Assembly (NCBI GenBank): GCA_016795325.1
Contig: JAEUHY010000015.1
Coordinates: 186,001 to 250,000, forward strand
Length of the DNA stretch: 64,000 nt
Direction: 5' to 3'
DNA from: Planctomycetota bacterium
Lineage (GTDB): Bacteria; Planctomycetota; UBA1135; GCA-002686595
In this document: positions 1 through 64,000 of the stretch, piece by piece
Numbering within the stretch: position 1 is the stretch's first letter
Layout: the number at the start of each line of letters is the position of its first letter
The notes under the pieces: model-generated
What the model was told of the DNA's origin: nothing
Seen by the model: only the letters and a program-made list of their open reading frames with translations
Databases searched by the model: none
Translations under genes and position numbers: made by a program

Positions 1-468
1 CGACTCGAGCGTGTAGCCGCCGCCGAGCAGGCCAGCCACAGTTATCCGTGCGATCTTTCCGTCGGCGTAGGTCGGATTGCTCGCATCGACCAAATCCCGC
101 GCCTGTTGCTGCGCGTGCCAGAAATGCGCCTGCGCGTACGCGATCGACGCGCTCATCCACTGCTTGAACGAGTCCAACGCCGTGGGCGAGAGCGCGTTCG
201 GCGCGGTGGGAGACTGCTGCTCGCACAGCGCCTGCTGGAGTTGGACGCGCTGCTCCAACTCTTTGGTTCCCGCCTCGCGGATGCGGTCGACGATTTCGCG
301 GACGAGGAGCGGCGCTGCGTCGCTGCACACATCGAGTGCGTCGCGTTGCGCAGGCGCGCGCGGGCTCAGGGTGGGGCCCGGACTCGAGACGTCGGCCTGT
401 TGAGCGGCGGCGCTGAGCGCAAGGCTGGCGGCGAGGAAGGAACGGACAAAGACGGATGCGGCGTTCAA
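1..468 (-). CDS. Secreted protein of unknown function, N-terminal part (cut by window edge)
   Basis: An open frame of exactly 156 codons runs off the left edge with no stop. No ATG fits the frame upstream of residue 1, so the start chosen is a TTG that gives MNAASVFVRSFLAASLALSA, a standard signal peptide ending near AAAQQA. The mature part is rich in Ala, Gln and acidic residues and includes an amphipathic stretch (VREIVDRIREAGTKELEQRV) likely to be helical. A tryptophan/histidine-rich segment follows. I recognise no domain. It is transcribed leftwards, away from the peptidase gene's 3' end, with about 200 bases of featureless sequence between them. Codon pattern and the signal peptide make it a real exported protein; the exact start codon is less certain. 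Confidence 0.6.
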   Translation of the reverse strand, partial: MNAASVFVRSFLAASLALSAAAQQADVSSPGPTLSPRAPAQRDALDVCSDAAPLLVREIVDRIREAGTKELEQRVQLQQALCEQQSPTAPNALSPTALDSFKQWMSASIAYAQAHFWHAQQQARDLVDASNPTYADGKIARITVAGLLGGGYTLES

Positions 469-672
469 TGTTGTGCTCGTTTTGTGCTGCGGTGACCGCC
501 GGAATGGCGTTCGCGCGCGAGGCGTCGGCCTGCGAATCGCGCGTTGCGCCGTTCGCCCGCATGAGCGCGGCAAAGTTGCATCGAAATTGCAGCGCCGCGT
601 TCTGTCGGACGAGCCTGCCTGCGATTGCCGCGATGCGAGAGCCGAGGCGTCTGGCTCGCGATGCCGCAGGGC

Positions 673-2811
<2,139 letters not shown>

Positions 2812-2989
2812 CGCGAAATTCGAGCGGAGGCCGTGGGGACGGGTACAGCCGCGGAGAGTACGCCAGCGCGCCCGCGCGGCGGAAAGCGTTTCCTGCCGGC
2901 GCCGCGCCCGGCCGCGCCCTTGTCGATTCGCCCGCGTGCGATTGGAATGGACAGTGCTCGGCTCCGCGCGCCGTGCTTTGCTTCGCTCC

Positions 2990-5900
2990 ATGCTCCCCAC
3001 CTCCATGACGGCGCTTCTGGCGCGCGGTGCGCTGTCGTGCGCCCTCCTCGCTGCGCTGGCGCCGTCCGCGGCGGCCCAGGTGCGCGTGCGCCAGGTTTTC
3101 GGCGGGGGAGGAACGACCGGCGCCCTCTACACGCAGGACTTCGTCGAGCTGGTCAACCTCGGCGCGCCGCAGTCGCTCGCCGGCTGGTCGCTGCAGAGCG
3201 CCTCGGCGCTCGGCGGAACGTGGTCGGTCGCGCCGCTTCCGGCGGTGGTCCTCGGCAGCGGCAGCTCGTTCCTCGTGCACTACGCGACCGGCTCGACGCT
3301 CGGCGCGGGACAGGCGTTGGCGTTGCCGACCGCCGACGCGTCGACCTCGCTCGCACTTGCGTCGAGCTCGGGCAAGCTCGCGCTGGTCTCCTCGACGGTC
3401 GCGCTCAGCGGCGCCACGCCGAGCTCGCCGACGATCCTCGATTTCGTCGGCTACGGACCGGCGGCGAGTTGGAACGAGCCGGGCGCGCCGTTCAGCCCTG
3501 CTTCGAACGCACCTTCGCCCGGCGCCGAGCACGCGCTCCTGCGCTGGAACTGTGCGACGCCCGACAGCGACGCGAACGACGTCGACTGGGCCGTCGTGGT
3601 TCCCTCGCCGCGCAACTCGGCGCTCGCGCCCAACGTCGGTTTGCACGCGGTTGCGTTGTGTGCGCCTCGCGCCGCGGAGGCGGGACAGAGCGTGCGCTTG
3701 ACCGTCGACGTCCGCGCGTGTGGTGGCGCGCTGTTGAGCGGCGCCGCGAACGTGAACGTCGACCTCACGCCGCTGGGCGGCGCGGCGAACGTTGCGCTTC
3801 TCGACGACGGCCTCGCCGGCGATGCGCAGGCCGGCGACGGCGTTTACTCCACGCTCGCGAGCGTCGCCCCAGGCACGCCGGTCGGCACGTCGCAGCTGCG
3901 CGTGAGCATCGCCGACGGCGCGCTGTCCACGCAGTTGTTCGCCGGACTCGAAGTGCGGCCGACGGCCGCGCCCAACAACGATGCGTGCGCGAGCGCGCTC
4001 GCACTCGGGCCGAGCCTGCCCGCGAGCGTGAGCGGCACGTTCGCGCAGGCGACGGCGGAGCACAACCCGCTGCTCTCGGGGAGCTCGATCGCGCCGCCCG
4101 GCTCGATGGGCGCGCGCCGCGGCGTGTGGTTCCGTGTGGTCGGAACCGGAACCACGCTCAGCGCGAGCACCTGCGCGTCGCCGCTGAACGCCGGCGCGAT
4201 TCCCGACACCGTGCTCATGGTGCTCGCGGGCGACTGCGACGCGCTGTCGGTGGTTGCGTACAACGACGATGCGCCGGCGCTGTGCGGCGCGGGGAGCGGT
4301 ACGGAGCGTCGCTCGAGCGTCGCTTGGTGCGCCGCGGCCGGCGAGACGTACTGGATCTGGCTCGCGCCGTTCCTCGGCGGCTCGCAGACCTTCGCGTACA
4401 CGCTCGACGTCGTGGACGACGGCCTGCCGTGTGCGAGCGCCGCGCCCTTCGCGCTCTGTGCGGCGCCCAGCGGCGGTTCGCTCGAACTCGAAGCGAGCGT
4501 CGGTCCCGCCGCGAACGACGGCTGCGACTCGAACGCCGAGTTCTTTGTCAGTGCGGCGCCGAGCTTTCCGGCGCAGCGTTGGGTCGGCACGGCGCGCCAG
4601 CAGGCCAACGCGCGCGACACGGATTGGTACCGCTTCCAGGCGAGCTCGTCGACGAGTGTGACGGCGCAGCTCGAGGCTCAGTTCCACGGCGTCCTCGAGG
4701 TTTGGGCGCTGAATTCGACCGGCAGTTGCAGCGGCGCTGCGTTGCTCTCCAGCAGCGCTCCCGCGGCGCGTTGCTCGGTGAGTGCGATCAACTTCTCCGT
4801 CGTCGCCGGCGAGTGGTACGCCGTGCGCGTCGTGCCGCAGAACACCTTCGCGGGCGCTGCGTTCGGCGGTTTTTCGCCGGGGGGCCGCGGCGTCGGCTAC
4901 GCGCTCGAGTTGGCGCTGCCGAATCCGATCCCCAACGACACGTGCCTCGGCGCGTTCGCGCTCGCTTGTCCTTCGAGCACGAGCGGCGCCACAACGGGCG
5001 CCGACATCGACCTCGGCGCGCCGATCTGCGTTGCGCCCGGCGGGCAGGACGCGTCGCCGCTCGCGCCCGGCGTGTGGTATTCGCTCACGCTTCCCGGTGC
5101 GACTGGTCTCGATGACCGTGTCGTCAGCGCGCAGCTCTCGAGCGCCGCGTTCGACGCGCGCATCAGCGTCTTCGAGGGCGCTTGCGGGTCGCTCGTGTGC
5201 GTCGCCGCGAACGACGACGCGTCGCCGGCGGGATTGCCGTTGGTCGCGTGGCGCGCGAGCGCAGCGACGAACTACTGGATCCTCGTGCACGGCGCGCCGA
5301 GCGAAAGCGGCGCATTCCAGCTCGAATTGGAGTGCGCGTTGCCCGCGGCGAACGACGACTGCGCGAGCGCCACGCTGCTGAGCTCCGCGAGCGGCGCGCT
5401 CGCCGGCGATTTCGTCGGCGCGACGGCCAGCGTCGGCAGCGCTTGGACGCAGGCGGCGAGCTGCGCTCCGCCCTACGCGTTCTTCGACGTGTGGTACGAG
5501 CTCGAGCTCGACTGCGCGACGAACGTGTCGCTCGACACCTGCGGCGCGAGCGACACGTTGCTGTCCGTGCACTCGGCCTGTCCGAGCGCGAGCGCGACGT
5601 TCGAGCTCGGCGGCGCCTGCAACGACGACGGCGCCGGCGCTTGCGCGCCGGGTGCGGAGCTCTCGCTCGCTCTCGGGCCGGGCTCGTACCTCGTCCGCGT
5701 CGCGAGCGCGGCGCCGGCTGGAGCGTTCACGCTGACGTGGTCCCAGGCGGACAGCGACGGCGACGGCGCGCTCGACTGCGTCGACGGCTGCCCGCTCGAT
5801 CCGCTCAAGCTCGCTCCCGGTGCGTGCGGTTGTGGTTCGATCGATGTCGACAGCGATGGCGACGGCGCGTTCGACTGCGTCGACGCTTGCCCGCTCGATC

Positions 5901-7543
5901 CGTTGAAGATTGCCCCCGGACAGTGCGGCTGCGGAGTTGCGGACCTTGACAGCGACGGCGACGGTACGGCGGATTGCGTCGACAACTGCCCGCTCGATCC
6001 GCTCAAACTCGCTCCTGGGCAGTGCGGCTGCGGAGTTGTGGACCTCGATAGCGATGGCGACGCCGTTGCGGACTGCGTCGACGGTTGTCCGCTCGATCCG
6101 CTCAAGCTCGCACCCGGCGCTTGCGGTTGCGGAACGCCCGATGTCGACAGCGATGGCGACGGAGCGCTCGACTGCGTCGACGGCTGTCCGCTCGATCCGC
6201 TCAAGCTCGCACCCGGCGCGTGCGGCTGCGGAACGCCCGATGTCGACAGCGATGGCGACGGCGCGCTCGACTGCGTCGACGGCTGTCCGCTCGATCCGCT
6301 CAAGCTCGCGCCCGGCGCCTGCGGCTGCGGAACGCCCGACGTCGACAGCGATGGCGACGGTGCCTTCGACTGCGTCGACAACTGTCCGCTCGATCCGCTG
6401 AAGACGTCGCCGGGCCAGTGCGGCTGCAGCGTCGTGGACCTCGACAGCGACGCCGACGGAACGGCGGACTGCGTCGACGATTGTCCGCTTGATCCGCTGA
6501 AAACTGCTCCTGGCCAGTGCGGCTGCGGAGTTGCGGACCTCGACAGCGATGGCGACAGCGTCGCCGACTGCGTCGACGGCTGCCCGCTCGATCCGCTCAA
6601 GCTCACAGCCGGCGCGTGCGGCTGCGGAACGCCCGATGTCGACAGCGATGGCGACGGCGCGCTCGACTGCGTCGACGGCTGCCCGTTCGATCCGCTCAAG
6701 CTCGCTCCCGGCACGTGCGGTTGCGGTTCACCCGACGTCGACAGCGATGGCGATGGCGCGCTCGACTGCGTCGACGGCTGCCCGTTCGATCCGCTCAAGC
6801 TTGCACCCGGCGCCTGCGGCTGCGGAACGCCCGAGGTCGACAGCGACGGCGACGGCGCGTTCGACTGCGTCGACAACTGCCCGCTCGATCCGCTGAAAAC
6901 GGCGCCGGGCCAGTGCGGCTGCGGAGTCGCGGACCTCGACACCGACGGCGACAGGGTCGCGGACTGCGTGGACAACTGCGACGCGCTCGCGAATCCGGCG
7001 CAGGCCGATTGCGACCTCGACGGCGTCGGCGACGTGTGCGAGTACGCGGCCGGAACCGCGCGCGACCTCAACAACAACGGCCAGCCCGACAACTGCGAGC
7101 TCGGCGCGTTCTTCAACTACTGCACGGCGGGCACTTCGACCGCGGGTTGCACGGCCGCGATGGGCGCGAGCGGCGTGCTGAGCGCGAGCGCGACGAGCGG
7201 GTTCATGCTCGGCGCCACGGGTGTGGAGGGCGACAAGCTCGGCATCCTCTTCTACAGCATCAGCGGCCCCGCATCGCAGCCGTGGTTCGGCGGCTCGACC
7301 AGCTTCAAGTGCGTGAAGTCGCCGATGCAGCGCCTCACGCCGCTGGTCTCGGGCGGAACCGCGGGCGCCTGCGACGGCCAGTTGATGCAGGACGTGCAGG
7401 TCTACTTCGCCGCCAATCCGGCCGCGCTCGGCGCGCCGCTCACCGTCGGCGGCTTGTACAGCTTCCAGGCTTGGTATCGCGATCCTCCTGCGCCGGCGAC
7501 GACCTCGCTCTCCGACGCACTGCAGGTCACGTGCGCGCCGTGA
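2990..7543 (+). CDS. Giant secreted protein: lamin-tail domain, thrombospondin type-3 repeats, C-terminal YCTAG domain
   Basis: A 1,517-residue exported protein. The start MLPTSMTALLARGALSCALL gives a signal peptide ending near SAAAQ; ATG 3005 is an alternative. Domain order: lamin-tail-like domain (about 31-200, with FVELVNLGAPQSLAGWSLQ), a CARDB-like beta domain (about 210-330), several Cys-containing beta-sandwich modules resembling bacterial pre-peptidase/adhesin domains (about 335-915), twelve exact 33-residue thrombospondin type-3-like repeats from residue 921, one canonical repeat, then a roughly 140-residue domain starting YCTAGTST. The Asp-rich repeats (DSDGDG, with paired Cys) are expected to bind calcium and form a rigid stalk. 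It is probably a surface or matrix protein; the partner is unknown. The gene overlaps the next by four bases. Confidence 0.9.
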   Translation: MLPTSMTALLARGALSCALLAALAPSAAAQVRVRQVFGGGGTTGALYTQDFVELVNLGAPQSLAGWSLQSASALGGTWSVAPLPAVVLGSGSSFLVHYATGSTLGAGQALALPTADASTSLALASSSGKLALVSSTVALSGATPSSPTILDFVGYGPAASWNEPGAPFSPASNAPSPGAEHALLRWNCATPDSDANDVDWAVVVPSPRNSALAPNVGLHAVALCAPRAAEAGQSVRLTVDVRACGGALLSGAANVNVDLTPLGGAANVALLDDGLAGDAQAGDGVYSTLASVAPGTPVGTSQLRVSIADGALSTQLFAGLEVRPTAAPNNDACASALALGPSLPASVSGTFAQATAEHNPLLSGSSIAPPGSMGARRGVWFRVVGTGTTLSASTCASPLNAGAIPDTVLMVLAGDCDALSVVAYNDDAPALCGAGSGTERRSSVAWCAAAGETYWIWLAPFLGGSQTFAYTLDVVDDGLPCASAAPFALCAAPSGGSLELEASVGPAANDGCDSNAEFFVSAAPSFPAQRWVGTARQQANARDTDWYRFQASSSTSVTAQLEAQFHGVLEVWALNSTGSCSGAALLSSSAPAARCSVSAINFSVVAGEWYAVRVVPQNTFAGAAFGGFSPGGRGVGYALELALPNPIPNDTCLGAFALACPSSTSGATTGADIDLGAPICVAPGGQDASPLAPGVWYSLTLPGATGLDDRVVSAQLSSAAFDARISVFEGACGSLVCVAANDDASPAGLPLVAWRASAATNYWILVHGAPSESGAFQLELECALPAANDDCASATLLSSASGALAGDFVGATASVGSAWTQAASCAPPYAFFDVWYELELDCATNVSLDTCGASDTLLSVHSACPSASATFELGGACNDDGAGACAPGAELSLALGPGSYLVRVASAAPAGAFTLTWSQADSDGDGALDCVDGCPLDPLKLAPGACGCGSIDVDSDGDGAFDCVDACPLDPLKIAPGQCGCGVADLDSDGDGTADCVDNCPLDPLKLAPGQCGCGVVDLDSDGDAVADCVDGCPLDPLKLAPGACGCGTPDVDSDGDGALDCVDGCPLDPLKLAPGACGCGTPDVDSDGDGALDCVDGCPLDPLKLAPGACGCGTPDVDSDGDGAFDCVDNCPLDPLKTSPGQCGCSVVDLDSDADGTADCVDDCPLDPLKTAPGQCGCGVADLDSDGDSVADCVDGCPLDPLKLTAGACGCGTPDVDSDGDGALDCVDGCPFDPLKLAPGTCGCGSPDVDSDGDGALDCVDGCPFDPLKLAPGACGCGTPEVDSDGDGAFDCVDNCPLDPLKTAPGQCGCGVADLDTDGDRVADCVDNCDALANPAQADCDLDGVGDVCEYAAGTARDLNNNGQPDNCELGAFFNYCTAGTSTAGCTAAMGASGVLSASATSGFMLGATGVEGDKLGILFYSISGPASQPWFGGSTSFKCVKSPMQRLTPLVSGGTAGACDGQLMQDVQVYFAANPAALGAPLTVGGLYSFQAWYRDPPAPATTSLSDALQVTCAP
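5750..6937 (+). repeat. Twelve in-frame 99-bp tandem repeats (thrombospondin type-3-like)
   Basis: Twelve units, each exactly 99 bp, encode 33 residues of the form DSDGDGxxDCVDxCP, then LDPLKxAPGxCGCGxxDV. The unit after the last one starts at 6938 and reverts to the canonical repeat form ending in DVCE. Units 5 and 6 are nearly identical in DNA, which points to recent copy-number change. Units ending TPDV and units ending VADL or VVDL are interspersed. Confidence 0.95.
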
Positions 7544-10500
7544 AGCCCCTGTCGACAAGCGCGTGGCGGCGCATCGCCGCGCTGGTCGGCCGCGTTGGGC
7601 TCGCGTCGCTCGGCGCTCTCGCGGCGCAGGCACAGGCGGAAGTTCGCATCGCGCAGGTGTACGCCTCCGGAGGCGCCGCGGGCTCGCTCTTCGCGCGCGA
7701 TTTCGTCGAGCTCTACAACTCGGGCGCGCCGCAGGACCTTTCGGGCTGGACCTTGCAGCATGCCAGCGCGAGCGGGAGCACCTGGAGTTCAGCGGCTCTT
7801 CCCGCGCTCGTGCTCGCGCCGGGCGAGCGCTTGCTCGTGCGCTTCTCCGGCGAGCTTGCGCTCGGTGCGGGACAGGCGCCGGACCTGCCGGCCTACGACG
7901 CAGACCATCCCGCGTCACTCGCGCCGGCGGGAGGCAAGCTCGCATTGTGTGCGAGCGCTGCGCCGCTCACGGGCGCGCAGCCCAACTCGGCGACGATCGT
8001 CGATTTCCTCGGCTGGGGCAGCGCGAACTGGCGCGAGCCGTTCGTCGCAGGCTCGGCGCTCGACAACGCGCCCGCGTTGAACAGCGCGGTCGCCCTGCTG
8101 CGTGCGGAGTGCGGCGCGCGCGATGTCGAGTCCAACGCGCTCGACTTCCAGCTCGCGTTTCCCCGGCCGCGCGGGCGCACGAGCAACTCCAGCGCCGGCG
8201 TCGACCTCGGCGTGTTCGTCACGCCGCGGCTGGCGCGTCCGCTCGACAGTGTGTTGCTCGTGGCGGCGCCGCTCGACTGCGCCGCGGGCGCGCAGAGCGC
8301 TCCCTGGGTCCTCAGCGTCGACGCCAGCGCGCTCGGACTCGGCGCGGCCGTGCCGCTCAACGACGCCGGTCTGTTCGGCGATGTTCTCGCCGGAGACGGC
8401 CTGTATTCGCGCAGTTTCAGCTTGCCCGCGGCGCTCGCGCCGGGCGACCTCACGCTTGCCGTGAGCGCCTCCGACGGCGCGCGCGCATCGCTCGCTCGCG
8501 CGGCGCTCGTCGTGTTGCCCGCGAGCGTGCCCGGTGTGGACGCGTGCGCTTCGGCGGAAGTCGTGAGCGGGCCCTTTCCGTTGACGCGCGTCGGCTCGCT
8601 TGCGGCGGCCAACTCAGAGACCAATCCGCTGCTTCACGCCAGCTCGTCGGTGAGCACGATGGGCGCGCGCCGCGGACACTGGCTGCGGGTGCTCGGCAAC
8701 GGCTCGACGTTGAGCGCGGACACGTGCCTCTCGGCGCCGCTGGGCCTGGACGCGCCCGACACCGTGCTCCTCGTGGCGACCGGCTCGTGCGGCGCGTTGA
8801 GCGTGGTGGGCTTCGGCGATGACCAAGTGAGCCTGTGTGGCGCCGGATTCGGCCCCGAGCGACGCTCGCGCGTCGACTGGTGCGCGGCCGCGGGCCAGGA
8901 GTACTTCGTGTGGGTCGCGGCCTTCAACTCCGGCAGCGTTCCGCTGAACTACGAGCTGCGCATTTCGGATCTGGGGACCGCCTGCACGCCGACCGTGGGT
9001 GGTGCGCTGTGCGCTCCCGACCTCGTGGACGTCGACAGTTTCGAGCGCGAGTCGCCGCTGGGCCCGGCGCGCAACGACGTGTGTCTGGGAGCGAACGAGC
9101 CCGAGCTGCTCGAAGCTGCGTCGCCGGCGCGTGTGCACCGCGGTCACGCGCGTGCGTTCGGCGCGCACGTCGACGTCGACGCATACCGCGTGTTCGCGCC
9201 GGTGAGCGAGCTCTACCGCGCGACGCTCGACGCGCCCTTCCGCGCGCGGCTCGAGCTGTACCAGCTCGGAGCGACGGGCGCGTGCCCGCTCGGCGCGCTG
9301 CTCGCCGCGAGCGCGCTGTCGGAACGTTGCGAGCCCCTCGAACTCGAGCATCCGCTGGTCGCGGGCGGCTGGTACGCGCTCGTGGTGCGGCCTCAAAACA
9401 GCGCCGATCCGGCTTGGCTCGGCGGATTCGAACCCGGCGGCGCCGCGAGCGCGTACACGCTGACCACGGAGCTCGGCAGCGCGCCGCCCAACGATGCCTG
9501 CGGCAACGCGGCGCAGCTGGCGTGCGGCGCAACGGCGGCCGGCACGACCTGGGGCGCGCGCCCCGAAGCAACAGGGCTGCTCAACGCGTGCGGCGGGCCG
9601 GGTGCGGGCACTTCGGGCGCGTACACGATCGAGCAGCCCGGCGTGTGGTACCGCGTCCAGGCGCCGTCCGGCGCCGACAGCGCGCTGTTCGTCGAGATCG
9701 AGTCAGCCGTGTTCGACTCGCGCCTGGCGGTGTTCTCGGGCCTGTGCAACGCCCTGGTGTGCGTGAGCGCGAACGACGACATCGATGCGAGCGGGCGCTC
9801 GAAGGTCGGCTGGCGCGCGCAGGCCGGAGTCACGTACCGCGTGCTCGTGCACGGCGCCGACGCCGTGCGCGGGCCGTTCACGCTCTCGGCGCGTTGTGAG
9901 CCGCTGGCCGACGGCGACGAGTGTGCTCAGCCCGTTGAGATCGACGGTTTCTCGGGCGCGGCGCTGCTGTCGAGCCTCGGCGCGACGGGCGCGAACACGA
10001 GCTATCCGCTCGGCGGCGCGGGAGGGCTCACGCCGTGCCTCGTCAACGGCCCGAGCACGTCGTCCTACTTCGATCAGTGGCTGAGCTTCGATGCGCCCTG
10101 CGACGGGCTCGTGCAGTTCGAGACCTGCGGCGCGTTCGAAGCCGTGCTGTCGGTGCACGCCGACTGTCCGTCCGCCGTCGATCCGTTCGTGCTCGCGTGC
10201 AGCGACGCTGCGCCGACGGCCTGCGCGCCTGGAGCGCGCGTCAGCTTCGCGACGGTGGCAGGCGCGACGTACTGGATCAGATTCGCGGCGCTGGACGGCG
10301 CCCAGGACGGCGGACTGGCGACGTTGAGCTGGAGCTACGCGGACGCCGACGCCGACGGGACTCCCGATTGCGCTGACGGTTGCCCGAACGATCCGCTCAA
10401 GCTCGCGCCGGGCGTGTGCGGCTGCGGCGTGAGCGACCTCGACAGCGACGGCGACGGTGTTGCGAATTGCCTCGACGGTTGCCCGAACGACCCGCTCAAG

Positions 10501-11631
10501 CTCGCGCCGGGCGTCTGCGGCTGCGGCGTGAGCGACGTCGACAGCGATGGCGACGGTGTTGCGAATTGCGTCGACGGTTGCCCGACCGACCCGCTGAAGC
10601 TCGCGCCGGGCGTGTGCGGCTGCGGCGTGAGCGACGTCGACAGCGATGGCGACGGTGTTGCGAATTGCGTCGACGGTTGCCCGACCGACCCGCTGAAGCT
10701 CGCGCCGGGCGTCTGCGGCTGCGGCGTGAGCGACGTCGACAGCGATGGCGACGGCGTTGCGAACTGCCTCGACGAATGCCCGAACGATCCGCTCAAGGTC
10801 GCGCCAGGCGCTTGCGGCTGCGGCGTGAGCGACGTCGACAGCGACGGCGACGGCGTTGCTAACTGCCTCGACGAATGCCCGAACGATCCGCTCAAGGTCG
10901 TGCCAGGCGCTTGCGGCTGCGGAGTGAGCGACGTCGACAGCGACGGCGACGGCGTCGCGAATTGCATCGACGGTTGCCCGAACGATCCGCTCAAGCTCGC
11001 GCCAGGCGCTTGCGGCTGCGGAGTGAGCGACGTCGACAGCGATGGCGACGGCCTCGCGAATTGCATCGACAACTGCGCTCCCATCGCCAATCCGCTGCAG
11101 AGCGACTGCGACGTCGATGGCGTCGGCGACGCGTGCGAGATCGGCCTGGGCGGCGAGCCTGACACGAACCAGAACGGCGTGCCCGACAGCTGCGAGTTCG
11201 GCGCGCTCGTGAGCTATTGCACGAGCGGAACGAGCACTCAAGGTTGCGTGGGTGCGATGGGCGGCGTCGGCGTACCCAGCGTCAGCGCCGATCGCTCGTT
11301 CTTGTTGCAAGCCACGGGCGTCGACGGGCAGCGCGCGGGTCTGATCTTCTACGGCGTCAACGGACCGGCGAACTCGCCCTTCGCTTCGGGCCTGCTGTGC
11401 GTGAAGGCGCCGATCCAGCGCTCGACAGCGCTCCAATCGGGCGGAACCGCCGGCGTCTGCAACGGCCGACTCACATTGGACTGGACCGCGTTCCAGGCCA
11501 GCTACGTCGGCCTGGTGGGGGCGCCGTTCCAGGCCGGAGATCTGGTCTGGTCGCAGGCTTGGTGGCGCGATCCGCAGGCGCCGTCGGGCGCGCGCGGCAG
11601 CAACGCGCTCCAGTTCACGCTCGCGCCGTGA
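7540..11631 (+). CDS. Second giant secreted lamin-tail / thrombospondin type-3 repeat protein (paralogue)
   Basis: A 1,363-residue tandem paralogue of the preceding gene. The start is a GTG overlapping the upstream stop as GTGA, so translation is probably coupled. The N-terminus MKPLSTSAWRRIAALVGRVG leads into a signal peptide ending AAQAQA. The domain order is the same: lamin-tail domain (EVRIAQVY..., FVELYNSGAPQDLSGWTLQ), beta-sandwich modules with the shared MGARRGxW motif, seven 33-residue repeats from residue 935, one canonical repeat, and a C-terminal domain starting YCTSGTST and ending with a WWRDP motif. Repeats here read VANC rather than ADCV. Likely the same role as its neighbour in the cell envelope or extracellular matrix. 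The repeat number differs between the two (7 versus 12). Confidence 0.9.
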   Translation: MKPLSTSAWRRIAALVGRVGLASLGALAAQAQAEVRIAQVYASGGAAGSLFARDFVELYNSGAPQDLSGWTLQHASASGSTWSSAALPALVLAPGERLLVRFSGELALGAGQAPDLPAYDADHPASLAPAGGKLALCASAAPLTGAQPNSATIVDFLGWGSANWREPFVAGSALDNAPALNSAVALLRAECGARDVESNALDFQLAFPRPRGRTSNSSAGVDLGVFVTPRLARPLDSVLLVAAPLDCAAGAQSAPWVLSVDASALGLGAAVPLNDAGLFGDVLAGDGLYSRSFSLPAALAPGDLTLAVSASDGARASLARAALVVLPASVPGVDACASAEVVSGPFPLTRVGSLAAANSETNPLLHASSSVSTMGARRGHWLRVLGNGSTLSADTCLSAPLGLDAPDTVLLVATGSCGALSVVGFGDDQVSLCGAGFGPERRSRVDWCAAAGQEYFVWVAAFNSGSVPLNYELRISDLGTACTPTVGGALCAPDLVDVDSFERESPLGPARNDVCLGANEPELLEAASPARVHRGHARAFGAHVDVDAYRVFAPVSELYRATLDAPFRARLELYQLGATGACPLGALLAASALSERCEPLELEHPLVAGGWYALVVRPQNSADPAWLGGFEPGGAASAYTLTTELGSAPPNDACGNAAQLACGATAAGTTWGARPEATGLLNACGGPGAGTSGAYTIEQPGVWYRVQAPSGADSALFVEIESAVFDSRLAVFSGLCNALVCVSANDDIDASGRSKVGWRAQAGVTYRVLVHGADAVRGPFTLSARCEPLADGDECAQPVEIDGFSGAALLSSLGATGANTSYPLGGAGGLTPCLVNGPSTSSYFDQWLSFDAPCDGLVQFETCGAFEAVLSVHADCPSAVDPFVLACSDAAPTACAPGARVSFATVAGATYWIRFAALDGAQDGGLATLSWSYADADADGTPDCADGCPNDPLKLAPGVCGCGVSDLDSDGDGVANCLDGCPNDPLKLAPGVCGCGVSDVDSDGDGVANCVDGCPTDPLKLAPGVCGCGVSDVDSDGDGVANCVDGCPTDPLKLAPGVCGCGVSDVDSDGDGVANCLDECPNDPLKVAPGACGCGVSDVDSDGDGVANCLDECPNDPLKVVPGACGCGVSDVDSDGDGVANCIDGCPNDPLKLAPGACGCGVSDVDSDGDGLANCIDNCAPIANPLQSDCDVDGVGDACEIGLGGEPDTNQNGVPDSCEFGALVSYCTSGTSTQGCVGAMGGVGVPSVSADRSFLLQATGVDGQRAGLIFYGVNGPANSPFASGLLCVKAPIQRSTALQSGGTAGVCNGRLTLDWTAFQASYVGLVGAPFQAGDLVWSQAWWRDPQAPSGARGSNALQFTLAP
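10342..11034 (+). repeat. Seven in-frame 99-bp tandem repeats (thrombospondin type-3-like)
   Basis: Seven units of exactly 99 bp encode DSDGDGVANCxDxCPxDPLK followed by xAPGxCGCGVSDV. The eighth unit begins at 11035 and is the canonical, non-identical closing repeat. Several units are nearly identical at DNA level, so slippage or recombination could readily change the count. Confidence 0.95.
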
Positions 11632-11724
11632 TTGCGCCGCGGCGCGTGTTGTGACGGGGCCGTGACGACGCCGGTCACGTAGCTTGGGAAGACTGGAAGC
11701 CCGCCCGCACTTCCCAACGCTCCC

Positions 11725-13143
11725 ATGAACCAACACGCATTGCCTCGAGCCCTTTCGCGACTGCTCGTCCTCGTGATCGCGCTGCTCGCCTGCGTCGGCG
11801 CAGCCCGAGCCGCCGAGCTCGCGGAGCGCGAGCCCAGCGCGAGCGCGCCCACGCAGCGCGATTTCGTCTGGACCGCGCGCAACGGACTGCGCTTCGCGTG
11901 GCGCCTGCCGCGCGACTACTCAGCATCGCAGCCCGTGCATTTGACGCTCATCTGCCACGGCACCGGCCTCGACCATCGCTGGGGCCCCGCCAACCATCCG
12001 GTCGAGACCTTCCGACCGCACGACATCGTGGTTTCGCTCGACGGTCCCTCGCCCGCGAAGGACTCGCGCCTGTTCCTCGACGGCGACGACGATGTCGAGC
12101 GCGTGGCCGAGTTCCTGGCCGAGATGCGCGAGCGCTTCGCCGTGCGCTCGGTGTTCCTCTACGGCCACAGCCAAGGAGGCTTCTTCGTTGCGCACTACGC
12201 CGGAGCGCGGCCCAAGGACGTCGCCGGCGTCGTCGCCCACGCCTCCGGCATGTGGGCGCAGAGCAAGTCGAGCAAGGCGTCGCACGGCGTGGCGTACTCG
12301 TTCCTGCACGGCACGCTCGATCCTGTCGTGCCGTACTCCCAGAGCGTCGGGGCGCGCGATTTTCTGGTCAAAGGGGGCTTTCCGCGGGTCAAGTTGCGTC
12401 GGCTCGAGCGCTACAACCACTGGCCCAACGCCGTGCGCGCGGGCGAGGAGCTCGACTGGTGCCAGGGCATGACCACGACCAGCGCCGCGGAGGCGCTCGA
12501 GTGCGCGGAGCGCATCCTCGCGGCGAAAGCGCCCGACGAGTACCAGTGGAGCACGGCCGTCGGGTTCGCCGGCGCGCGCGCCGTGCTCGCGCGCTTGGTC
12601 GGCAAGGGCGTCGAGCCGCTGGCCGAAGTCGACGCGGCGTCGCTCGCTCGCGCTCGCGAGTTGCTCGACGCGCTCGAGCGCGAAGGCGCCGCGCACGCGG
12701 CGGCGCTGCGCAAGGCGCTGGGCAAGAACAAGACTCTCGCCCTCGACGGCGGAGCGTGGCTCGGGCACTTGCTTGCGCTGCGCGAGGACTTCCGCGGCGT
12801 CGAGAGCGTCGAAGCGTTGGTCGGCGAGCTCGGCCTGGAGCGCGCGCAGGAGCGCCACTTGGACGGCGTCCGCGCGCTCGAGAAGGCCTGGTACGGTTCA
12901 TTGCCCGACGCCGAGAAGTACGCGGCCATGCTCGCCGCGCTGGGCGAGGGCTACTTGTACGAGGGCTACGGGCCCGAGCTGGCCGAGACGCTGGAGCAGT
13001 GGCGCGCGGGCGAAAAGCGCCTGGAAATCTCGAAGAAAGTCAGCAAGAGCTACGAGACCTACGAGCGCTGGAAGCAGGGTTGGTCGGAGGGCCTTGAGGC
13101 CTACGCCAAGCTGTGGCGCAAGTGGAAGCTGCCCGCGCGCTGA
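11725..13143 (+). CDS. Secreted alpha/beta hydrolase (esterase or peptidase-like)
   Basis: A 472-residue exported hydrolase; signal peptide MNQHALPRALSRLLVLVIAL and following, ending about ARAAE. A core alpha/beta-hydrolase fold is visible: oxyanion-hole region ICHGTGLDHRWG, nucleophile elbow YGHSQGG (Ser149), acid in HGTLDPVVP (Asp199), base in YNHWP (His232). After residue about 260 comes a helical, Lys/Glu-rich tail without a recognised domain. The arrangement resembles predicted-peptidase/polyhydroxybutyrate-depolymerase-type esterases, but the substrate cannot be told. It sits 93 bases after the second repeat protein and 15 bases before the glycosyltransferase, so the last two may be co-transcribed. 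Confidence 0.8.
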   Translation: MNQHALPRALSRLLVLVIALLACVGAARAAELAEREPSASAPTQRDFVWTARNGLRFAWRLPRDYSASQPVHLTLICHGTGLDHRWGPANHPVETFRPHDIVVSLDGPSPAKDSRLFLDGDDDVERVAEFLAEMRERFAVRSVFLYGHSQGGFFVAHYAGARPKDVAGVVAHASGMWAQSKSSKASHGVAYSFLHGTLDPVVPYSQSVGARDFLVKGGFPRVKLRRLERYNHWPNAVRAGEELDWCQGMTTTSAAEALECAERILAAKAPDEYQWSTAVGFAGARAVLARLVGKGVEPLAEVDAASLARARELLDALEREGAAHAAALRKALGKNKTLALDGGAWLGHLLALREDFRGVESVEALVGELGLERAQERHLDGVRALEKAWYGSLPDAEKYAAMLAALGEGYLYEGYGPELAETLEQWRAGEKRLEISKKVSKSYETYERWKQGWSEGLEAYAKLWRKWKLPAR

Positions 13144-13158
13144 TAGGCTCGTCGGACG

Positions 13159-14562
13159 ATGCGGGTTCTCCTGGTCGCCCACAACTACCCTCCGGCGCAC
13201 ACCGCCGGCGTGGAACAACACACAGCGCAGGTCGCGCGCGAGCTCGTGCGGCGCGGCGTGGCGGTCGACGTGTTCTGCGCCGAGAAGGACATCGCGCGCA
13301 GCGACGGCCAGCTCGTCGAGCGCGAGCACGAGGGCGTGCGCGTGTTCGAGTTCACGAACAACCTCGCGTACGAGTCCTTCCGGCAGACGTGGCGCTTTCC
13401 GGCGGCGCTCGAGACGTTTGCGCGGGTGCTCGAACGCTTGCGCCCGGACGTGGTGCACTTCCAGCACCTGATGTACCTCTCGTCGGAGTGCCTCGCCGCC
13501 GCGCGGGCGCAGGCGGCGTGCGTGTTCACCTTGCACGACTACTGGCTCCAGTGCGCGCGCTTCGGCCAGCGTCTGCACCCGGATGGATCGCACTGCGCGA
13601 CGATCGACCTCGCGCGCTGCGGCGACTGCATGGCGAGCTTCAAATTCCGCCAGGGCGCGATGGAGCGCGTCGCCGGCCGCTGGATCGCGGACGTGCGGAA
13701 AAGTTTCGGCGTGGATCTTTCGGCCTCGGCGAAACAGGCCGCGCGCAAGCTCGGTTTGGTGCGCAGCGGGGCCGGGGCGCCCGACGCGGGCCGCGCGGCT
13801 GCTCTGAGCGAGGATCTGCGCGAACGCGAAGCGACGCTGCGTGAAGCCGTGCTGCGCGACGTCCAGCGGCTGATCGCGCCCTCGCGCTTCCTGCTCGAGC
13901 GTATGGTCGAGTGGGGCATTCCGCGCGAGCGGCTGGAGCTCGTGCGCATGGGCGCCGAAGTCGATCGTTTCGCCGCGTTTCCGCGCGCACGTGCGGCTGG
14001 CGCCGGTGAGGGGCCGCTGCGCGTCGTGTTCCTCGGGACTTTCGCGCCGCACAAGGCGCCGCTGCTGCTCGCGCAGGCCTGGGGCGAGCTTCCGCCCGCT
14101 CTGCGCCAGAACGCCACGCTCGAGTTCTTCGGCTCGGGCGCGCACTACCCCGACTATGTGGATGAGCTGCGAAGCGCGGCCGCCGCCGTCGGCGCCCGCG
14201 TCGAAGGCGTGCTCACGCGCGACGGCGTAGCGCGCACGATGACGAGCGCCGATTTGCTCGTCATGCCGAGCGTGTGGTGGGAGAACGCACCGTTGGTGCT
14301 GATCGAGGCCGTGGAGGCGCGCACGCCGATCCTGGTCAGCGAACTGGGAGGCATGGCGGAGTACGTGCACGAACGCCCGTGCGGCGCGACGTTCCGCGCC
14401 GGCGACCGCGCGGATCTGGCGGCCAAGCTGGGCGAATTGCTCGCCGATCGCGCGCGCTTGCGAGGCTTCTATGCCGGCGCGGCGCCGGCGCCGACGATGG
14501 CCGACAACGTGGAGCGCATGCGTGCGATCTACGTCGAGGCGCTCGCGTCGCGCGGCCGCTAG
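13159..14562 (+). CDS. Family 4 glycosyltransferase
   Basis: A 467-residue GT-B enzyme transferring a sugar from an activated donor. The N-terminal domain opens MRVLLVAHNYPPAHTAGVEQ (a GT4-type acceptor-side loop after beta-1). The donor-binding domain has FLGTFAPHKAPLLLAQAW and the E(x7)E-type motif around PSVWWENAPLVLIEAVEA. Between the halves lies a Cys-containing insertion (HDYWLQCARFGQ ... CGDCM), seen in GT4 enzymes that modify surface polysaccharides. The ATG is preceded by little leader, 15 bases after the hydrolase stop. Acceptor and donor are unknown; cell-surface glycan synthesis is an inference from family only. Confidence 0.88.
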   Translation: MRVLLVAHNYPPAHTAGVEQHTAQVARELVRRGVAVDVFCAEKDIARSDGQLVEREHEGVRVFEFTNNLAYESFRQTWRFPAALETFARVLERLRPDVVHFQHLMYLSSECLAAARAQAACVFTLHDYWLQCARFGQRLHPDGSHCATIDLARCGDCMASFKFRQGAMERVAGRWIADVRKSFGVDLSASAKQAARKLGLVRSGAGAPDAGRAAALSEDLREREATLREAVLRDVQRLIAPSRFLLERMVEWGIPRERLELVRMGAEVDRFAAFPRARAAGAGEGPLRVVFLGTFAPHKAPLLLAQAWGELPPALRQNATLEFFGSGAHYPDYVDELRSAAAAVGARVEGVLTRDGVARTMTSADLLVMPSVWWENAPLVLIEAVEARTPILVSELGGMAEYVHERPCGATFRAGDRADLAAKLGELLADRARLRGFYAGAAPAPTMADNVERMRAIYVEALASRGR

Positions 14563-14933
14563 CTCGACTGCGCGGCTCGGTCGCGGCGACGGAAACACGA
14601 CCGCGCGGCCGAGAAGTGGGGCTCGGATGACGAACTCGTCCCCGGTGTCGATTCAGCTGAGGCGGCGGAATTTTTCCTCGGCGAGGTGGCGCGCCCTCGA
14701 GCCGATTGCGGACTGGAACGACGCGGCGCGCACGCTCTCGGAGTTCCTGGATTCGCTGTGGGCGTATCGAGCAGGACACGCGGCCAGAGCGCGAGGGCAC
14801 GAGCTTCGCTCGCGCGCCACCTTGCGCAGCATCGCTGTCCGATCGTCGCACGGGCAGTTCCGCGCGCGCCAGGCGGCGCAACTCGTCGCTGGTGGGGGAA
14901 GAGCGCCGCGCCCACCTTAGAATCCTCGCCCCC
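14563..14933 (+). other. Intergenic stretch without a supported gene
   Basis: 371 bases between the glycosyltransferase and the GH38 gene. Short open frames exist on both strands but none has a start with a ribosome-binding site, a recognisable motif or conserved-looking composition. The sequence just before the GH38 start (GGTGGGGGAAGAG) may contribute to its expression. Nothing else is seen. Confidence 0.4.
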
Positions 14934-17621
14934 ATGTCACGTCTGCGCGGTTTCGTCGTCTCCCACACCCACTGGGACCGGGCCTGGTACCTGAGCTTCC
15001 AGCAGTACCGCGTGCACCTCGTCGAGCTCATCGACGGCTTGCTCGAGTTGCTCGAGCGCGACGTCGACTTCAAGTCGTTCACGCTCGATGGCCAGACGGC
15101 GGCGCTGGAGGACTACCTCGCCATTCGGCCGCAGAATCGCGCGCGCATCGAGAAGCTGGTGCGCGCGGGGCGGCTCGAGATCGGGCCGTGGTTCGTGCTG
15201 CCCGATGCGTTCCTGCCCAGCGGCGAAGCGCTGATCCGCAACCTGCGGCGTGGCTTGGCGCGTTCACGCGAGCTCGGCGCGACGCCGCGCGACGGCTACA
15301 TGCCGGATTCCTTCGGACACATCGCGCAGATGCCGATGATCCTGCGCGGCCTGGGGCTGCGCTCGTTCCTGTTCATGCGCGGGCTCTCGAAGGAGCAGTG
15401 GGAGCGACTGGGCTGCGAGTTCCGCTGGCGCGCGAGCGACGGCAGCGAAGTGACGACGATCTACCTGCGCGACGGGTACCTCGACTCCGCCGCGCTCGGC
15501 CATCCCGAGCAGTTCGGCGACTTCGAGGGCCACGAGCCGGAGGTGGAGCTCGCCGTGGAGCGGCTGCGCGCGTCGCTGAAGGCGCGCGAAGGCAAGCTGC
15601 ATTCGGGCGCGGCGATCCTGTTCAACGGCTGCGACCACATGCCGTTCCAGCCCGAGCTCCCCGACCTGCTCGACGCCGCGCGCACGCAGATGCCGGAGGT
15701 CGAGCTGGTCCACTCGACGATCGCGGCGTACATCGACCATGTTGAAGCGAGCGGAGCGAAGCTCGCGCTCCACGAAGGGGAACTGCTCGGCAACGAGCAC
15801 AATCCGATCCTGTCGAGCGTCTGGTCGACGCGTGTGTACTTGAAGCTCGCCAACCACCGCGCGCAGTGGCTGCTCGAGCGCGTCGCGGAACCGCTCACGG
15901 TCGCGGCGGGCGCACGCGGGCGCGAGCTCGCGGCGCTGCTCGACGAGGCGTGGCGCCTGCTCTTGCTCAACCATCCCCACGACGACATCTGCGGCTGCAG
16001 CATCGACGCCGTGCACCTCGACGACGAGGCGCGCTTCCGCGAGGTCGAGCAGATCGGGACGAGCGTGGCGGCCGAGTGCGTGCGCGAATTGGCGCGGAAA
16101 GCCGGCGTGCGGCGCGATGGCACGACGCAGTGGCTGTGCGCGCTGCGCACGAGCGCGAGCGACGCGCCGGAACTCGTCGAGGCGGAAGTGTTCTTTCCGA
16201 AGGTCGACGGCGAGAGCGAGCCGCTGTCGCTCGAGCTGTTCGACGCCGCGGGGCGCGCCGTGCCTGTACAGGTGTTGGAGCGGCAGGAAAAGGCCTTTCG
16301 CGCGCTGCACCTCGACACGGGCTGGGGCACGCGCTTCCGCATCGCGTTCGTGCTCTCCCAGCCTGCGCGCTCGCTCGTGTGGCTGCGTGCGGCCCCGAGT
16401 GAGCGCGTCGCCGGCGCCTCGGGTAGCTCAGCGACCGCCATCGAGAACCGCGCCTGGCGGGTCAGCGTCGGCGCCGAGGGAAGGGTGGCGCTGGAACACC
16501 TGCCCACGGGGACGTTGCTCGCCGACGCGCTCGCGTTCGAGAGCGTGAGCGACGTGGGCGACGAGTACACCTTCGGCCCGCTCGCGGACGAGCCTGCGCT
16601 GACGACGCGCGGACTGCCGCCGGTCCACGTGGCGCGGCTCGAGTCGGGCCCCGTGTTCGACGAGTTGCTCGCGAGCTGGAATCTCGAACGTCGGCGCGCG
16701 CAAGACGATGCGGAACCCGCGGTCGTCAGCGTGACGCTCCGCATCCGACTCGCCCGCGACGGCGGCGCGCCGCTGCTGCGCATCGAGACGCTCAACGGCG
16801 CCGAAGATCACCGATTGCGCCTGCTCATCGCAACCGACAGCGCAGCGACCCGCTCGATCGCGGGAGGCGCGTTCGAGCTGCGCGAGCGTTCGGTCGCGCA
16901 CCCGCACACGCCCGAGACCGCGCCCGAGCGCTACAAGGCTTTCCCCGGCGAATTCGAGTACCCCACGCAGTTTTCGCGCGACGTCGTGTTGGTGCGCGGC
17001 GCGCGCGGGACGCTGTCGATCGCGCACCGCGGACTGCACGAGTACGAGCTACTCGCCGGCGAGCGGACCGAGGTCGCGCTCACGGTGCTTCGATCCGTGG
17101 GCAAGCTCTCGCGCGGAGATACGCGTTGGCGGCGCGTCCAAGCGGGCCCGAGCCTCGACACGCCCGACGCGCAGTGCATCGGCGCCCAGGTCTGCGAGGT
17201 GCAACTCGACGTGCACGCGCTCGATGCGCCGCCGAGCGTGGTCGCGGCCTCTGCGCTCGCGTTTTCGCAGCCTACCTACGTGAGCACGGCGCGCCTCGTG
17301 CGGTTCGGCGCGAGCTCGACGCTGCCCGCGGCGCCCGCCCGCTTGGTGGAGCTCGACAACGCCGACTTCGAGCTCTCGGCCTGCAAGTTCGACGATTCCG
17401 GCGCGCGCGTGGTCGTCCGACTCTGGAATCGCGTGCGCGAAGCCCGCAGCGCGCGCGTCGCCCTCGGCGCCGCCGCTCTCGCCGGCCGCAACGTCGCGCG
17501 GGTCGCGCTGTGCGACCTCGACGAACGCGAGCAACGCGCGCTCTCCCACGAACAAGGCTCGGTGCGCGTCGACGTCGCGCCGCATGGCCTCGTGACCCTC
17601 GCCTTCACCCTCGACGCATGA
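14934..17621 (+). CDS. Glycoside hydrolase family 38 alpha-mannosidase (mannosylglycerate-hydrolase-like)
   Basis: An 895-residue enzyme, close in length to E. coli MngB (877). The start MSRLRGFVVSHTHWDRAWY places the zinc-binding HTHWD motif at residues 11-15; there is no signal peptide, so it is cytoplasmic. PDSFGHIAQMP carries the expected nucleophile/zinc ligand Asp125, and NHPHDDICGCSID (His347, His349, Asp350) completes the metal site. The C-terminal half is the beta-sandwich region of the family. The retaining reaction releases alpha-linked mannose from small glycans or mannosyl-glycerate-type compounds; the precise substrate is not evident. It is the first gene of an operon with overlapping downstream genes, and an AGE-family epimerase there could process the released sugar. 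Confidence 0.92.
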   Translation: MSRLRGFVVSHTHWDRAWYLSFQQYRVHLVELIDGLLELLERDVDFKSFTLDGQTAALEDYLAIRPQNRARIEKLVRAGRLEIGPWFVLPDAFLPSGEALIRNLRRGLARSRELGATPRDGYMPDSFGHIAQMPMILRGLGLRSFLFMRGLSKEQWERLGCEFRWRASDGSEVTTIYLRDGYLDSAALGHPEQFGDFEGHEPEVELAVERLRASLKAREGKLHSGAAILFNGCDHMPFQPELPDLLDAARTQMPEVELVHSTIAAYIDHVEASGAKLALHEGELLGNEHNPILSSVWSTRVYLKLANHRAQWLLERVAEPLTVAAGARGRELAALLDEAWRLLLLNHPHDDICGCSIDAVHLDDEARFREVEQIGTSVAAECVRELARKAGVRRDGTTQWLCALRTSASDAPELVEAEVFFPKVDGESEPLSLELFDAAGRAVPVQVLERQEKAFRALHLDTGWGTRFRIAFVLSQPARSLVWLRAAPSERVAGASGSSATAIENRAWRVSVGAEGRVALEHLPTGTLLADALAFESVSDVGDEYTFGPLADEPALTTRGLPPVHVARLESGPVFDELLASWNLERRRAQDDAEPAVVSVTLRIRLARDGGAPLLRIETLNGAEDHRLRLLIATDSAATRSIAGGAFELRERSVAHPHTPETAPERYKAFPGEFEYPTQFSRDVVLVRGARGTLSIAHRGLHEYELLAGERTEVALTVLRSVGKLSRGDTRWRRVQAGPSLDTPDAQCIGAQVCEVQLDVHALDAPPSVVAASALAFSQPTYVSTARLVRFGASSTLPAAPARLVELDNADFELSACKFDDSGARVVVRLWNRVREARSARVALGAAALAGRNVARVALCDLDEREQRALSHEQGSVRVDVAPHGLVTLAFTLDA

Positions 17622-18532
17622 TCACCGGAACGTTTCTCGACGAGATCAGCCACGACATCCCGTCCGCCAACTGGAGCCGCGAGGAGTGGACCCGCGACTT
17701 CGCGGCCATGAAGGCCTTCGGCATCGACACGGTCATCCTGATCCGCGCGGGCTACCAGGATCGTTGCGCCTTCGACTCGAAGGTGCTGCGCAAGCGCCAC
17801 GGCTACCTGATCGTGCAGGAGGACTTGGTCGGCCTGTTCCTCGAGCTCGCCGCACAGAACGGCATGACGCTGTTCTTCGGGACCTACGACTCGGGCGAGC
17901 ACTGGATGAAGGGCGAGCACCAGCAGGAGATCGACGTCAACCTCGCGTTCACCGAGGAGTTCTTCGAGCTCTACGGCAAGAGCCCGGCCTTCGGCGGCTG
18001 GTACATCAGCCACGAGATCAACACCTTCGACGACAGCGTGATGCGTGTGTACGAATCGCTCGCGCGCCACCTGCGCGCACTCAAGAAGGCGCCGATCCTG
18101 ATCTCTCCCTACATCCGCGGCGCGAAGCAGTTCGGCACGACGATCGCCCTCGCCGAGCACGAGCGCGAGTGGGCGCAGGTTTTTGCGCGCATCGAGGGCC
18201 TAGTCGACATCGTCGCCTTCCAGGACGGGCAGGTCGAATACGCGAAACTGCCCGAGTTCCTCGAGCTCAACTCGCGCCTCGCGCGCAAGCACGGGCTCAC
18301 CTGCTGGTCGAACACCGAGAGCTTCGACCGCGACGTGCACATCAAGTTCCCGCCGATCGCGTGGCCCAAGTTGCGCCACAAGATCGAGGCCGCGCGAGCC
18401 GCCGGCGTCGACAAGCTGATCACCTTCGAGTTCTCGCACTTCCTCTCGCCGAACTCGATGTTTCCGTCCGCGAAGGGGCTGCACCGCTTCTACATGGAGT
18501 GGAAGCGCGCCCAGGAGGCTCAACGTGGCTGA
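17618..18532 (+). CDS. DUF4434-type TIM-barrel protein (putative glycosidase-like)
   Basis: A 304-residue protein whose ATG overlaps the GH38 stop as ATGA, indicating translational coupling. The sequence resembles DUF4434 proteins: an opening GTFLDEISHDIPSANW, a segment describing the next beta-strands (GIDTVILIRAGYQDR), and the conserved GGWYISHEIN with a Glu at the position expected for an acid/base residue in GH-like barrels. FQDGQVEY and TCWSNTESF follow later. No signal peptide. Its position between a mannosidase and a sugar epimerase suggests a role in handling the same glycan. Catalytic activity has not been established for the family to my knowledge, so function is inferred from context. 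Confidence 0.75.
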   Translation: MITGTFLDEISHDIPSANWSREEWTRDFAAMKAFGIDTVILIRAGYQDRCAFDSKVLRKRHGYLIVQEDLVGLFLELAAQNGMTLFFGTYDSGEHWMKGEHQQEIDVNLAFTEEFFELYGKSPAFGGWYISHEINTFDDSVMRVYESLARHLRALKKAPILISPYIRGAKQFGTTIALAEHEREWAQVFARIEGLVDIVAFQDGQVEYAKLPEFLELNSRLARKHGLTCWSNTESFDRDVHIKFPPIAWPKLRHKIEAARAAGVDKLITFEFSHFLSPNSMFPSAKGLHRFYMEWKRAQEAQRG

Positions 18533-19742
18533 GATGACGACTGCGCCCTCGCGCGCGACGCTGGAGAGCTGGCGCGCGCGCATGCACAACGAACTCCACA
18601 AGAGCGTGCTCACGTTCTGGATGCGCCATTCGCTCGACCGCGAATTCGGCGGCTACTTCAACTGCCTCGACCGCGACGGCCGGCGCTTCGACACGAAGAA
18701 GCACGTCTGGCTGCAGGGTCGGCAGGTGTGGATGCTTTCCAAGCTCTTCAACGAAGACCGCTCGCGCGTCGAGCTCTTCGACGCGGCGACGCTCGGTGCG
18801 AAGTTCCTGCGTCAGCACGCGCGCCGCACCGACGACCAGGTGTACTTCTGCCTCGCGCGCGACGGGAAACCGCTCACGCTGCAGCGCAAGATGTTCGCTG
18901 CGTGCTTCTACGTGATGGCCTTCGCCGAGTACGCGCGGGCGAGCGGCGACGCGAGCTACCGCGCGCTCGCGCTCTCGCAGTTCGACGCGATCCTGCGTTG
19001 GGTCGAGGATCCCAGGCCGCTGGGCAAGCCCGTGCTCGCAGGCAACGTCGCGACGAGCGAGCTCGCCGTGCCGATGATCCTACTCAACCTGGTGGCCGAG
19101 CTGCGCGGCGCGCCGGGTTCGTCGACCTTCCACGACCGTTCCTACTACGACGCGCTCGAGCGGCGCTGCGTCGCCGCGATCCGCCGCCACCACCGCCCCG
19201 AGCGCGGCTTGGTGTTCGAGACGATCGCCGCCGACGGCGCGTTGCTCGACGCGCCCGAGGGGCGTCTCATCAACCCCGGCCACGTGATCGAGTGCGGCTG
19301 GTTCCTGCTCGACTACGCGCGGCGCACCAAGGACAGCGCGCTGCGCGACGAGGCGCTCGCGATGATCCGCGGCGCGCTCGACTTCGGTTGGGACCGCGAG
19401 TTCGGCGGCATCCTGTACTTCCTCGACAGCGAGGGCTTCAGCCCGCAGCAACTCGAATGGGCCATGAAGCTGTGGTGGCCGCACTGCGAGGCGATCGTGG
19501 CGCTCTTGATGGCTTGGCGCGACACGAACGACGCGAGTTGGTTCGCGCGCTTCGAACAGGTCGCCGACTGGACCTTCGCGCACTTCCCCGACGCCGAGCA
19601 CGGCGAGTGGTTCGGCTATCTGGATCGACGCGGCGCGGTGTCGCAGCGCTTCAAGGGCGGGCCGTACAAGGGCTGCTTCCACGTGCCGCGCGCGCTGTGG
19701 CTGTGCGAGCGCGAGCTTGCGGCGGCGCTGGCGACGCGCTGA
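18525..19742 (+). CDS. AGE-family sugar epimerase/isomerase
   Basis: A 405-residue (alpha/alpha)6-barrel protein of the N-acylglucosamine 2-epimerase/cellobiose-epimerase/mannose isomerase group. A GTG start is preferred because AGGAGG lies six bases upstream; ATG 18534 would be 15 bases from it. The reading frame overlaps the previous gene by eight bases. Family features: REFGGYFNCLDRDG near the N-terminus, WLQGRQVWM, a first catalytic-type His in NPGHVIECGWFLLDYA, and a second in LWWPHCEAIVALL. Beside a mannosidase, the most economical role is interconverting released mannose (or a mannoside) with glucose or fructose; this is inference. It ends exactly where the convergent gene ends. Confidence 0.85.
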   Translation: MAEMTTAPSRATLESWRARMHNELHKSVLTFWMRHSLDREFGGYFNCLDRDGRRFDTKKHVWLQGRQVWMLSKLFNEDRSRVELFDAATLGAKFLRQHARRTDDQVYFCLARDGKPLTLQRKMFAACFYVMAFAEYARASGDASYRALALSQFDAILRWVEDPRPLGKPVLAGNVATSELAVPMILLNLVAELRGAPGSSTFHDRSYYDALERRCVAAIRRHHRPERGLVFETIAADGALLDAPEGRLINPGHVIECGWFLLDYARRTKDSALRDEALAMIRGALDFGWDREFGGILYFLDSEGFSPQQLEWAMKLWWPHCEAIVALLMAWRDTNDASWFARFEQVADWTFAHFPDAEHGEWFGYLDRRGAVSQRFKGGPYKGCFHVPRALWLCERELAAALATR

Positions 19743-19750
19743 TCAGCGCG
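19735..19750. other. 16-bp perfect palindrome made by two convergent stop codons
   Basis: CGCGCTGA followed by TCAGCGCG. The central TGATCA contains the TGA stop of the rightward epimerase gene and, on the other strand, the TGA stop of the leftward glycosidase gene, with zero bases between the two genes. There is no T-tract, so a bidirectional intrinsic terminator is not supported. Confidence 0.6.
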
Positions 19751-22148
19751 CCGGCACGAGCAGCAACGCCGATGCGACCTCGCGCGCTCCGGAGTTGTCG
19801 GAGGGTCGGTTGATCAACGCGCCGTTCACCACCAGCGACGTCGAGCCGCCGCCGTCGAGGTTGAGCGCTTCGACGGCGCCGCGGGCCCACAGCTCCCGCG
19901 CAAGTTCGCCGAGCGTGGCGCCTGCGCTCTCCGCGCTGCGTCCGTCGACCACCAGCAACAGCAGCCTCCCGTCGTGCGTGTAGCCCAGCGCGGTGCGCGG
20001 GTGGCGCGAGTCGAGCGAGCCCATGCCGGATCCGAAGAAGACCTCTTCTTCGAAGGTGACACGCGGCTCGCCGCTCTCGATCAGCATCGGGCCGCCGCCG
20101 AGCGCTAGCCGGGGCTTCCACGGGCGCGCCTGCGCCGGGAATTCGGCGCTGGGCCGCAGCTGTGGCGCGCCTGCGCGGATCGGGCTGGGCGTTGCGTAGC
20201 GCACGAGCTGGCCTTCCACGTCGTACACCCAAGTGACATCGAATCCGCCGTCGGCTTCGATTCCGAACGCGGCGCGCGTCGGATAGAAGCTCGCGCCGTC
20301 GCGCACGAGGGAAGGCGCGTTGTGCGACAGCAGCTTGCCGTCGTCGACCACCAGACTGAGCGACTTGCCGCCGCCGAAGTAGCCGCTGTTGATCGCGACG
20401 AGCGCACCCGCGTCGCGCGCGAAGGACTCGACGGTCTCGAGGCCGTCGGAGTCGTCCGAGAGCTGCGCGCGCGGACGCCACTCGGCTGAGGGGCGCGCCT
20501 CGACGAGCCAGGCGCGCAGCGGGAGTTTCGGCTCTCGCGCTTCGTACACCCGCAGCGAGCGCGGCAAGCTCTGGTTCAGGTCGTCGCGCGGCTTCCAGTC
20601 GAGAGCCATTCGCCGCACCCTGCGATCCGGAGCGCGGTCTGTGAGCGCGACCAGTTCGCCGATGCGACGCGGCGCGTCGCTCGCCGGCAACGCGAGCGTC
20701 ACATTGCACGTTTGCCCACGCCGCCAACCCACGCCCGTGAACTCGACCCAGCCCTCGCGCCAGCGTTCGACCTGAGCGACGTTCACGTTGACGAAGACGT
20801 CAGGGCCCTGCTGCACGCTCAGCTGCAACTCTCCCGAAAGCCCATGGTTTTTTGGCAGCCGCAGGGCCAGTCGCGGCCCGCCGTCACCCGTCGTCGTCAC
20901 CGACCAACTCACCGTTACCGACGCGCCGACCGGCAACTCGAGCGTCTTCCCACCGTCGAGCGCCTTCGCGCCGCCAGCCTTCGGCGCCGCGGGCTTCGCC
21001 GGCGGACGCCAGTCGTCGCGCTCGCGCCACGGCGCCGCCGCAGGGCGTTTGTACGGTCCCTTCGCGAGCGCCGTGAGCCGGGCGCCTTGTTCATCGAGCA
21101 GGCCCTGGTGGAAGAAGTACACCTCGCCGCGCAGCTTGCGTTTGCGGTTGAGCTCGACCGACTCGCACAGGAGCTCATCGCTCGCGCGCCAGTCGCCGAT
21201 GCGCGAGAGCACGCCGGGGAACAGCTTGTCCTTGCGCTTGGCGATCCAATCGAGCGCGAACACGCTGCCCAGCATCTTCTCGTACTCGTCGAACGAGCGC
21301 GCGTACACCTGCGGATGCAGCGCGTCGAGCAGCCCCAGCTCCATCCAACGCTCTTGCTGCTGCAAGTACTCGGTGTAGGCCCAGCTCGGCGCGCCCGGCG
21401 CCATCGAGAAGATCAGCCCCGGTCGCACGGCCTTCACGTCGGCGCGCAACTCCTGCAAGTACTCGGTCAGCCGTTCCGCGCGCCACGCGAGCCAACGCGG
21501 CTCCTTGGGGTCCTTCGGCGCGTCGCGCCCCGTGTCCGCCTTGTACGCGGCGACGACCTGCGGGTTGTAGCCCGCTTCGCACGGCAGTGCCGGCAAGCGG
21601 TCGTCGCCCTGCACGCCGTCGACGTCGTAGTTGCGGCACACCTCGAGCACGAGATCGCTCATCCAGCGCTGCACGGCCGGGTCGAGCGAGTTGAGCCAGG
21701 GATAGTTGTTCTTCACCACCGGCTTGCCGTCCTGTCCGAGCGCGGCCCACTCGGGATGCACGGCGAGGATCTTGCCGGGGTACCTCACGTGGCCGTCCGT
21801 GAAGCCGTACTCGAACCACGGAATGACTTCGATGCCGCGCTGGTGCGCTTCGACGATCGTCTCCGCCAGCGGATCGCGCCCCTCGTAGCGCGGGTCGATC
21901 GCCTGTCCCGTGAGCGAGCGCATCACCTCGCTCGGATAGAGCGTCGCGCCCTTGCTCCACACGACCGGGAACACGACGTTGATCCCGCCCTTGGCGAGCG
22001 CGTCCAACCCGGCTGCGATCTCGGCGCGCGAATCGAAGAAGCTCGTGCTCGTGTTGGGGATCCAGACCGCGCGCAATTCGCGCTCGCCGGCGAGGGCGCA
22101 GTCTGCGAAGCACACGGCGGCGGCGAAGATCGCTATCAGGCGTTGCAT
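19743..22148 (-). CDS. Secreted GHL10-type glycosidase fused to a phosphodiester glycosidase (NAGPA) domain
   Basis: An 801-residue exported protein with signal peptide MQRLIAIFAAAVCFADCALA. An ATG further upstream would only add Arg-rich sequence. Residues about 22-420 match the GHL10/DUF187 barrel: RAVWIPNTSTSFFD, GINVVFPVVWSKGATLYPS, WFEYGF and a long loop ending GVQGDDRLPALP. After a linker and beta-rich region (about 420-560), residues about 575-800 form a phosphodiester glycosidase domain like the N-acetylglucosamine-1-phosphodiester alpha-N-acetylglucosaminidase family: AINSGYFGGG, LALGGGPMLI, RTALGYTHDGRLLLLVVDGR and LNLDGGGSTSLVVNG. It probably attacks extracellular glycans or sugar-phosphate-capped polymers. 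It is divergent from the formate dehydrogenase genes across about 250 bases. Confidence 0.85.
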   Translation of the reverse strand: MQRLIAIFAAAVCFADCALAGERELRAVWIPNTSTSFFDSRAEIAAGLDALAKGGINVVFPVVWSKGATLYPSEVMRSLTGQAIDPRYEGRDPLAETIVEAHQRGIEVIPWFEYGFTDGHVRYPGKILAVHPEWAALGQDGKPVVKNNYPWLNSLDPAVQRWMSDLVLEVCRNYDVDGVQGDDRLPALPCEAGYNPQVVAAYKADTGRDAPKDPKEPRWLAWRAERLTEYLQELRADVKAVRPGLIFSMAPGAPSWAYTEYLQQQERWMELGLLDALHPQVYARSFDEYEKMLGSVFALDWIAKRKDKLFPGVLSRIGDWRASDELLCESVELNRKRKLRGEVYFFHQGLLDEQGARLTALAKGPYKRPAAAPWRERDDWRPPAKPAAPKAGGAKALDGGKTLELPVGASVTVSWSVTTTGDGGPRLALRLPKNHGLSGELQLSVQQGPDVFVNVNVAQVERWREGWVEFTGVGWRRGQTCNVTLALPASDAPRRIGELVALTDRAPDRRVRRMALDWKPRDDLNQSLPRSLRVYEAREPKLPLRAWLVEARPSAEWRPRAQLSDDSDGLETVESFARDAGALVAINSGYFGGGKSLSLVVDDGKLLSHNAPSLVRDGASFYPTRAAFGIEADGGFDVTWVYDVEGQLVRYATPSPIRAGAPQLRPSAEFPAQARPWKPRLALGGGPMLIESGEPRVTFEEEVFFGSGMGSLDSRHPRTALGYTHDGRLLLLVVDGRSAESAGATLGELARELWARGAVEALNLDGGGSTSLVVNGALINRPSDNSGAREVASALLLVPAR

Positions 22149-22395
22149 GCGCACGAAGTCGAGCTCGGTGGAGGGGCGGTGGCTGGCTGGGCGCGCGCCC
22201 GAGCCGCGGGGTCGAGGGCCTAGTTGGTCGAGCGGTCGGGCGCGGTCCAATTGGACGGCAGCGCGCAGGTGCTGGGAAGGGTCTGTCCCGCTCGTTCTGC
22301 GCGCGCGCGCAAGACTCATTGCCGCGGCGCTTGCGGGCGTGCGGAGCGCGGTCCATCCTCATGGCGGCGGCGAGACCGCCAGAAGGAAAACGAAC

Positions 22396-24324
22396 TTGAA
22401 GAAGCGCTCCAACGGGCCTGCGCGGCCGCGACTGACCCAACCGCTCGTGCGCGACAACGGCGTGCTGCGTCCCGCCACCTGGGACGAGGCGCTCGAGCGC
22501 GCCGCGGAAGGATTCCGGCGAAACCGGCAGACTCGGGGCGGGGACGCACTGGGCATCTTCAGCTGCTCGAAGTCCACCAACGAGGTGAACTTCCTGGCGC
22601 AGAAGCTCGCGCGCGTCGCGTTCCGCACCCACAACATCGACAGCTGCAACCGGACGTGACACGCACCTAGCGTCGTCGGTCTGGCGACGGTTTTCGGTGC
22701 GGGCGGCGGCACGAACTCCTACCGCGAGGTGGAGCAGGCTGACGTCGTTTTCTTGTGGGGCTCGAACGCGCGCGAGGCGCACCCGATCTGGTTCCACCAT
22801 CTGCTCAAGGGCGTGAACAACGGCACGCGCCTGTACGTGATCGACCCGCGGCGCACATCGTCGGCGCAGTGGGCCGACGTGTGGCTCGGTCTAGACGTCG
22901 GCAGCGACATCGCGCTCTCCAACGCGATGGCGCGCGAGATCATCCACGCAGGCCTCGCGCACCGCGAGTTCATCGAGCGCGCGACCGAAGGATTCGAGGC
23001 CTACCGCGCGTCGGTCGAGCCGTACACGCTCGAGGTCGCCGAGCGCATCACCGGCGTGCCGGCGGACGTGATCCGCGAGGCCGCGCACACCTTCGCCAAG
23101 GCGAAGAACGCGATGATCTGCTGGACGCTCGGCATCACCGAGCACCACGACGCGGTCGACAACGTGCTCGCGCTGATCAACCTGACGCTGCTCACCGGTC
23201 ACGTCGGCAAGTGGGGCTCGGGCTGCAACCCGCTGCGCGGTCAGAACAACGTGCAGGGCGGCGGCGACATGGGCGCGATTCCCAATCGCTTCCCGGGTTT
23301 CCAGGACATCCTGGATCCGGCGATCCGCGAGCGCTTCGAGAAGCACTGGGGCGTGCCGCTCGCGCCGCGCTACGGCCTCAACTTGACGCAGATGCTGCAC
23401 GCGATGGAGCGCAAGGAACTCACGGCGCTGTACGTGATCGGCGAAAACCCGGCGCAGTCCGACGCGGATTCCAACCACGTCGAGGCCGTGCTGCGCGGGC
23501 TCGATCACCTGGTCGTGCAAGAGATCGTGATGACGCGCACGGCCGAGCTCGCGCATGTCGTGCTGCCCGCGGCGGCGACGTGGTGCGAAGGCGAAGGCAC
23601 CGTGACGAACAGCGAGCGTCGCGTGCAGCGCGTGCGCAAAGCCGTCGAGCCGCCCGCGGGCGCGAAGGACGAGCTGTGGATCCTGTCGGAACTCGCGCGC
23701 CGACTCGGCGCCGACTTCGGCGCGCCGACGGCCGAGTCCGTGTGGAACGAATTCCGCGCAGTCGCGCCGCACTTTGCGGGCGGCATGAGCTACGCGCGCC
23801 TCGAGGCGCTCGGCGGGCTGCAGTGGCCTTGCCCCGACGAATCGCATCCTGGCACGCCGTTCCTGCACGGACGGCTGTGGGAAGAGCCGCGCGGCGGTCG
23901 CGCAGCCCCGTTCTCGATCGTGAAGTGGGAAGGGCCCGTCGAAAAGCCTGACGCGGAGTATCCGCTGCTGCTCACGACCGGTCGTCGGCTCGAGTCCTAC
24001 AACACCGGCGTGCAGACGGGCGGCTACGTTTCGCCGCTGCACGTCGGCGAGCGGATCAGCCTGAGCGCCGAGGACGCGCAGCGCCTGGGTGTGGCCGACG
24101 GGGCGCTCGTGACCGTACGCTCGCGCCGTGGCCAGCTCGAGGCGCCTGCGCACATCGATCGTGCGCTGCGTCCGGGGCTGGTGTTCATGACGATGCACTT
24201 CCCCGACGAGATCAACACCAACGTGCTCACCATCGACGCCGCGGACCCCAAGTCGGGCACCGCTGAGTTCAAGGCCTGCGCCGTGCGCGTCGAACTCGCT
24301 GCGCAAGCGGCGCACGTGAGCTGA
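22396..24324 (+). CDS. fdhA: Formate dehydrogenase catalytic subunit, selenoprotein (UGA read as selenocysteine), lacking its Fe-S domain
   Basis: A 642-residue molybdopterin (or tungstopterin) enzyme oxidising formate to CO2. The start is TTG with AGAAGGA eight bases upstream, giving MKKRSNGPARPRLTQPLVRD. An in-frame TGA at 22657-22659 is codon 88, in IDSCNRT-U-HAPSVVGL, exactly where the family has its active-site Sec/Cys followed by His. The frame continues without interruption to the real stop, and a SECIS hairpin directly follows the TGA. Downstream motifs are intact: FLWGSNAREAHP, IDPRRT, GCNPLRGQNNVQGG, ENPAQSDAD, and the C-terminal pterin domain with TTGRRLESYNTG. The usual N-terminal [4Fe-4S] domain (four Cys, CIKG) is absent and is found at the end of the next protein, seven bases downstream. 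Annotation pipelines would split this gene at the UGA. Confidence 0.9.
22657..22701 (+). promoter_or_regulatory. Selenocysteine UGA codon and bacterial SECIS hairpin
   Basis: Immediately after the TGA, CGCACC (22662-22667) pairs with GGTGCG (22696-22701), and CGTCG (22671-22675) pairs with CGACG (22685-22689). The inner helix extends by a U-G and a C-G pair (22676-22677 with 22683-22684), leaving the five-base apical loop GGUCU (22678-22682). From memory of the E. coli fdhF element, its apical loop is also GGUCU and also begins 18 bases after the UGA. The loop G and U contact SelB in that system. Confidence 0.88.
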
Positions 24325-24331
24325 ACCGAGC

Positions 24332-27172
<2,841 letters not shown>

Positions 27173-27351
27173 GCGCGCGAAACTCGCGGTTTTTCGTCCG
27201 ACGGGGCTCTCCTCGACTGCGCAGCTTCGAGTCCCAGCCCTGCGTTGACGCTGCGCTCGAGCGCGGCCGTCCAACCGCACGTTAGTCGCAGCTCGCGGAG
27301 GCGCCGCGGGCGAGCAGCGCGAGCGCGCGAGAAGTTACGATCGTGCGCTTC

Positions 27352-29004
27352 ATGAGCACGAACTCAGTCGCGGTGGATGTGCTGGTCGTCGGTGGGGGAG
27401 CGAGCGGCGCGGCTGCGGCCTGGCAGGCGGCGCGCGCCGGTGCGCGCACGTTGGTCGCGGAGCCGACGCCCTGGCTCGGAGGTATGGTCACGGCCGCTGG
27501 CGTCAGTTGTTTGGACGGCAACGAAGGCGCGCTCGGAAGCGGCTTTTTCGGGGCGTTTCGCGCCGCGATCGAGGCGCACTACGGCGGCGCGCAGAACGTG
27601 CGCACGGGCTGGGTCAGCAACACCTGCTTCGAGCCGCGCGTCGGCGCCGCGGTGATGGCGCGCATGGTCGCAGCGAGCGGCGCCGAGGTGTGGTGCGGGG
27701 CCGAGCTCGTCGCCGTGCTGCGCGAAGGCCGCCGCATCGTCGGCGCACGCCTGCGCCGCGCGGGCGAACTCGTCGACGTGCGCGCGCGCGTGACGATCGA
27801 AGCCACCGAGTACGGCGACGTGCTCGCGCTCGGCCAAGTTCCTTTCCGGCTCGGACGCGAATCCTCGGCGCAAACGGGCGAGCCCGACGCGCCGGCGGCG
27901 CCGGACCTCGAGCTGCAGGACCAGACCTACGTCGCGATCCTCGCTAAGCACGCGGGAAAGGCGCCGCCCGTTCCGCGGCCCGAGGGTTACGACCCCGCGT
28001 TGTTCGATTGCTCGACTTCCGATCGCTGCACCACGCCTGATCCGTTGCTGCTCAACCACGGGCTGCACGACTGGGCGAGCTTCCTGGGCTACGCGCTGCT
28101 GCCCGAGGGGAAGTTCATGCTGAACTGGCCGTTCCACTCCAACGACAGTCCGGCGAACGGACTGTTCGGCAGCGCGGACGAGCGCGCGCGCTGCATCGCC
28201 GACGCCAAGCGGCGCACGCTGGCCTTCGTGCACTACATGCAGAACGAACTCGGCCACCCCGAGTGGGGCCTCGCCGACGAATTCGGCACGAACGATCGTC
28301 TGCCCTGGATTCCGTACGTGCGCGAGAGCCGCCGCGGCGAGCCGCTGCGTTGGATGCGCGAGCAAGACGTCGTGCCGGTCGGCGGAGCGCCGCGCCCGCC
28401 GATGCAGCCCGACGCCATCGCGGTGGGCGACTACTTCCTCGACCACCACCACTCCAAGAGCCACTACCCGCCGGCGAAGCGGTTGGTCGAGAACTACCCC
28501 AAGAACGCGCCGTTCCAGGTTCCGTTCGCGGCGCTCGTGCCGCGCGACACCGACGGGCTCGTGCTGGCCGAGAAGTCGATCGGCGTGACGCACATCGTCA
28601 ACGGCTGCTCGCGTCTGCAGCCGGTGGTCATGCTCATCGGTCAAGCTGCAGGCGCCGCGGCCGCGTTGTGCGCGGCGCGCGGGATCGAACCGCGCGAACT
28701 GGCGGCGCGCGAGGTGCAGGAATTGCTGCTCAGCGAGCGGACGATGCTCGTGCCGATGCGCGACCTGCCGTCGACGCACGCGCACTTCGTCCCCGTGCAG
28801 CGCCTCGCGGTGACGGGCCTCGTCACGTCGCGCGATCCGCTGCAGTTCGGCCCGGACGCGCAGCTCGAGCGCAGCGCGGCGGCCGAGTACGCGGAGCGTT
28901 TCGCGGCGGCGAACCTCGGCTCACGCGACGCGGCGCTCGCGCTGTGGAAAGCCGGAGTGACGCGCGCCGAGTACTTCGCGGCGCTCGACGCCCTGCGCGC
29001 CTAG
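27352..29004 (+). CDS. FAD-dependent oxidoreductase (FAD_oxidored family)
   Basis: About 550 residues. The dinucleotide-binding motif VLVVGGGASGAAAAWQAARAG begins near residue 10, followed by EPTPWLGGMVTAAGVSCLDG, typical of the PF12831 family of FAD-dependent dehydrogenases. There is no signal peptide. C-terminal landmarks are GLVLAEKSIGVTHIVNGCSRLQP and VVMLIGQAAGAAAALC, which close the FAD site. A GTG nine bases upstream (27343) has a better-spaced GAGAAG and is an equally possible start. The substrate is unknown; relatives are often annotated as xanthan-lyase-like or sugar/polyol oxidoreductases, which I cannot confirm. It stands alone, convergent with the hydantoinase gene. Confidence 0.82.
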   Translation: MSTNSVAVDVLVVGGGASGAAAAWQAARAGARTLVAEPTPWLGGMVTAAGVSCLDGNEGALGSGFFGAFRAAIEAHYGGAQNVRTGWVSNTCFEPRVGAAVMARMVAASGAEVWCGAELVAVLREGRRIVGARLRRAGELVDVRARVTIEATEYGDVLALGQVPFRLGRESSAQTGEPDAPAAPDLELQDQTYVAILAKHAGKAPPVPRPEGYDPALFDCSTSDRCTTPDPLLLNHGLHDWASFLGYALLPEGKFMLNWPFHSNDSPANGLFGSADERARCIADAKRRTLAFVHYMQNELGHPEWGLADEFGTNDRLPWIPYVRESRRGEPLRWMREQDVVPVGGAPRPPMQPDAIAVGDYFLDHHHSKSHYPPAKRLVENYPKNAPFQVPFAALVPRDTDGLVLAEKSIGVTHIVNGCSRLQPVVMLIGQAAGAAAALCAARGIEPRELAAREVQELLLSERTMLVPMRDLPSTHAHFVPVQRLAVTGLVTSRDPLQFGPDAQLERSAAAEYAERFAAANLGSRDAALALWKAGVTRAEYFAALDALRA

Positions 29005-29141
29005 TCTCTCGGATCGCGGGCAATTCGACGGGCTGCTGCGGACCGGGCCGGTTGCCGCTCGAGCGAGAGTCGCTGCAAAAAGCCGTGGCCGCGATGCACG
29101 CCGGCCATCCGCCGCCGCCAACGCGCTTCGGAGCAAGAACA

Positions 29142-31280
29142 CTAGTCCCGGCGGCGCACGACGAGCACCACGCGCTCGTCGGCGCCGAGCGCGGCCGACT
29201 CGGCCCGCGCCAGCGCGACGAGTTGCTGCGCTTCCGCGAGGCCCGACAGATCCGCGATCTGCGTCGGCTTCACCAGTTGCACTTCGGGCAACACGACGCC
29301 GCCGTCGCCCCAGCTCGAGAAGCGCTCGAGCAGCGCCGAGAGCGTGCTCTCGACTTCGGCGGGCGGCACGGCGACGCAGTGTGCGTCGTCCGTCGCAAAG
29401 CGCACGATTCCCTCGGCGTCGAGCGCGCACACCGGAGTGCGCACGAGCTTGAGCAGGCCCAGCAGCACGGGCACGCGCTTCTCCGCCGTGTAGGCGCGCA
29501 GCCAGCCGCCGGTGCGCAGCGCTTGCAGCGCGCTCGTGTCGACACCGAGCGTCTTCGCCGCCAGCGCGGCGAGCTGCGCGTCGCTCGGCAGCGCGCCGCC
29601 CAACTCGCGCGAGCGCATCTGCGGCGTGCCGCGCGCCGTCGCGCGCACACGCTTGTCCTTGCGGTCGACTTCGACGTGCACTTCGATCGACGCGGCGTCG
29701 GCGCCCATGCGGAGCACGCGCTCGAAGGCCTCCTTGCGCAGCGCCACGAGATCGGACTCGCTCGGGCTGAGCAGCGTACGCTCGACCGTGTCCTGCAAGA
29801 TCCCGAGCGCGACGCCGATCGCCGAGATGACCTCGGCGTGGCGCGCGATGCGGTGTTCCATCCCCAAGCCGCGCGCGGTGAAGGGCACGATCGCCTCCGC
29901 GCCGCCGCCGCCGCCGACCATCACGAACTCGGCGGGTTTGGCCTTGTTCTCGACGAGCAGCGCCTTCACGACCGGCGCGACCTTCTTCGCCGCCAGCTCG
30001 AGCACGCGCGTCGCCAGCGACTTGGCGTCGGTCGAAAGCGCGCGCGCCACGCACTCGAAGGCGCGTTGCACCGACGCGGCGTTGCCGCGGCTGTACCCCT
30101 GAGCGAGGCCGAGCACGTTCGCGGCGCCTGTCGGAGTCAGCGCGTGCGTCGCCTTGCCGTTCGTCGCGAGCGCGATGTAGTCATCGGGATCGCCCTTCTT
30201 GGGTTGCACATGCGCGAGCGTGAACTCGAGCGTCGCCTGTTCGAAGGTCTCGTACTTGAGGCCGGCGATGTGGGCGCTGCGTGGACCGACGTCGACGAGC
30301 TTGGTTCGCCCGCGCGGCAACGAGCCGCCCGCCACTCCGACCGTGCGCACGTCGAGCGTGCGCAGGAACAGCCGCCGTCCGCCGATCTGCGCGTGTTGCA
30401 CCTGCGGCCTGCCGTTCTTGATCAGGCAGATGTCGCTGGACGTTCCGCCGACCTCGACGAACACGCCGTTGGTGATGCGCTCGTACATCAGCGCCGCGGC
30501 GACGCCGGCCGCCGGGCCGGAGAGCATGGTCAGGATCGGCCGCTCGCGCATCGCGGCGAGGTCCATGATCCCGCCGTCCGAGCGCATCACCATCAGCGGC
30601 GCGCGAATGCCGCTCTGCGCGACAGCCTGCGCTGTGCGTTCGGCGGTTTCGACCATCTTCGGCAGCATGCTCGCGTTCACGACGGCCGTGAGCGTGCGCA
30701 TGCGCAGTCCGTAGAGCTGCGAGAGCGCGCTCGTCGGAGTTGCGGGCAGGCCGAGCTCGCGCGCGAGCTGGCACACACGCTCCTCGCGGCGCGGATCGTC
30801 GACGCTGAACGCTTCCGCGGCGACGATCGCCTGGCAGCCCTCGCCGCGCAGTTCCTCGAGCAGCGCGCGCAGGCGCGCGTCGTCGAGTCCGCCGGCCGTG
30901 TCGAAAAAGCGAATGGCCGTGAACAGCCGCGCGCCGCCGCCGAGTTCGAGCACGCCGACGTTGGCCTCCTGCCGAGCGCGCAGGCCCTGCGCGCCCGTGC
31001 CGAGCGCGAGCACTCCCACCTTCGCCACATCGCCCTCGAGCAGCGCGTTGGTCGCCTGCGTCGTGCTGTGCGCGATGAGCACGACCTCCTCGGGCGCGAT
31101 GCGCGCCTCGGCCAGCAGCTTCTCCATCGACTGCACGACGCCGCGCGCCACGCCTTCGTCGGCGTGGTGCGTGGTCGGCACGACCGCCTTGCCCACCAGC
31201 TCCATCGCGTCGACGTCGACCGCCACCGCGTGGGTGAACGTGCCGCCGACGTCGATGCCGATCTTCAGACGCCGTTGCAT
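29142..31280 (-). CDS. hyuA: Hydantoinase/oxoprolinase family protein (HyuA-like)
   Basis: A 712-residue ATP-dependent amidohydrolase-type subunit. The start MQRRLKIGIDVGGTFTHAVA puts the ASKHA-type phosphate-binding loop right at the N-terminus. Further family landmarks are HSTTQATNALLEGD, MRSDGGIMDL, LSGPAAGVAAALMYERITNG, EVGGTSSDICLIKNGRPQ and VMVGGGGGAEAIVPF. The C-terminal about 200 residues are more divergent. These enzymes hydrolyse cyclic imides such as hydantoins or 5-oxoproline, normally with a HyuB partner. No HyuB is present in this window. The gene lies two bases after the permease gene, so the pair forms an operon and the permease may import the substrate. Confidence 0.85.
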   Translation of the reverse strand: MQRRLKIGIDVGGTFTHAVAVDVDAMELVGKAVVPTTHHADEGVARGVVQSMEKLLAEARIAPEEVVLIAHSTTQATNALLEGDVAKVGVLALGTGAQGLRARQEANVGVLELGGGARLFTAIRFFDTAGGLDDARLRALLEELRGEGCQAIVAAEAFSVDDPRREERVCQLARELGLPATPTSALSQLYGLRMRTLTAVVNASMLPKMVETAERTAQAVAQSGIRAPLMVMRSDGGIMDLAAMRERPILTMLSGPAAGVAAALMYERITNGVFVEVGGTSSDICLIKNGRPQVQHAQIGGRRLFLRTLDVRTVGVAGGSLPRGRTKLVDVGPRSAHIAGLKYETFEQATLEFTLAHVQPKKGDPDDYIALATNGKATHALTPTGAANVLGLAQGYSRGNAASVQRAFECVARALSTDAKSLATRVLELAAKKVAPVVKALLVENKAKPAEFVMVGGGGGAEAIVPFTARGLGMEHRIARHAEVISAIGVALGILQDTVERTLLSPSESDLVALRKEAFERVLRMGADAASIEVHVEVDRKDKRVRATARGTPQMRSRELGGALPSDAQLAALAAKTLGVDTSALQALRTGGWLRAYTAEKRVPVLLGLLKLVRTPVCALDAEGIVRFATDDAHCVAVPPAEVESTLSALLERFSSWGDGGVVLPEVQLVKPTQIADLSGLAEAQQLVALARAESAALGADERVVLVVRRRD

Positions 31281-31282
31281 CG

Positions 31283-32770
31283 CTAGTAGAAGCGCACCGC
31301 TGCGACGGCCAATCCCACGAACACCGCGCCCCACACGAACGGCAGCGTGCGCAGCATCAGGCGTTGCACGTCGACGCCCTGGTGGTTGGCGACCCACACG
31401 TTGGCGGTGTTGGTCGGATCGCAGATGCCTTGCACCTGCCCGACGCTCAGCATCATCGCCATGATCGCCGCGGGCGGAATCACGCCGGACGACTGCAGGA
31501 TCGCCGTCACGCCGTAGCCCAAACCCCACACGTTGAGCGGGCCGCGGTACAGCGCGAGCGGCGCGGCGAGCCCGAATCCGATTACGTAGGTCAGCGGGCT
31601 CGACGGCACGCATTGACGCAGCACAGGTTCGATCGCGGCGAGCACCGGCCAGGTCGCGCCGTCGTGAGCCTGCTTCCAGCCGGCTGGGCCGATCACGGCC
31701 TGCACGAGGATGCCGATGCCGAACATCAGCACCACCGCGGGCATCACGCTCGCGCCGCCCTCGATCAGCGAACGCACGCTGAGCGCGAGCGATCCGGGGC
31801 GCAGCGTCGCGAAGATCGCGTACACCAAGCCCAGCGCGAACGCCGCGAGGATCGGCACGTCGTAGAGCAGGATCGCGAGCAGCGGCACCACGGGAATCAG
31901 GTACGCCCAAGCGCGCACGCGGACTTCCTGTTGCCGCCAGCGGGTGAGCTTGGTCAGCGCATCGCGTGCGATGGCGAGCAGCACGAGTGCGAACAGCGCG
32001 AGGCCGCCCCAGCGCGTGGCGACGAGCCACGCGGCCGGTTCCTCGGACGTTTCGCCGCCCGTCGAGGCCACGAGCGCCGCGGACACGAGCGCGAGCAGGA
32101 GGACGAGTCCACCGAGCGTCGCGACGAAGCGCGCGTCCCAACGCACCAGGCGCGAGCGGAACAGCTCGAACACGATCAGCGCGCAACCGGCGACCATCAC
32201 CGTCGCGAACACGACCAGCGCGTACGACTTGACGGCCGACACCGGCACGCCGAGCAGGCTCGTGTAGATCACCCAGTTCGCGGGGTTGAGCACTCCGCCC
32301 AGGCTCATGCCGAACAGGATGATCGCGGCGCCGGCGGCGGGCGACAGCCCGACCGTGGCGAGCATGGGCAGCACGATCATCGAGACCATGATCACGGCGC
32401 CGAGCCCGCCCAGGCTGGTGAAGAGCAGTGCTACGAGCAGCAGCGACACGACGCCCACCGGCAGCGGGTTGGCGCCGACCAACTCGGCGCCCTGCTTGAC
32501 CGCGCTCTCCGCGGCGCCCGACTTCTGCATCACGAAGGACAGCGCGCCGCCGAAGATCGACACGATCATCGCCTCGTGGAGCTTGAGCGCGCCGTCGGAG
32601 AGCACGCCCTTGAGGATGTCGTGCGAGCTGATGCCGCCGTCGATCAGCGCGGCCCCACACACCAGCGCCACGCCCATCAGCGGCAGCGTGATCACCGCCG
32701 GCAGGGCGCGCGTGAACATGACCAGCGCGCCGGCCAGGAAGATCGCGAGGAGCAGGAGTCCGATGCCCAT
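31283..32770 (-). CDS. Multi-span permease, ion-transporter superfamily-like
   Basis: A 495-residue integral membrane protein with about 12 hydrophobic segments, starting MGIGLLLLAIFLAGALVMFT. Two internally similar halves each contain a Gly/Pro/Asn-rich re-entrant-looking segment (MSLGGVLNPANWVIYTSLLG; SVGQVQGICDPTNTANVWVA), the pattern of citrate/dicarboxylate-type carriers with paired hairpins. It is the first gene of an operon with the hydantoinase-like gene two bases downstream, which suggests uptake of a cyclic amide or organic acid. The exact family (CitMHS, DcuC or TRAP large-permease-like) cannot be settled by eye. It is divergent from the HEAT-repeat lipoprotein gene across 181 bases. 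Confidence 0.78.
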   Translation of the reverse strand: MGIGLLLLAIFLAGALVMFTRALPAVITLPLMGVALVCGAALIDGGISSHDILKGVLSDGALKLHEAMIVSIFGGALSFVMQKSGAAESAVKQGAELVGANPLPVGVVSLLLVALLFTSLGGLGAVIMVSMIVLPMLATVGLSPAAGAAIILFGMSLGGVLNPANWVIYTSLLGVPVSAVKSYALVVFATVMVAGCALIVFELFRSRLVRWDARFVATLGGLVLLLALVSAALVASTGGETSEEPAAWLVATRWGGLALFALVLLAIARDALTKLTRWRQQEVRVRAWAYLIPVVPLLAILLYDVPILAAFALGLVYAIFATLRPGSLALSVRSLIEGGASVMPAVVLMFGIGILVQAVIGPAGWKQAHDGATWPVLAAIEPVLRQCVPSSPLTYVIGFGLAAPLALYRGPLNVWGLGYGVTAILQSSGVIPPAAIMAMMLSVGQVQGICDPTNTANVWVANHQGVDVQRLMLRTLPFVWGAVFVGLAVAAVRFY

Positions 32771-32951
32771 GGGGGGCGAGGATTCCAGCCGATCCCGTGC
32801 GGGCCGTCGAGGGAGCGGCGCCGGTTCCTCGGGCGCAGCTCGGACAGCGGATCGCGTGGCGAAGGGGGCGACGCGCGCGCCGCTCGCCGCGAGCTTTGCC
32901 GCAGCCGGCGCCGCGCAATTCACGCCGAGGGCAGTAGCCTGTTGCGCAACC

Positions 32952-33887
32952 ATGAACCCGCAAGGTCGAAGGCGCTCCGCAACGCTCGTCTGTCTCGGCT
33001 TGATCCTGGCGTCGTCCTGCTCGAGCAGCGCGTCGAGCAAGGCGCGCGAGCCGCAGGGCAGCGGGCGCGTCGTCGAAGTCGCCCAATTGCCGGCGGAGCA
33101 CCGCGAGTTGCTCAAGGCGTACGGCGCCGGCGGAGCGACCTGGGAGGCGGCGCGCGAGCGCGCCCTCGCCGATCCGGCGCTGGCGCAGTTCCTGGTCGAG
33201 AACCTGTGGCTCGAGACGGTGCGCGCCTACCGCTCGCTGGGAGGTGTCCAAGCGGGACGCGCGCAGCGCGCGCTGGAACGTGCGCGAGAGGAACTGGCGC
33301 GTTTCGGCGGCGCTGCCGCGCCGACCGTCGCGGCGGCGCTCGAACTTGGCGACGAGTTGTCGGCCGAACTCGCCGCGGACGTGCTGGCCCAGATCGGCCG
33401 GCCTGGACTGGCCGCGGTGTCCGAACTGCTCAAGAACCCGACGGCGCGTGCGCGGCAACGAGCCGCCATGGCGCTGGGCCGGATGCCGCACGGCGCCCGC
33501 GAGGAACCGCAGCTGCGCGAAGCCCTCGTGCTCGCCAGCCGCGACCCGGACTGGACGGTGCGCACGCAGGTGGCCCGCACGCTCGGGGCGCGCGGCGCGC
33601 GCGATCTCGAGAGTGCGCCCTGGCGCCTGGCGCTCGAAGCCTCGCTCGCGGACGCCGATCCGCTGGTGGCCCAGGCCGCGGCGGAGTCGCTGGTGCAACT
33701 CGACGATCCGGCCGCGATCCCGGCCCTGATCGACGCGCTCGAGCGGGCCTCGCGCAGCGGGGAGACGGCCGTGTTCGGCGCCGCACAGGCGGCGCTGGTG
33801 CGCCTGAGCGGGGCGCCCGAGCAGCCCAGCGTCGAAGCCTGGAGAGCGGTCTGGCGCGCGTACCTCACGCGTCAGAAGAACCGCTGA
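32952..33887 (+). CDS. HEAT-repeat lipoprotein
   Basis: A 311-residue exported protein. The start MNPQGRRRSATLVCLGLILA, followed by SSC, gives a lipoprotein-type signal with a slightly atypical lipobox. Residues about 120-300 contain HEAT/PBS-lyase-like helical repeats: AAPTVAAALELGDELSAELA, RQRAAMALGRMPHG, TVRTQVARTLGARGARDLES, PLVAQAAAESLVQLDDPAAI. Such repeats form a curved scaffold for protein contacts. The function is unknown. It precedes a small zinc-ribbon-like gene by 82 bases in the same direction. Confidence 0.75.
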   Translation: MNPQGRRRSATLVCLGLILASSCSSSASSKAREPQGSGRVVEVAQLPAEHRELLKAYGAGGATWEAARERALADPALAQFLVENLWLETVRAYRSLGGVQAGRAQRALERAREELARFGGAAAPTVAAALELGDELSAELAADVLAQIGRPGLAAVSELLKNPTARARQRAAMALGRMPHGAREEPQLREALVLASRDPDWTVRTQVARTLGARGARDLESAPWRLALEASLADADPLVAQAAAESLVQLDDPAAIPALIDALERASRSGETAVFGAAQAALVRLSGAPEQPSVEAWRAVWRAYLTRQKNR

Positions 33888-33969
33888 AAACAGCGGAGAA
33901 TCTGGCCTTTTCGCGTAGACTCCCGCTCCGAGTCCAACGCGCGCCCGAGCGCGCCGCTCCACACGCCCC

Positions 33970-34578
33970 ATGACCGACTGGAAGTTCACCAAGCGCGGCG
34001 AGCAGTGCGCGCAGTGCTCGCGCCCCTTCGCCGAAGGTGAAGTGCACGTGTCCGCCCTGGCCGTCGAGGGCGAGACAATCGCGCGGCTCGACGCCTGCCT
34101 CGCCTGCTGGAAGCGCCGCGACGCGCAGAACGATCTGTTCTGGTGGCGCACGCACCACAGCGCGAACAAGCCGCGCGGCCTCGCGCTCAACCTGGAGGCG
34201 TTGGAGGCGCTGTTCTTCTCGCTGGGCACGCGCACCGAAACCAACCTGCGCGAGCTGCGCTACGTGCTGTGCCTGATCCTGATGCGCAAGCGGCGGCTCA
34301 AGATCGACCGCGTGGGGCGCTCGGAGCGCGGCGAGGTGTTGGTGGTTTCGCGACCGCGGCGCCAGGAGGCGCACGAGGTCGACGTGTACGACTTCTCGCC
34401 CGAGAAGATCGACGAGTTGCGCGGTCGTCTGCAGGACGTGTTCGAGCAGAGCGACGTGTCCGTGCCGGAGGGCGACACTTCGGGGGCGGTTGACTCGCGC
34501 TCCGAATCGGAAGCCCGGGTTGCGGGGGAGCGCGCGGCGGCGACGGAAGCCGCCGAAAGTGCGCCGGCGGCCAACTGA
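33970..34578 (+). CDS. Conserved-looking protein with a four-cysteine zinc-ribbon-like N-terminus
   Basis: 202 residues, no signal peptide. CAQC at residues 13-16 and CLAC at 43-46 form a likely zinc site; the middle is helical and basic (YVLCLILMRKRRLKIDRVGR), and the last 40 residues are an acidic, low-complexity Ala/Glu tail. I do not recognise the family. It lies directly upstream of the dcw operon's regulatory region and is followed by a GC-rich hairpin. The start is an ATG with no strong ribosome-binding site. Confidence 0.65.
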   Translation: MTDWKFTKRGEQCAQCSRPFAEGEVHVSALAVEGETIARLDACLACWKRRDAQNDLFWWRTHHSANKPRGLALNLEALEALFFSLGTRTETNLRELRYVLCLILMRKRRLKIDRVGRSERGEVLVVSRPRRQEAHEVDVYDFSPEKIDELRGRLQDVFEQSDVSVPEGDTSGAVDSRSESEARVAGERAAATEAAESAPAAN

Positions 34579-34611
34579 GCGACGTCGTCGCTGGCTCGGC
34601 GCCGTGGGCCC

Positions 34612-34635
34612 GGCCGAGCGGCACTCCGCTCGGCC
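34612..34635 (+). terminator. Strong GC hairpin after the zinc-ribbon-like gene
   Basis: GGCCGAGCG and CGCTCGGCC form a 9-bp perfect stem around the loop GCACTC, 33 bases past the stop codon. No U-tract follows, so it could terminate weakly or just protect the transcript's 3' end. Confidence 0.45.
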
Positions 34636-35072
34636 CACCACGCTGAAGTTCGCCGCGCAGGCGGCGCGACGGCTCGCGTAGAGCGCGTGTCCTCGGCTTG
34701 CGGGACGCTGAGCCCGGCGCGCGTACCGCCGGCGTTTCGACCCGCAGGCGCGCGGGCCGGGTGGGGCGCTGCAGCCCGAGGCGACGCGTCGGCTGGGTTC
34801 TCGGCGGCGCTCTGCGAACTGCTCTGGGGGCCGCTGTCGGACGCCGCGCTCGGAGCGCAGAGGCGACCCTCGCCGTCGTCGACTCCGCCGGACTGGGGCT
34901 GAATTGGATCGCCCGGGAGAGGGCCGCAGCGTGCGTACGGCAGGCGCTACCACCAATTGTGGTCGCCGCAGTGCAGCCCACTAGCTCTGGTAGGGCGCCG
35001 CTTCGCTCGGTTCCGCGCAACGCCGTCGGCGCCGAAAAGCGCGATTTTCGTCGAAAAATTCCGCAAAGAGCA
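34636..35072 (+). other. Non-coding stretch upstream of the dcw operon promoter
   Basis: Open frames cross this region in several phases but they are Arg/Pro-rich and lack motifs or ribosome-binding sites, so I see no gene. AT content rises from about 34980 to 35070 (GCGATTTTCGTCGAAAAATT), consistent with an upstream promoter region. Confidence 0.4.
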
Positions 35073-35101
35073 TTGCCACGCGAGGCGGCGGACTGGATTA
35101 T
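35073..35101 (+). promoter_or_regulatory. Sigma-70-type promoter for the dcw operon
   Basis: TTGCCA (five of six to the -35 consensus) is followed after 17 bases by GATTAT (four of six to the -10). It lies in the only AT-rich part of the upstream region and immediately before the array of MraZ-type boxes. Transcription would begin near 35108, giving mraZ a leader of about 245 bases. Confidence 0.55.
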
Positions 35102-35106
35102 TCGCG

Positions 35107-35160
35107 TGGGGCGAATTGGGACAGAATGGGACGCCCCGGAGAGCTTGGGGGACTGTGGGG
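35107..35160 (+). promoter_or_regulatory. Array of five MraZ boxes (TGGGN direct repeats)
   Basis: TGGGG at 35107, TGGGA at 35117 and TGGGA at 35127 are spaced exactly 10 bases start to start (five-base spacers). TGGGG at 35146 and at 35156 again differ by 10. This is the known MraZ operator form, repeats on one DNA face. Placement just downstream of the promoter implies autorepression of the dcw operon. Confidence 0.7.
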
Positions 35161-35353
35161 GCTGCGCCGCGCGACGGCGCGCCGACGTCCCGCCGAGGGC
35201 TCCGGAAGCCGATCCCGTGCGTGCCAGATCGCGCCACAAGTGGCTTGAAGCCGGCGTAGGGCGATTCCGCAACGGAGTCGGCGCGCGGCTGAAGCCAGGG
35301 GACGAGGGGGCGGAGAAGGCCGCCCGGGCGACGCTCGCCAAGTACGTGCGGTC

Positions 35354-35821
35354 ATGTGGCTCGGTGAATCGACACACACGCTCGATGACAAAGGGCGCTT
35401 GTCGATCCCTCGTCGACTGCTCGCCGGGCAAACGCTCGACGACTCGGGGCGGATGGCGTTCATCGTCACTCGCGGCTTCGAGGGCTGCTTGTTCCTGTTC
35501 ACGGAGAAGGCCTTCAAGTCCGCGGTCGAGCGGCTCGTCACCCAGCCCTTCGCTGGCGCGGAGGCGCGCAACATGCAGCGCCAGTTCTTCTCCGCTTCCG
35601 AGCGTATCGAACTCGACGAGAAGAATCGTGTCTCGCTGCCCGAGCGCCTGGTGAAGGCCACCGGCCTCGAGCGCGAGGTCGTCGTGGTGGGCGTGATGGA
35701 GCGCGCCGAAATCTGGCCGAAGGCCCGCTGGGAGGCGTTCCAGCGCGAGCGCGAAGCGGACTTCGAGCAGCTTGATCGCGTGTTGTGCCCCGAGCGTCCG
35801 AGTGGCGCGGCGGGGGCCTAA
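35354..35821 (+). CDS. mraZ: Transcriptional regulator MraZ
   Basis: A 155-residue DNA-binding regulator of the division and cell-wall cluster. It has the duplicated AbrB-like fold: the first half holds THTLDDKGRLSIPRRL and FIVTRGFEGCLFLF, the second half IELDEKNRVSLPERLVKAT and VVVGVMERAEIW. Length matches the family (about 150). It is first in the operon, as in most bacteria. The upstream TGGGN array is its expected target, so the operon is probably autorepressed. The next gene, rsmH, starts within about 15 bases of the stop. Confidence 0.96.
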   Translation: MWLGESTHTLDDKGRLSIPRRLLAGQTLDDSGRMAFIVTRGFEGCLFLFTEKAFKSAVERLVTQPFAGAEARNMQRQFFSASERIELDEKNRVSLPERLVKATGLEREVVVVGVMERAEIWPKARWEAFQREREADFEQLDRVLCPERPSGAAGA

Positions 35822-35835
35822 CGGGGGCGGCGCGC

Positions 35836-36807
35836 ATGTGGGGGGCGATGGTGGAACAGGATCCTTCGGCGACCGGCGGTGATTTCGACGGGGCGGTGCA
35901 CCGTCCGGTGCTGCCGCTGCAGGTGCTGCGTGCGCTCGGCGGCGACGAGCCGACCGCGCTGCGGGGCTGCGTCGTCGACGGAACGCTCGGCGCCGGCGGG
36001 CATGCGAGCCTCGTGCTGCAGCACTTTCCGCACGTGACCTTGCTCGGCGTCGATCAGGACCCGCAGATCCTCGAGCACGCGCAGCGCACGCTCGCGCCGT
36101 TCGGCCGCCGCGTGCGCGTGCGCCGCGGACGCATGAGCCAACTCGATGCGCTGCTCGATCGCGAAGCGCCGCAGCGCGTGGTCGGCGTGCTGTTCGATCT
36201 GGGCGCGTCGTCGCTGCAACTCGACAACGGCGCCCGCGGCTTCTCGTTTCTCGCGGACGGCCCGCTCGACATGCGCATGGACCCCGAGCGCGAGCGCACC
36301 GCCGCCGACATCGTCAACGGCTGGGACGAGCAGGACCTCGCGGACCTGTTCTTCTACGAGGGCGGTGAGACGCGCTCGCGCAAGATCGCGCGCGCCATCG
36401 TCGACTCGCGCCGGCGCGCGACGTTCCAGCGCACCGGCGCGCTGGCCGACCTCATCGAACGCACCGTCGGCGGCCGCAGCGCGAAGCTGCACCCGGCGAC
36501 CAAGGTGTTCCAGGCGCTGCGCCGCGCGGTGAACGAAGAGGGCGACGAACTGCTCGCCGGGCTCGCCGCCGCGGAGCGCTGGCTCGTCGACGGCGGCCGG
36601 CTGGCCGTGATCAGCTTCCACGGAGGCGAGGACTCCGAGGTCAAGCGTTTCCTCGTCGACGGCGCGCAACGCGGGCAATGGCGCGCGCTAACCAAGAAGC
36701 CGCTCGGTCCCGAGCGCGACGAACTGCTCTACAACCGCCGCTCGCGTTCGGCGCTGCTGCGCTTCGCCGAGCGCGTGCGCCAGAGCGCGCCAGGAGCGGG
36801 CGCATGA
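35836..36807 (+). CDS. rsmH: 16S rRNA (cytosine-1402-N4)-methyltransferase RsmH
   Basis: A 323-residue S-adenosylmethionine-dependent methyltransferase acting on the 30S ribosomal decoding site. Motifs: VVDGTLGAGGHASLVL and LLGVDQDPQ for cofactor binding, VLFDLGASSLQLDN, GFSF with DGPLDMRMD, and KVFQALRRAVNEE near the C-terminus. ATG 35836 is used because a GTG at 35785 would overlap mraZ and add residues not typical of the family; ATG 35848 is another option. It overlaps ftsL by four bases (ATGA). Confidence 0.95.
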   Translation: MWGAMVEQDPSATGGDFDGAVHRPVLPLQVLRALGGDEPTALRGCVVDGTLGAGGHASLVLQHFPHVTLLGVDQDPQILEHAQRTLAPFGRRVRVRRGRMSQLDALLDREAPQRVVGVLFDLGASSLQLDNGARGFSFLADGPLDMRMDPERERTAADIVNGWDEQDLADLFFYEGGETRSRKIARAIVDSRRRATFQRTGALADLIERTVGGRSAKLHPATKVFQALRRAVNEEGDELLAGLAAAERWLVDGGRLAVISFHGGEDSEVKRFLVDGAQRGQWRALTKKPLGPERDELLYNRRSRSALLRFAERVRQSAPGAGA

Positions 36808-37079
36808 TCGTGCGCGATCTGCTCGCCGGTTCGCTGGCGCTGGGCGCGATCGCGGTCGCGCTGTGGACTTGCTTCGTGCAAGTCGACAACCACGAGCGCG
36901 CCCGCGCCCTGGCGCGCGAGCAGCGCCAGTGGGAGATGCTCGAGGCGGCCAACGCACAGGCGAGCGCACGCGTCTTCGCGCACGTGCCGGGCGTTCCCAA
37001 CCACGACCTCGACGTGACGCTGCGCGAAGTCTCCAAGCGCCTGCGCGCCGAACGAGCCGCGAAGAAGGTGCAGATGTGA
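36804..37079 (+). CDS. ftsL: FtsL-like small bitopic membrane protein
   Basis: 91 residues: a short cytoplasmic start, one transmembrane segment (LLAGSLALGAIAVALWTCFV), then a helical heptad-rich periplasmic part (NHERARALAREQRQWEMLEA). FtsL is poorly conserved in sequence, so the call relies on size, topology and position between rsmH and ftsI. Both neighbours overlap it by four bases, so it is translated as part of the chain. FtsL with FtsB and FtsQ activates FtsWI in other bacteria; neither partner gene is in this operon. Confidence 0.75.
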   Translation: MIVRDLLAGSLALGAIAVALWTCFVQVDNHERARALAREQRQWEMLEAANAQASARVFAHVPGVPNHDLDVTLREVSKRLRAERAAKKVQM

Positions 37080-39496
37080 GCGATCCGCGCCTCACGTCGG
37101 CCTCCGGACTCCGGCCCGCCAGCGCGTTCTTCGCGCTCGCGGGTTTCCTCGCTCTTTCGGGCGTGTGGGTTGCGCGCGTGGCGCTCGGCGACGCGCCCGA
37201 GCGGGTGAGCTGGGAGCAGGTCGAGGAAGACCCCAAGCCGGCCTTCAGCGTGGTCGACCGCAACGAGCGTCCGCTGGCGCTGTTCGTGCAGCGGCTCGAC
37301 CTGGTGCTGTCGCCCAACGCCCTGTGGCAAGCGCACACTCCGCGGCAATTGGCCGAGCGCGTGCAGGCCGTGCTGCAGCTCGACGAAAGCCCCGAGCAAC
37401 TGCTCGCGCGCATGCTGCCGGACGCGCCGAACGGCGTGGCGACCATGCAGCACTTCCTGACGCCGCTGGAGGCCGAGCGCGTCGAACGGTGGCTCGCCTG
37501 CGGCAGTCCGGACGGCGCCGGCGCTCTGCCTGCGATCCGCAACATGTGGGTCGAGCAGCGCGACGGATTGTTCCGCGTGGCGTTCCGGCCTGCCGACTTG
37601 CTCGACGAACCCGAGCGCGCGGCGCGCGACGCGCAGCGCTACTCGAAGAATCCTCTGCGCTGGGCGCGCCACATCGCCGACGGACTGGCGCTGGCGATCT
37701 TCGGCGACGCGGCGATCGTGCCCGGCGGCGACGAACTGCAACTGGCCGAACAGCGCGCCTGGGTCTGGAAGCAGTTGTTGCCGAGCACCTGGGCCGTCGC
37801 GGTGCGCGGTTTTCCCGCGGAGCGCGCGCCGCAGCTCGCCGAGCTGCTCGCGGCAGAACACGTCGCGCACCACCAGATGCGCGTCGAACGCGATCGCGAC
37901 CGCCGTCAGCCGACGGGTCAGTTCGAAGTGCTCGGCGAATGGAACTACATCGAGCGCGTCGCGGCGCGCAAGCGCGCGCTCAAGGCGCAGGGCGTCGCGC
38001 CCTCGCTGCTCGCCAAGAAGGCGGACTACGAGGCGCTGATCGCGTCGCTCTCGCCGGAGCAGATCAAACAACTCGACAAGACCGCCTGGGAACTGCTCGC
38101 GCAGCCCTTGCCGATCAGCGGTTTGGAGCGCGCCTGCGACGCGTTGCTCGCCCGCGAGCAGGGTGAATTCGCGTTCGACCAACACGCGGGCTTCTTCCGT
38201 TTCCGCCGCGAGCGTGCGATCCGCGCCCGCGAGTCGCGTTCGTACTACCTCGAGTCGCTCGAGTCCGCGCCGCCGCCGGCGGTGCGCACGACCTTCGACG
38301 TCGCGCTCGCGCGCCAGGTGCGTCTGTCGCTCGACGAAGCCGTCGAGCGCTTCGAGCCCGCCGTTGCGATGGCGATCGCGATCGACCTCGCCACCGGCGA
38401 CGTGCTCGCGGTCGACGCGCGCTCGCCTTACCACCTCGGCGGCTTCGCGCCGCTGTTCCACGAATTCACGCCGGGCTCGACGTTCAAGGTGAACGTGATG
38501 GCCTGCGCGCTCGAGCACGGCGACGTGCGGCCCAGCGACGTCTTCAACGTTGGCTACGGCTCGTACCGTTTGCCCGGCCGCACGATCAACGAGGCGGAAA
38601 ACAGCCGCACGGGCAACTTGAGCGCGGCGGAGTGCCTGGCCTACTCCGCCAACGCCGGCCTCGTGCAGATCGGCACGCGCGTTCCCGACGCGTGGATGCG
38701 CGAGCGCCTGATCGAGCTGGGCTACGCACGCGCGCCGGAGAGCGGATTGGGCGGCGAGCGCGCCGGAATGGTGCCGGCGACGCCGTGGAACCGCGTGTGG
38801 ACGCACGCTTCGCTCTCGTTCGGTCACGAACTCAAGGTGACGCTGTGGCAGCACGCGGCCGGGCTCGCGGCGATCCTCCGCGGCGGCGAGTACCTGCCGC
38901 TGCGCGTGATCGACAGCGTCGAGCAGTACGGCGTGCGTCACGACTTGCCGCGCGCGCAAGCGCGGCGCGTGTTCGCGCCGGCGACCAGCGCTCAAGTGCG
39001 CGACATGATGCGCCTGGGCGCGGAGATCGGCACCGGACGGACCGTCGCGGCGAAGAAGCTCGCTCCGGAGCTCGACTGCGGAACCAAGACCGGCACCGCG
39101 CAGAAGGTTCCGACCGAAATCTGCATGCACATCGAGCTGCCGCACAACGTGTGGCACCACGAGCAGGGCACGAAGTGCTCGAAGGAGTGCCGCGCGAGCC
39201 TGCGCGCCAAGGCCAAGCCCCACGGCAACTGCTACACGTCGTCGATGTGCATCTGGGGCTCGCGCCTGGGTGATTCGCGCGAGGTGATGGTGCTCGTGGT
39301 GATCGACGAAGCGCGCCGCGGCGGCAAGTACGGCTCGCAGCTCGCGGGCCCGACCGCGATGCGCATCCTGCGCGAAGCGCTCGGCGTGACGCAGCACGGC
39401 GAGGCGTTGGTCGCTCCGCTCGTCGACGGATTCGCGCCCTCCGAGGTCGAGAGCCAGCGCTCGTCGGACGCCCCGTGGGCGGAGGAGCAGTGGTGA
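37076..39496 (+). CDS. ftsI: Division-specific penicillin-binding transpeptidase FtsI (PBP3)
   Basis: 806 residues, longer than the about 590 of E. coli FtsI. It crosslinks septal peptidoglycan in the periplasm. The GTG start overlaps the ftsL stop (GTGA). One membrane anchor (FFALAGFLALSGVWVARVAL) is followed by a long N-terminal region (about 50-430) with inserted helices. The transpeptidase domain has SxxK as GSTFK (Ser468), SxN as YSANAGL (Ser524, Asn526) and KTG as TKTGTAQ (Lys671). A Cys-rich insertion (CMHIELPHNVWHHEQGTKCS) lies after KTG, which is unusual and may bind metal or form disulfides. It forms an operon with murE. Confidence 0.93.
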   Translation: MSDPRLTSASGLRPASAFFALAGFLALSGVWVARVALGDAPERVSWEQVEEDPKPAFSVVDRNERPLALFVQRLDLVLSPNALWQAHTPRQLAERVQAVLQLDESPEQLLARMLPDAPNGVATMQHFLTPLEAERVERWLACGSPDGAGALPAIRNMWVEQRDGLFRVAFRPADLLDEPERAARDAQRYSKNPLRWARHIADGLALAIFGDAAIVPGGDELQLAEQRAWVWKQLLPSTWAVAVRGFPAERAPQLAELLAAEHVAHHQMRVERDRDRRQPTGQFEVLGEWNYIERVAARKRALKAQGVAPSLLAKKADYEALIASLSPEQIKQLDKTAWELLAQPLPISGLERACDALLAREQGEFAFDQHAGFFRFRRERAIRARESRSYYLESLESAPPPAVRTTFDVALARQVRLSLDEAVERFEPAVAMAIAIDLATGDVLAVDARSPYHLGGFAPLFHEFTPGSTFKVNVMACALEHGDVRPSDVFNVGYGSYRLPGRTINEAENSRTGNLSAAECLAYSANAGLVQIGTRVPDAWMRERLIELGYARAPESGLGGERAGMVPATPWNRVWTHASLSFGHELKVTLWQHAAGLAAILRGGEYLPLRVIDSVEQYGVRHDLPRAQARRVFAPATSAQVRDMMRLGAEIGTGRTVAAKKLAPELDCGTKTGTAQKVPTEICMHIELPHNVWHHEQGTKCSKECRASLRAKAKPHGNCYTSSMCIWGSRLGDSREVMVLVVIDEARRGGKYGSQLAGPTAMRILREALGVTQHGEALVAPLVDGFAPSEVESQRSSDAPWAEEQW

Positions 39497-40986
39497 GCGC
39501 GCGCCTCTCCGAACTGGTGCGCTTGCACGGCGGCGAGTTGTCGGGCGACGCTTCGCTCGAACTCGGCGATGTCGTGCTCGACAGCCGCGAAGCGCGGCCG
39601 GGCGCGCTGTTCTGCGCCCTCGACGGCGTCGCACGCGACGGCGCGAGCTTCGCGAACGACGCGCTCGCGCGCGGCGCAGCCGCCGTGTTGACCGGCAAGC
39701 GGCTCGACGTCGCCGCGCCGCAGTGGATCCATCCGCAGCCGCGCGCCTGCGCGGGCCGCGCGGCCGCGACGGTGCACGGCGATCCGTCGAAGGCGCTGTT
39801 CGTGGCCGCTGTCACCGGCACCAACGGCAAGACCACCACCGCGCACCTCGTGGCGCAGTTGCTCGCCCACAACGGCCGCCGTCCGGGCGTGCTCGGCACG
39901 ACGGGCAATCGGCTCGCCGACGGGCGCTGGTTCGCCGCGACGCACACCACCGCCGACGCGCCGACGTTGCACCGTTTGCTCGCGCGCCACGTCAGCCTGG
40001 GCGGCGACTCGATCGCGCTCGAAGCCAGCTCCCACGCGCTCGCCCAGGAGCGCACCGCCGGTCTCGAGGTCGACGTCGCGTTGTTCACGAACCTGACGCG
40101 CGATCACCTCGACTACCACGGCGACATGGCCGCGTACGCGCAAGCCAAGAGCTTGCTGTTCGCCGGTCTGCGCCGCGGCGCCTGCGCCGTCGTCAATGCC
40201 GATGATCCGGCGCACGAAATCATGGCGCGACGCGCCCGCGAAAGCGGCGCGAGCGTCTTCACGTTCAGCACCACTTCCCGCGCTGACCTGCGCGCCTCGT
40301 CGATCGAAGTGGCCCCCGATGGCGTCCGTTTCCAGGTTGAAGGGATGGGGATCTCTCAACGGTGGACGTCTTCGCGTTTGTTGGGCCGCTTCAACGTCGA
40401 GAACGCGTTGGCTGCGCTGGCCGCGGTGCTCGTGTCGGGAGCGAGCCCACTCCACGCGTTGGAGGGGCTCGCCTCCGTCTTGCCGGCGCCCGGCCGCATG
40501 CAAGCGGTCGAGGCGCCGGGACGCGGCCTGCGCGTCGTCGTCGACTACGCCCATACCGACGACGCACTGCGCAAGGCGCTGGCGACGTTGCGCGAAACGG
40601 TGCGCCCCGGCGGACGCCTGATCGCGGTGTTCGGTTGCGGCGGCGATCGCGACCGCGGCAAGCGCGCCTTGATGGGCCGCGCCGCGGGCGAGCTGTGCGA
40701 GCTCGTGGTCGTCACCAGCGACAATCCGCGCAGCGAGGCGCCCGGCGCGATCATCGACGAAATCCTGGTCGGCGCGCGCGGTCAACGCGCCCAGGTGCAC
40801 GTCGAGCCCGAGCGCCGCAGTGCGATCGCCAAGGCGTTGCAGCTGGCGAGCGCGGGCGACGTGGTGCTGATCGCGGGCAAGGGCCACGAAACGACACAGA
40901 CGATTGGCGCGCGTGTGGAGCCGTTCGACGACCGGGCGGTCGCCGCGGAACTCCTGGGTGCGTCGGCTGGGAGCGCAGGGTCATGA
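39493..40986 (+). CDS. murE: UDP-MurNAc-L-Ala-D-Glu--meso-diaminopimelate ligase
   Basis: A 497-residue cytoplasmic ATP-dependent amide ligase adding the third stem-peptide residue. A GTG start with GGAGGAG five bases upstream overlaps the ftsI stop. The P-loop is TGTNGKTTTA (Lys113). DHLDYHGDM and DDPA follow. The specificity motif DNPR at 410-413 is the one seen in enzymes that add meso-diaminopimelate rather than lysine, so the peptidoglycan is predicted to be the Gram-negative A1-gamma type. Confidence 0.96.
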   Translation: MSARLSELVRLHGGELSGDASLELGDVVLDSREARPGALFCALDGVARDGASFANDALARGAAAVLTGKRLDVAAPQWIHPQPRACAGRAAATVHGDPSKALFVAAVTGTNGKTTTAHLVAQLLAHNGRRPGVLGTTGNRLADGRWFAATHTTADAPTLHRLLARHVSLGGDSIALEASSHALAQERTAGLEVDVALFTNLTRDHLDYHGDMAAYAQAKSLLFAGLRRGACAVVNADDPAHEIMARRARESGASVFTFSTTSRADLRASSIEVAPDGVRFQVEGMGISQRWTSSRLLGRFNVENALAALAAVLVSGASPLHALEGLASVLPAPGRMQAVEAPGRGLRVVVDYAHTDDALRKALATLRETVRPGGRLIAVFGCGGDRDRGKRALMGRAAGELCELVVVTSDNPRSEAPGAIIDEILVGARGQRAQVHVEPERRSAIAKALQLASAGDVVLIAGKGHETTQTIGARVEPFDDRAVAAELLGASAGSAGS

Positions 40987-42368
40987 TGCAAGTCAGTGAT
41001 TTGGTGACCCGCACCGGCGCGGTGCTGTTCAACGGCGACGCGCGGCGCTGGATCCACGGCGTCAGCACCGACACGCGCACGCTGCGTCCGCACCAGCTCT
41101 ACCTCGCGCTGTCGGGACCCAACTTCGACGGCAACCAGTTCGCGCCCCAGGCGAGCGCGATGGGCGCCGGCGCGCTGCTGCTGCGCTCGGGCTCGAGCGT
41201 GGACCGCGCGAAGCTCGGCGACACGCCGGTCGTGCTGCACGAAGAGCCGCGGCGCGCGCTCTCGGAGCTCGCGGGCTGGCACCGTTCGACGCTCTCGATT
41301 CCGGTGATCGGCATCACCGGGTCGTGCGGCAAGACGACCACCAAGAACATCCTGGCGCAGCTGCTCGCTTCGCATCTGCGCACCGTGGCGAGTCCGAACT
41401 CGTTCAACAACGAGGTCGGCGTCCCGCACACGCTGATGCTCGCCGACCACACCACGCAGGCGCTGGTGGTCGAGATCGGCACGAACGCTCCCGGCGAAAT
41501 CGCGGCCCTGTGCGACATCGCGCGCCCGACCTGCGGCGTGATCACCAACATCGGCGCGTCGCACCTCGAGGGCTTGGGCTCGATCGCGGGCGTGGCGCGC
41601 GAGAAGTCAGCGCTGTTCGCGAGCCTGCCCGCGGACGGTTTGGCGGTGCTCAACCTCGACGCGCGCCACGCGGACCTGCTGCGCGCTTCGACGCGCGCGC
41701 GCGTGATCACGATCAGCGTCGACGGCGACGGCGATCTCAACGCCAGCGAGCCGTTCTTCCACTCCGGCGGCGCGACCTTCAAGTTGCTCGGCCACGAAGT
41801 GACCTCGCCGCTCTTGGGCGTGCACAACATCTCGAACCTGCTGTCCGCGCTCGGCGTGTGCATCGGCCTGGGGATCAGCATCGAGGCGCTGCTGCCGACG
41901 ATCTGCGAGCTCAAGACCGGCGGCCGGCGCATGGAGCGCCACGAACTCGACGAGCTGGTGGTGTTCGACGACACCTACAACGCCAACCCCGAGTCGGCGC
42001 GTGCAGCGGTGCGCGTGCTGGCCGGCCTGCACGGCCGCGGTCGGCGCGTGCTGGTGCTGGGCGACATGCTCGAGCTGGGGCCCGACAGCCCCGAGCTGCA
42101 CCACGCGATCGGCGTCGATGCGGCGCGCGCCGGACTCGACTTGATCGTGCTGGTGGGCGAACTCACGCGCGCCACGGCCGCGGGAGCGCTCGAAGCGGGG
42201 ATGCCGCAGGCGCGCGTCGTGCACCTCGAATCGCTCGGCCAGGCTCTCGAGCGCATCGAGAACCTCCTCGCGCCGCACGACACGGTGCTGTTCAAGGCCA
42301 GTCGCCGCTCGGCGCTGGACCGCGTGGTGGAACACCTCAAGCAGCGCCACGCGCGCGTGGGGAACTGA
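40983..42368 (+). CDS. murF: UDP-MurNAc-tripeptide--D-alanyl-D-alanine ligase
   Basis: A 461-residue Mur ligase completing the pentapeptide stem in the cytoplasm. The start codon overlaps the murE stop (ATGA); a second Met follows directly. Motifs: GVSTDTRTLRPHQLYLALSG, the P-loop ITGSCGKTTTKN, NSFNNEVGVP, EIGTNAPGEI and the C-terminal VFDDTYNANPESARAAV. Standard length for the family. The D-Ala-D-Ala ligase gene ddl that supplies its substrate is not in this window. Confidence 0.95.
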   Translation: MMQVSDLVTRTGAVLFNGDARRWIHGVSTDTRTLRPHQLYLALSGPNFDGNQFAPQASAMGAGALLLRSGSSVDRAKLGDTPVVLHEEPRRALSELAGWHRSTLSIPVIGITGSCGKTTTKNILAQLLASHLRTVASPNSFNNEVGVPHTLMLADHTTQALVVEIGTNAPGEIAALCDIARPTCGVITNIGASHLEGLGSIAGVAREKSALFASLPADGLAVLNLDARHADLLRASTRARVITISVDGDGDLNASEPFFHSGGATFKLLGHEVTSPLLGVHNISNLLSALGVCIGLGISIEALLPTICELKTGGRRMERHELDELVVFDDTYNANPESARAAVRVLAGLHGRGRRVLVLGDMLELGPDSPELHHAIGVDAARAGLDLIVLVGELTRATAAGALEAGMPQARVVHLESLGQALERIENLLAPHDTVLFKASRRSALDRVVEHLKQRHARVGN

Positions 42369-42373
42369 AACCC

Positions 42374-43546
42374 GTGTTCCCCGCGTTGTTCGACGAGTTC
42401 TTCGGACTCGACCTGTTCCGCTACATCAGCTTCCGCGTCGCGGCGGCCGCGCTGACGGCGTTCGCGTTCGCGTTGTGGTGGGGCGGTCCGGTGATCCGTT
42501 GGCTGCGCGCGCACAAGGTCGGCGAGGACGTCACCAAGACGGACAGCAAAGACCTCGCGAAGATGACCGAGCAGATGGGCAAGAAGAACACGCCGACGAT
42601 GGGCGGCAGCTTCTTGATCGCTGCGCTGATCGCGAGCGTCCTGCTCTGGGCGCGCCTCGACAATCTGCACGTCGTGCTGGGCGTCCTGCTCACCGCCGGC
42701 TTCGCCGCGGTCGGCTTCGTCGACGACTTCAAGAAGCTCACGATCCCCAAGTGCAAGGGGCTCAGCCCCGGCGCGAAGATGCTCGGACTGTCGGTCGTGT
42801 CGCTCGCGGTGCTGAGCGCGCTCGCCTTCTACGCGCACGACACCGGACGCTCGACGCTGCTCTCGCTCTATCCGCCGTTCCTCAAGGACGCGCGCATCGA
42901 CCTGTTCCACCTGGGACTGGGCGGCGCTGTCCTGTTCGTGGCCTTTCAGTGGTTCGTGGTCGTCGGCTCGGCCAACGCCGTCAACATCACCGACGGACTC
43001 GACGGACTCGCCGCGGGTTGCACCGCGATCTGCGGGCTGGCGCTGCTGGTGTTCTGCTACGTCACCGGTCGCCCCGACTGGACCGCCTACTTGAATCTCC
43101 CGCACGTCAGCGCGGCGTCCGAGATGGCGGTCGTCGCCGCGGCGTTGTGCGGCGCGTGCCTTGGATTCCTGTGGTTCAACGCCTTCCCCGCGAAGGTATT
43201 CATGGGCGACTCCGGGTCGCTCCCGCTCGGCGGATTGCTGGCCTGGATGGCGGTGGTCGCCAAGCAGGAGCTCGTGCTGCCCCTGATCGCGTTCGTGTTC
43301 GTCGCCGAACTGCTCTCGAGCTTCGTGCAGGCGCGCTACTTCAAGTGGACGGGCGGCAAGCGTGTGTTCACGGTCGCGCCGGTCCACCACGGCCTGCAGT
43401 TGTACGGCGCGGTGTTCGAGCTTCCCGCCGAGGTCAAGTCGCAGCGCGCCGCGTACCGCTGGCACGAAGTGACGATCGTGGTCCGCTTCTGGATCGTCTG
43501 CGCAGCCTGCGCGACGGCGAGCCTGGCCCTTCTGAAGGTGCGCTGA
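42374..43546 (+). CDS. mraY: Phospho-MurNAc-pentapeptide transferase MraY
   Basis: A 390-residue, about ten-span membrane enzyme forming lipid I. The GTG start lies five bases after the murF stop. Diagnostic motifs are KKNTPTMGG, FVDDFKKLTI, NAVNITDGLDGLAAG, FMGDSGSLPLGGLLA and APVHHGLQLYG, with the catalytic aspartates in VDD and MGDSG. In many bacteria murD would follow, but here ftsW follows two bases later. Confidence 0.96.
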   Translation: MFPALFDEFFGLDLFRYISFRVAAAALTAFAFALWWGGPVIRWLRAHKVGEDVTKTDSKDLAKMTEQMGKKNTPTMGGSFLIAALIASVLLWARLDNLHVVLGVLLTAGFAAVGFVDDFKKLTIPKCKGLSPGAKMLGLSVVSLAVLSALAFYAHDTGRSTLLSLYPPFLKDARIDLFHLGLGGAVLFVAFQWFVVVGSANAVNITDGLDGLAAGCTAICGLALLVFCYVTGRPDWTAYLNLPHVSAASEMAVVAAALCGACLGFLWFNAFPAKVFMGDSGSLPLGGLLAWMAVVAKQELVLPLIAFVFVAELLSSFVQARYFKWTGGKRVFTVAPVHHGLQLYGAVFELPAEVKSQRAAYRWHEVTIVVRFWIVCAACATASLALLKVR

Positions 43547-43548
43547 GC

Positions 43549-44808
43549 ATGGTCCAGACCCTCGACCACGCGCCGGTGAAGCCCGAGCGCCGCACGCTGC
43601 GCGAGCACCAGCACACGTTCTTCGAGTATGCCCAGCAACTCACCGAACGCGCGCGCCGGCTCGACCCCGCAGGGCCGGCGACGGGTCTGCTCGCGACGGT
43701 TCTCGCGCTCGCGGCGCTCGGTCTGGTCGTGCAGACCAGCCACGCGGCGACGACGCTCACGGCGGCCGAATTCGCAGCGGAATTGGCGCACCAAACATGG
43801 TTCCGCGTCGCGGGCCTGGTCGTGCTGCTCGTCGCCGCGCGCGTCGGACCGTCCGCGCTGCGGCCGCTGCTTCCGGCGCTGTGGGTCGCGATGCTCGTGC
43901 TGCTCGCGATGGTGTTCTTCCCGCCCTTCGGCAAGGCGCTCAACGGCTCCGCGCGCTGGTTGCAGGTCGGCTCGCTGCGCTTCCAGCCCTCCGAAGTCGC
44001 GCGCATCTTCGTCGTGCTGTTCATCGCCGAGCGCTGCATCCGGCTCGGCGACCGAGTTCACGACATCAAGCGCGGCGTGGCGCCGACGCTCGCACTCGGG
44101 CTCTTGCCCGTCGGCTTGGTGATGGCCGAGACCGATCTCGGCGGCGGCTCGCTGATGCTGATGGCCGTGTTCGCGACGATGTGGGTCGGCGGCGCGCGGC
44201 CGCGCCACGTGCTCGCGCCGCTGTTCATCATCGGTCCGTCGATCCTGATCATCGGCTACTTCTCGTTCGACTACATCCGCCGGCGCGTCGAGATGTTCCT
44301 GGGGCTCACGCACAACCAGCAGGTCGCCGACTCGTTCGCGGCCATCGCCGGCGGCGACTTCTGGGGCGTGGGACTGGGACGCGGCATGGCGCGCAACCAA
44401 GGCGTGCCCTACCTCGAGAGCGACTTCGTGTTCGCCCAGATCGGCGAAGAGCTCGGCCTGTTCGGCATGTTGCTCGTGCTCGCGCTGTGGGCTTCGTTCC
44501 TGTGGCACGGCCTGCGCCTGGTGCTCGCGATCAAGGATCGCTTCGACGCCCTGGCGAGCTTCGGTCTGCTGTTCTCGACGCTGCTGCAAGCGACGCTGCA
44601 CATCGGCGTCGTCGCCGGCCTCGCGCCTCCCAAGGGCATGACCTTGCCCTTCATCTCCCACGGCGGCACGAGCTTGATCGCTTCGTCGCTCGCCATCGGG
44701 CTCGCGATCGGCGCCGCGCGCCGCACGAGCCGCGCCCACGCCCAACTCGATCCGGCGCGTCCGGGGACGAGTCTCCAAGAACCCAAAACCGACCCCTTGG
44801 CCACCTAA
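43549..44808 (+). CDS. ftsW: Septal peptidoglycan polymerase FtsW (SEDS family)
   Basis: A 419-residue glycosyltransferase polymerising lipid II at the septum together with FtsI. A cytoplasmic N-terminal tail of about 45 residues is followed by about ten membrane spans. SEDS landmarks: NGSARWLQVGSLRFQPSEVA, ETDLGGGSLM, GVGLGRGMARNQGVPYLESD, FAQIGEELGLFG and the C-terminal GMTLPFISHGGTSLIAS. The start codon lies two bases past mraY. Confidence 0.94.
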   Translation: MVQTLDHAPVKPERRTLREHQHTFFEYAQQLTERARRLDPAGPATGLLATVLALAALGLVVQTSHAATTLTAAEFAAELAHQTWFRVAGLVVLLVAARVGPSALRPLLPALWVAMLVLLAMVFFPPFGKALNGSARWLQVGSLRFQPSEVARIFVVLFIAERCIRLGDRVHDIKRGVAPTLALGLLPVGLVMAETDLGGGSLMLMAVFATMWVGGARPRHVLAPLFIIGPSILIIGYFSFDYIRRRVEMFLGLTHNQQVADSFAAIAGGDFWGVGLGRGMARNQGVPYLESDFVFAQIGEELGLFGMLLVLALWASFLWHGLRLVLAIKDRFDALASFGLLFSTLLQATLHIGVVAGLAPPKGMTLPFISHGGTSLIASSLAIGLAIGAARRTSRAHAQLDPARPGTSLQEPKTDPLAT

Positions 44809-44823
44809 CAAGAGGTGCCTCTC

Positions 44824-45921
44824 ATGCAAAAAATCGAACGTTACGGCGTCATCGCCCTGGTGTTGCTCCTGGTCACGATCCTCGCGGTCTCCCTGTGGGG
44901 CGAAAGCAAGGACGGCGGACTGTTCTCGTGGAAGAAGGACGCAGCGAAGGAGCAGGCCGACGCGACGCGTCCGCGTCCGCTGCCCAACGCGGCGAACGCT
45001 GGCGCCCAGCCCGGCGCCGCGCAGCCCGGCGCAGTTCCGCCTGGCGCCGCGCAGCCTGGCGCTGCCGGCCAACAGGTTCCCGCCGCTGGTCCGGCCGTCG
45101 CCGGTGCTGGCGCACAGCCGGCCGTCGCCGGTGGCGTGAGCGTCGCGGCGCCGAATGCGGATCCGGCCGCGCGCACCGCCGCTGCGCAGCGCGCAGCGTG
45201 GGAGCGTGAGCGTCAGCTCGCGCTGCAGAACGGCGCGATGCCCAACCCGGCCAACGTCGGACAGCCGAGCCTCGGCCAGCCGAACGTCGCGCAGAACAAC
45301 GTGCCGCCCAGCGGCCCGCTCGGCGCCCAACAGGCGGCCGGTCAAGGCGCGCCCGGCGCCAACGCCGTGCCGGTGGGCAGCGGCGCGGCCCCGCGCAACC
45401 TCCAGCCGATCGGCGGCGCCCCGGTGGTTCCCGGCGCTGCGCGCACCTACACGGTCAAGGCCGGCGACACGCTCGGCGAGATCGCGCGCCGTGAACTCGG
45501 CTCGGCCAAGCGTTGGGAAGAGATCCAGTCGCTCAACGGCAGCCTCGATCCCAAGCGCCTGCGCGCTGGCATGACGATCAAGTTGCCGGGCGCCCAGGCT
45601 GCGACGGGCAATGCGCCGAGCACCACGGGCGGAGTTGCGACGCCTGCCGCGCAACCGCGCGCCGGCGGCCGCACGTACACCGTCAAGTCGGGTGACACGC
45701 TCGGCGAGATCGCCAAGCGCGAACTGGGTTCGGCGCAGCGCTGGAACGAGATCCAAGCCCTCAATCCGGGCCTGAACCCCAACCGCATGGTGGTCGGGGC
45801 GGAGCTGGTGTTGCCGCAGGGCGGCGGTTCGCGCGTGGCGACGGCCCCGCGTCAACCCGCGGTCGACGAGCGCCGCGTCGCAGCGGCCGCGCCGGCCACG
45901 CGCAAGTCGAAGGTCCAGTAA
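44824..45921 (+). CDS. Membrane-anchored protein with two LysM domains, inside the dcw operon
   Basis: 365 residues. The start was chosen at ATG with AAGAGG eight bases upstream. One transmembrane segment (VIALVLLLVTILAVSLW) is followed by a roughly 180-residue Ala/Gly/Pro/Gln linker with repeated QPGA units, then two LysM domains (about 210-258, TYTVKAGDTLGEIARRELGS; and about 283-332, TYTVKSGDTLGEIAKRELGS). LysM binds N-acetylglucosamine in peptidoglycan, so this is likely a periplasmic wall-binding protein tethered to the inner membrane. Its place between ftsW and murG is not standard and suggests a division or wall-attachment role. No hydrolase domain is present. Confidence 0.88.
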   Translation: MQKIERYGVIALVLLLVTILAVSLWGESKDGGLFSWKKDAAKEQADATRPRPLPNAANAGAQPGAAQPGAVPPGAAQPGAAGQQVPAAGPAVAGAGAQPAVAGGVSVAAPNADPAARTAAAQRAAWERERQLALQNGAMPNPANVGQPSLGQPNVAQNNVPPSGPLGAQQAAGQGAPGANAVPVGSGAAPRNLQPIGGAPVVPGAARTYTVKAGDTLGEIARRELGSAKRWEEIQSLNGSLDPKRLRAGMTIKLPGAQAATGNAPSTTGGVATPAAQPRAGGRTYTVKSGDTLGEIAKRELGSAQRWNEIQALNPGLNPNRMVVGAELVLPQGGGSRVATAPRQPAVDERRVAAAAPATRKSKVQ

Positions 45922-45939
45922 GCGCGGAGCGAGCGTCCC

Positions 45940-46149
45940 GTGAACGAGCGTCTTCGAGTTGTGATCCTCACCGGCTGCCTGTTCGTGATCGGGCTGCACC
46001 TGCGCCAGAGCGGACGGCTTCTGAGCGAAGTGTGGCGCGGGCCGTACGCGCCCGCCGCGACACACCTCGCCGAGATGCGCTCGGAGCCTCCGCTCGCGGA
46101 ACTCGCTTCTCCCGACGTGCTGGTCGGCGCCGTCGCCTCCCAGCGCTGA
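45940..46149 (+). CDS. Small membrane protein between the LysM gene and murG
   Basis: 69 residues, GTG start 18 bases after the LysM gene. One hydrophobic segment (VVILTGCLFVIGLHL) near the N-terminus, then a short polar tail. Topology resembles small division proteins such as FtsB, but no sequence similarity is evident and no coiled coil is obvious. Position and direction support a real gene of the operon; composition alone would not. Confidence 0.45.
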   Translation: MNERLRVVILTGCLFVIGLHLRQSGRLLSEVWRGPYAPAATHLAEMRSEPPLAELASPDVLVGAVASQR

Positions 46150-46254
46150 TTCTCGAGCGCGCTCGCGAGGAACTGTCCCTCGCGGGCGCGCTGGCCTTTC
46201 TCGTCGTCCCACCCCTCTCGCATTTCGCCCAGGCGCCGCTTGGGGCGCTCCACG

Positions 46255-47484
46255 ATGACCACGGTGATGGAAACCGGCGCGCGGTCGAGCCACGCTACCG
46301 CGCTGATGCAACCTGTTGCGCCGAGTGCCGCTCTCCCGCTCGACCCGCGCGAAGTTCGCGAAGCGGTCCGCGGCCTGCGCGTCGCCTTCGCCGGCGGCGG
46401 AACCGGCGGTCACATCGCGCCGGGTCGTCACCTGCTCGAGCACGTCGAAGGCGCCCTGGGCGACGTGCTGTGGTTTTGCACCGGCCGAGCGGTGGAGGAG
46501 CGCGCCTTCGCCGGGCTGGCGAACGCGCAGCGCGTCGCGCTCGACCTCGAGCCCGAGAACGGCGGCGCCCCCAGCCTCGCGCGCCTCGCCACGCGCACGC
46601 TGCCGGGTGTTGCGCGCGCGCGTGCGGAGCTCCGTCGCCAGCGCAGTGAAGTGCTGCTCGGACTCGGTGGTTTCACGACGTTGCCCGCGGTCCTCGCCGC
46701 GCGTTCGCTCGGCCTTCCCGTCGCGTTGCTCGAGATCAACGCGGCGCCGGGCCGTGCGACGCGCAGCCTCGCGCGGATCGCAGCGCGCACCTTCCACGCC
46801 TGGCGCTCGACGTTGCCGGGCGAACAACCGAGCGCGCGCGATCTGTGGACGGGGCCGCCGCTTCCGCTGCGCCTGCTCGGCGCGAGCCGCAACGCCCAGT
46901 CCGTGGCGCAAGCGCGCGCCGAACTAGGTTTCGCGCCCGAGCGTCCGTTGCTCGTCGTGCTCGGCGGCAGCCAAGGCGCCAAGGCGCTGAACGAATTCGT
47001 CGCGGCCCAGGCTTCGTTGTGGTCGCTGCACGGACTCCAAGTGCTGCACCAGACTGGGCCGGGCCGCAGCGCCGAAGCGGCGAGCGGCGAGCCCGCCGGT
47101 TACCGCGCGGTCGAGTTCGTGGACGACGTGCCTGCGCTGCTCCGCGCGGCGAGTGCGGTGTTGTGCCGCGGTGGAGCGTCCACGCTCGCCGAGGTCGCGG
47201 CCGCGCGCTGCCCGGCCTGGGTCGTTCCGTACCCGCACCACGCCGACCAACACCAGGAGCGCAACGCTCGCGCGCTCGGCGCCGGCGTCGTGATCCAGCC
47301 GCAGGCGCGCCTGGACACGAGCTTCGCGCGCGAGCTGCTCCAACAACTCAGCGCCGCCTTTCCGCACGCGCTCGAGTCGCGGGCCCGCGCGCTCGAAGGC
47401 GCGTTGCCGCTCGACGCGGCGCCGCGCATCTGGATCGAACTTGCCGCGCTCGCGCACCGCACGCGCGCTGCACGCGGCGCTTGA
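46255..47484 (+). CDS. murG: UDP-GlcNAc--undecaprenyl-PP-MurNAc-pentapeptide GlcNAc transferase MurG
   Basis: A 409-residue peripheral membrane GT-B enzyme converting lipid I to lipid II. Motifs: FAGGGTGGHIAPGRHL near the N-terminus, GLGGFTTLPAVLAAR, EINAAPGRATR, VLGGSQGAKALNEF and the donor site CRGGASTLAEVAA with PHHADQHQERNA. A roughly 45-residue N-terminal extension precedes the first beta-strand, so a start at 46267 is also possible. Confidence 0.94.
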   Translation: MTTVMETGARSSHATALMQPVAPSAALPLDPREVREAVRGLRVAFAGGGTGGHIAPGRHLLEHVEGALGDVLWFCTGRAVEERAFAGLANAQRVALDLEPENGGAPSLARLATRTLPGVARARAELRRQRSEVLLGLGGFTTLPAVLAARSLGLPVALLEINAAPGRATRSLARIAARTFHAWRSTLPGEQPSARDLWTGPPLPLRLLGASRNAQSVAQARAELGFAPERPLLVVLGGSQGAKALNEFVAAQASLWSLHGLQVLHQTGPGRSAEAASGEPAGYRAVEFVDDVPALLRAASAVLCRGGASTLAEVAAARCPAWVVPYPHHADQHQERNARALGAGVVIQPQARLDTSFARELLQQLSAAFPHALESRARALEGALPLDAAPRIWIELAALAHRTRAARGA

Positions 47485-47515
47485 GTCCGCGCACCACTTC
47501 CATTCAAGTACTCCG

Positions 47516-49072
47516 ATGATCGACGAGCTTCCTCTGGCTGCGCCGCGTCGCGAGCCTGCGCCAGGAGCGCCCACTTCCACCGTGCAGACGCTGTCACCCA
47601 CGCGGAGCTTGCTCCCCGGAATCGCGCGCCGCGTGCACCTCTTGGGCGCCGGCGGCGCCGGCGTGTCCGCCATCGCGCGCCTGCTCGTCGACCACGGGCA
47701 CATCGTCAGCGGTCACGACCGTTCCGAGAGCGAGCACACCGCGCGCCTGCGAGCGATGGGTGTGGCGTTGCAAGTTGCGCCCCAAGCTGACGCGGTCTTG
47801 CCCGAGGGTGCGGAGCTCGTCGTGCGTTCGGCCGCCGTGTCGCTCGACGACCCGCTGCTCGCGCGCGCGGTCGAGCGGCAGATCCCGGTGCTCAAGTACG
47901 CGCAAGCGTTGGGTCGCGTGGCGCCCACGGGCCGCACGATCGCGATCGCCGGCACGCACGGCAAGACGACGACCTCCTGGATGACGTACTACGCTCTGCG
48001 CGGGCTCGCGGAAGCGGCTCGGGCGCGCGGCGCCGAGGCCGACACGCTCGCGCCCGGCGCGATCATCGGCGGCGCTTGCCGCTCGCTGCGCACGAACGCC
48101 GTGACGCCGGGTACTCGCGGCTTCTTCGCCGTCGAAGCCTGTGAGTACGACCGCTCGTTCTTGCACCTCACGCCGCAGGCCGCGGTGATCACCAACGTCG
48201 AGGCCGATCACCTCGACTACTACGGCACCGAAGACGCGATCCGCGCGGCGTTCGTGCAGTTCGCCGATCGCATCGCTCCCGGCGGCGCGTTCGTGGTGGG
48301 CCAGGACGTTCCGCGCGGCATCGAGAACGCTCCGCGCTGCGCCGTGTGGCGCATCGGGCGTGACCTCAAGATCCATCCGCTCGGCGAACGCGAAGGTCGC
48401 TTCTCGTTCCGCTTGGAGGGACCGGGGTTCTCGACCGAGCCGATCGAGCTGAGCGCGCCGGGGCACTTCAACGTCGACAACGCTGCGTGCGCGATCGCCG
48501 TGGCGGTCGCCTCGGCGGCGCGTGCGTACGGACTCGATGCGCAGGAAGCCGCGCAAGCAGCGGCGCGCAGCGTGGCCACGTACGGCGGCGCGGAACGGCG
48601 CTTCGAGTCGTGGGGCGAGGTCGCGGGCGCCGCGGTGGTTCACGACTACGCGCACCACCCGACCGAGGTGCGCGTCACGTTGCTGACCGCGCGCCGCGCG
48701 TTCCCCGGCCGCGCGTTGCACGTGCTCTTCCAGCCGCACCAGTACAGCCGCACGGCGCGTTTCCTCGAGGATTTCGCCGATGCGCTGCGCCTGGCGGACC
48801 GCGTGGTCGTCGCCGACGTGTACGGCGCGCGCGCGCACGTCGACGGTGAGAGCCAAGCCGGCGCGCCCGAGCTCGTCGCAGCGCTGCGCGCGCGCAACGT
48901 CGATGCGCACGTCGGCGGCTCTCCCGCGTCGTCGGCGCAGGCCGCTGCCGAAGCGATTTCGTCCCCTGCGGCGCTGCTCGTGCTCGGCGCCGGCGATATC
49001 GTGCGGGTGCAAGATGCTCTCCTCACTCACTTGGCCGATCGCGGCGCTGCACAACGCGGATCTCGGCGCTAG
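47516..49072 (+). CDS. murC: UDP-N-acetylmuramate--L-alanine ligase
   Basis: A 518-residue cytoplasmic Mur ligase adding the first stem residue. A long N-terminal tail (about 45 residues) precedes the Rossmann motif HLLGAGGAGVSAIARLL. The P-loop is AGTHGKTTTSW; EADHLDYYG, GHFNVDNA, HDYAHHPTEV and FQPHQYSRTARFLEDF follow as expected. It overlaps murB by 59 bases. Confidence 0.95.
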   Translation: MIDELPLAAPRREPAPGAPTSTVQTLSPTRSLLPGIARRVHLLGAGGAGVSAIARLLVDHGHIVSGHDRSESEHTARLRAMGVALQVAPQADAVLPEGAELVVRSAAVSLDDPLLARAVERQIPVLKYAQALGRVAPTGRTIAIAGTHGKTTTSWMTYYALRGLAEAARARGAEADTLAPGAIIGGACRSLRTNAVTPGTRGFFAVEACEYDRSFLHLTPQAAVITNVEADHLDYYGTEDAIRAAFVQFADRIAPGGAFVVGQDVPRGIENAPRCAVWRIGRDLKIHPLGEREGRFSFRLEGPGFSTEPIELSAPGHFNVDNAACAIAVAVASAARAYGLDAQEAAQAAARSVATYGGAERRFESWGEVAGAAVVHDYAHHPTEVRVTLLTARRAFPGRALHVLFQPHQYSRTARFLEDFADALRLADRVVVADVYGARAHVDGESQAGAPELVAALRARNVDAHVGGSPASSAQAAAEAISSPAALLVLGAGDIVRVQDALLTHLADRGAAQRGSRR

Positions 49073-50000
49073 GACCACGATGCGCGTCGGTGGACGCGCG
49101 GAGTGGCTGCTCGAGCCCGCGACGCCCGATGAGTTCGTGCTCGCGGTCAACGCGGCGCGCGAACGCGGCTGCGAGCCGCGCATCCTGGGCGGCGGCGCCA
49201 ATCTGATCGTCGACGACGGGCTGCTGCCCGGCGTGGTGATCGCGACCGATCGCATCAAACGCGTGTTCCGTCCCAGCGGCCCGCAGGCGGCGGTCGAATT
49301 CGAGCCCGCGCACGATCAAGCGAACATCGCGCCCGCCGATCCTGCCGCGGACCCGCGCCTGATCGCGTGGTGCGGCGCGAGCATGCCGGGGCTGATGCAG
49401 ACGGCGACCGCGCTCGGGCTCACGGGACTCGAGTGCCTCGCTGGAGTGCCCGGGCATCTGGGCGGCGGCGTCGTGATGAACGCAGGCGGCCGCTACGGCG
49501 AGTTGTGGGACGTGATCGAGCTCGTGCGCGTGCTCGAACGCGACGGCACGCTGCGCGACATCGCGCGCAGCGAGCACCAGCCGCGCTACCGCAATGGGGG
49601 ACTGGGCGAGCGCATCGTGCTCGGCGCGGTGTTGCGCTTGAAGCACGAAGGCACGGCCGCGGTGCGCGAGCGCGCCAAGGAATACCTGCTCGAGAAGCGC
49701 CGCGTGCAACCGGTGACCGAGTGGTCGGCGGGCTGCGTGTTCAAGAACCCCGACAAGGAGCGCGCGGCCGGCGCGTCGGCGGGCATGCTGATCGATCGTT
49801 TGGGATTGAAGGGCCGCACGCGGGGCGACGCGATCGTCAGCACGCTGCACGGCAACTTCATCGTGAACCGCGGCAAGGCCACGGCGGCGGACGTGCTCGG
49901 GCTGATGGAGGAGTTGCGCAGCGAAGTCGCCGAGCGCAGCGGGATCGTGCTCGAGAGCGAGTGGCGCATCTGGCGCGCGGGCGACGTGCGCTCCGCCTGA
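49014..50000 (+). CDS. murB: UDP-N-acetylenolpyruvoylglucosamine reductase MurB
   Basis: A 328-residue FAD enzyme making UDP-MurNAc with NADPH. The start at ATG 49014 (MLSSLTWPIAALHNADLGAR) is needed to include the family's TTMRVGGRA; it lies inside murC. Further motifs: GGGANLIVDDG, GLTGLECLAGVPGHLGGGVV with MNAGGRYGE, YRNGGLGERIVLGA. The proton donor in SAGCVFKNP is Cys241 where E. coli has Ser, a substitution seen in some other MurB proteins. Last gene of the dcw cluster here. Confidence 0.94.
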   Translation: MLSSLTWPIAALHNADLGARTTMRVGGRAEWLLEPATPDEFVLAVNAARERGCEPRILGGGANLIVDDGLLPGVVIATDRIKRVFRPSGPQAAVEFEPAHDQANIAPADPAADPRLIAWCGASMPGLMQTATALGLTGLECLAGVPGHLGGGVVMNAGGRYGELWDVIELVRVLERDGTLRDIARSEHQPRYRNGGLGERIVLGAVLRLKHEGTAAVRERAKEYLLEKRRVQPVTEWSAGCVFKNPDKERAAGASAGMLIDRLGLKGRTRGDAIVSTLHGNFIVNRGKATAADVLGLMEELRSEVAERSGIVLESEWRIWRAGDVRSA

Positions 50001-50345
50001 CTCGCGCCCCCGGTTTCGTTCCTGAGACGTTCGAGGAAAGAACCGTTAACCTCCGGGCGAAAGCCGCCGACAACTTGTGCAGGCCGCCGCAGGCCTCACT
50101 GGAGCCCGCTCCGGCGTCTTCTCCCCACCCTCTTCTTCCACCGATTCCCCTATCGGTACTGCCGGAGAACGAGGCTCGTCGAGACTTGCGGCGGCCGTTA
50201 CTCTTTTCCGCCTCGTCGATCGCGCTGGGCCGCGATCGCGCCGCGGCACGTCAGGTGGATGCGCTGCGGATCCAAGCGCCCGGACCGTTCGCCGCAGGTT
50301 GCGGCGAGAAGGCCCCGCGGGAAGACCTGCGGGAGAAGGACTGAG
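50001..50345 (+). other. Leader region of thrS, no gene seen
   Basis: 345 bases between murB and thrS with no supported coding frame. The thrS start is preceded by GGGAGAAGGA, a good ribosome-binding site. I looked for a T-box (AGGGUGGNACCGCG) and a threonine-rich leader peptide and found neither, so how thrS is regulated is open. Confidence 0.4.
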
Positions 50346-52112
50346 ATGGAAGCGAAAGCAAGTGGCCAGGCGGAAGCCGGCCCGTTCCCGCTCTCGACCC
50401 TGCGGCACTCGGTGTCGCACTTGATGGCTTCGGCGGTCGAGAAGCTGTACCCCGGCGCGAAGTTCGGCTTCGGCCCCGCGATCGAGCACGGGTTCTACTA
50501 CGACCTCGATTTGCCAGAGCCGCTCGAGGACAAGGACCTGCGCAAGATCGAGAAGGAGATGGCGCGCATCGCCAAGCGCTCTCCCAAGCTCGAGTGCGAG
50601 ACCTTGACGCGCGACCAGGCGCGCGAGCGCATGCGCGCCAAGGGGCAGAGCTACAAGGTCGAGGCCGTCGAGCTGATCCCCGAAGGTGAGCCGATCACCT
50701 TCTATCGCCACGGCGACTTCGAGGATCTGTGCGAAGGGCCGCACGTCGACCGGCTCGACCGCAACTTCGCCTTCAAGCTGCTCAACATCGCCGGTGCGTA
50801 CTGGCGCGGCGACGAGAAGCGGCCGATGCTCCAACGCATCTACGGCACCGCGTTCTGGAGCCAGGAGGAGCTCGACAAGCACCTCGCGTGGCTCGAGGAG
50901 ATCAAGCAGCGCGACCACCGCAAGCTCGGCACCGAGCTCGACCTGTTCACCACGCACCAAGAAGCGGGTGGGGGGCTGGTGTTCTGGCACCCGCACCTGG
51001 GCGCGGTGCGTCGTTCGCTCGAGGACTTCCTCGCCGTCGAGCACACCCGGCGCGGCTATGAGTTTGTGTTCACGCCGCACGTGATGCGCGAGCACCTGTT
51101 CTCGATCTCGGGTCACCTCGAGAACTACGGCGACATGATGTACGACAGCTTCGGCATCGAAGAGGTCAAGTACCGCGTCAAGCCGATGAACTGCCCCGGC
51201 CACGTGATGATCTACAAGAGCCGGGCGCACAGCTACCGCGACCTGCCGATCCGCTTCGCCGAGCTGGGCACCGTGTACCGCTTCGAGCGCTCCGGCGTCT
51301 TGCACGGGATGATGCGCGTGCGCGGCTTCACCCAAGACGACGCGCACATCTTCTGCACTCCCGATCAGCTCGAGAAAGAGATCGCGGGCGTGCTCGAGCT
51401 GATCCACGTCGTGCTCGAGACCTTCGGCTACACCTACACCGCGTACCTTGCGACGCGGCCGGAGAAGGCCATCGGCGAGCCCGAGATCTGGGAGCGCGCG
51501 ATCGCGGCCTTGAAGCGGGGCGCCGAGTTGCGCGGCCTGCCGCTCGAGCTCGACGAGGGCGGCGGCGCGTTCTACGGGCCCAAGATCGACTTCAAGATCA
51601 AGGACTCGCTCGGCCGCGAGTGGCAGATGTCGACCGTGCAGTGCGACTTCAACCTGCCCGAGCGCTTCGACATCCACTTCATGGATTCCGACGGACGCCA
51701 GAAGCGCCCGATCATGATCCACCGCGCGATCCTGGGATCGATGGAGCGCTTCATCGGCGGCTTGATCGAGCACTTCGGCGGCAAGTTCCCGCTGTGGTGC
51801 GCGCCCAAGCAAGTGGCAGTCATCCCGATCCGCGAGGAGCACGCGCCCTACGTGCGCAAGCTCGAGGAAGTGCTGCGCCAGGACCTCTTCCGCGTCGCGC
51901 TCATGGATTCACCGGGCCACATGAACAACAAGATCAAGGACGCCCAACAGCTCCAGATCCCGTTCATGCTGATCGCCGGCGACCGTGAGGCGGCCGAGAA
52001 CACCGTCGCGGTGCGCAAGCGCGGCACGCGCGAGCAGGTGGTCATGCCGTTCGACGAGTTCCACGCGTTGATCCGCAAGCTGCGGGACAGCAGAGCGATC
52101 TCGATCGACTGA
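50346..52112 (+). CDS. thrS: Threonyl-tRNA synthetase lacking the TGS domain
   Basis: A 588-residue class II aminoacyl-tRNA synthetase; E. coli ThrRS has 642. The protein begins almost at the editing domain (HSVSHLMASAVEKLYPGAKF), so the N-terminal ubiquitin-like TGS domain is absent. The editing site is intact: HxxxH in HSVSHL and DLCEGPHVD. Catalytic motifs follow: MNCPGHVMIYKS with a zinc-ligand Cys, ELGTVYRFERSGVLHGMMRV (motif 2), HRAILGSMERFIGGLIEHF (motif 3), and the anticodon-binding domain from about 490. The start codon was chosen by its ribosome-binding site. The gene is followed by a strong terminator. It is not linked to infC as in many bacteria. Confidence 0.94.
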   Translation: MEAKASGQAEAGPFPLSTLRHSVSHLMASAVEKLYPGAKFGFGPAIEHGFYYDLDLPEPLEDKDLRKIEKEMARIAKRSPKLECETLTRDQARERMRAKGQSYKVEAVELIPEGEPITFYRHGDFEDLCEGPHVDRLDRNFAFKLLNIAGAYWRGDEKRPMLQRIYGTAFWSQEELDKHLAWLEEIKQRDHRKLGTELDLFTTHQEAGGGLVFWHPHLGAVRRSLEDFLAVEHTRRGYEFVFTPHVMREHLFSISGHLENYGDMMYDSFGIEEVKYRVKPMNCPGHVMIYKSRAHSYRDLPIRFAELGTVYRFERSGVLHGMMRVRGFTQDDAHIFCTPDQLEKEIAGVLELIHVVLETFGYTYTAYLATRPEKAIGEPEIWERAIAALKRGAELRGLPLELDEGGGAFYGPKIDFKIKDSLGREWQMSTVQCDFNLPERFDIHFMDSDGRQKRPIMIHRAILGSMERFIGGLIEHFGGKFPLWCAPKQVAVIPIREEHAPYVRKLEEVLRQDLFRVALMDSPGHMNNKIKDAQQLQIPFMLIAGDREAAENTVAVRKRGTREQVVMPFDEFHALIRKLRDSRAISID

Positions 52113-52139
52113 GCCGGGCGCTTCGACGGCCCACTTTTC

Positions 52140-52173
52140 ACACCAGCCGCCCACGGGCGGCTGGTGTCGTTTT
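52140..52173 (+). terminator. Rho-independent terminator of thrS
   Basis: ACACCAGCCGCCC and GGGCGGCTGGTGT pair into a long perfect stem closed by a CACG loop, followed by CGTTTTG. It lies 27 bases after the thrS stop and separates the dcw/thrS unit from the decayed region. Confidence 0.85.
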
Positions 52174-52208
52174 GAAGCGCTGCCGCCCGTGCTCGAGCGG
52201 GCCAGCTC

Positions 52209-53320
52209 ATGCTGCTCGCGATTGGCGGCCCGCGGCAATCGGGCAAGTCCACGTTGTGCGCCCGGGCGTTCGCGGACAAGTCTCTTGGGTTGCTCGAGTC
52301 GATCGAAGCGCGCGAACGGGCGCTCGAGGATCCAGTCGGATTCTTGGCGCGTTATCCGAGGGGCGCGGTGATCGGCCACGCGCAGCGCGCGCCGCTGCTC
52401 TTCCCCGAGCTGCAGATCGACGTCGACCGACGGCCCGAGTCAGGGCGTTGGGTGCCGACCGGCTCGACGCACGTTCACTTGCACTCGTCGATCCGTCGCG
52501 TCGCTCGCCGGGCGCATCCCGTTGCTCGCGCTTTTGCCACTGTCGCTCGAGGAACTCCAGCCCGCCTGCGCCGCGAACGCGCTCGAGGCGTGCGTCATCA
52601 GCGGAGACCCGCGCATCTACGCCCCGGGCCTCGACGCGACCATCTGGCTCGACGACTCCATCACGACCTGCGTCGAGCGCGACGCGCGCTCCGTGCTCGA
52701 CGTCGGAAACCTCAACACTCTCTAGACCATTCTCGGCCTGTGCGCCGCACGCGCGGGACAGCTCCTCAACAACTCCGCTCTCGCCCCGGCGCGGGTGTGA
52801 AGTGCGAGACAGCGCGCGCTCGGATCTCGGTGCTCGAGGCGCTTCATCGTGTTCCAACTCCGGCCGTACTTCCGCAGCGTCGGCAAGCGCCTGACCCAAG
52901 AGCAGCGAGTTCTACTTCCACAGCGCGGGCTTCCTCTGCCGCTTGCTCGGCATCGAGCGCGCCGAACAGTTGCGCCAGCATCCGCTGCGGGGCTCGGTCT
53001 TCGAGAACCGGGTCGGGTCGGAGATCTACACGTCACGCAGGCGCCGCGGCCTCGAACCCGAGCTGTTCTTCTACCGCGACCAGTCGGGCCGCGAAGCGGA
53101 CCTCGTTGCCGATGATCCGCTCGATCCGACGCTGATCGAGATCAAGCTGACGCGGACGGTGCTGGCCGAGCCGCTGCGGCCGCTCGACGAAGTCGCGCGT
53201 GTGCTCGCCGGCGCAGAGATTCCGCCGCGTTCCGTGCGCCGCGTGCTCGATCGCACAGTCGAAGAGTCCAGCGCGCCCGCGGAGCCGAACGCGTGCCCTG
53301 GCGGCCGTTGCGCCGGATCA
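52209..53320 (+). pseudogene. Broken AAA ATPase with DUF4143 domain
   Basis: The start is intact: MLLAIGGPRQSGKSTLCARA with a Walker A motif, then EDPVGFLARYPRGAVIGHAQ and a TGS motif, as in the AAA_14/DUF4143 family often borne on mobile or toxin-like loci. A one-base shift occurs near 52500 (SIRR then SLAGR-like in the next frame). The frame IPLLALLPLSLEELQPA runs to a TAG at 52723, continues as TILGLCAARAGQLLNNSALA to a TGA at 52798, jumps frame to ARARISVLEAL, again to FIVFQLRPYFRSVGKRL, and again to SAGFLCRLLGIERAEQLRQH ... LFFYRDQSGREADLV. The family C-terminus ends near RVPWRPL. At least four frameshifts and two stops: no functional product is expected. Confidence 0.88.
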
Positions 53321-53514
53321 TCATTCGATCTGGCGCGCGCCGCCGCTCGCGCAGGGCGTGCTGGCCGCGAGCGTCGAACGCAACCGCTCGCCCAGCCTCC
53401 GGGCGCTACGTCGCGGCGCGGATCGAGTCGCACGCGGTCAAGCGGACCGGCGTCAGAATGCTACTCTGCTGATCACGGGGTTCCACCCGGTCGCCTACCT
53501 CTTTGGAGTCAAGC

Positions 53515-54774
53515 ATGAAGGCGCCTTTGCCCAGTTTGATCGCGTGTGTTCTCGTCGTCAGCGTCGCGCACGCCCAGAGTCCGACGCCCTACTGCACGGC
53601 GGGCACGTCGACGAACGGCTGCACGCCGTCGATCCACGCCAACGTCCAGCCGAACACGGCGAATTCCGCCAGTTGCGTGATCACGGTCAGCGGCGTCGAA
53701 GGCCAAAAGCTCGGCCTCGTCTTCTACGGCGTCGACAACACGGGGTTCGCACCGACGCCGTGGGGTGTGGGCGGTACGAGTTGGCGCTGCGTGAAAGCGC
53801 CGACCACGCGCCTGGGTTCGTCGCAGAGCAGCGGCGGGTCTGCGGGCCAGTGCGACGGTTCGTACGCGATCGATTGGGATGCGCACCAGCTCGCCAACCC
53901 GCTGGCGCTGGGCAATCCGTGGCTCGCGGGCGACAAGGTCTTCGTCCAGTCGTGGTACCGCGATCCGCTTGCGGCGCTGAACTCGAACCTATCGAACGCG
54001 CTCGAGCTGACGCTTCACAATCCGCAGCCCACACCGTGCGCGAGCGCGATTGCCGGCTTAGTGGCGCTTCAGCCGGGGAGTTTTGTGATGGGCTCCGACG
54101 CAGCGAGCGGAGCGCCGTACAACAACGGCGTCCGAGAGCGGCCCGCCCATCCGGTGACGATCAGCTATTGCCTGTGGATGTCGGCGACGGAGGTCACGCA
54201 GGCGCAGTACGTCGCGTTGATGGGCCTGAATCCGTCGACGCACGTCGGCGCGAACAAGCCCGTCGAAGGCGTGAGTTGGCTCGACGCGCAGTCGTACTGC
54301 GCGGCGCTGACGGCCGAGCAGGCCGCGCTCGGGAACGTGCCGCCCGGGTATGAGTACCGCCTCCCGACCGAGGCCGAGTGGGAATATGCCTGTCGCGCCG
54401 GGACCACGACGGAGTTCAGTGCGGGTGCGGATTTGTTCTGCAACCAGGCGAACGTCGCCTACTCGAACCACTCGAGCTCGAGCTGCAACTCGAGCGGTCC
54501 GGCGCCCGTGGGAAGCTACGCACCCAATGCGTGGGGTCTGTACGACATGCACGGCAACGTGTTCGAGTGGTGCCTAGACTCGTTCGCCTACTACAACCTC
54601 GCCGCGTTGACGGATCCGTTCGTGACCGGCCAGCTCGGCCGGATCATCCGCGGCGGCAGCTGGTTCCACGGATCGAGTTTCGCTCGCTCCGCGTACCGCT
54701 ACTTCCTCAATCCCGGCAACACGGTCAGCGGCATCGGATTCCGCGTCGTGCTCGCGCCGATCCTCGTTCCGTAG
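53515..54774 (+). CDS. Secreted SUMF1/FGE-domain protein with N-terminal YCTAG domain (copy A)
   Basis: 419 residues. ATG with GGAG six bases upstream; signal peptide [20 protein letters not shown]. Residues about 26-170 are the cysteine-containing domain shared with the giant repeat proteins ([43 protein letters not shown]). Residues about 180-419 are a formylglycine-generating-enzyme-like (SUMF1) fold: [71 protein letters not shown] and GFRVVLAP. The paired copper-binding cysteines of genuine FGE are absent (SSFARSAYR at that place), so sulfatase activation is unlikely. Function unknown; exported. It is the most divergent of the four copies. Confidence 0.9.
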
Positions 54775-54782
54775 CGGAGCAG

Positions 54783-54940
54783 CGCACCCCGCGCTCGGAC
54801 GCGTGGCGTTGCGTCAGCTCCTGGCGACGTGGGTGGTCCACGACCTCAACCACATGGCGCAAATTGCTCGCGCCCTGGCCTTCCAATAGCGCGACGAAGT
54901 CGGGCCCTGGCGCGAGTATCTGCCGATCCTGCCGCGCTGA
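54783..54940 (+). pseudogene. DinB-family protein, C-terminal fragment with an in-frame stop
   Basis: The frame reads [28 protein letters not shown], a TAG at 54887-54889, then RDEVGPWREYLPILPR and a stop. This is the C-terminal helix region of DinB-like metal enzymes (HDLNHxAQ with metal-ligand histidines). The N-terminal two thirds are missing. It begins directly after SUMF1 copy A, so it is a remnant of rearrangement. Confidence 0.8.
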
Positions 54941-54998
54941 GCGCCGCGCTCCTCGTGGTGTGCGCCAGAGCGCCCGACTTGGCGCCCGACCCATCGAA

Positions 54999-55034
54999 TT
55001 GCGCGTCGTCGTCGCGCCGATCGTCGTTCCGTAC
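54999..55034 (+). pseudogene. 3'-end remnant of a fifth SUMF1-domain gene
   Basis: About 33 bases encode LRVVVAPIVVP, matching the conserved carboxy-terminus [12 protein letters not shown] of the four intact copies. The DNA differs from the end of copy A at only a few positions, and the stop codon is altered to TAC. The rest of the gene is gone. Confidence 0.6.
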
Positions 55035-55089
55035 CAGCGCCGCGCGGCGCGGTCGGATCGGGACCAACGTCGCCGCCGCTTCGCGAGCT

Positions 55090-55143
55090 TCAGCGCTGCG
55101 TCGCGTCCAGCAGGCGTACCCGCACGGTTCGGCCGTTCACCGT
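55090..55143 (-). pseudogene. Displaced 3'-end copy of the dbpA helicase gene
   Basis: On the minus strand this encodes NGRTVRVRLLDATQR and a stop, against KGRTVKVRLLEATQS and a stop at the end of the intact dbpA about 4 kb to the right. DNA similarity is obvious over about 50 bases from the stop codon. It follows a SUMF1 3' remnant, as the intact dbpA follows SUMF1 copy C, so the whole junction was duplicated. Confidence 0.7.
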
Positions 55144-55650
55144 ATACCTCTTCCGAGGCAATCCCAATTTCTCGCCAGACTCCAGTCGCGGCTCGGCGCC
55201 TACTCGCGCTAGCTGCCTTCCGACTGGCGCATCGTCGTGCTCGTCGATCGCGACGACGATGAGTGCCGCGGGCTCGGTCGCCAACTCGACGACGACGCGC
55301 GCAACGCGGGCCTCTCCGTGCGCGGAGCGCCGGCGCCGTGGCAGCTTGCGAGCCGCATTGCCATCGAAGAACTCGAGGCGTGGTAACTCGGCGACTGGGA
55401 CGCGGTCCGCGCCGCCTTCTCGCGCGTATCCGCCGCCGTCTCACGTCGCGCGCAGTTCCGCTATCCCGACGCGGTAGCCGGCGGCACGTGGGAAGCGTTC
55501 GAGCGCATCGTGCAACGACACGGCTACTTCACTGCCGGCGTCGCCAAGATCGCGGCCGCGCGTTCCAGCGCTCCGCACGTCGATGTGGCTCGGAGCCGCT
55601 CGCGCGGCTTCCGCGCTCGTTACCGCGTCTTGTCCGACGCGGCGCGCTGA
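55144..55650 (+). pseudogene. DUF4276-family gene with two nonsense codons
   Basis: One frame reads LARLQSRLGAYSR, TAG at 55210, LPSDWRIVVLVDRDDDECRG ... IAIEELEAW, TAA at 55384, LGDWDAVRAAFSRVSAAVSR ... GGTWEAFERIVQRHGYFTAG, then a TGA at 55648. This matches DUF4276, a family found in defence and accessory loci next to ATPases. The beginning (YLFRGNPNF) is in another frame. No function is expected. Confidence 0.8.
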
Positions 55651-55917
55651 CGGATGCGCGCTCGGCTGGCCCGCATTGCGCAGCGCCGGGGCATATCCGT
55701 CGCGGGATCCACGGAGCCATGTCGGGGCTCGCGCGACGCCAAGGCGACGTGCTTTACGCCCCGTCAATGGGTTTCGCTCCTGGATCCGACGCAACCGGAC
55801 GAGTTCTGCCTTCGAAGCACTCGTTCATCGGATTGCCCGAGGCGGGCGCCATCGCGGCTTCGGTCAGGATGGCGTAGCCTCGTATTGGGCGGACATCCAT
55901 CTCTCCGGGAGGGACCT

Positions 55918-57177
55918 TTGGGCCTGACCACATATCGCGCGCTGGCTGTTTTCTCGCTCGTTCCTCTGGCGCATGCGCAGACTCCGACGCCGTACTGCAC
56001 GGCGGGAATCTCGACGAACTTCTGCGTCCCTCAGATCAGCGCCAACGTGCAGCCGAACACGGCGAACAGCGCGGGCTGTGTGATCACGACGAGCGGTCTG
56101 CCCGGCCAGAGGCAGGGCGTGGTCTTCTACGGCGTCGACAACTTTGGTTTCACGCCCACGCCCTGGGGCGTGGGGGGCAGCAGTTTCCTGTGCGTCAAGT
56201 TGCCCATCAAACGCCTGGTTGGGGCGCTGAACAGCGGAGGGACCGCCGGTTCCTGCAACGGCGTCTACGTGATCGACTGGGATGCGTTCCAGGCTGCGAA
56301 CCCGAGCGCGCTCGGCAACCCGTGGGCTGTGGGCGACAAGGCCTTCGTGCAGTCGTGGTATCGCGATCCATCGGCGGTGAAGACGTCGAACCTCTCGAAC
56401 GCGGTGGAGTTCACGCTTCGTGCGCCCCCGCCGACACCTTGCGTCAGCGCGATCCCAGGAATGGTCGTGATCCCGGCGGGGACGTTCACGCAGGGATCGG
56501 ACGCGCCGAGCGGGCCGCCGTACTACGGCCAACTCGACGACCCCGTCGTGCGGCAGGTGACCATCAGCTACTGCTTCTGGATGGGCGCGACGGAAGTGAG
56601 GGCGGTGCAGTACGCGAGGCTGATGGGCGTGAACCCGTCGTACTTCCCAGGCGCGAACAAACCGGTCGAGCGAGTGTCGTGGTTCGACGCGCAGGCGTAC
56701 TGCGCTGCGCTCACGACGGAGCAGGCGGCGCTGGGCAACGTGCCGGCGGGCTATCAATTCCGTTTGCCGACGGAGGCGGAGTGGGAGTACGCCTGCCGCG
56801 CGGGCACGACGACGGAATTCAACGTCGGCGATCAGCTGCTCTGTGGAGAGGCTCGGTTCGGGTACTCGTACCACTCGAATTCGGGTTGCGTGTCGTTCAA
56901 GCCACTTCCGGTGGCGAGCTACGCCCCGAACGCCTGGGGCCTCTACGACATGCACGGCAACGTGGGGGAATGGTGCCTCGACTCGTATACGGGGTACCCG
57001 GCTGGCGCGGTCACAGATCCCTTTGTCACGGGCGGCCAGCACCGGGTTTTCCGCGGCGGCGCCTGGGATAGCGACTCGCACCGTTGTCGCGCGGCGATCC
57101 GGACCTACAACCCGCCCAGCTTCACGAGCGACCTCCTCGGGTTCCGGGTCGTGCTCGCCCCAGCGCTCGTCCCATAA
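55918..57177 (+). CDS. Secreted SUMF1/FGE-domain protein with N-terminal YCTAG domain (copy B)
   Basis: 419 residues. TTG start behind GGGAGGGA; signal peptide MGLTTYRALAVFSLVPLAHA. YCTAGISTNFC, GVVFYGVDNFGFTPTPWG, CVKLPIKR and SWYRDP mark the N-terminal domain (to about 170). SUMF1 motifs: [83 protein letters not shown]. One Cys (SHRCRAAIR) sits near the FGE copper site, but the second is missing. DNA is highly similar to copy C from about 80 bases before the start to about 30 bases beyond the stop, so they are a recent tandem duplication. Confidence 0.9.
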   Translation: MGLTTYRALAVFSLVPLAHAQTPTPYCTAGISTNFCVPQISANVQPNTANSAGCVITTSGLPGQRQGVVFYGVDNFGFTPTPWGVGGSSFLCVKLPIKRLVGALNSGGTAGSCNGVYVIDWDAFQAANPSALGNPWAVGDKAFVQSWYRDPSAVKTSNLSNAVEFTLRAPPPTPCVSAIPGMVVIPAGTFTQGSDAPSGPPYYGQLDDPVVRQVTISYCFWMGATEVRAVQYARLMGVNPSYFPGANKPVERVSWFDAQAYCAALTTEQAALGNVPAGYQFRLPTEAEWEYACRAGTTTEFNVGDQLLCGEARFGYSYHSNSGCVSFKPLPVASYAPNAWGLYDMHGNVGEWCLDSYTGYPAGAVTDPFVTGGQHRVFRGGAWDSDSHRCRAAIRTYNPPSFTSDLLGFRVVLAPALVP

Positions 57178-57527
57178 CACAGCGAAGCGCGGCCTGAGGC
57201 GGCGGCACGAACCGATAATCCAGGCGGTGGGAGCGGCGCGTGCCGCAGGTCCCGACGCAGCGGGCCGCGCGCAGCGCGAGTGCAAGGCCACGAAATCGCA
57301 TCGAAGTTCGTGCTGGCCCCGAGCGCACGGCGAGCGCCGAACACAGCGCTGGCGGCGGCTGTTGCCTGCGTGCTCGCCGCGCCGTGGCGCCGCGCGCCCT
57401 CCTTAGAAAGCACCGCGAGCGTCGCCGTCGGGTTCCAGGGTGTGCTCGGGCCGGCGATCCATCCGAGAGCGCGCCGGGTCCGGTCCGTGCAGCGCGGAGC
57501 GAGCGTGACGTACACCACAAAGCGGCA
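57178..57527 (+). other. Spacer between SUMF1 copies B and C, no supported gene
   Basis: The first 30 bases (AGCGAAGCGCGGCCTGAGGC and following) are the same as those after copy C, so they belong to the duplicated unit. The rest has short open frames without motifs or ribosome-binding sites. The sequence runs straight into the inverted-repeat element. Confidence 0.4.
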
Positions 57528-57692
57528 CTAGTGGGTTGATTCAAAATTTCGCCGCATATCTCAGGCACCTCGCCGCCCCCCGTAGCGGTGCTCCGGTTCG
57601 GCGACCTATTCAGGTCGCCTGGAATCCTCGCGCCTTGCGGGGAGCGCCGAACCACCTGACATCTGCGCCGGATTTTCGAATCAACCCACTAG
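57528..57692. mobile_element. MITE-like element with 15-bp terminal inverted repeats
   Basis: CTAGTGGGTTGATTC at the left end and GAATCAACCCACTAG at the right end are perfect inverted repeats bounding 165 bases with no coding capacity. Inside are a perfect hairpin GGCGACCT-ATTC-AGGTCGCC (57600-57619) and the outer pair GGTTCGGCG / CGCCGAACC (57595-57603 with 57645-57653). The terminal CTAG is itself palindromic and may be a target duplication. The right end coincides with the left border of the copy B/C duplication. No transposase is nearby. Confidence 0.6.
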
Positions 57693-57770
57693 AGGCGCGG
57701 GCCATCGCGGCTTCGGTTCGGATGGCGCAGCCTTGTCTTGGGCGGACACCCATCTTTCCAGGAGGGGCCT

Positions 57771-59045
57771 TTGAGCCTGACCACATATCGCACGCTGGCG
57801 GTTTTCTCGCTCGTTCCTCTGGCGTATGCGCAGACTCCGACGACGTACTGCACGGCGGGCATCTCGACGAACTTCTGCGTCCCGCAGATCAGCGCCAACG
57901 TACAGCCGAACACAGCGAACAGCGCGGGCTGTGTGATCACGACGAGCGGTCTGCCCGGCCAGAGGCAGGGCGTGGTCTTCTACGGCGTCGACAACTTTGG
58001 TTTCACGCCGACGCCATGGGGTGTAGGGGGCAGCAGTTTCCTGTGCGTGAAAGCGCCCATCAGGCGCATGGTTGACTCGCTGAACAGCGGTGGGACCGCC
58101 GGGGCGTGCAACGGGGCGTACGTGATCGACTGGGATGCCTTCCAAAACGCAAACCCGGCGGCGCTTGGCAATCCCTGGGTGCTGGGCGACAAGGTCTTCG
58201 TGCAGTCGTGGTACCGCGATCCGCTCGCGGTGAAGACGTCGAACCTCTCGAACGCGGTGGAGTTGACGCTTCGTGAGGCCCCGCTGACATCTTGCGTCAG
58301 CGCGATCCCAGGAATGGTCGTGATCCCGGCGGGGACGTTCACGCAGGGCTCGATCGCGGCGAGCGGGCCGCCGTACTTCGGCGAGTACGACGACCCCGTC
58401 GTGCGGCAGGTGACGATCAGCTACTGCTTCTGGATGGGCGCGACGGAGGTCACCCAGGCGCAGTATGCGGCGCTGATGGGAACGAACCCGTCGAACTTCC
58501 CGGGGGCGAACAACCCGGTCGAGCAGGTGAGTTGGTTCGACGCCCAGGCCTACTGCGCCGCGTTGACGGCGCAGCAGTCGGCCCAAGGCGCTGTGCCGCA
58601 GGGCTACGAGTACCGCTTGCCGACGGAAGCCGAGTGGGAGTACGCCTGCCGCGCTGGGACGACCTCGGAGTTCAACGTGGGGGCGAGCCTGCTCTGCAAC
58701 CAGGCGATGTTCAGCTACTCCTATCACTCGAACTCGCACTGCTGGAACGTGAGTGGGCCATTGCCCGGGCCACGCCCGGCGGGAAGCTATGCTCCGAACG
58801 CTTGGGGGCTGTACGACATGCACGGCAACGTCTGGGAGTGGTGCCTCGACTCGGTGGCGACCTACTCGGCGAGCCCGGTCACAGACCCTTTCGTCGCGAG
58901 CGGCCCCGGCCGGGTCATCCGTGGCGGCGGTTGGTACGACTACTCGATCGTCTGTCGCTCCGCGTTCCGGAACTACCGCGGCCCCGGCGACGCGAACGAC
59001 TACCTCGGGTTCCGGGTCGTGCTCGCCCCAGTGATCGTCCCGTAA
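57771..59045 (+). CDS. Secreted SUMF1/FGE-domain protein with N-terminal YCTAG domain (copy C)
   Basis: 424 residues. TTG start with AGGAGG five bases upstream; signal peptide MSLTTYRTLAVFSLVPLAYA. Near-copy of B over the first 170 residues, more divergent afterwards ([95 protein letters not shown]). A single Cys lies near the FGE active site. A few extra residues (SGPLPGPRPAGSY) precede the SYAPNAWG motif. The gene converges on dbpA with about 130 bases between the stops. Confidence 0.9.
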   Translation: MSLTTYRTLAVFSLVPLAYAQTPTTYCTAGISTNFCVPQISANVQPNTANSAGCVITTSGLPGQRQGVVFYGVDNFGFTPTPWGVGGSSFLCVKAPIRRMVDSLNSGGTAGACNGAYVIDWDAFQNANPAALGNPWVLGDKVFVQSWYRDPLAVKTSNLSNAVELTLREAPLTSCVSAIPGMVVIPAGTFTQGSIAASGPPYFGEYDDPVVRQVTISYCFWMGATEVTQAQYAALMGTNPSNFPGANNPVEQVSWFDAQAYCAALTAQQSAQGAVPQGYEYRLPTEAEWEYACRAGTTSEFNVGASLLCNQAMFSYSYHSNSHCWNVSGPLPGPRPAGSYAPNAWGLYDMHGNVWEWCLDSVATYSASPVTDPFVASGPGRVIRGGGWYDYSIVCRSAFRNYRGPGDANDYLGFRVVLAPVIVP

Positions 59046-59172
59046 CTCAGCGAAGCGCGGCCTGAGGCGGCGGCACGGAGGCGTAGCGGAACCCAGCCGT
59101 ACATGCCGTCGCCGGTGGCCGCGCGCAGCGAGCACCGGAACTTGAATCTGATTCGGCGCTCGTCCGCGCGGC

Positions 59173-60579
59173 TCAGCTCTGCGTCGCCTCGAGCAAGCGC
59201 ACTTTGACGGTCCGGCCCTTCACCTTGCCCTGCGAGAGCTTCTGCAGCGCGAGCCGCGCGATCGAGCGCTCGACCGCGACGTAGGTCGAGTGCTCGTTGA
59301 TGTGGATCTTGCCGACCTGCGAAGCGTTGAAGCCTGCGCTGCCGGTGAGCGCGCCGAGCACGTCTCCCGCGCGCATCTTTTCGCGCCGCCCGCCGAGAAT
59401 TTGCAGCGTCGCCATCGGCGGCACGAGCGGCGTTCGTGCGCCGGTGCGGCGCGGCGGGAGGTTCGCCCACTCAAACTTCACGCCGTGCGCCTCTTCGATG
59501 CGCTCGACAAAGATCCGCTCACGCCGGCTCGCGAGGCTGAAAGCCCAACCCTCCGAGTCGACGCGGCCCGTGCGGCCGATGCGGTGCGTGTGGACTTTCG
59601 GATCGGGCGAGATGTCGACGTTGATGACGGCTTCGAGTTCGGCGATGTCGAGCCCGCGCGCGGCGACATCGGTCGCGACGAGCACCGAGCAACTGCGGCC
59701 CGCGAACTGAACGAGCACCTGGTCGCGTTCGATCTGCTCGAGCTCGCCGTGCAGCGCCAGGGCGACGAAGCCGTGCGCCTCGAGCGTCGCGAGCAGGTCG
59801 CGACATTGCTCGCGCGTGTTGCAGAAGGCGAGCGTGCTCACCGGTCGGTGCTGGTCGAGCAGCACCGCGACCGCGTCGAGGCGCTCTTCTTCGTCGACCT
59901 TGTAGAACAGCTGGCGGATCTTGGTCGGCGCGTGCTGCTCGGGCAGCTTCACGTCCACGGGTTCGCGCAGGAACTGGCGGCTCAACTGCGCGATGCCGTC
60001 TGGGTATGTCGCGGAGAACAGAAGCGTCTGGCGCTCGGTCGGACAGGCGCGCGCGAGCTTCTCGATGTCGTCGTAGAAGCCCATATCGAGCATGCGGTCG
60101 GCTTCGTCGAACACCAGCGTGCTCAGCATCGACAGCTTGAGGCTCTCGCGTCGGACCAGATCGAGCAGTCGCCCGGGCGTGCCGACCACGACGTGAGCGC
60201 CGTACTCGAGGCTGGTCATCTGCGCGCGCGCGGGCGTTCCGCCGCACAGCGTGACGACCTTGAGGTTCTCCTCCGTGCGCGCGAGGCGCCGCAGCTCCTG
60301 CGCGACTTGCTCGGCGAGCTCGCGAGTCGGGCACAACACCAGCGCCTGCACGTTCGTGTTGCGCAGGTCGAGCTTGGAGAGCAGCACGAGGCCGAAGGCC
60401 GCCGTCTTTCCGCTTCCGGTCTTGGCCTGGGCGATCAAGTCGCGCCCGGCGAGTCCGTGCGGCAAGCTCGCCGCCTGGATCGGCGTCATCGTGCTGTAGC
60501 CCAGCTGAGCCAGGTTCGCGAGCGTGGCCGGGGAGAGCGGGAGGGAGCTGAACTGCAGTTCTGAGGCGGGCTGTTCCAT
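59173..60579 (-). CDS. dbpA: ATP-dependent RNA helicase DbpA
   Basis: A 468-residue DEAD-box protein acting in 50S ribosomal subunit assembly. Motifs in order: Q-motif GYSTMTPIQ, AKTGSGKT, PTRELAEQ, GTPGRLLD, DEAD in VFDEADRMLD, SAT in LLFSATYP, and ATDVAARGLDI with HRIGRTGR. The last about 75 residues (LQILGGRREKMRAGDVLGAL, GKIHINEHSTYVAVER, GKVKGRTVKVRLLEA) are the DbpA-specific RNA-binding domain, which in E. coli recognises 23S rRNA hairpin 92. Length agrees with E. coli DbpA (457). An extra degraded copy of its last about 50 bases lies about 4 kb to the left. Confidence 0.95.
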   Translation of the reverse strand: MEQPASELQFSSLPLSPATLANLAQLGYSTMTPIQAASLPHGLAGRDLIAQAKTGSGKTAAFGLVLLSKLDLRNTNVQALVLCPTRELAEQVAQELRRLARTEENLKVVTLCGGTPARAQMTSLEYGAHVVVGTPGRLLDLVRRESLKLSMLSTLVFDEADRMLDMGFYDDIEKLARACPTERQTLLFSATYPDGIAQLSRQFLREPVDVKLPEQHAPTKIRQLFYKVDEEERLDAVAVLLDQHRPVSTLAFCNTREQCRDLLATLEAHGFVALALHGELEQIERDQVLVQFAGRSCSVLVATDVAARGLDIAELEAVINVDISPDPKVHTHRIGRTGRVDSEGWAFSLASRRERIFVERIEEAHGVKFEWANLPPRRTGARTPLVPPMATLQILGGRREKMRAGDVLGALTGSAGFNASQVGKIHINEHSTYVAVERSIARLALQKLSQGKVKGRTVKVRLLEATQS

Positions 60580-60686
60580 GGAGAGTGATGCACGTTACGG
60601 CGCGCGAGCTTGTTTTCTGCACGCGCTCTCGAACTCGGCCGAGAGGAATCGCGCGCACGAACGCAGCGGATCCGCTCGCGCGGCGC

Positions 60687-60870
60687 TCACGCGTGACTTG
60701 GGCGGTCCGGAGCGCCGACGAGCGCGTCCACCTTCGCGTCGGTCGAGACGATTTTGCGGTAACCGTAGTCGCGCTGCGCAGGCGTCATGTCGTAGGAGCG
60801 CGACGTGCCGAGCTGCAACGCGACGACGCGCGTCAGCGGCGGCAACCTCGCGCGGCCCGCGCGATTCCGC
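60687..60870 (-). pseudogene. Displaced 3'-end copy of the oleD gene
   Basis: Minus-strand translation PPLTRVVALQLGTSRSYDMT, PAQRDYGYRKIVSTDAKVDA, LVGAPDRPSHA and stop, against PPLTRFVALQLGTSHSYDMT, PARRDFGYRELVSTDATVDA at the end of the intact oleD 1.6 kb to the right. DNA similarity is high over at least 130 bases, in the same orientation. The two copies bracket SUMF1 copy D as direct repeats. No start or upstream part is present. Confidence 0.85.
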
Positions 60871-60979
60871 GCTGGTCGGCTCGCTTTGGCAAGCGCGGCG
60901 CGCACATCCCAGTTGCCGCGCTTCGGGCTTCGGCTAGGCTTTGAGCAGGGAATGGTCTTGATTGGTTCGGAGGTCTCGC

Positions 60980-62242
60980 TTGAAGCTGCTCGCCGTTGCA
61001 TCGTCGTTCGTCACTCTGATCTCTTCGCTCTCGGCCGCCCAAGGTCCGACGACTTACTGCACCGCTGGCGTGACTTCGAGTTTCTGCGTCGCGCAGATCA
61101 CCGCCAGCGCGCAACCTAATGTTGTCAACACCGCTGGCTGCGTCATCACAACGAGCGGCCTACCTGGGAATCGACAGGGAGTCGTCTTCTACGGCGTGGA
61201 CAACAGCGGATTCACGCCGTCGATTTGGGGAGGCGCTGGCGGCAGCAGCTACCTCTGCGTTCAGGCGCCCACGAAGCGTCTGGGGGCAGCGCTGAACAGT
61301 GGAGGGACGGCAGGCCAGTGCAACGGCGTGTTCGTCGTCGACTGGGACGCTTTTCAGATCGCGAATCCGACCGCGCTCGGCAATCCGTGGAGCGTCGGCG
61401 ACACGGTCTTCGTGCAGTCTTGGTACCGCGATCCGCTCGCGGTCAAGACGTCGAACCTCTCGAATGCCACCGAGCTCACGCTGCGCGCGCCGGTGCCCAC
61501 GCCATGCGTATCGGCAGTGCCTGGGCTGGTCCTCGTCCCCGCGGGCACATTCTTCATGGGGTCGAACGCTGCGAACGGACCGCCATACTTTGGGGAGTAC
61601 AACGACCCTGTCGTACGGCAGGTGACGATCAGCTACTGCTTCTGGATGGGCGCGACCGAGGTCACACAGGCGCAGTACACGGCGTTGATGGGGACGAATC
61701 CCGCGTGGTTTCCAGGCGCGAACAACCCCATCGAAACCGTCAGTTGGTTCGACGCTCAGGCCTACTGCGCCGCACTCACCGTGCAGCAGTCTGCGCAGGG
61801 CGGCGTGCCCGCTGGCTACCACTACCGCCTACCGACGGAGGCCGAGTGGGAGTACGCATGTCGCGCGGGGACGACGACGGAGTTCAATGTTGGGGCAAGC
61901 CTGTTCTGCAATCAGGCGAAGTTCGGTTACTCAGATCACTCGAATTCCGTCTGCGGCCAAACTGGCACCGCGCCCGTGGCGAGCTTTGCGCCCAACGCAT
62001 GGGGTCTCCACGACATGCACGGCAACGTGTTTGAGTGGTGCCTGGACTCGCACGCGGCGTACGCGGCTGGCCCCGTTACGGATCCGTTCGTGACGGGCGG
62101 CACTTGGCGACTCCTTCGCGGCGGAAGTTGGTACGACAACACGAACAGCGGTCGCTCCGCGCGGCGCGTTCAGAATCCACCCAGCACGGCCGGCAAGTAC
62201 TTCGGATTCCGGGTCGTACTCGCCCCGATTCTCGTCCCGTAG
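60980..62242 (+). CDS. Secreted SUMF1/FGE-domain protein with N-terminal YCTAG domain (copy D)
   Basis: 420 residues. TTG start with GGAGG six bases upstream gives signal peptide MKLLAVASSFVTLISSLSAA; a TTG 18 bases earlier is less well placed. YCTAGVTSSFC, GVVFYGVDNSGFTPSIWG, CVQAPTKR and SWYRDP mark the first domain. The SUMF1 domain has [95 protein letters not shown] and GFRVVLAP. As in copy A, both FGE copper cysteines are absent. It is flanked on both sides by oleD 3' sequence and converges on the intact oleD. Confidence 0.9.
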   Translation: MKLLAVASSFVTLISSLSAAQGPTTYCTAGVTSSFCVAQITASAQPNVVNTAGCVITTSGLPGNRQGVVFYGVDNSGFTPSIWGGAGGSSYLCVQAPTKRLGAALNSGGTAGQCNGVFVVDWDAFQIANPTALGNPWSVGDTVFVQSWYRDPLAVKTSNLSNATELTLRAPVPTPCVSAVPGLVLVPAGTFFMGSNAANGPPYFGEYNDPVVRQVTISYCFWMGATEVTQAQYTALMGTNPAWFPGANNPIETVSWFDAQAYCAALTVQQSAQGGVPAGYHYRLPTEAEWEYACRAGTTTEFNVGASLFCNQAKFGYSDHSNSVCGQTGTAPVASFAPNAWGLHDMHGNVFEWCLDSHAAYAAGPVTDPFVTGGTWRLLRGGSWYDNTNSGRSARRVQNPPSTAGKYFGFRVVLAPILVP

Positions 62243-62321
62243 ACAATCCGAGCACGATTTGGCGCCTCGTGCGCGGTCGCCGGGCGCCGGCCCATCAAGC
62301 GCCGCGAAGGGCGTGCGCGAC

Positions 62322-63323
62322 TCAGTTTCGCGGCGCACGATCGCGCTGGACGATCAGCGCGTCCACCGTCGCGTCGGTCGAGACGAGCTCGCGATAGCCG
62401 AAATCGCGCCGCGCCGGAGTCATGTCGTAGGAGTGCGACGTACCGAGCTGCAGCGCGACGAAGCGCGTCAGCGGCGGTTCGCTGGCGCGGCCGGTGAGCT
62501 TCCAAAGCGTCTCGCACGTCGCGCCGAGCGCGTAGGCGCTGCGCAGCGAGAGCGAGCGGCGCACCGGCGGCAGGTCGAAGCGCGCGAGGAGCGCGTCGAT
62601 CCACGGCCAGAGCTTCACGGGCTCGTTCTGGCCGATGAAGTACGCGCGGCCGGCGTGCGGAGCGCCGAGTTCGAGCGCGTCAGCGGCGAGCAAGTGCGCG
62701 TGCGCGGCGTTGTCGACGGCGCACAGCGTGACCTCGTTCGAGCCGTCGCCGACGCGCACGAGCTTGCCGGCGTGCGCGCGAGCGAGCAGCCGCGGGATCA
62801 GGTGCGGATCGCCGGGGCCGAAGATCAGGTGCGGGCGCAGCGCGGTCGTCGCGAGACCCCAGCGGCCGTTGACCGAGAGCGCGAGCTTCTCGGCGTGCGC
62901 TTTTGTCTCGGGGTACGCGCACAAGTAGCGCTCGGGGTAGGGGAGATCGTTCGACGCGCGCAGGTGGTCCGCGCCGCCGAAGCACACGCTCGGGCTGCTG
63001 GTGAACACGAGCCTGCGCACGCGCCGCACCTCGCAGGCCGCGATGACGTTTTCGGTCCCGGTCACGTTGCTCGCGACGTATTCGGCGCGCGGTCCCCACA
63101 CGCCGGTCTTGGCGGCGACGTGGAACACGCACTCGACGCCCTTGAAGGCGTGGCGCAGCGCCTCGCGGTCCGAGAGGTCGAGCTGCACGACACGCGCGCC
63201 GAGTTTCTCGAGCTCCGGCGCCGGCCTGCGCGTTCCGGCGAGCACGTCGTCGCCGCGTTGGCGCAGTGCGCGCACGATGGCGCTGCCGAGGAAGCCGTTG
63301 GCGCCGGTGACGAGCGCTTTCAC
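62322..63323 (-). CDS. oleD: OleD-like NAD(P)-dependent 2-alkyl-3-oxoalkanoate reductase
   Basis: A 333-residue short-chain dehydrogenase of the 3-beta-HSD type. GTG start giving MKALVTGANGFLGSAIVRAL with the Rossmann motif TGxxGxLG; the active-site motif is in YPETKAHAEK (YxxxK) with an upstream SSPS serine. FHVAAKTGVWG, RPHLIFGPGDPHLIPRLL and AVDNAAHAHLLAA are typical of OleD. OleD reduces the beta-keto acid formed by OleA during long-chain olefin biosynthesis. The upstream OleC-like gene supports this; oleA and oleB are not in the window. Confidence 0.82.
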   Translation of the reverse strand: MKALVTGANGFLGSAIVRALRQRGDDVLAGTRRPAPELEKLGARVVQLDLSDREALRHAFKGVECVFHVAAKTGVWGPRAEYVASNVTGTENVIAACEVRRVRRLVFTSSPSVCFGGADHLRASNDLPYPERYLCAYPETKAHAEKLALSVNGRWGLATTALRPHLIFGPGDPHLIPRLLARAHAGKLVRVGDGSNEVTLCAVDNAAHAHLLAADALELGAPHAGRAYFIGQNEPVKLWPWIDALLARFDLPPVRRSLSLRSAYALGATCETLWKLTGRASEPPLTRFVALQLGTSHSYDMTPARRDFGYRELVSTDATVDALIVQRDRAPRN

Positions 63324-63405
63324 AGCGAAACCCCGACGGACAGCGCCTTGCGGCCCGAAGACGGCGCAGCGCCGTGTCGACAAGCCGCGTCGATGAAGCG
63401 CACGT

Positions 63406-64000
63406 TCATTGCAGTTGCTCGGTCGCCCAACGCTTGAGCGCCCCGCGGTCGATCTTGGCGTTGTGGCGCACGTCGACCGGCAGAGCGCGCCGGAACAGCA
63501 CCTGTTCGACGCGCGCGCCGAGCGGATGCGCAGCGCCCGCAGCGCGGATCTGCGCTGCGAGCGAAGCGCGTTGCGCCTCCGAGTTCGGCCGATCGGTTGC
63601 GTGAAGCTCGACGACGAGCACGGGCCGTTCGCGTCCGCGCTCGCCGACGCCCACCAGCGCGCAGCGCGCGATGCTGGCGTGCGAGCGGAACACGTTCTCG
63701 ACCGCGACGGGCCCGAACACGCCGAGCTCGGTCTCGAGCCGGTGCGACTTGCGGCCCTGGAACCAGATGGCGCCGCTCTCGTCCATGCGCACGAGGTCGC
63801 CCATGCGATGCCAAACGCGCGCGCCGTCGCGAATCTTCGACGCTGCGGTGTGATCGGGTTCGAAGGCGTATTCGCGCGTCACTTGCGGGCCGCTCACGAT
63901 GAGCTCACCGAGTTCGCCTGGCTTCACGAGCAACTCGTCGCGCCAGAGCGGAACGGGCTCGTCGCTGATCGCGATCACGCGCGCCTCGCAGGTCGGCGCT
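63406..64000 (-). CDS. oleC: OleC-like AMP-dependent synthetase (beta-lactone synthetase), C-terminal part
   Basis: The final 198 residues of an adenylate-forming enzyme; the gene continues past the right edge. Visible are APTCEARVIAISDEPVPLW, GELGELIVSGPQVTREY, the hinge region MGDLVRMDESGAIWFQGRKS and the C-terminal catalytic-Lys region PVDVRHNAKIDRGALKRWA, all typical of OleC. OleC converts the beta-hydroxy acid from OleD to a beta-lactone on the way to long-chain olefins. It is read in the same direction as oleD, with an 82-base gap. A general fatty-acid CoA ligase is the alternative. Confidence 0.8.
   Translation of the reverse strand, partial: APTCEARVIAISDEPVPLWRDELLVKPGELGELIVSGPQVTREYAFEPDHTAASKIRDGARVWHRMGDLVRMDESGAIWFQGRKSHRLETELGVFGPVAVENVFRSHASIARCALVGVGERGRERPVLVVELHATDRPNSEAQRASLAAQIRAAGAAHPLGARVEQVLFRRALPVDVRHNAKIDRGALKRWATEQLQ

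Follow-up and report, generated by a model that had tools for sequence, protein, structure and literature searches.

A predicted selenocysteine formate dehydrogenase with a divided alpha chain in a planctomycete

The catalytic gene and its in-frame TGA

The window, a 64,000-nucleotide stretch of one contig from a Planctomycetota bacterium, carries on its plus strand two adjoining genes assigned to a formate dehydrogenase (FDH). The first (22396–24324) encodes the molybdopterin- and MGD-binding catalytic subunit, as recognised by TIGR01591, PF00384, PF01568, and phmmer, and specifies 642 amino acids with selenocysteine (Sec) predicted as residue 88. Its TTG start codon is preceded by the Shine–Dalgarno sequence AGAAGGA (22381–22387), read directly from the sequence; relatives start with TTG or GTG at the equivalent position behind a comparable element (GGAAGGA or AAAGGAA in L021, L022, and L036). 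The original prediction held that this start and ribosome-binding site make the gene complete, which is correct for the reading frame but not for the FDH alpha chain, whose [4Fe-4S] domain lies on the next gene.

A TGA at 22657–22659 (codon 88, within SCNRT-U-HAPSVVGL) is followed by the catalytic His89 and is the sole interruption of the frame, which is otherwise open on both sides as anticipated. Open reading frame calling with the standard code returns two fragments (21952–22659 and 22729–24324), just as had been foreseen for an ordinary gene caller. In a phmmer alignment covering residues 59–689 of E. coli FdhH (1aa6; E 1e-142), codon 88 falls on the Sec of that enzyme, and in other solved FDHs it stands opposite either Cys or Sec; by alignment, the TGA thus occupies the Mo-binding Sec/Cys site, as originally proposed.

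Scanning of GTDB contigs and 60 relatives yielded 89 close loci with the same divided gene arrangement, of which 69 have TGA at this codon and 20 a Cys codon. His89 and Arg281 are invariant in all 89, and the catalytic gene retains the FDH active-site set of Sec/Cys-His plus Arg. Since many loci from independent assemblies share the TGA, the suspicion that it is a sequencing error for a Cys codon can be set aside. On this comparative evidence, the in-frame TGA 22657–22659 is confirmed, and the prediction that it encodes selenocysteine in a planctomycete FDH gene is supported.

The SECIS hairpin and selenocysteine machinery

A bacterial SECIS element with a six-pair upper stem is predicted at 22672–22688 (plus strand) from folding, sequence comparison, a recoding null, and the spacing seen in E. 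coli fdhF. Its GGUCU apical loop (22678–22682) begins 18 nt past the UGA; loop and spacing had been likened to those of fdhF, and inspection of the E. coli K-12 sequence found both to be identical. For comparison across relatives, 61 distinct Sec stretches and 19 distinct Cys stretches were used: GGUCU is present in 61/61 of the former and 0/19 of the latter, and the upper six pairs are kept in every one of the 61, including C-G/G-C swaps. The Gly codon within the loop is GGT in 69/69 loci versus 16% across Gly codons of the same genes, albeit these sequences are related and the counts non-independent.

The hairpin had been described as two-tiered over the 42 bases after the UGA, and here only the upper stem and loop are conserved. 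Freely varying pairs of the lower tier are compatible in just 23 and 27 of the 61 sequences, and its always-conserved C-G pairs sit at positions dictated by Pro and Gly codons, so the lower tier is unsupported. The fold energy of the window hairpin is weak (z −1.2 over 51 nt; −2.1 over 45 nt), and under a protein-preserving recoding null, 33% of sequences fold equally well and 2% contain both the loop and the six-pair stem. An Rfam scan of the SECIS region gave no relevant family match. Single-sequence fold energy was too weak to serve as proof of a SECIS and was replaced by the recoding null and by comparison with Cys relatives. The latter is the decisive comparison, and it supports a putative SECIS immediately downstream of the UGA for the upper stem and loop only.

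The genome (6.48 Mb in 64 contigs, about 90% complete) contains all four components of the Sec machinery whose presence had been predicted. On the contig of the window itself (C59), tRNA-Sec (608858; 72.5 bits; ARAGORN SeC, anticodon tca), SelA (596806; 489 bits), and SelD (604503–605447; locus L018; 317 bits) lie within about 12 kb of one another, and SelB is found at 233728 of contig C28 (345 bits over the frame). The selD gene also has an in-frame TGA, in the motif CAGUAGK, in agreement with the UxxK signature given for Sec-SelD (PMC13188914); together with the FDH gene, this makes at least two selenoprotein genes in the genome. The belief that Sec use is uncommon in this phylum was mistaken, because SelA exceeds its cut-off in 239 of 392 Planctomycetota genomes. 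A 2016 paper likewise reports Sec and a Sec fdhA for planctomycetes, with the fdhA of Planctomycete P1 resembling the present case in being accompanied by the full Sec machinery (PMC4807772).

The notion that the TGA is a true stop or a sequencing error, leaving a pseudogene or two fragments, draws on the broken standard gene call but is refuted by the full Sec machinery and by a TGA conserved at the equivalent codon of 69 split loci and 19 contiguous FDHs in independent assemblies, with the frame conserved on both sides and the SECIS loop lost, within the split clade, only in Cys relatives. Just as improbable is translation of the UGA as Cys or some other residue through readthrough or a reassigned code. 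Relatives in the Streptosporangiaceae do demonstrate that Cys is tolerated at the site; however, the presence of SelA, SelB, SelD, and tRNA-Sec argues against any non-Sec reading, the SECIS loop accompanies TGA but neither TGC nor TGT, and TGA is still used as a normal stop codon, terminating the catalytic gene itself (24322–24324).

The 20 Cys genes of the split type form one clade (Streptosporangiaceae plus Actinacidiphila), and the loop is absent from all of them. As this clade is nested among Sec genes, Cys is the derived state there. Among 29 Sec-FDH genomes tested, 25 have a SelA match above the cut-off, three a partial match, and one no match. SelA also exceeds the cut-off in 13 of the 20 Cys-FDH genomes (L053, L054, and other actinomycetes), and Sec use therefore probably persists for other proteins in these organisms. 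Two FDH loci from the family of the window organism (L108 and L109) have an in-frame TAG besides the Sec TGA, perhaps through assembly error or decay.

Division of the alpha chain between two genes

The second gene (24332–27172, plus strand) is a single open reading frame that starts 7 nt past the catalytic stop and encodes a 946-residue partner subunit. Along its length follow NuoE-like, NuoF-like (FMN/NADH), Fer2, and Fer4 modules and a C-terminal Molybdop_Fe4S4 domain. The NuoF-like module (25016–26203; residues 229–624) matches TIGR01959 with 461 bits, and the partner thus offers the layout of an NAD-linked FDH, comprising NuoE and NuoF modules with an FMN/NADH site and an Fe-S chain. Its terminal domain (27008–27166; PF04879, 59.1 bits; CPYCGVGC...LCIKG) corresponds to the Mo-proximal [4Fe-4S] domain that is the missing N terminus of the FDH alpha chain: the TIGR01591 profile is divided, with positions 51–672 on the catalytic gene and 1–49 at the C terminus of the partner. 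Hence the N-terminal [4Fe-4S] domain looked for on the catalytic chain is absent there and encoded downstream. The contiguous E. coli FdhF stretch LCLKGYYGWDFINDTQILTPRLKTPM is represented in the window by LCIKGRFGWRFVQP, which closes the partner, and by PRLTQPLVRDNG near the start of the catalytic gene.

Gene order among relatives is catalytic gene, NuoE-NuoF, and Fer2-Fer4-Fe4S4, the latter two being fused in the window, L022, L023, and L036. The partner Fe4S4 domain lies downstream in 67 of the 89 split loci, most of the remainder ending too early to show it, and in L095 there is no partner within 7.6 kb downstream. Its four Cys and Lys936 are invariant in 67/67 loci. Thirty loci have at most 100 codons 5′ of the Sec/Cys codon, too few to hold an Fe4S4 domain on the catalytic chain; in E. 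coli FdhF, Sec is residue 140. In several loci, mostly from Acidimicrobiia (L050, L051, L055, L059, L073, L075, L077, and L085), the catalytic gene and NuoE-NuoF are not adjacent but lie up to about 2.2 kb apart.

A maximum-likelihood tree places the split FDHs on one side of a single branch (84 rows, support 100), and by the labels of the sequence records the clade spans Planctomycetota, Gemmatimonadota, Acidobacteriota, Chloroflexota, Actinomycetota, Myxococcota, and Pseudomonadota. FDHs from the same order that are 44–48% identical have the normal contiguous layout. A mirror-tree comparison of the catalytic gene and the partner tail gave a Spearman coefficient of 0.59, which is supportive but not specific. 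From these comparisons, the alpha chain is judged to be split between the proximal-cluster domain and the Mo domain in a permuted operon.

It is very unlikely that the enzyme is not an FDH and uses a different substrate, for example nitrate. The next-best families are indeed NasC/NapA-type reductases; however, the catalytic gene scores 683.5 bits against the TIGR01591 equivalog cut-off of 666.25, whereas NasC reaches only 421 against a cut-off of 1100, and both the retained Sec/His/Arg active site and the NuoEF partner fit an NAD-linked FDH. The alternative that the catalytic protein works without a proximal [4Fe-4S] domain or with some other partner, the downstream domain serving another purpose, is unlikely too, if slightly less so. 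Some members of the DMSO-reductase family do lack the N-terminal cluster (PMC10100899), but the downstream domain is exactly the missing piece, its ligands do not vary, and it is found in the same gene cluster throughout a clade of several phyla.

Among bacterial selenoprotein families, FDH alpha is the most widespread (PMC5029168), and the window gene is accordingly of an ordinary kind as a selenoprotein; it is the split, permuted layout with its fused partner that constitutes a variant worth describing. In the openly accessible literature, no described split FDH was found besides a match of subunit sizes in Actinomycetospora chiangmaiensis DSM 45062. Its FDH3 (FdhA3/B3/C3), described as cytoplasmic and NAD+-dependent and detected by proteomics, consists of a Sec-containing subunit of 640 residues and two others of 614 and 316 residues, and formate removal depends on selenium (PMC7176365). 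In length, the 614- and 316-residue subunits correspond to the NuoE-NuoF and Fer2-Fer4-Fe4S4 products in the split clade, a likeness of size only, and three genes are present versus two in the window, where beta and gamma are fused. The split may thus not be unprecedented. E. coli FdhF shares the Sec-His active site, the SECIS loop, and a catalytic region that aligns over nearly its full length, but has its own N-terminal [4Fe-4S] domain and no NuoEF partner, and FdhD is present in E. coli. Rhodobacter capsulatus FdsABG (6tg9) is likewise an NAD-linked FDH and combines Fer2/Fer4/Fe4S4 clusters with a NuoE/NuoF-like diaphorase; however, FdsA is a single chain with Cys in place of Sec, the gene order is different, and there is no such split.

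The proposed enzyme and the absence of FdhD

The locus very probably encodes a cytoplasmic, NAD-linked, Mo- or W-dependent FDH with a selenoprotein catalytic subunit, a split alpha chain, and a permuted operon, formate being the predicted substrate by homology. Guided by the GGUCU hairpin that closely follows it, UGA 22657 would be decoded as selenocysteine by Sec-tRNA and SelB, with Sec88 ligating the molybdenum or tungsten. Electrons from formate would leave the metal via the [4Fe-4S] cluster on the second polypeptide, whose Fer4/Fer2 clusters would then relay them to FMN and NAD+, likewise on that partner. The Sec site, its machinery, the SECIS conservation, the split, and the domain content are seen in the sequences; from them we infer the physical complex, the electron path, NAD+ as acceptor, and the direction of the reaction. 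Against this proposal weigh the unexceptional energy of the window hairpin, the lack of a partner within 7.6 kb downstream in locus L095, and the lack of a detectable FdhD. The layout implies that, across several phyla, the metal site and the cluster closest to it can be encoded on different chains, and it provides a natural system for swapping electron partners in CO2/formate enzymes.

In E. coli, FdhD sulfurates the Mo cofactor and is required for the FDHs to be active. FdhD (PF02634) was found neither in the window genome nor in the other 80 family genomes searched (0/81; best E 0.05), most of which carry a Sec-FDH, and positive controls were detected; the single-contig family genome G030 has a Sec-FDH, and FdhD was not found in it either. 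A relatives search identified a TGA-containing FDH in 29 of 37 family genomes. Elsewhere in the order, FdhD is present in 15 of 19 sampled genomes from other families, versus 0/22 (Fisher p 6e-8, uncorrected for kinship), and it is present in 8/8 Gemmatimonadota genomes tested. The whole family of the window organism thus seems to be without the usual FdhD maturation protein, and this is the most interesting loose end of the analysis. A search for a substitute beside the FDH in 18 stretches of family genomes found only FDH/diaphorase genes and shadow open reading frames to recur widely. MobA, considered as a marker of cofactor synthesis, is matched in 76 of the 81 family genomes, with none over the curated cut-off, and the same is true of most controls.

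E. coli FdhF made without FdhD is stable yet inactive; fdhD is known to be missing from some FDH-bearing organisms, such as halobacteria, and how FDHs are sulfurated where it is missing is a stated open question (PMC10609526), on which its family-wide absence here bears. It is tentatively proposed, with a little less than even confidence, that this planctomycetotal family has lost FdhD while keeping Sec-FDHs, some with the Mo-proximal [4Fe-4S] cluster in trans, and that an undescribed FdhD-independent route supplies the essential Mo-sulfido ligand.

Upstream of the FDH operon, the minus strand of the window (13159–22319) encodes proteins related to carbohydrates: a GT4 glycosyltransferase, a GH38 mannosidase, a DUF4434 protein, a GlcNAc 2-epimerase, and a GHL10 protein.

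Follow-up and report, generated by a model that had tools for sequence, protein, structure and literature searches.

Structure of the locus

SUMF1 copy D, by then already a distinct gene, most likely reached its present position through a single duplicative insertion into the 3′ end of oleD, and not by a fresh duplication of a SUMF1 gene together with a neighbouring 3′ end. This corrects the view of the surrounding bracket as the mark of a mobile or recently duplicated SUMF1 cassette. The event is otherwise an ordinary genome rearrangement of a known kind, well resolved. Its scar is unusually readable, comprising an empty site, both junctions, a decaying duplicate and a rough date, and it shows how a gene from a large family with rapid turnover came to occupy a new site with no mobile element to be recognised.

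The window is the whole stretch of 64,000 nucleotides that was analysed, contig C59:186001-250000 of the source genome, labelled G000. At its right end, copy C (forward strand, ending at 59045) is followed by a helicase, an orphan oleD 3′ end, copy D and oleD. The features, with G001 denoting a genome of the same genus, are:

59173-60579, reverse strand: DEAD-box helicase (PF00270, PF00271, PF03880), ancestral neighbour of oleD, which it adjoins in G001
60687-60868, reverse strand: orphan oleD 3′ end with the ancestral tail and stop codon (60687-60689); 128/153 identical to G001 oleD
60721-60868, reverse strand: left repeat copy, 148 nt, 83.8% identical to 62356-62503
60869-62355, no strand: inserted segment, about 1.49 kb; identity to the G001 empty site breaks off at either side
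60869-60979, no strand: insert leader, 111 nt, matched credibly nowhere else in G000 or G001
60980-62242, forward strand: SUMF1 copy D, 420 aa, N-terminal domain and FGE-sulfatase domain; intact ORF with TTG start
62243-62355, no strand: insert trailer, 113 nt, whose last 34 nt now encode the oleD end, as judged from the junction comparison with G001
62322-63323, reverse strand: oleD, 333 aa, whose C-terminal tail has been replaced; residues 1-325 are 94% identical to G001
62356-62503, reverse strand: right repeat copy, 148 nt, still within oleD (self-comparison)

The name oleD is that of the initial annotation; by Pfam the product is a 3-beta-HSD/epimerase-type dehydrogenase. Copy D matches PF03781 at residues 180-413 (E 2.3e-45, 155.7 bits, cut-off 23.3). 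Formylglycine-generating enzymes (SUMF1/FGE) carry an active-site cysteine pair near the C-terminus; copy D lacks this pair, having no cysteine in its RGGSW...GFR stretch. On copies C and D Pfam reported the FGE domain only. The N-terminal domain of about 150 residues in the SUMF1 copies occurs at more than 100 places in G000, mostly fused to other sequences (150 matches among those listed in the search of this genome).

The bracket is a direct repeat of 153 nt (60716-60868 and 62351-62503), identical at 127 of 153 positions and in the same orientation; the BLAST self-comparison of the whole window returned it as 148 nt at 83.8% identity (E = 2.8e-39). The claim that the end of oleD is repeated on both sides of copy D was thus borne out (148-153 nt, 83-84%), and the proposed length of 130-180 bases and outer limits (60687 and 62490) were about right, 60687 being the old stop codon of the orphan. 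It also held that one gene and no recombinase lie between the repeats: in the ORF list of the insert the only long frames were copy D, the sole long and intact one, and its antisense or overlapping frames, and no recombinase ORF was present. No tRNA was found in the window and no Rfam match was obtained, and a promoter and terminator scan found nothing. Elsewhere in the window (5750-6952 and 10367-11070) there are two mutually related tandem arrays of a 99-nt (33-codon) repeat, with about 12 and about 7 copies.

The empty site and the junctions

oleD was searched in 61 genomes, the source genome and 60 relatives, of which just one other, G001, belongs to the same genus. On its contig C4, which matches WYBT01000012.1, a single oleD 3′ end is separated by a 79-nt spacer from the same DEAD-box helicase (locus L041: oleD stop codon ending at 11002, helicase beginning at 11082), and copy D is absent. 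Past the helicase, on the other strand, follows a SUMF1 gene orthologous to copy C. An empty site, oleD without copy D in a relative, is therefore present, and two full oleD genes, which would have pointed to a later truncation of the left one, were not seen in related genomes. Among the 37 oleD loci compared (L011-L047, with some places represented twice), G001 is the only one with a close helicase beside oleD, a 40% identical one occurs in L022, and copy D adjoins oleD only in the window's own locus, most of these loci being covered with only about 1.5 kb of flank.

The segment 58069-60868, orphan included, aligns to G001 in one piece (92.0% over 2801 positions); for the oleD side the figures are 87.9% and 1664 positions. 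Against these 88-92% identical flanks, no copy-D orthologue was found in G001: the two best DNA matches reach 73% and 76%, and the protein is 60-68% identical to the better full-length G001 copies and 75% to the truncated C4 copy.

Junctions were mapped by identity to G001 in 12-nt steps. On the orphan side, identity falls from 9/12 to 4/12 at 60868/60869, and the steps further upstream hold 1 to 6 of 12. On the oleD side it is 8/12 in the step 62348-62359 and 4-5/12 in the next two. One later step, around 62323, again gives 9/12; we take this as chance near the stop codon, continued homology in a badly diverged oleD tail being a less likely alternative. The orphan keeps 7-11/12 through and past its stop codon, and its homology to the G001 oleD tail runs on to about 60677. 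The present oleD ends in ...DALIVQRDRAPRN, G001 oleD in ...DALVGTLARPSHD and the orphan in ...DALVGAPDRPSHA. By this comparison the orphan evidently keeps the ancestral oleD tail, stop codon and spacer, and in the full-length gene about 10 terminal codons have, by all appearances, given way to codons from the insert. oleD had been described as intact to the right of copy D; this needs correction for its last ~10 codons (62325-62355), which are unlike the congener, the orphan's tail being the one that is alike.

Over the 153 nt, the right-hand oleD copy is identical to G001 oleD at 138 positions and the orphan at 128, which marks both repeat copies as evidently native to the target oleD.

Constraint and timing

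The differences from G001 within the repeat are distributed unequally over the codon positions: 25 in the orphan (7/6/12) against 15 in oleD (2/0/13), a contrast with Fisher p = 0.02; orphan and oleD differ from each other at 26 positions. Assigned to branches, positions 1 and 2 (102 sites) give 12 changes to the orphan, 1 to oleD and 1 to G001, and position 3 (51 sites) gives 6, 7 and 6. Such a distribution indicates that oleD is under constraint and that the orphan is unconstrained and drifts neutrally. The orphan branch over all sites (18/153, 0.118) amounts to 0.92 of the third-position branch length in oleD and G001 (95% range 0.48-1.89). At fourfold sites G000 and G001 differ by 41/205 (20%) in oleD and 45/264 (17%) in the helicase, which places the species split at about 0.09-0.10 per lineage. 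The orphan would thus have drifted for about as long as G000 and G001 have been separate, with the wide error given by that range.

The sites at which two of the three sequences agree number 7 for orphan and oleD (with G001 differing), 18 for oleD and G001 (with the orphan differing) and 8 for orphan and G001 (with oleD differing). The outgroup L042 agrees with the odd one out at 2, 2 and 1 of these sites, so that the patterns favour neither order of insertion and species split. Five of the 7 orphan = oleD sites bunch beside the oleD junction, and conversion between the repeat copies is possible. A conceivable order, to which we give a minor share of the probability, is that copy D was in place before the species split and that G001 lost it by recombination between the direct repeats. 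The orphan branch, as long as the split, would fit with this, the site patterns do not speak for either order, and a deletion between the repeats would yield a perfect empty site. However, one extra event is needed, and the outgroup, polarising 2 sites for and 2 against, gives no positive support. This variant concerns the order of events and not the route of entry, and its probability overlaps with that of the other readings.

Origin of copy D within the SUMF1 family

Fifteen full SUMF1 copies were counted in G000, and G001 has 14 matches at E <= 1e-60, of which 13 were aligned and one partial match was omitted. In a family-wide search 15 of 81 genomes, G000 and G001 included, matched at this threshold; the best match beyond the genus has 60% identity along the whole protein, and up to 68% is seen in a few shorter matches confined to the domain. 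In a tree of the 28 copies, weakly resolved (7 of 25 inner branches starred, bootstrap unsettled), copy D groups with C34a, C34b and G1_C14a (98/96) and not with its neighbour copy C, which groups with copy B. The closest relative of copy D shifts along the gene, copy C being closest over residues 161-300, and for this reason we relied on fourfold sites. At these, copy D differs from C at 97/176, B at 95/177, C34b at 81/172, C34a at 82/167, C38a at 88/170, C39 at 84/173 and G1_C4 at 70/141, that is by 47-55% from seven paralogs (6 of the 14 other full G000 copies and one from G001). Compared with the 20% and 17% of oleD and helicase, this points to a copy D lineage much older than its insertion. 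A recent paralog duplication is ruled out for the seven copies compared in this way; the remaining paralogs were compared with copy D solely by protein identity and the tree.

Leader and trailer had no credible match among the best 40 candidates per genome in G000 and G001 (best non-self E 0.0084 and 0.016), and no close donor of copy D was found in either assembly. The suggestion that a unit of SUMF1 gene and neighbouring 3′ end had been duplicated is not supported by these data, as copy D has no recent common ancestor with copy C or the other tested copies and its flanks differ from theirs.

Two further observations concern the family. Copy C (58200-59045) and its G001 C4 orthologue (L041 12616-13593) differ at only 10/170 fourfold sites, with 0/34 and 0/30 in two 60-codon bins; silent change is thus close to zero along much of the SUMF1 domain, beside oleD and helicase at 17-20%, which suggests recent exchange or conversion. 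The last ~130 nt of copies A-D (ending at 54774, 57177, 59045 and 62242) encode hypervariable C-terminal tails that resemble DGR variable regions, and among PDB entries copy D is matched best by 2y3c, a variable protein from T. denticola. Of 462 variable codons, 323 end in C (276 expected), and in the tail copy C and G001 C4 differ by 7 amino-acid changes and 1 silent change. DGR diversification was considered and rejected: the codon pattern is suggestive, but neither a template repeat nor a DGR reverse transcriptase was found in the two genomes, each about 90% complete. A 123-nt template guess matched gene tails only, and RVT_1 had no match in G000 and one retron-like match in G001. The latter gene (L224 5939-6931, contig C26; best NCBIfam model retron St85 type, below cut-off) lies near a contig end, is preceded by a small helix-turn-helix-like ORF and has no counterpart that we could find in G000.

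Proposed mechanism and alternatives

Before the insertion, the helicase would have come straight after oleD, the order that G001 still shows. A segment of ~1.49 kb with an already distinct SUMF1-family gene would then have entered oleD within its last ~10 codons, with duplication of 148 nt of native oleD, one copy on each side. The oleD-proximal copy would have stayed in frame and gained a tail of ~10 codons and a stop codon from the insert, and the distal copy, severed from its gene, would have decayed. The likeliest route to this arrangement does without a recombinase and may have taken either of two forms. Copying could have left oleD near its end, switched to another template that holds the SUMF1 segment and come back into oleD at a point 148 nt upstream, a case of break-induced replication with template switching; or two staggered breaks 148 nt apart could have been repaired with capture of the segment. 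Ku was found in neither of the two genomes (G000 and G001), each about 90% complete, which favours copying over end-joining. Capture by end-joining was set aside on this ground, with the reservation that Ku-independent joining may have acted. Taken together, native sequence on both sides, a single cargo gene and the lack of a recombinase and of Ku favour template-switch copying over integration or end-joining. As both genomes are MAG-like, the assemblies may lack a donor, Ku or recombinase that the organisms possess. The empty site, the two junctions, the native origin of both repeats, the neutral drift of the orphan and the lack of a close donor in either assembly are observed, and from them we infer the single event and its route. 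A duplicative insertion of an old gene, by whatever route, is in our judgement very probable, and a single one by copying or capture is rather probable.

The main rival is a single crossover of the Campbell type, in which a circle with copy D and ~148 nt of the oleD 3′ end integrated by homologous recombination. It would leave the same final order, and each repeat copy ends where the homology of the circle would end; but the circle must already have carried an oleD 3′ fragment, the right repeat looks native and not imported, and among the matching phage and plasmid records (23 and 327) there is none whose match spans 80% of copy D. We therefore regard this route as unlikely. Less likely again is site-specific integration of a mobile cassette at the gene's 3′ end, with a recombinase acting in trans or since lost. 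The position and the displaced old end resemble island integration, and the initial annotation had proposed an element that enters at a gene's 3′ end and restores it: copy D did enter there and the original end was displaced, but ~10 codons were replaced and not restored. Nor is it supported that an element brought a replacement 3′ end, the right oleD copy being native (2 of its 15 changes from G001 lie outside third positions). Site-specific crossover cores are usually far shorter than a repeat of the 148-nt scale, and no other copy was recognised with such a bracket. With no recombinase ORF inside, no tRNA in the window, no Rfam match and no phage or plasmid match over 80%, the mobile cassette was rejected. 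A tandem duplication of the block made up of copy C, helicase and oleD 3′ end, after which the second helicase was deleted and C diverged to D, would also yield the observed gene order, and D is 0.90 identical to C over residues 201-260. Yet the fourfold divergence between them is high in all 60-codon bins while the repeats, one side drifting, differ by just 17%, the leader and trailer of D are unlike those of C, and the weakly resolved tree separates the two; this is the most improbable of the readings.

Other copies of the family

Flanks were compared up to 2.5 kb per side for 27 of the 28 copies (G1_C4 is without upstream flank; for C39, C17, C38c and G1_C3 one of the two flanks is shorter than 600 nt). 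Repeats between the flanks at E <= 1e-3 were obtained for 12 copies, D included. Most of the other repeats fall on neighbouring SUMF1 genes or their flanks; there was also a 57-nt repeat around C54b and short repeats at G1_C14b and G1_C41. A look for similar brackets elsewhere had been proposed; only copy D was recognised as flanked by a fragment of an unrelated gene, with those few short repeats left over. C34a and C34b lie with small genes in a 6.5-kb segment specific to G000 (L172 5705-12256, C34:75704-82255), whose G001 neighbours are ~80 nt apart; a bracket was looked for around this segment and none was found. Copies with conserved surroundings (C12/C62, the C38 array and the A-C array) indicate that the family is not generally scattered. 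That members of the SUMF1 family spread gene by gene with no recombinase involved, copy D being one landing and C34a/C34b lying in another G000-only segment, we consider doubtful. If this were true, the hypervariable C-terminal tails would turn such spread into a means of distributing new binding surfaces.

Comparison with known systems

Genomic islands integrate at gene 3′ ends in such a way that the frame is kept and the old end displaced. The copy D insertion is alike in that oleD keeps its frame and its old 3′ end has moved to the far side of the insert; it differs by the absence of an integrase, a single cargo gene, last codons that are replaced and not restored, and repeats native to the host. 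Target-site duplications of bacterial IS elements usually comprise few bases. Here, too, target sequence is doubled around an insert, but 148 nt is far above that size and no transposase ORF is present. Template switching is described in the MMBIR paper (PMC2621351), which draws on E. coli among others. FoSTeS/MMBIR as described there differs in that a comparison of template and junction microhomology needs the donor, which was not found for copy D; it shares with the copy D locus the duplication of native sequence around a segment from elsewhere, with need of neither a recombinase nor long homology.
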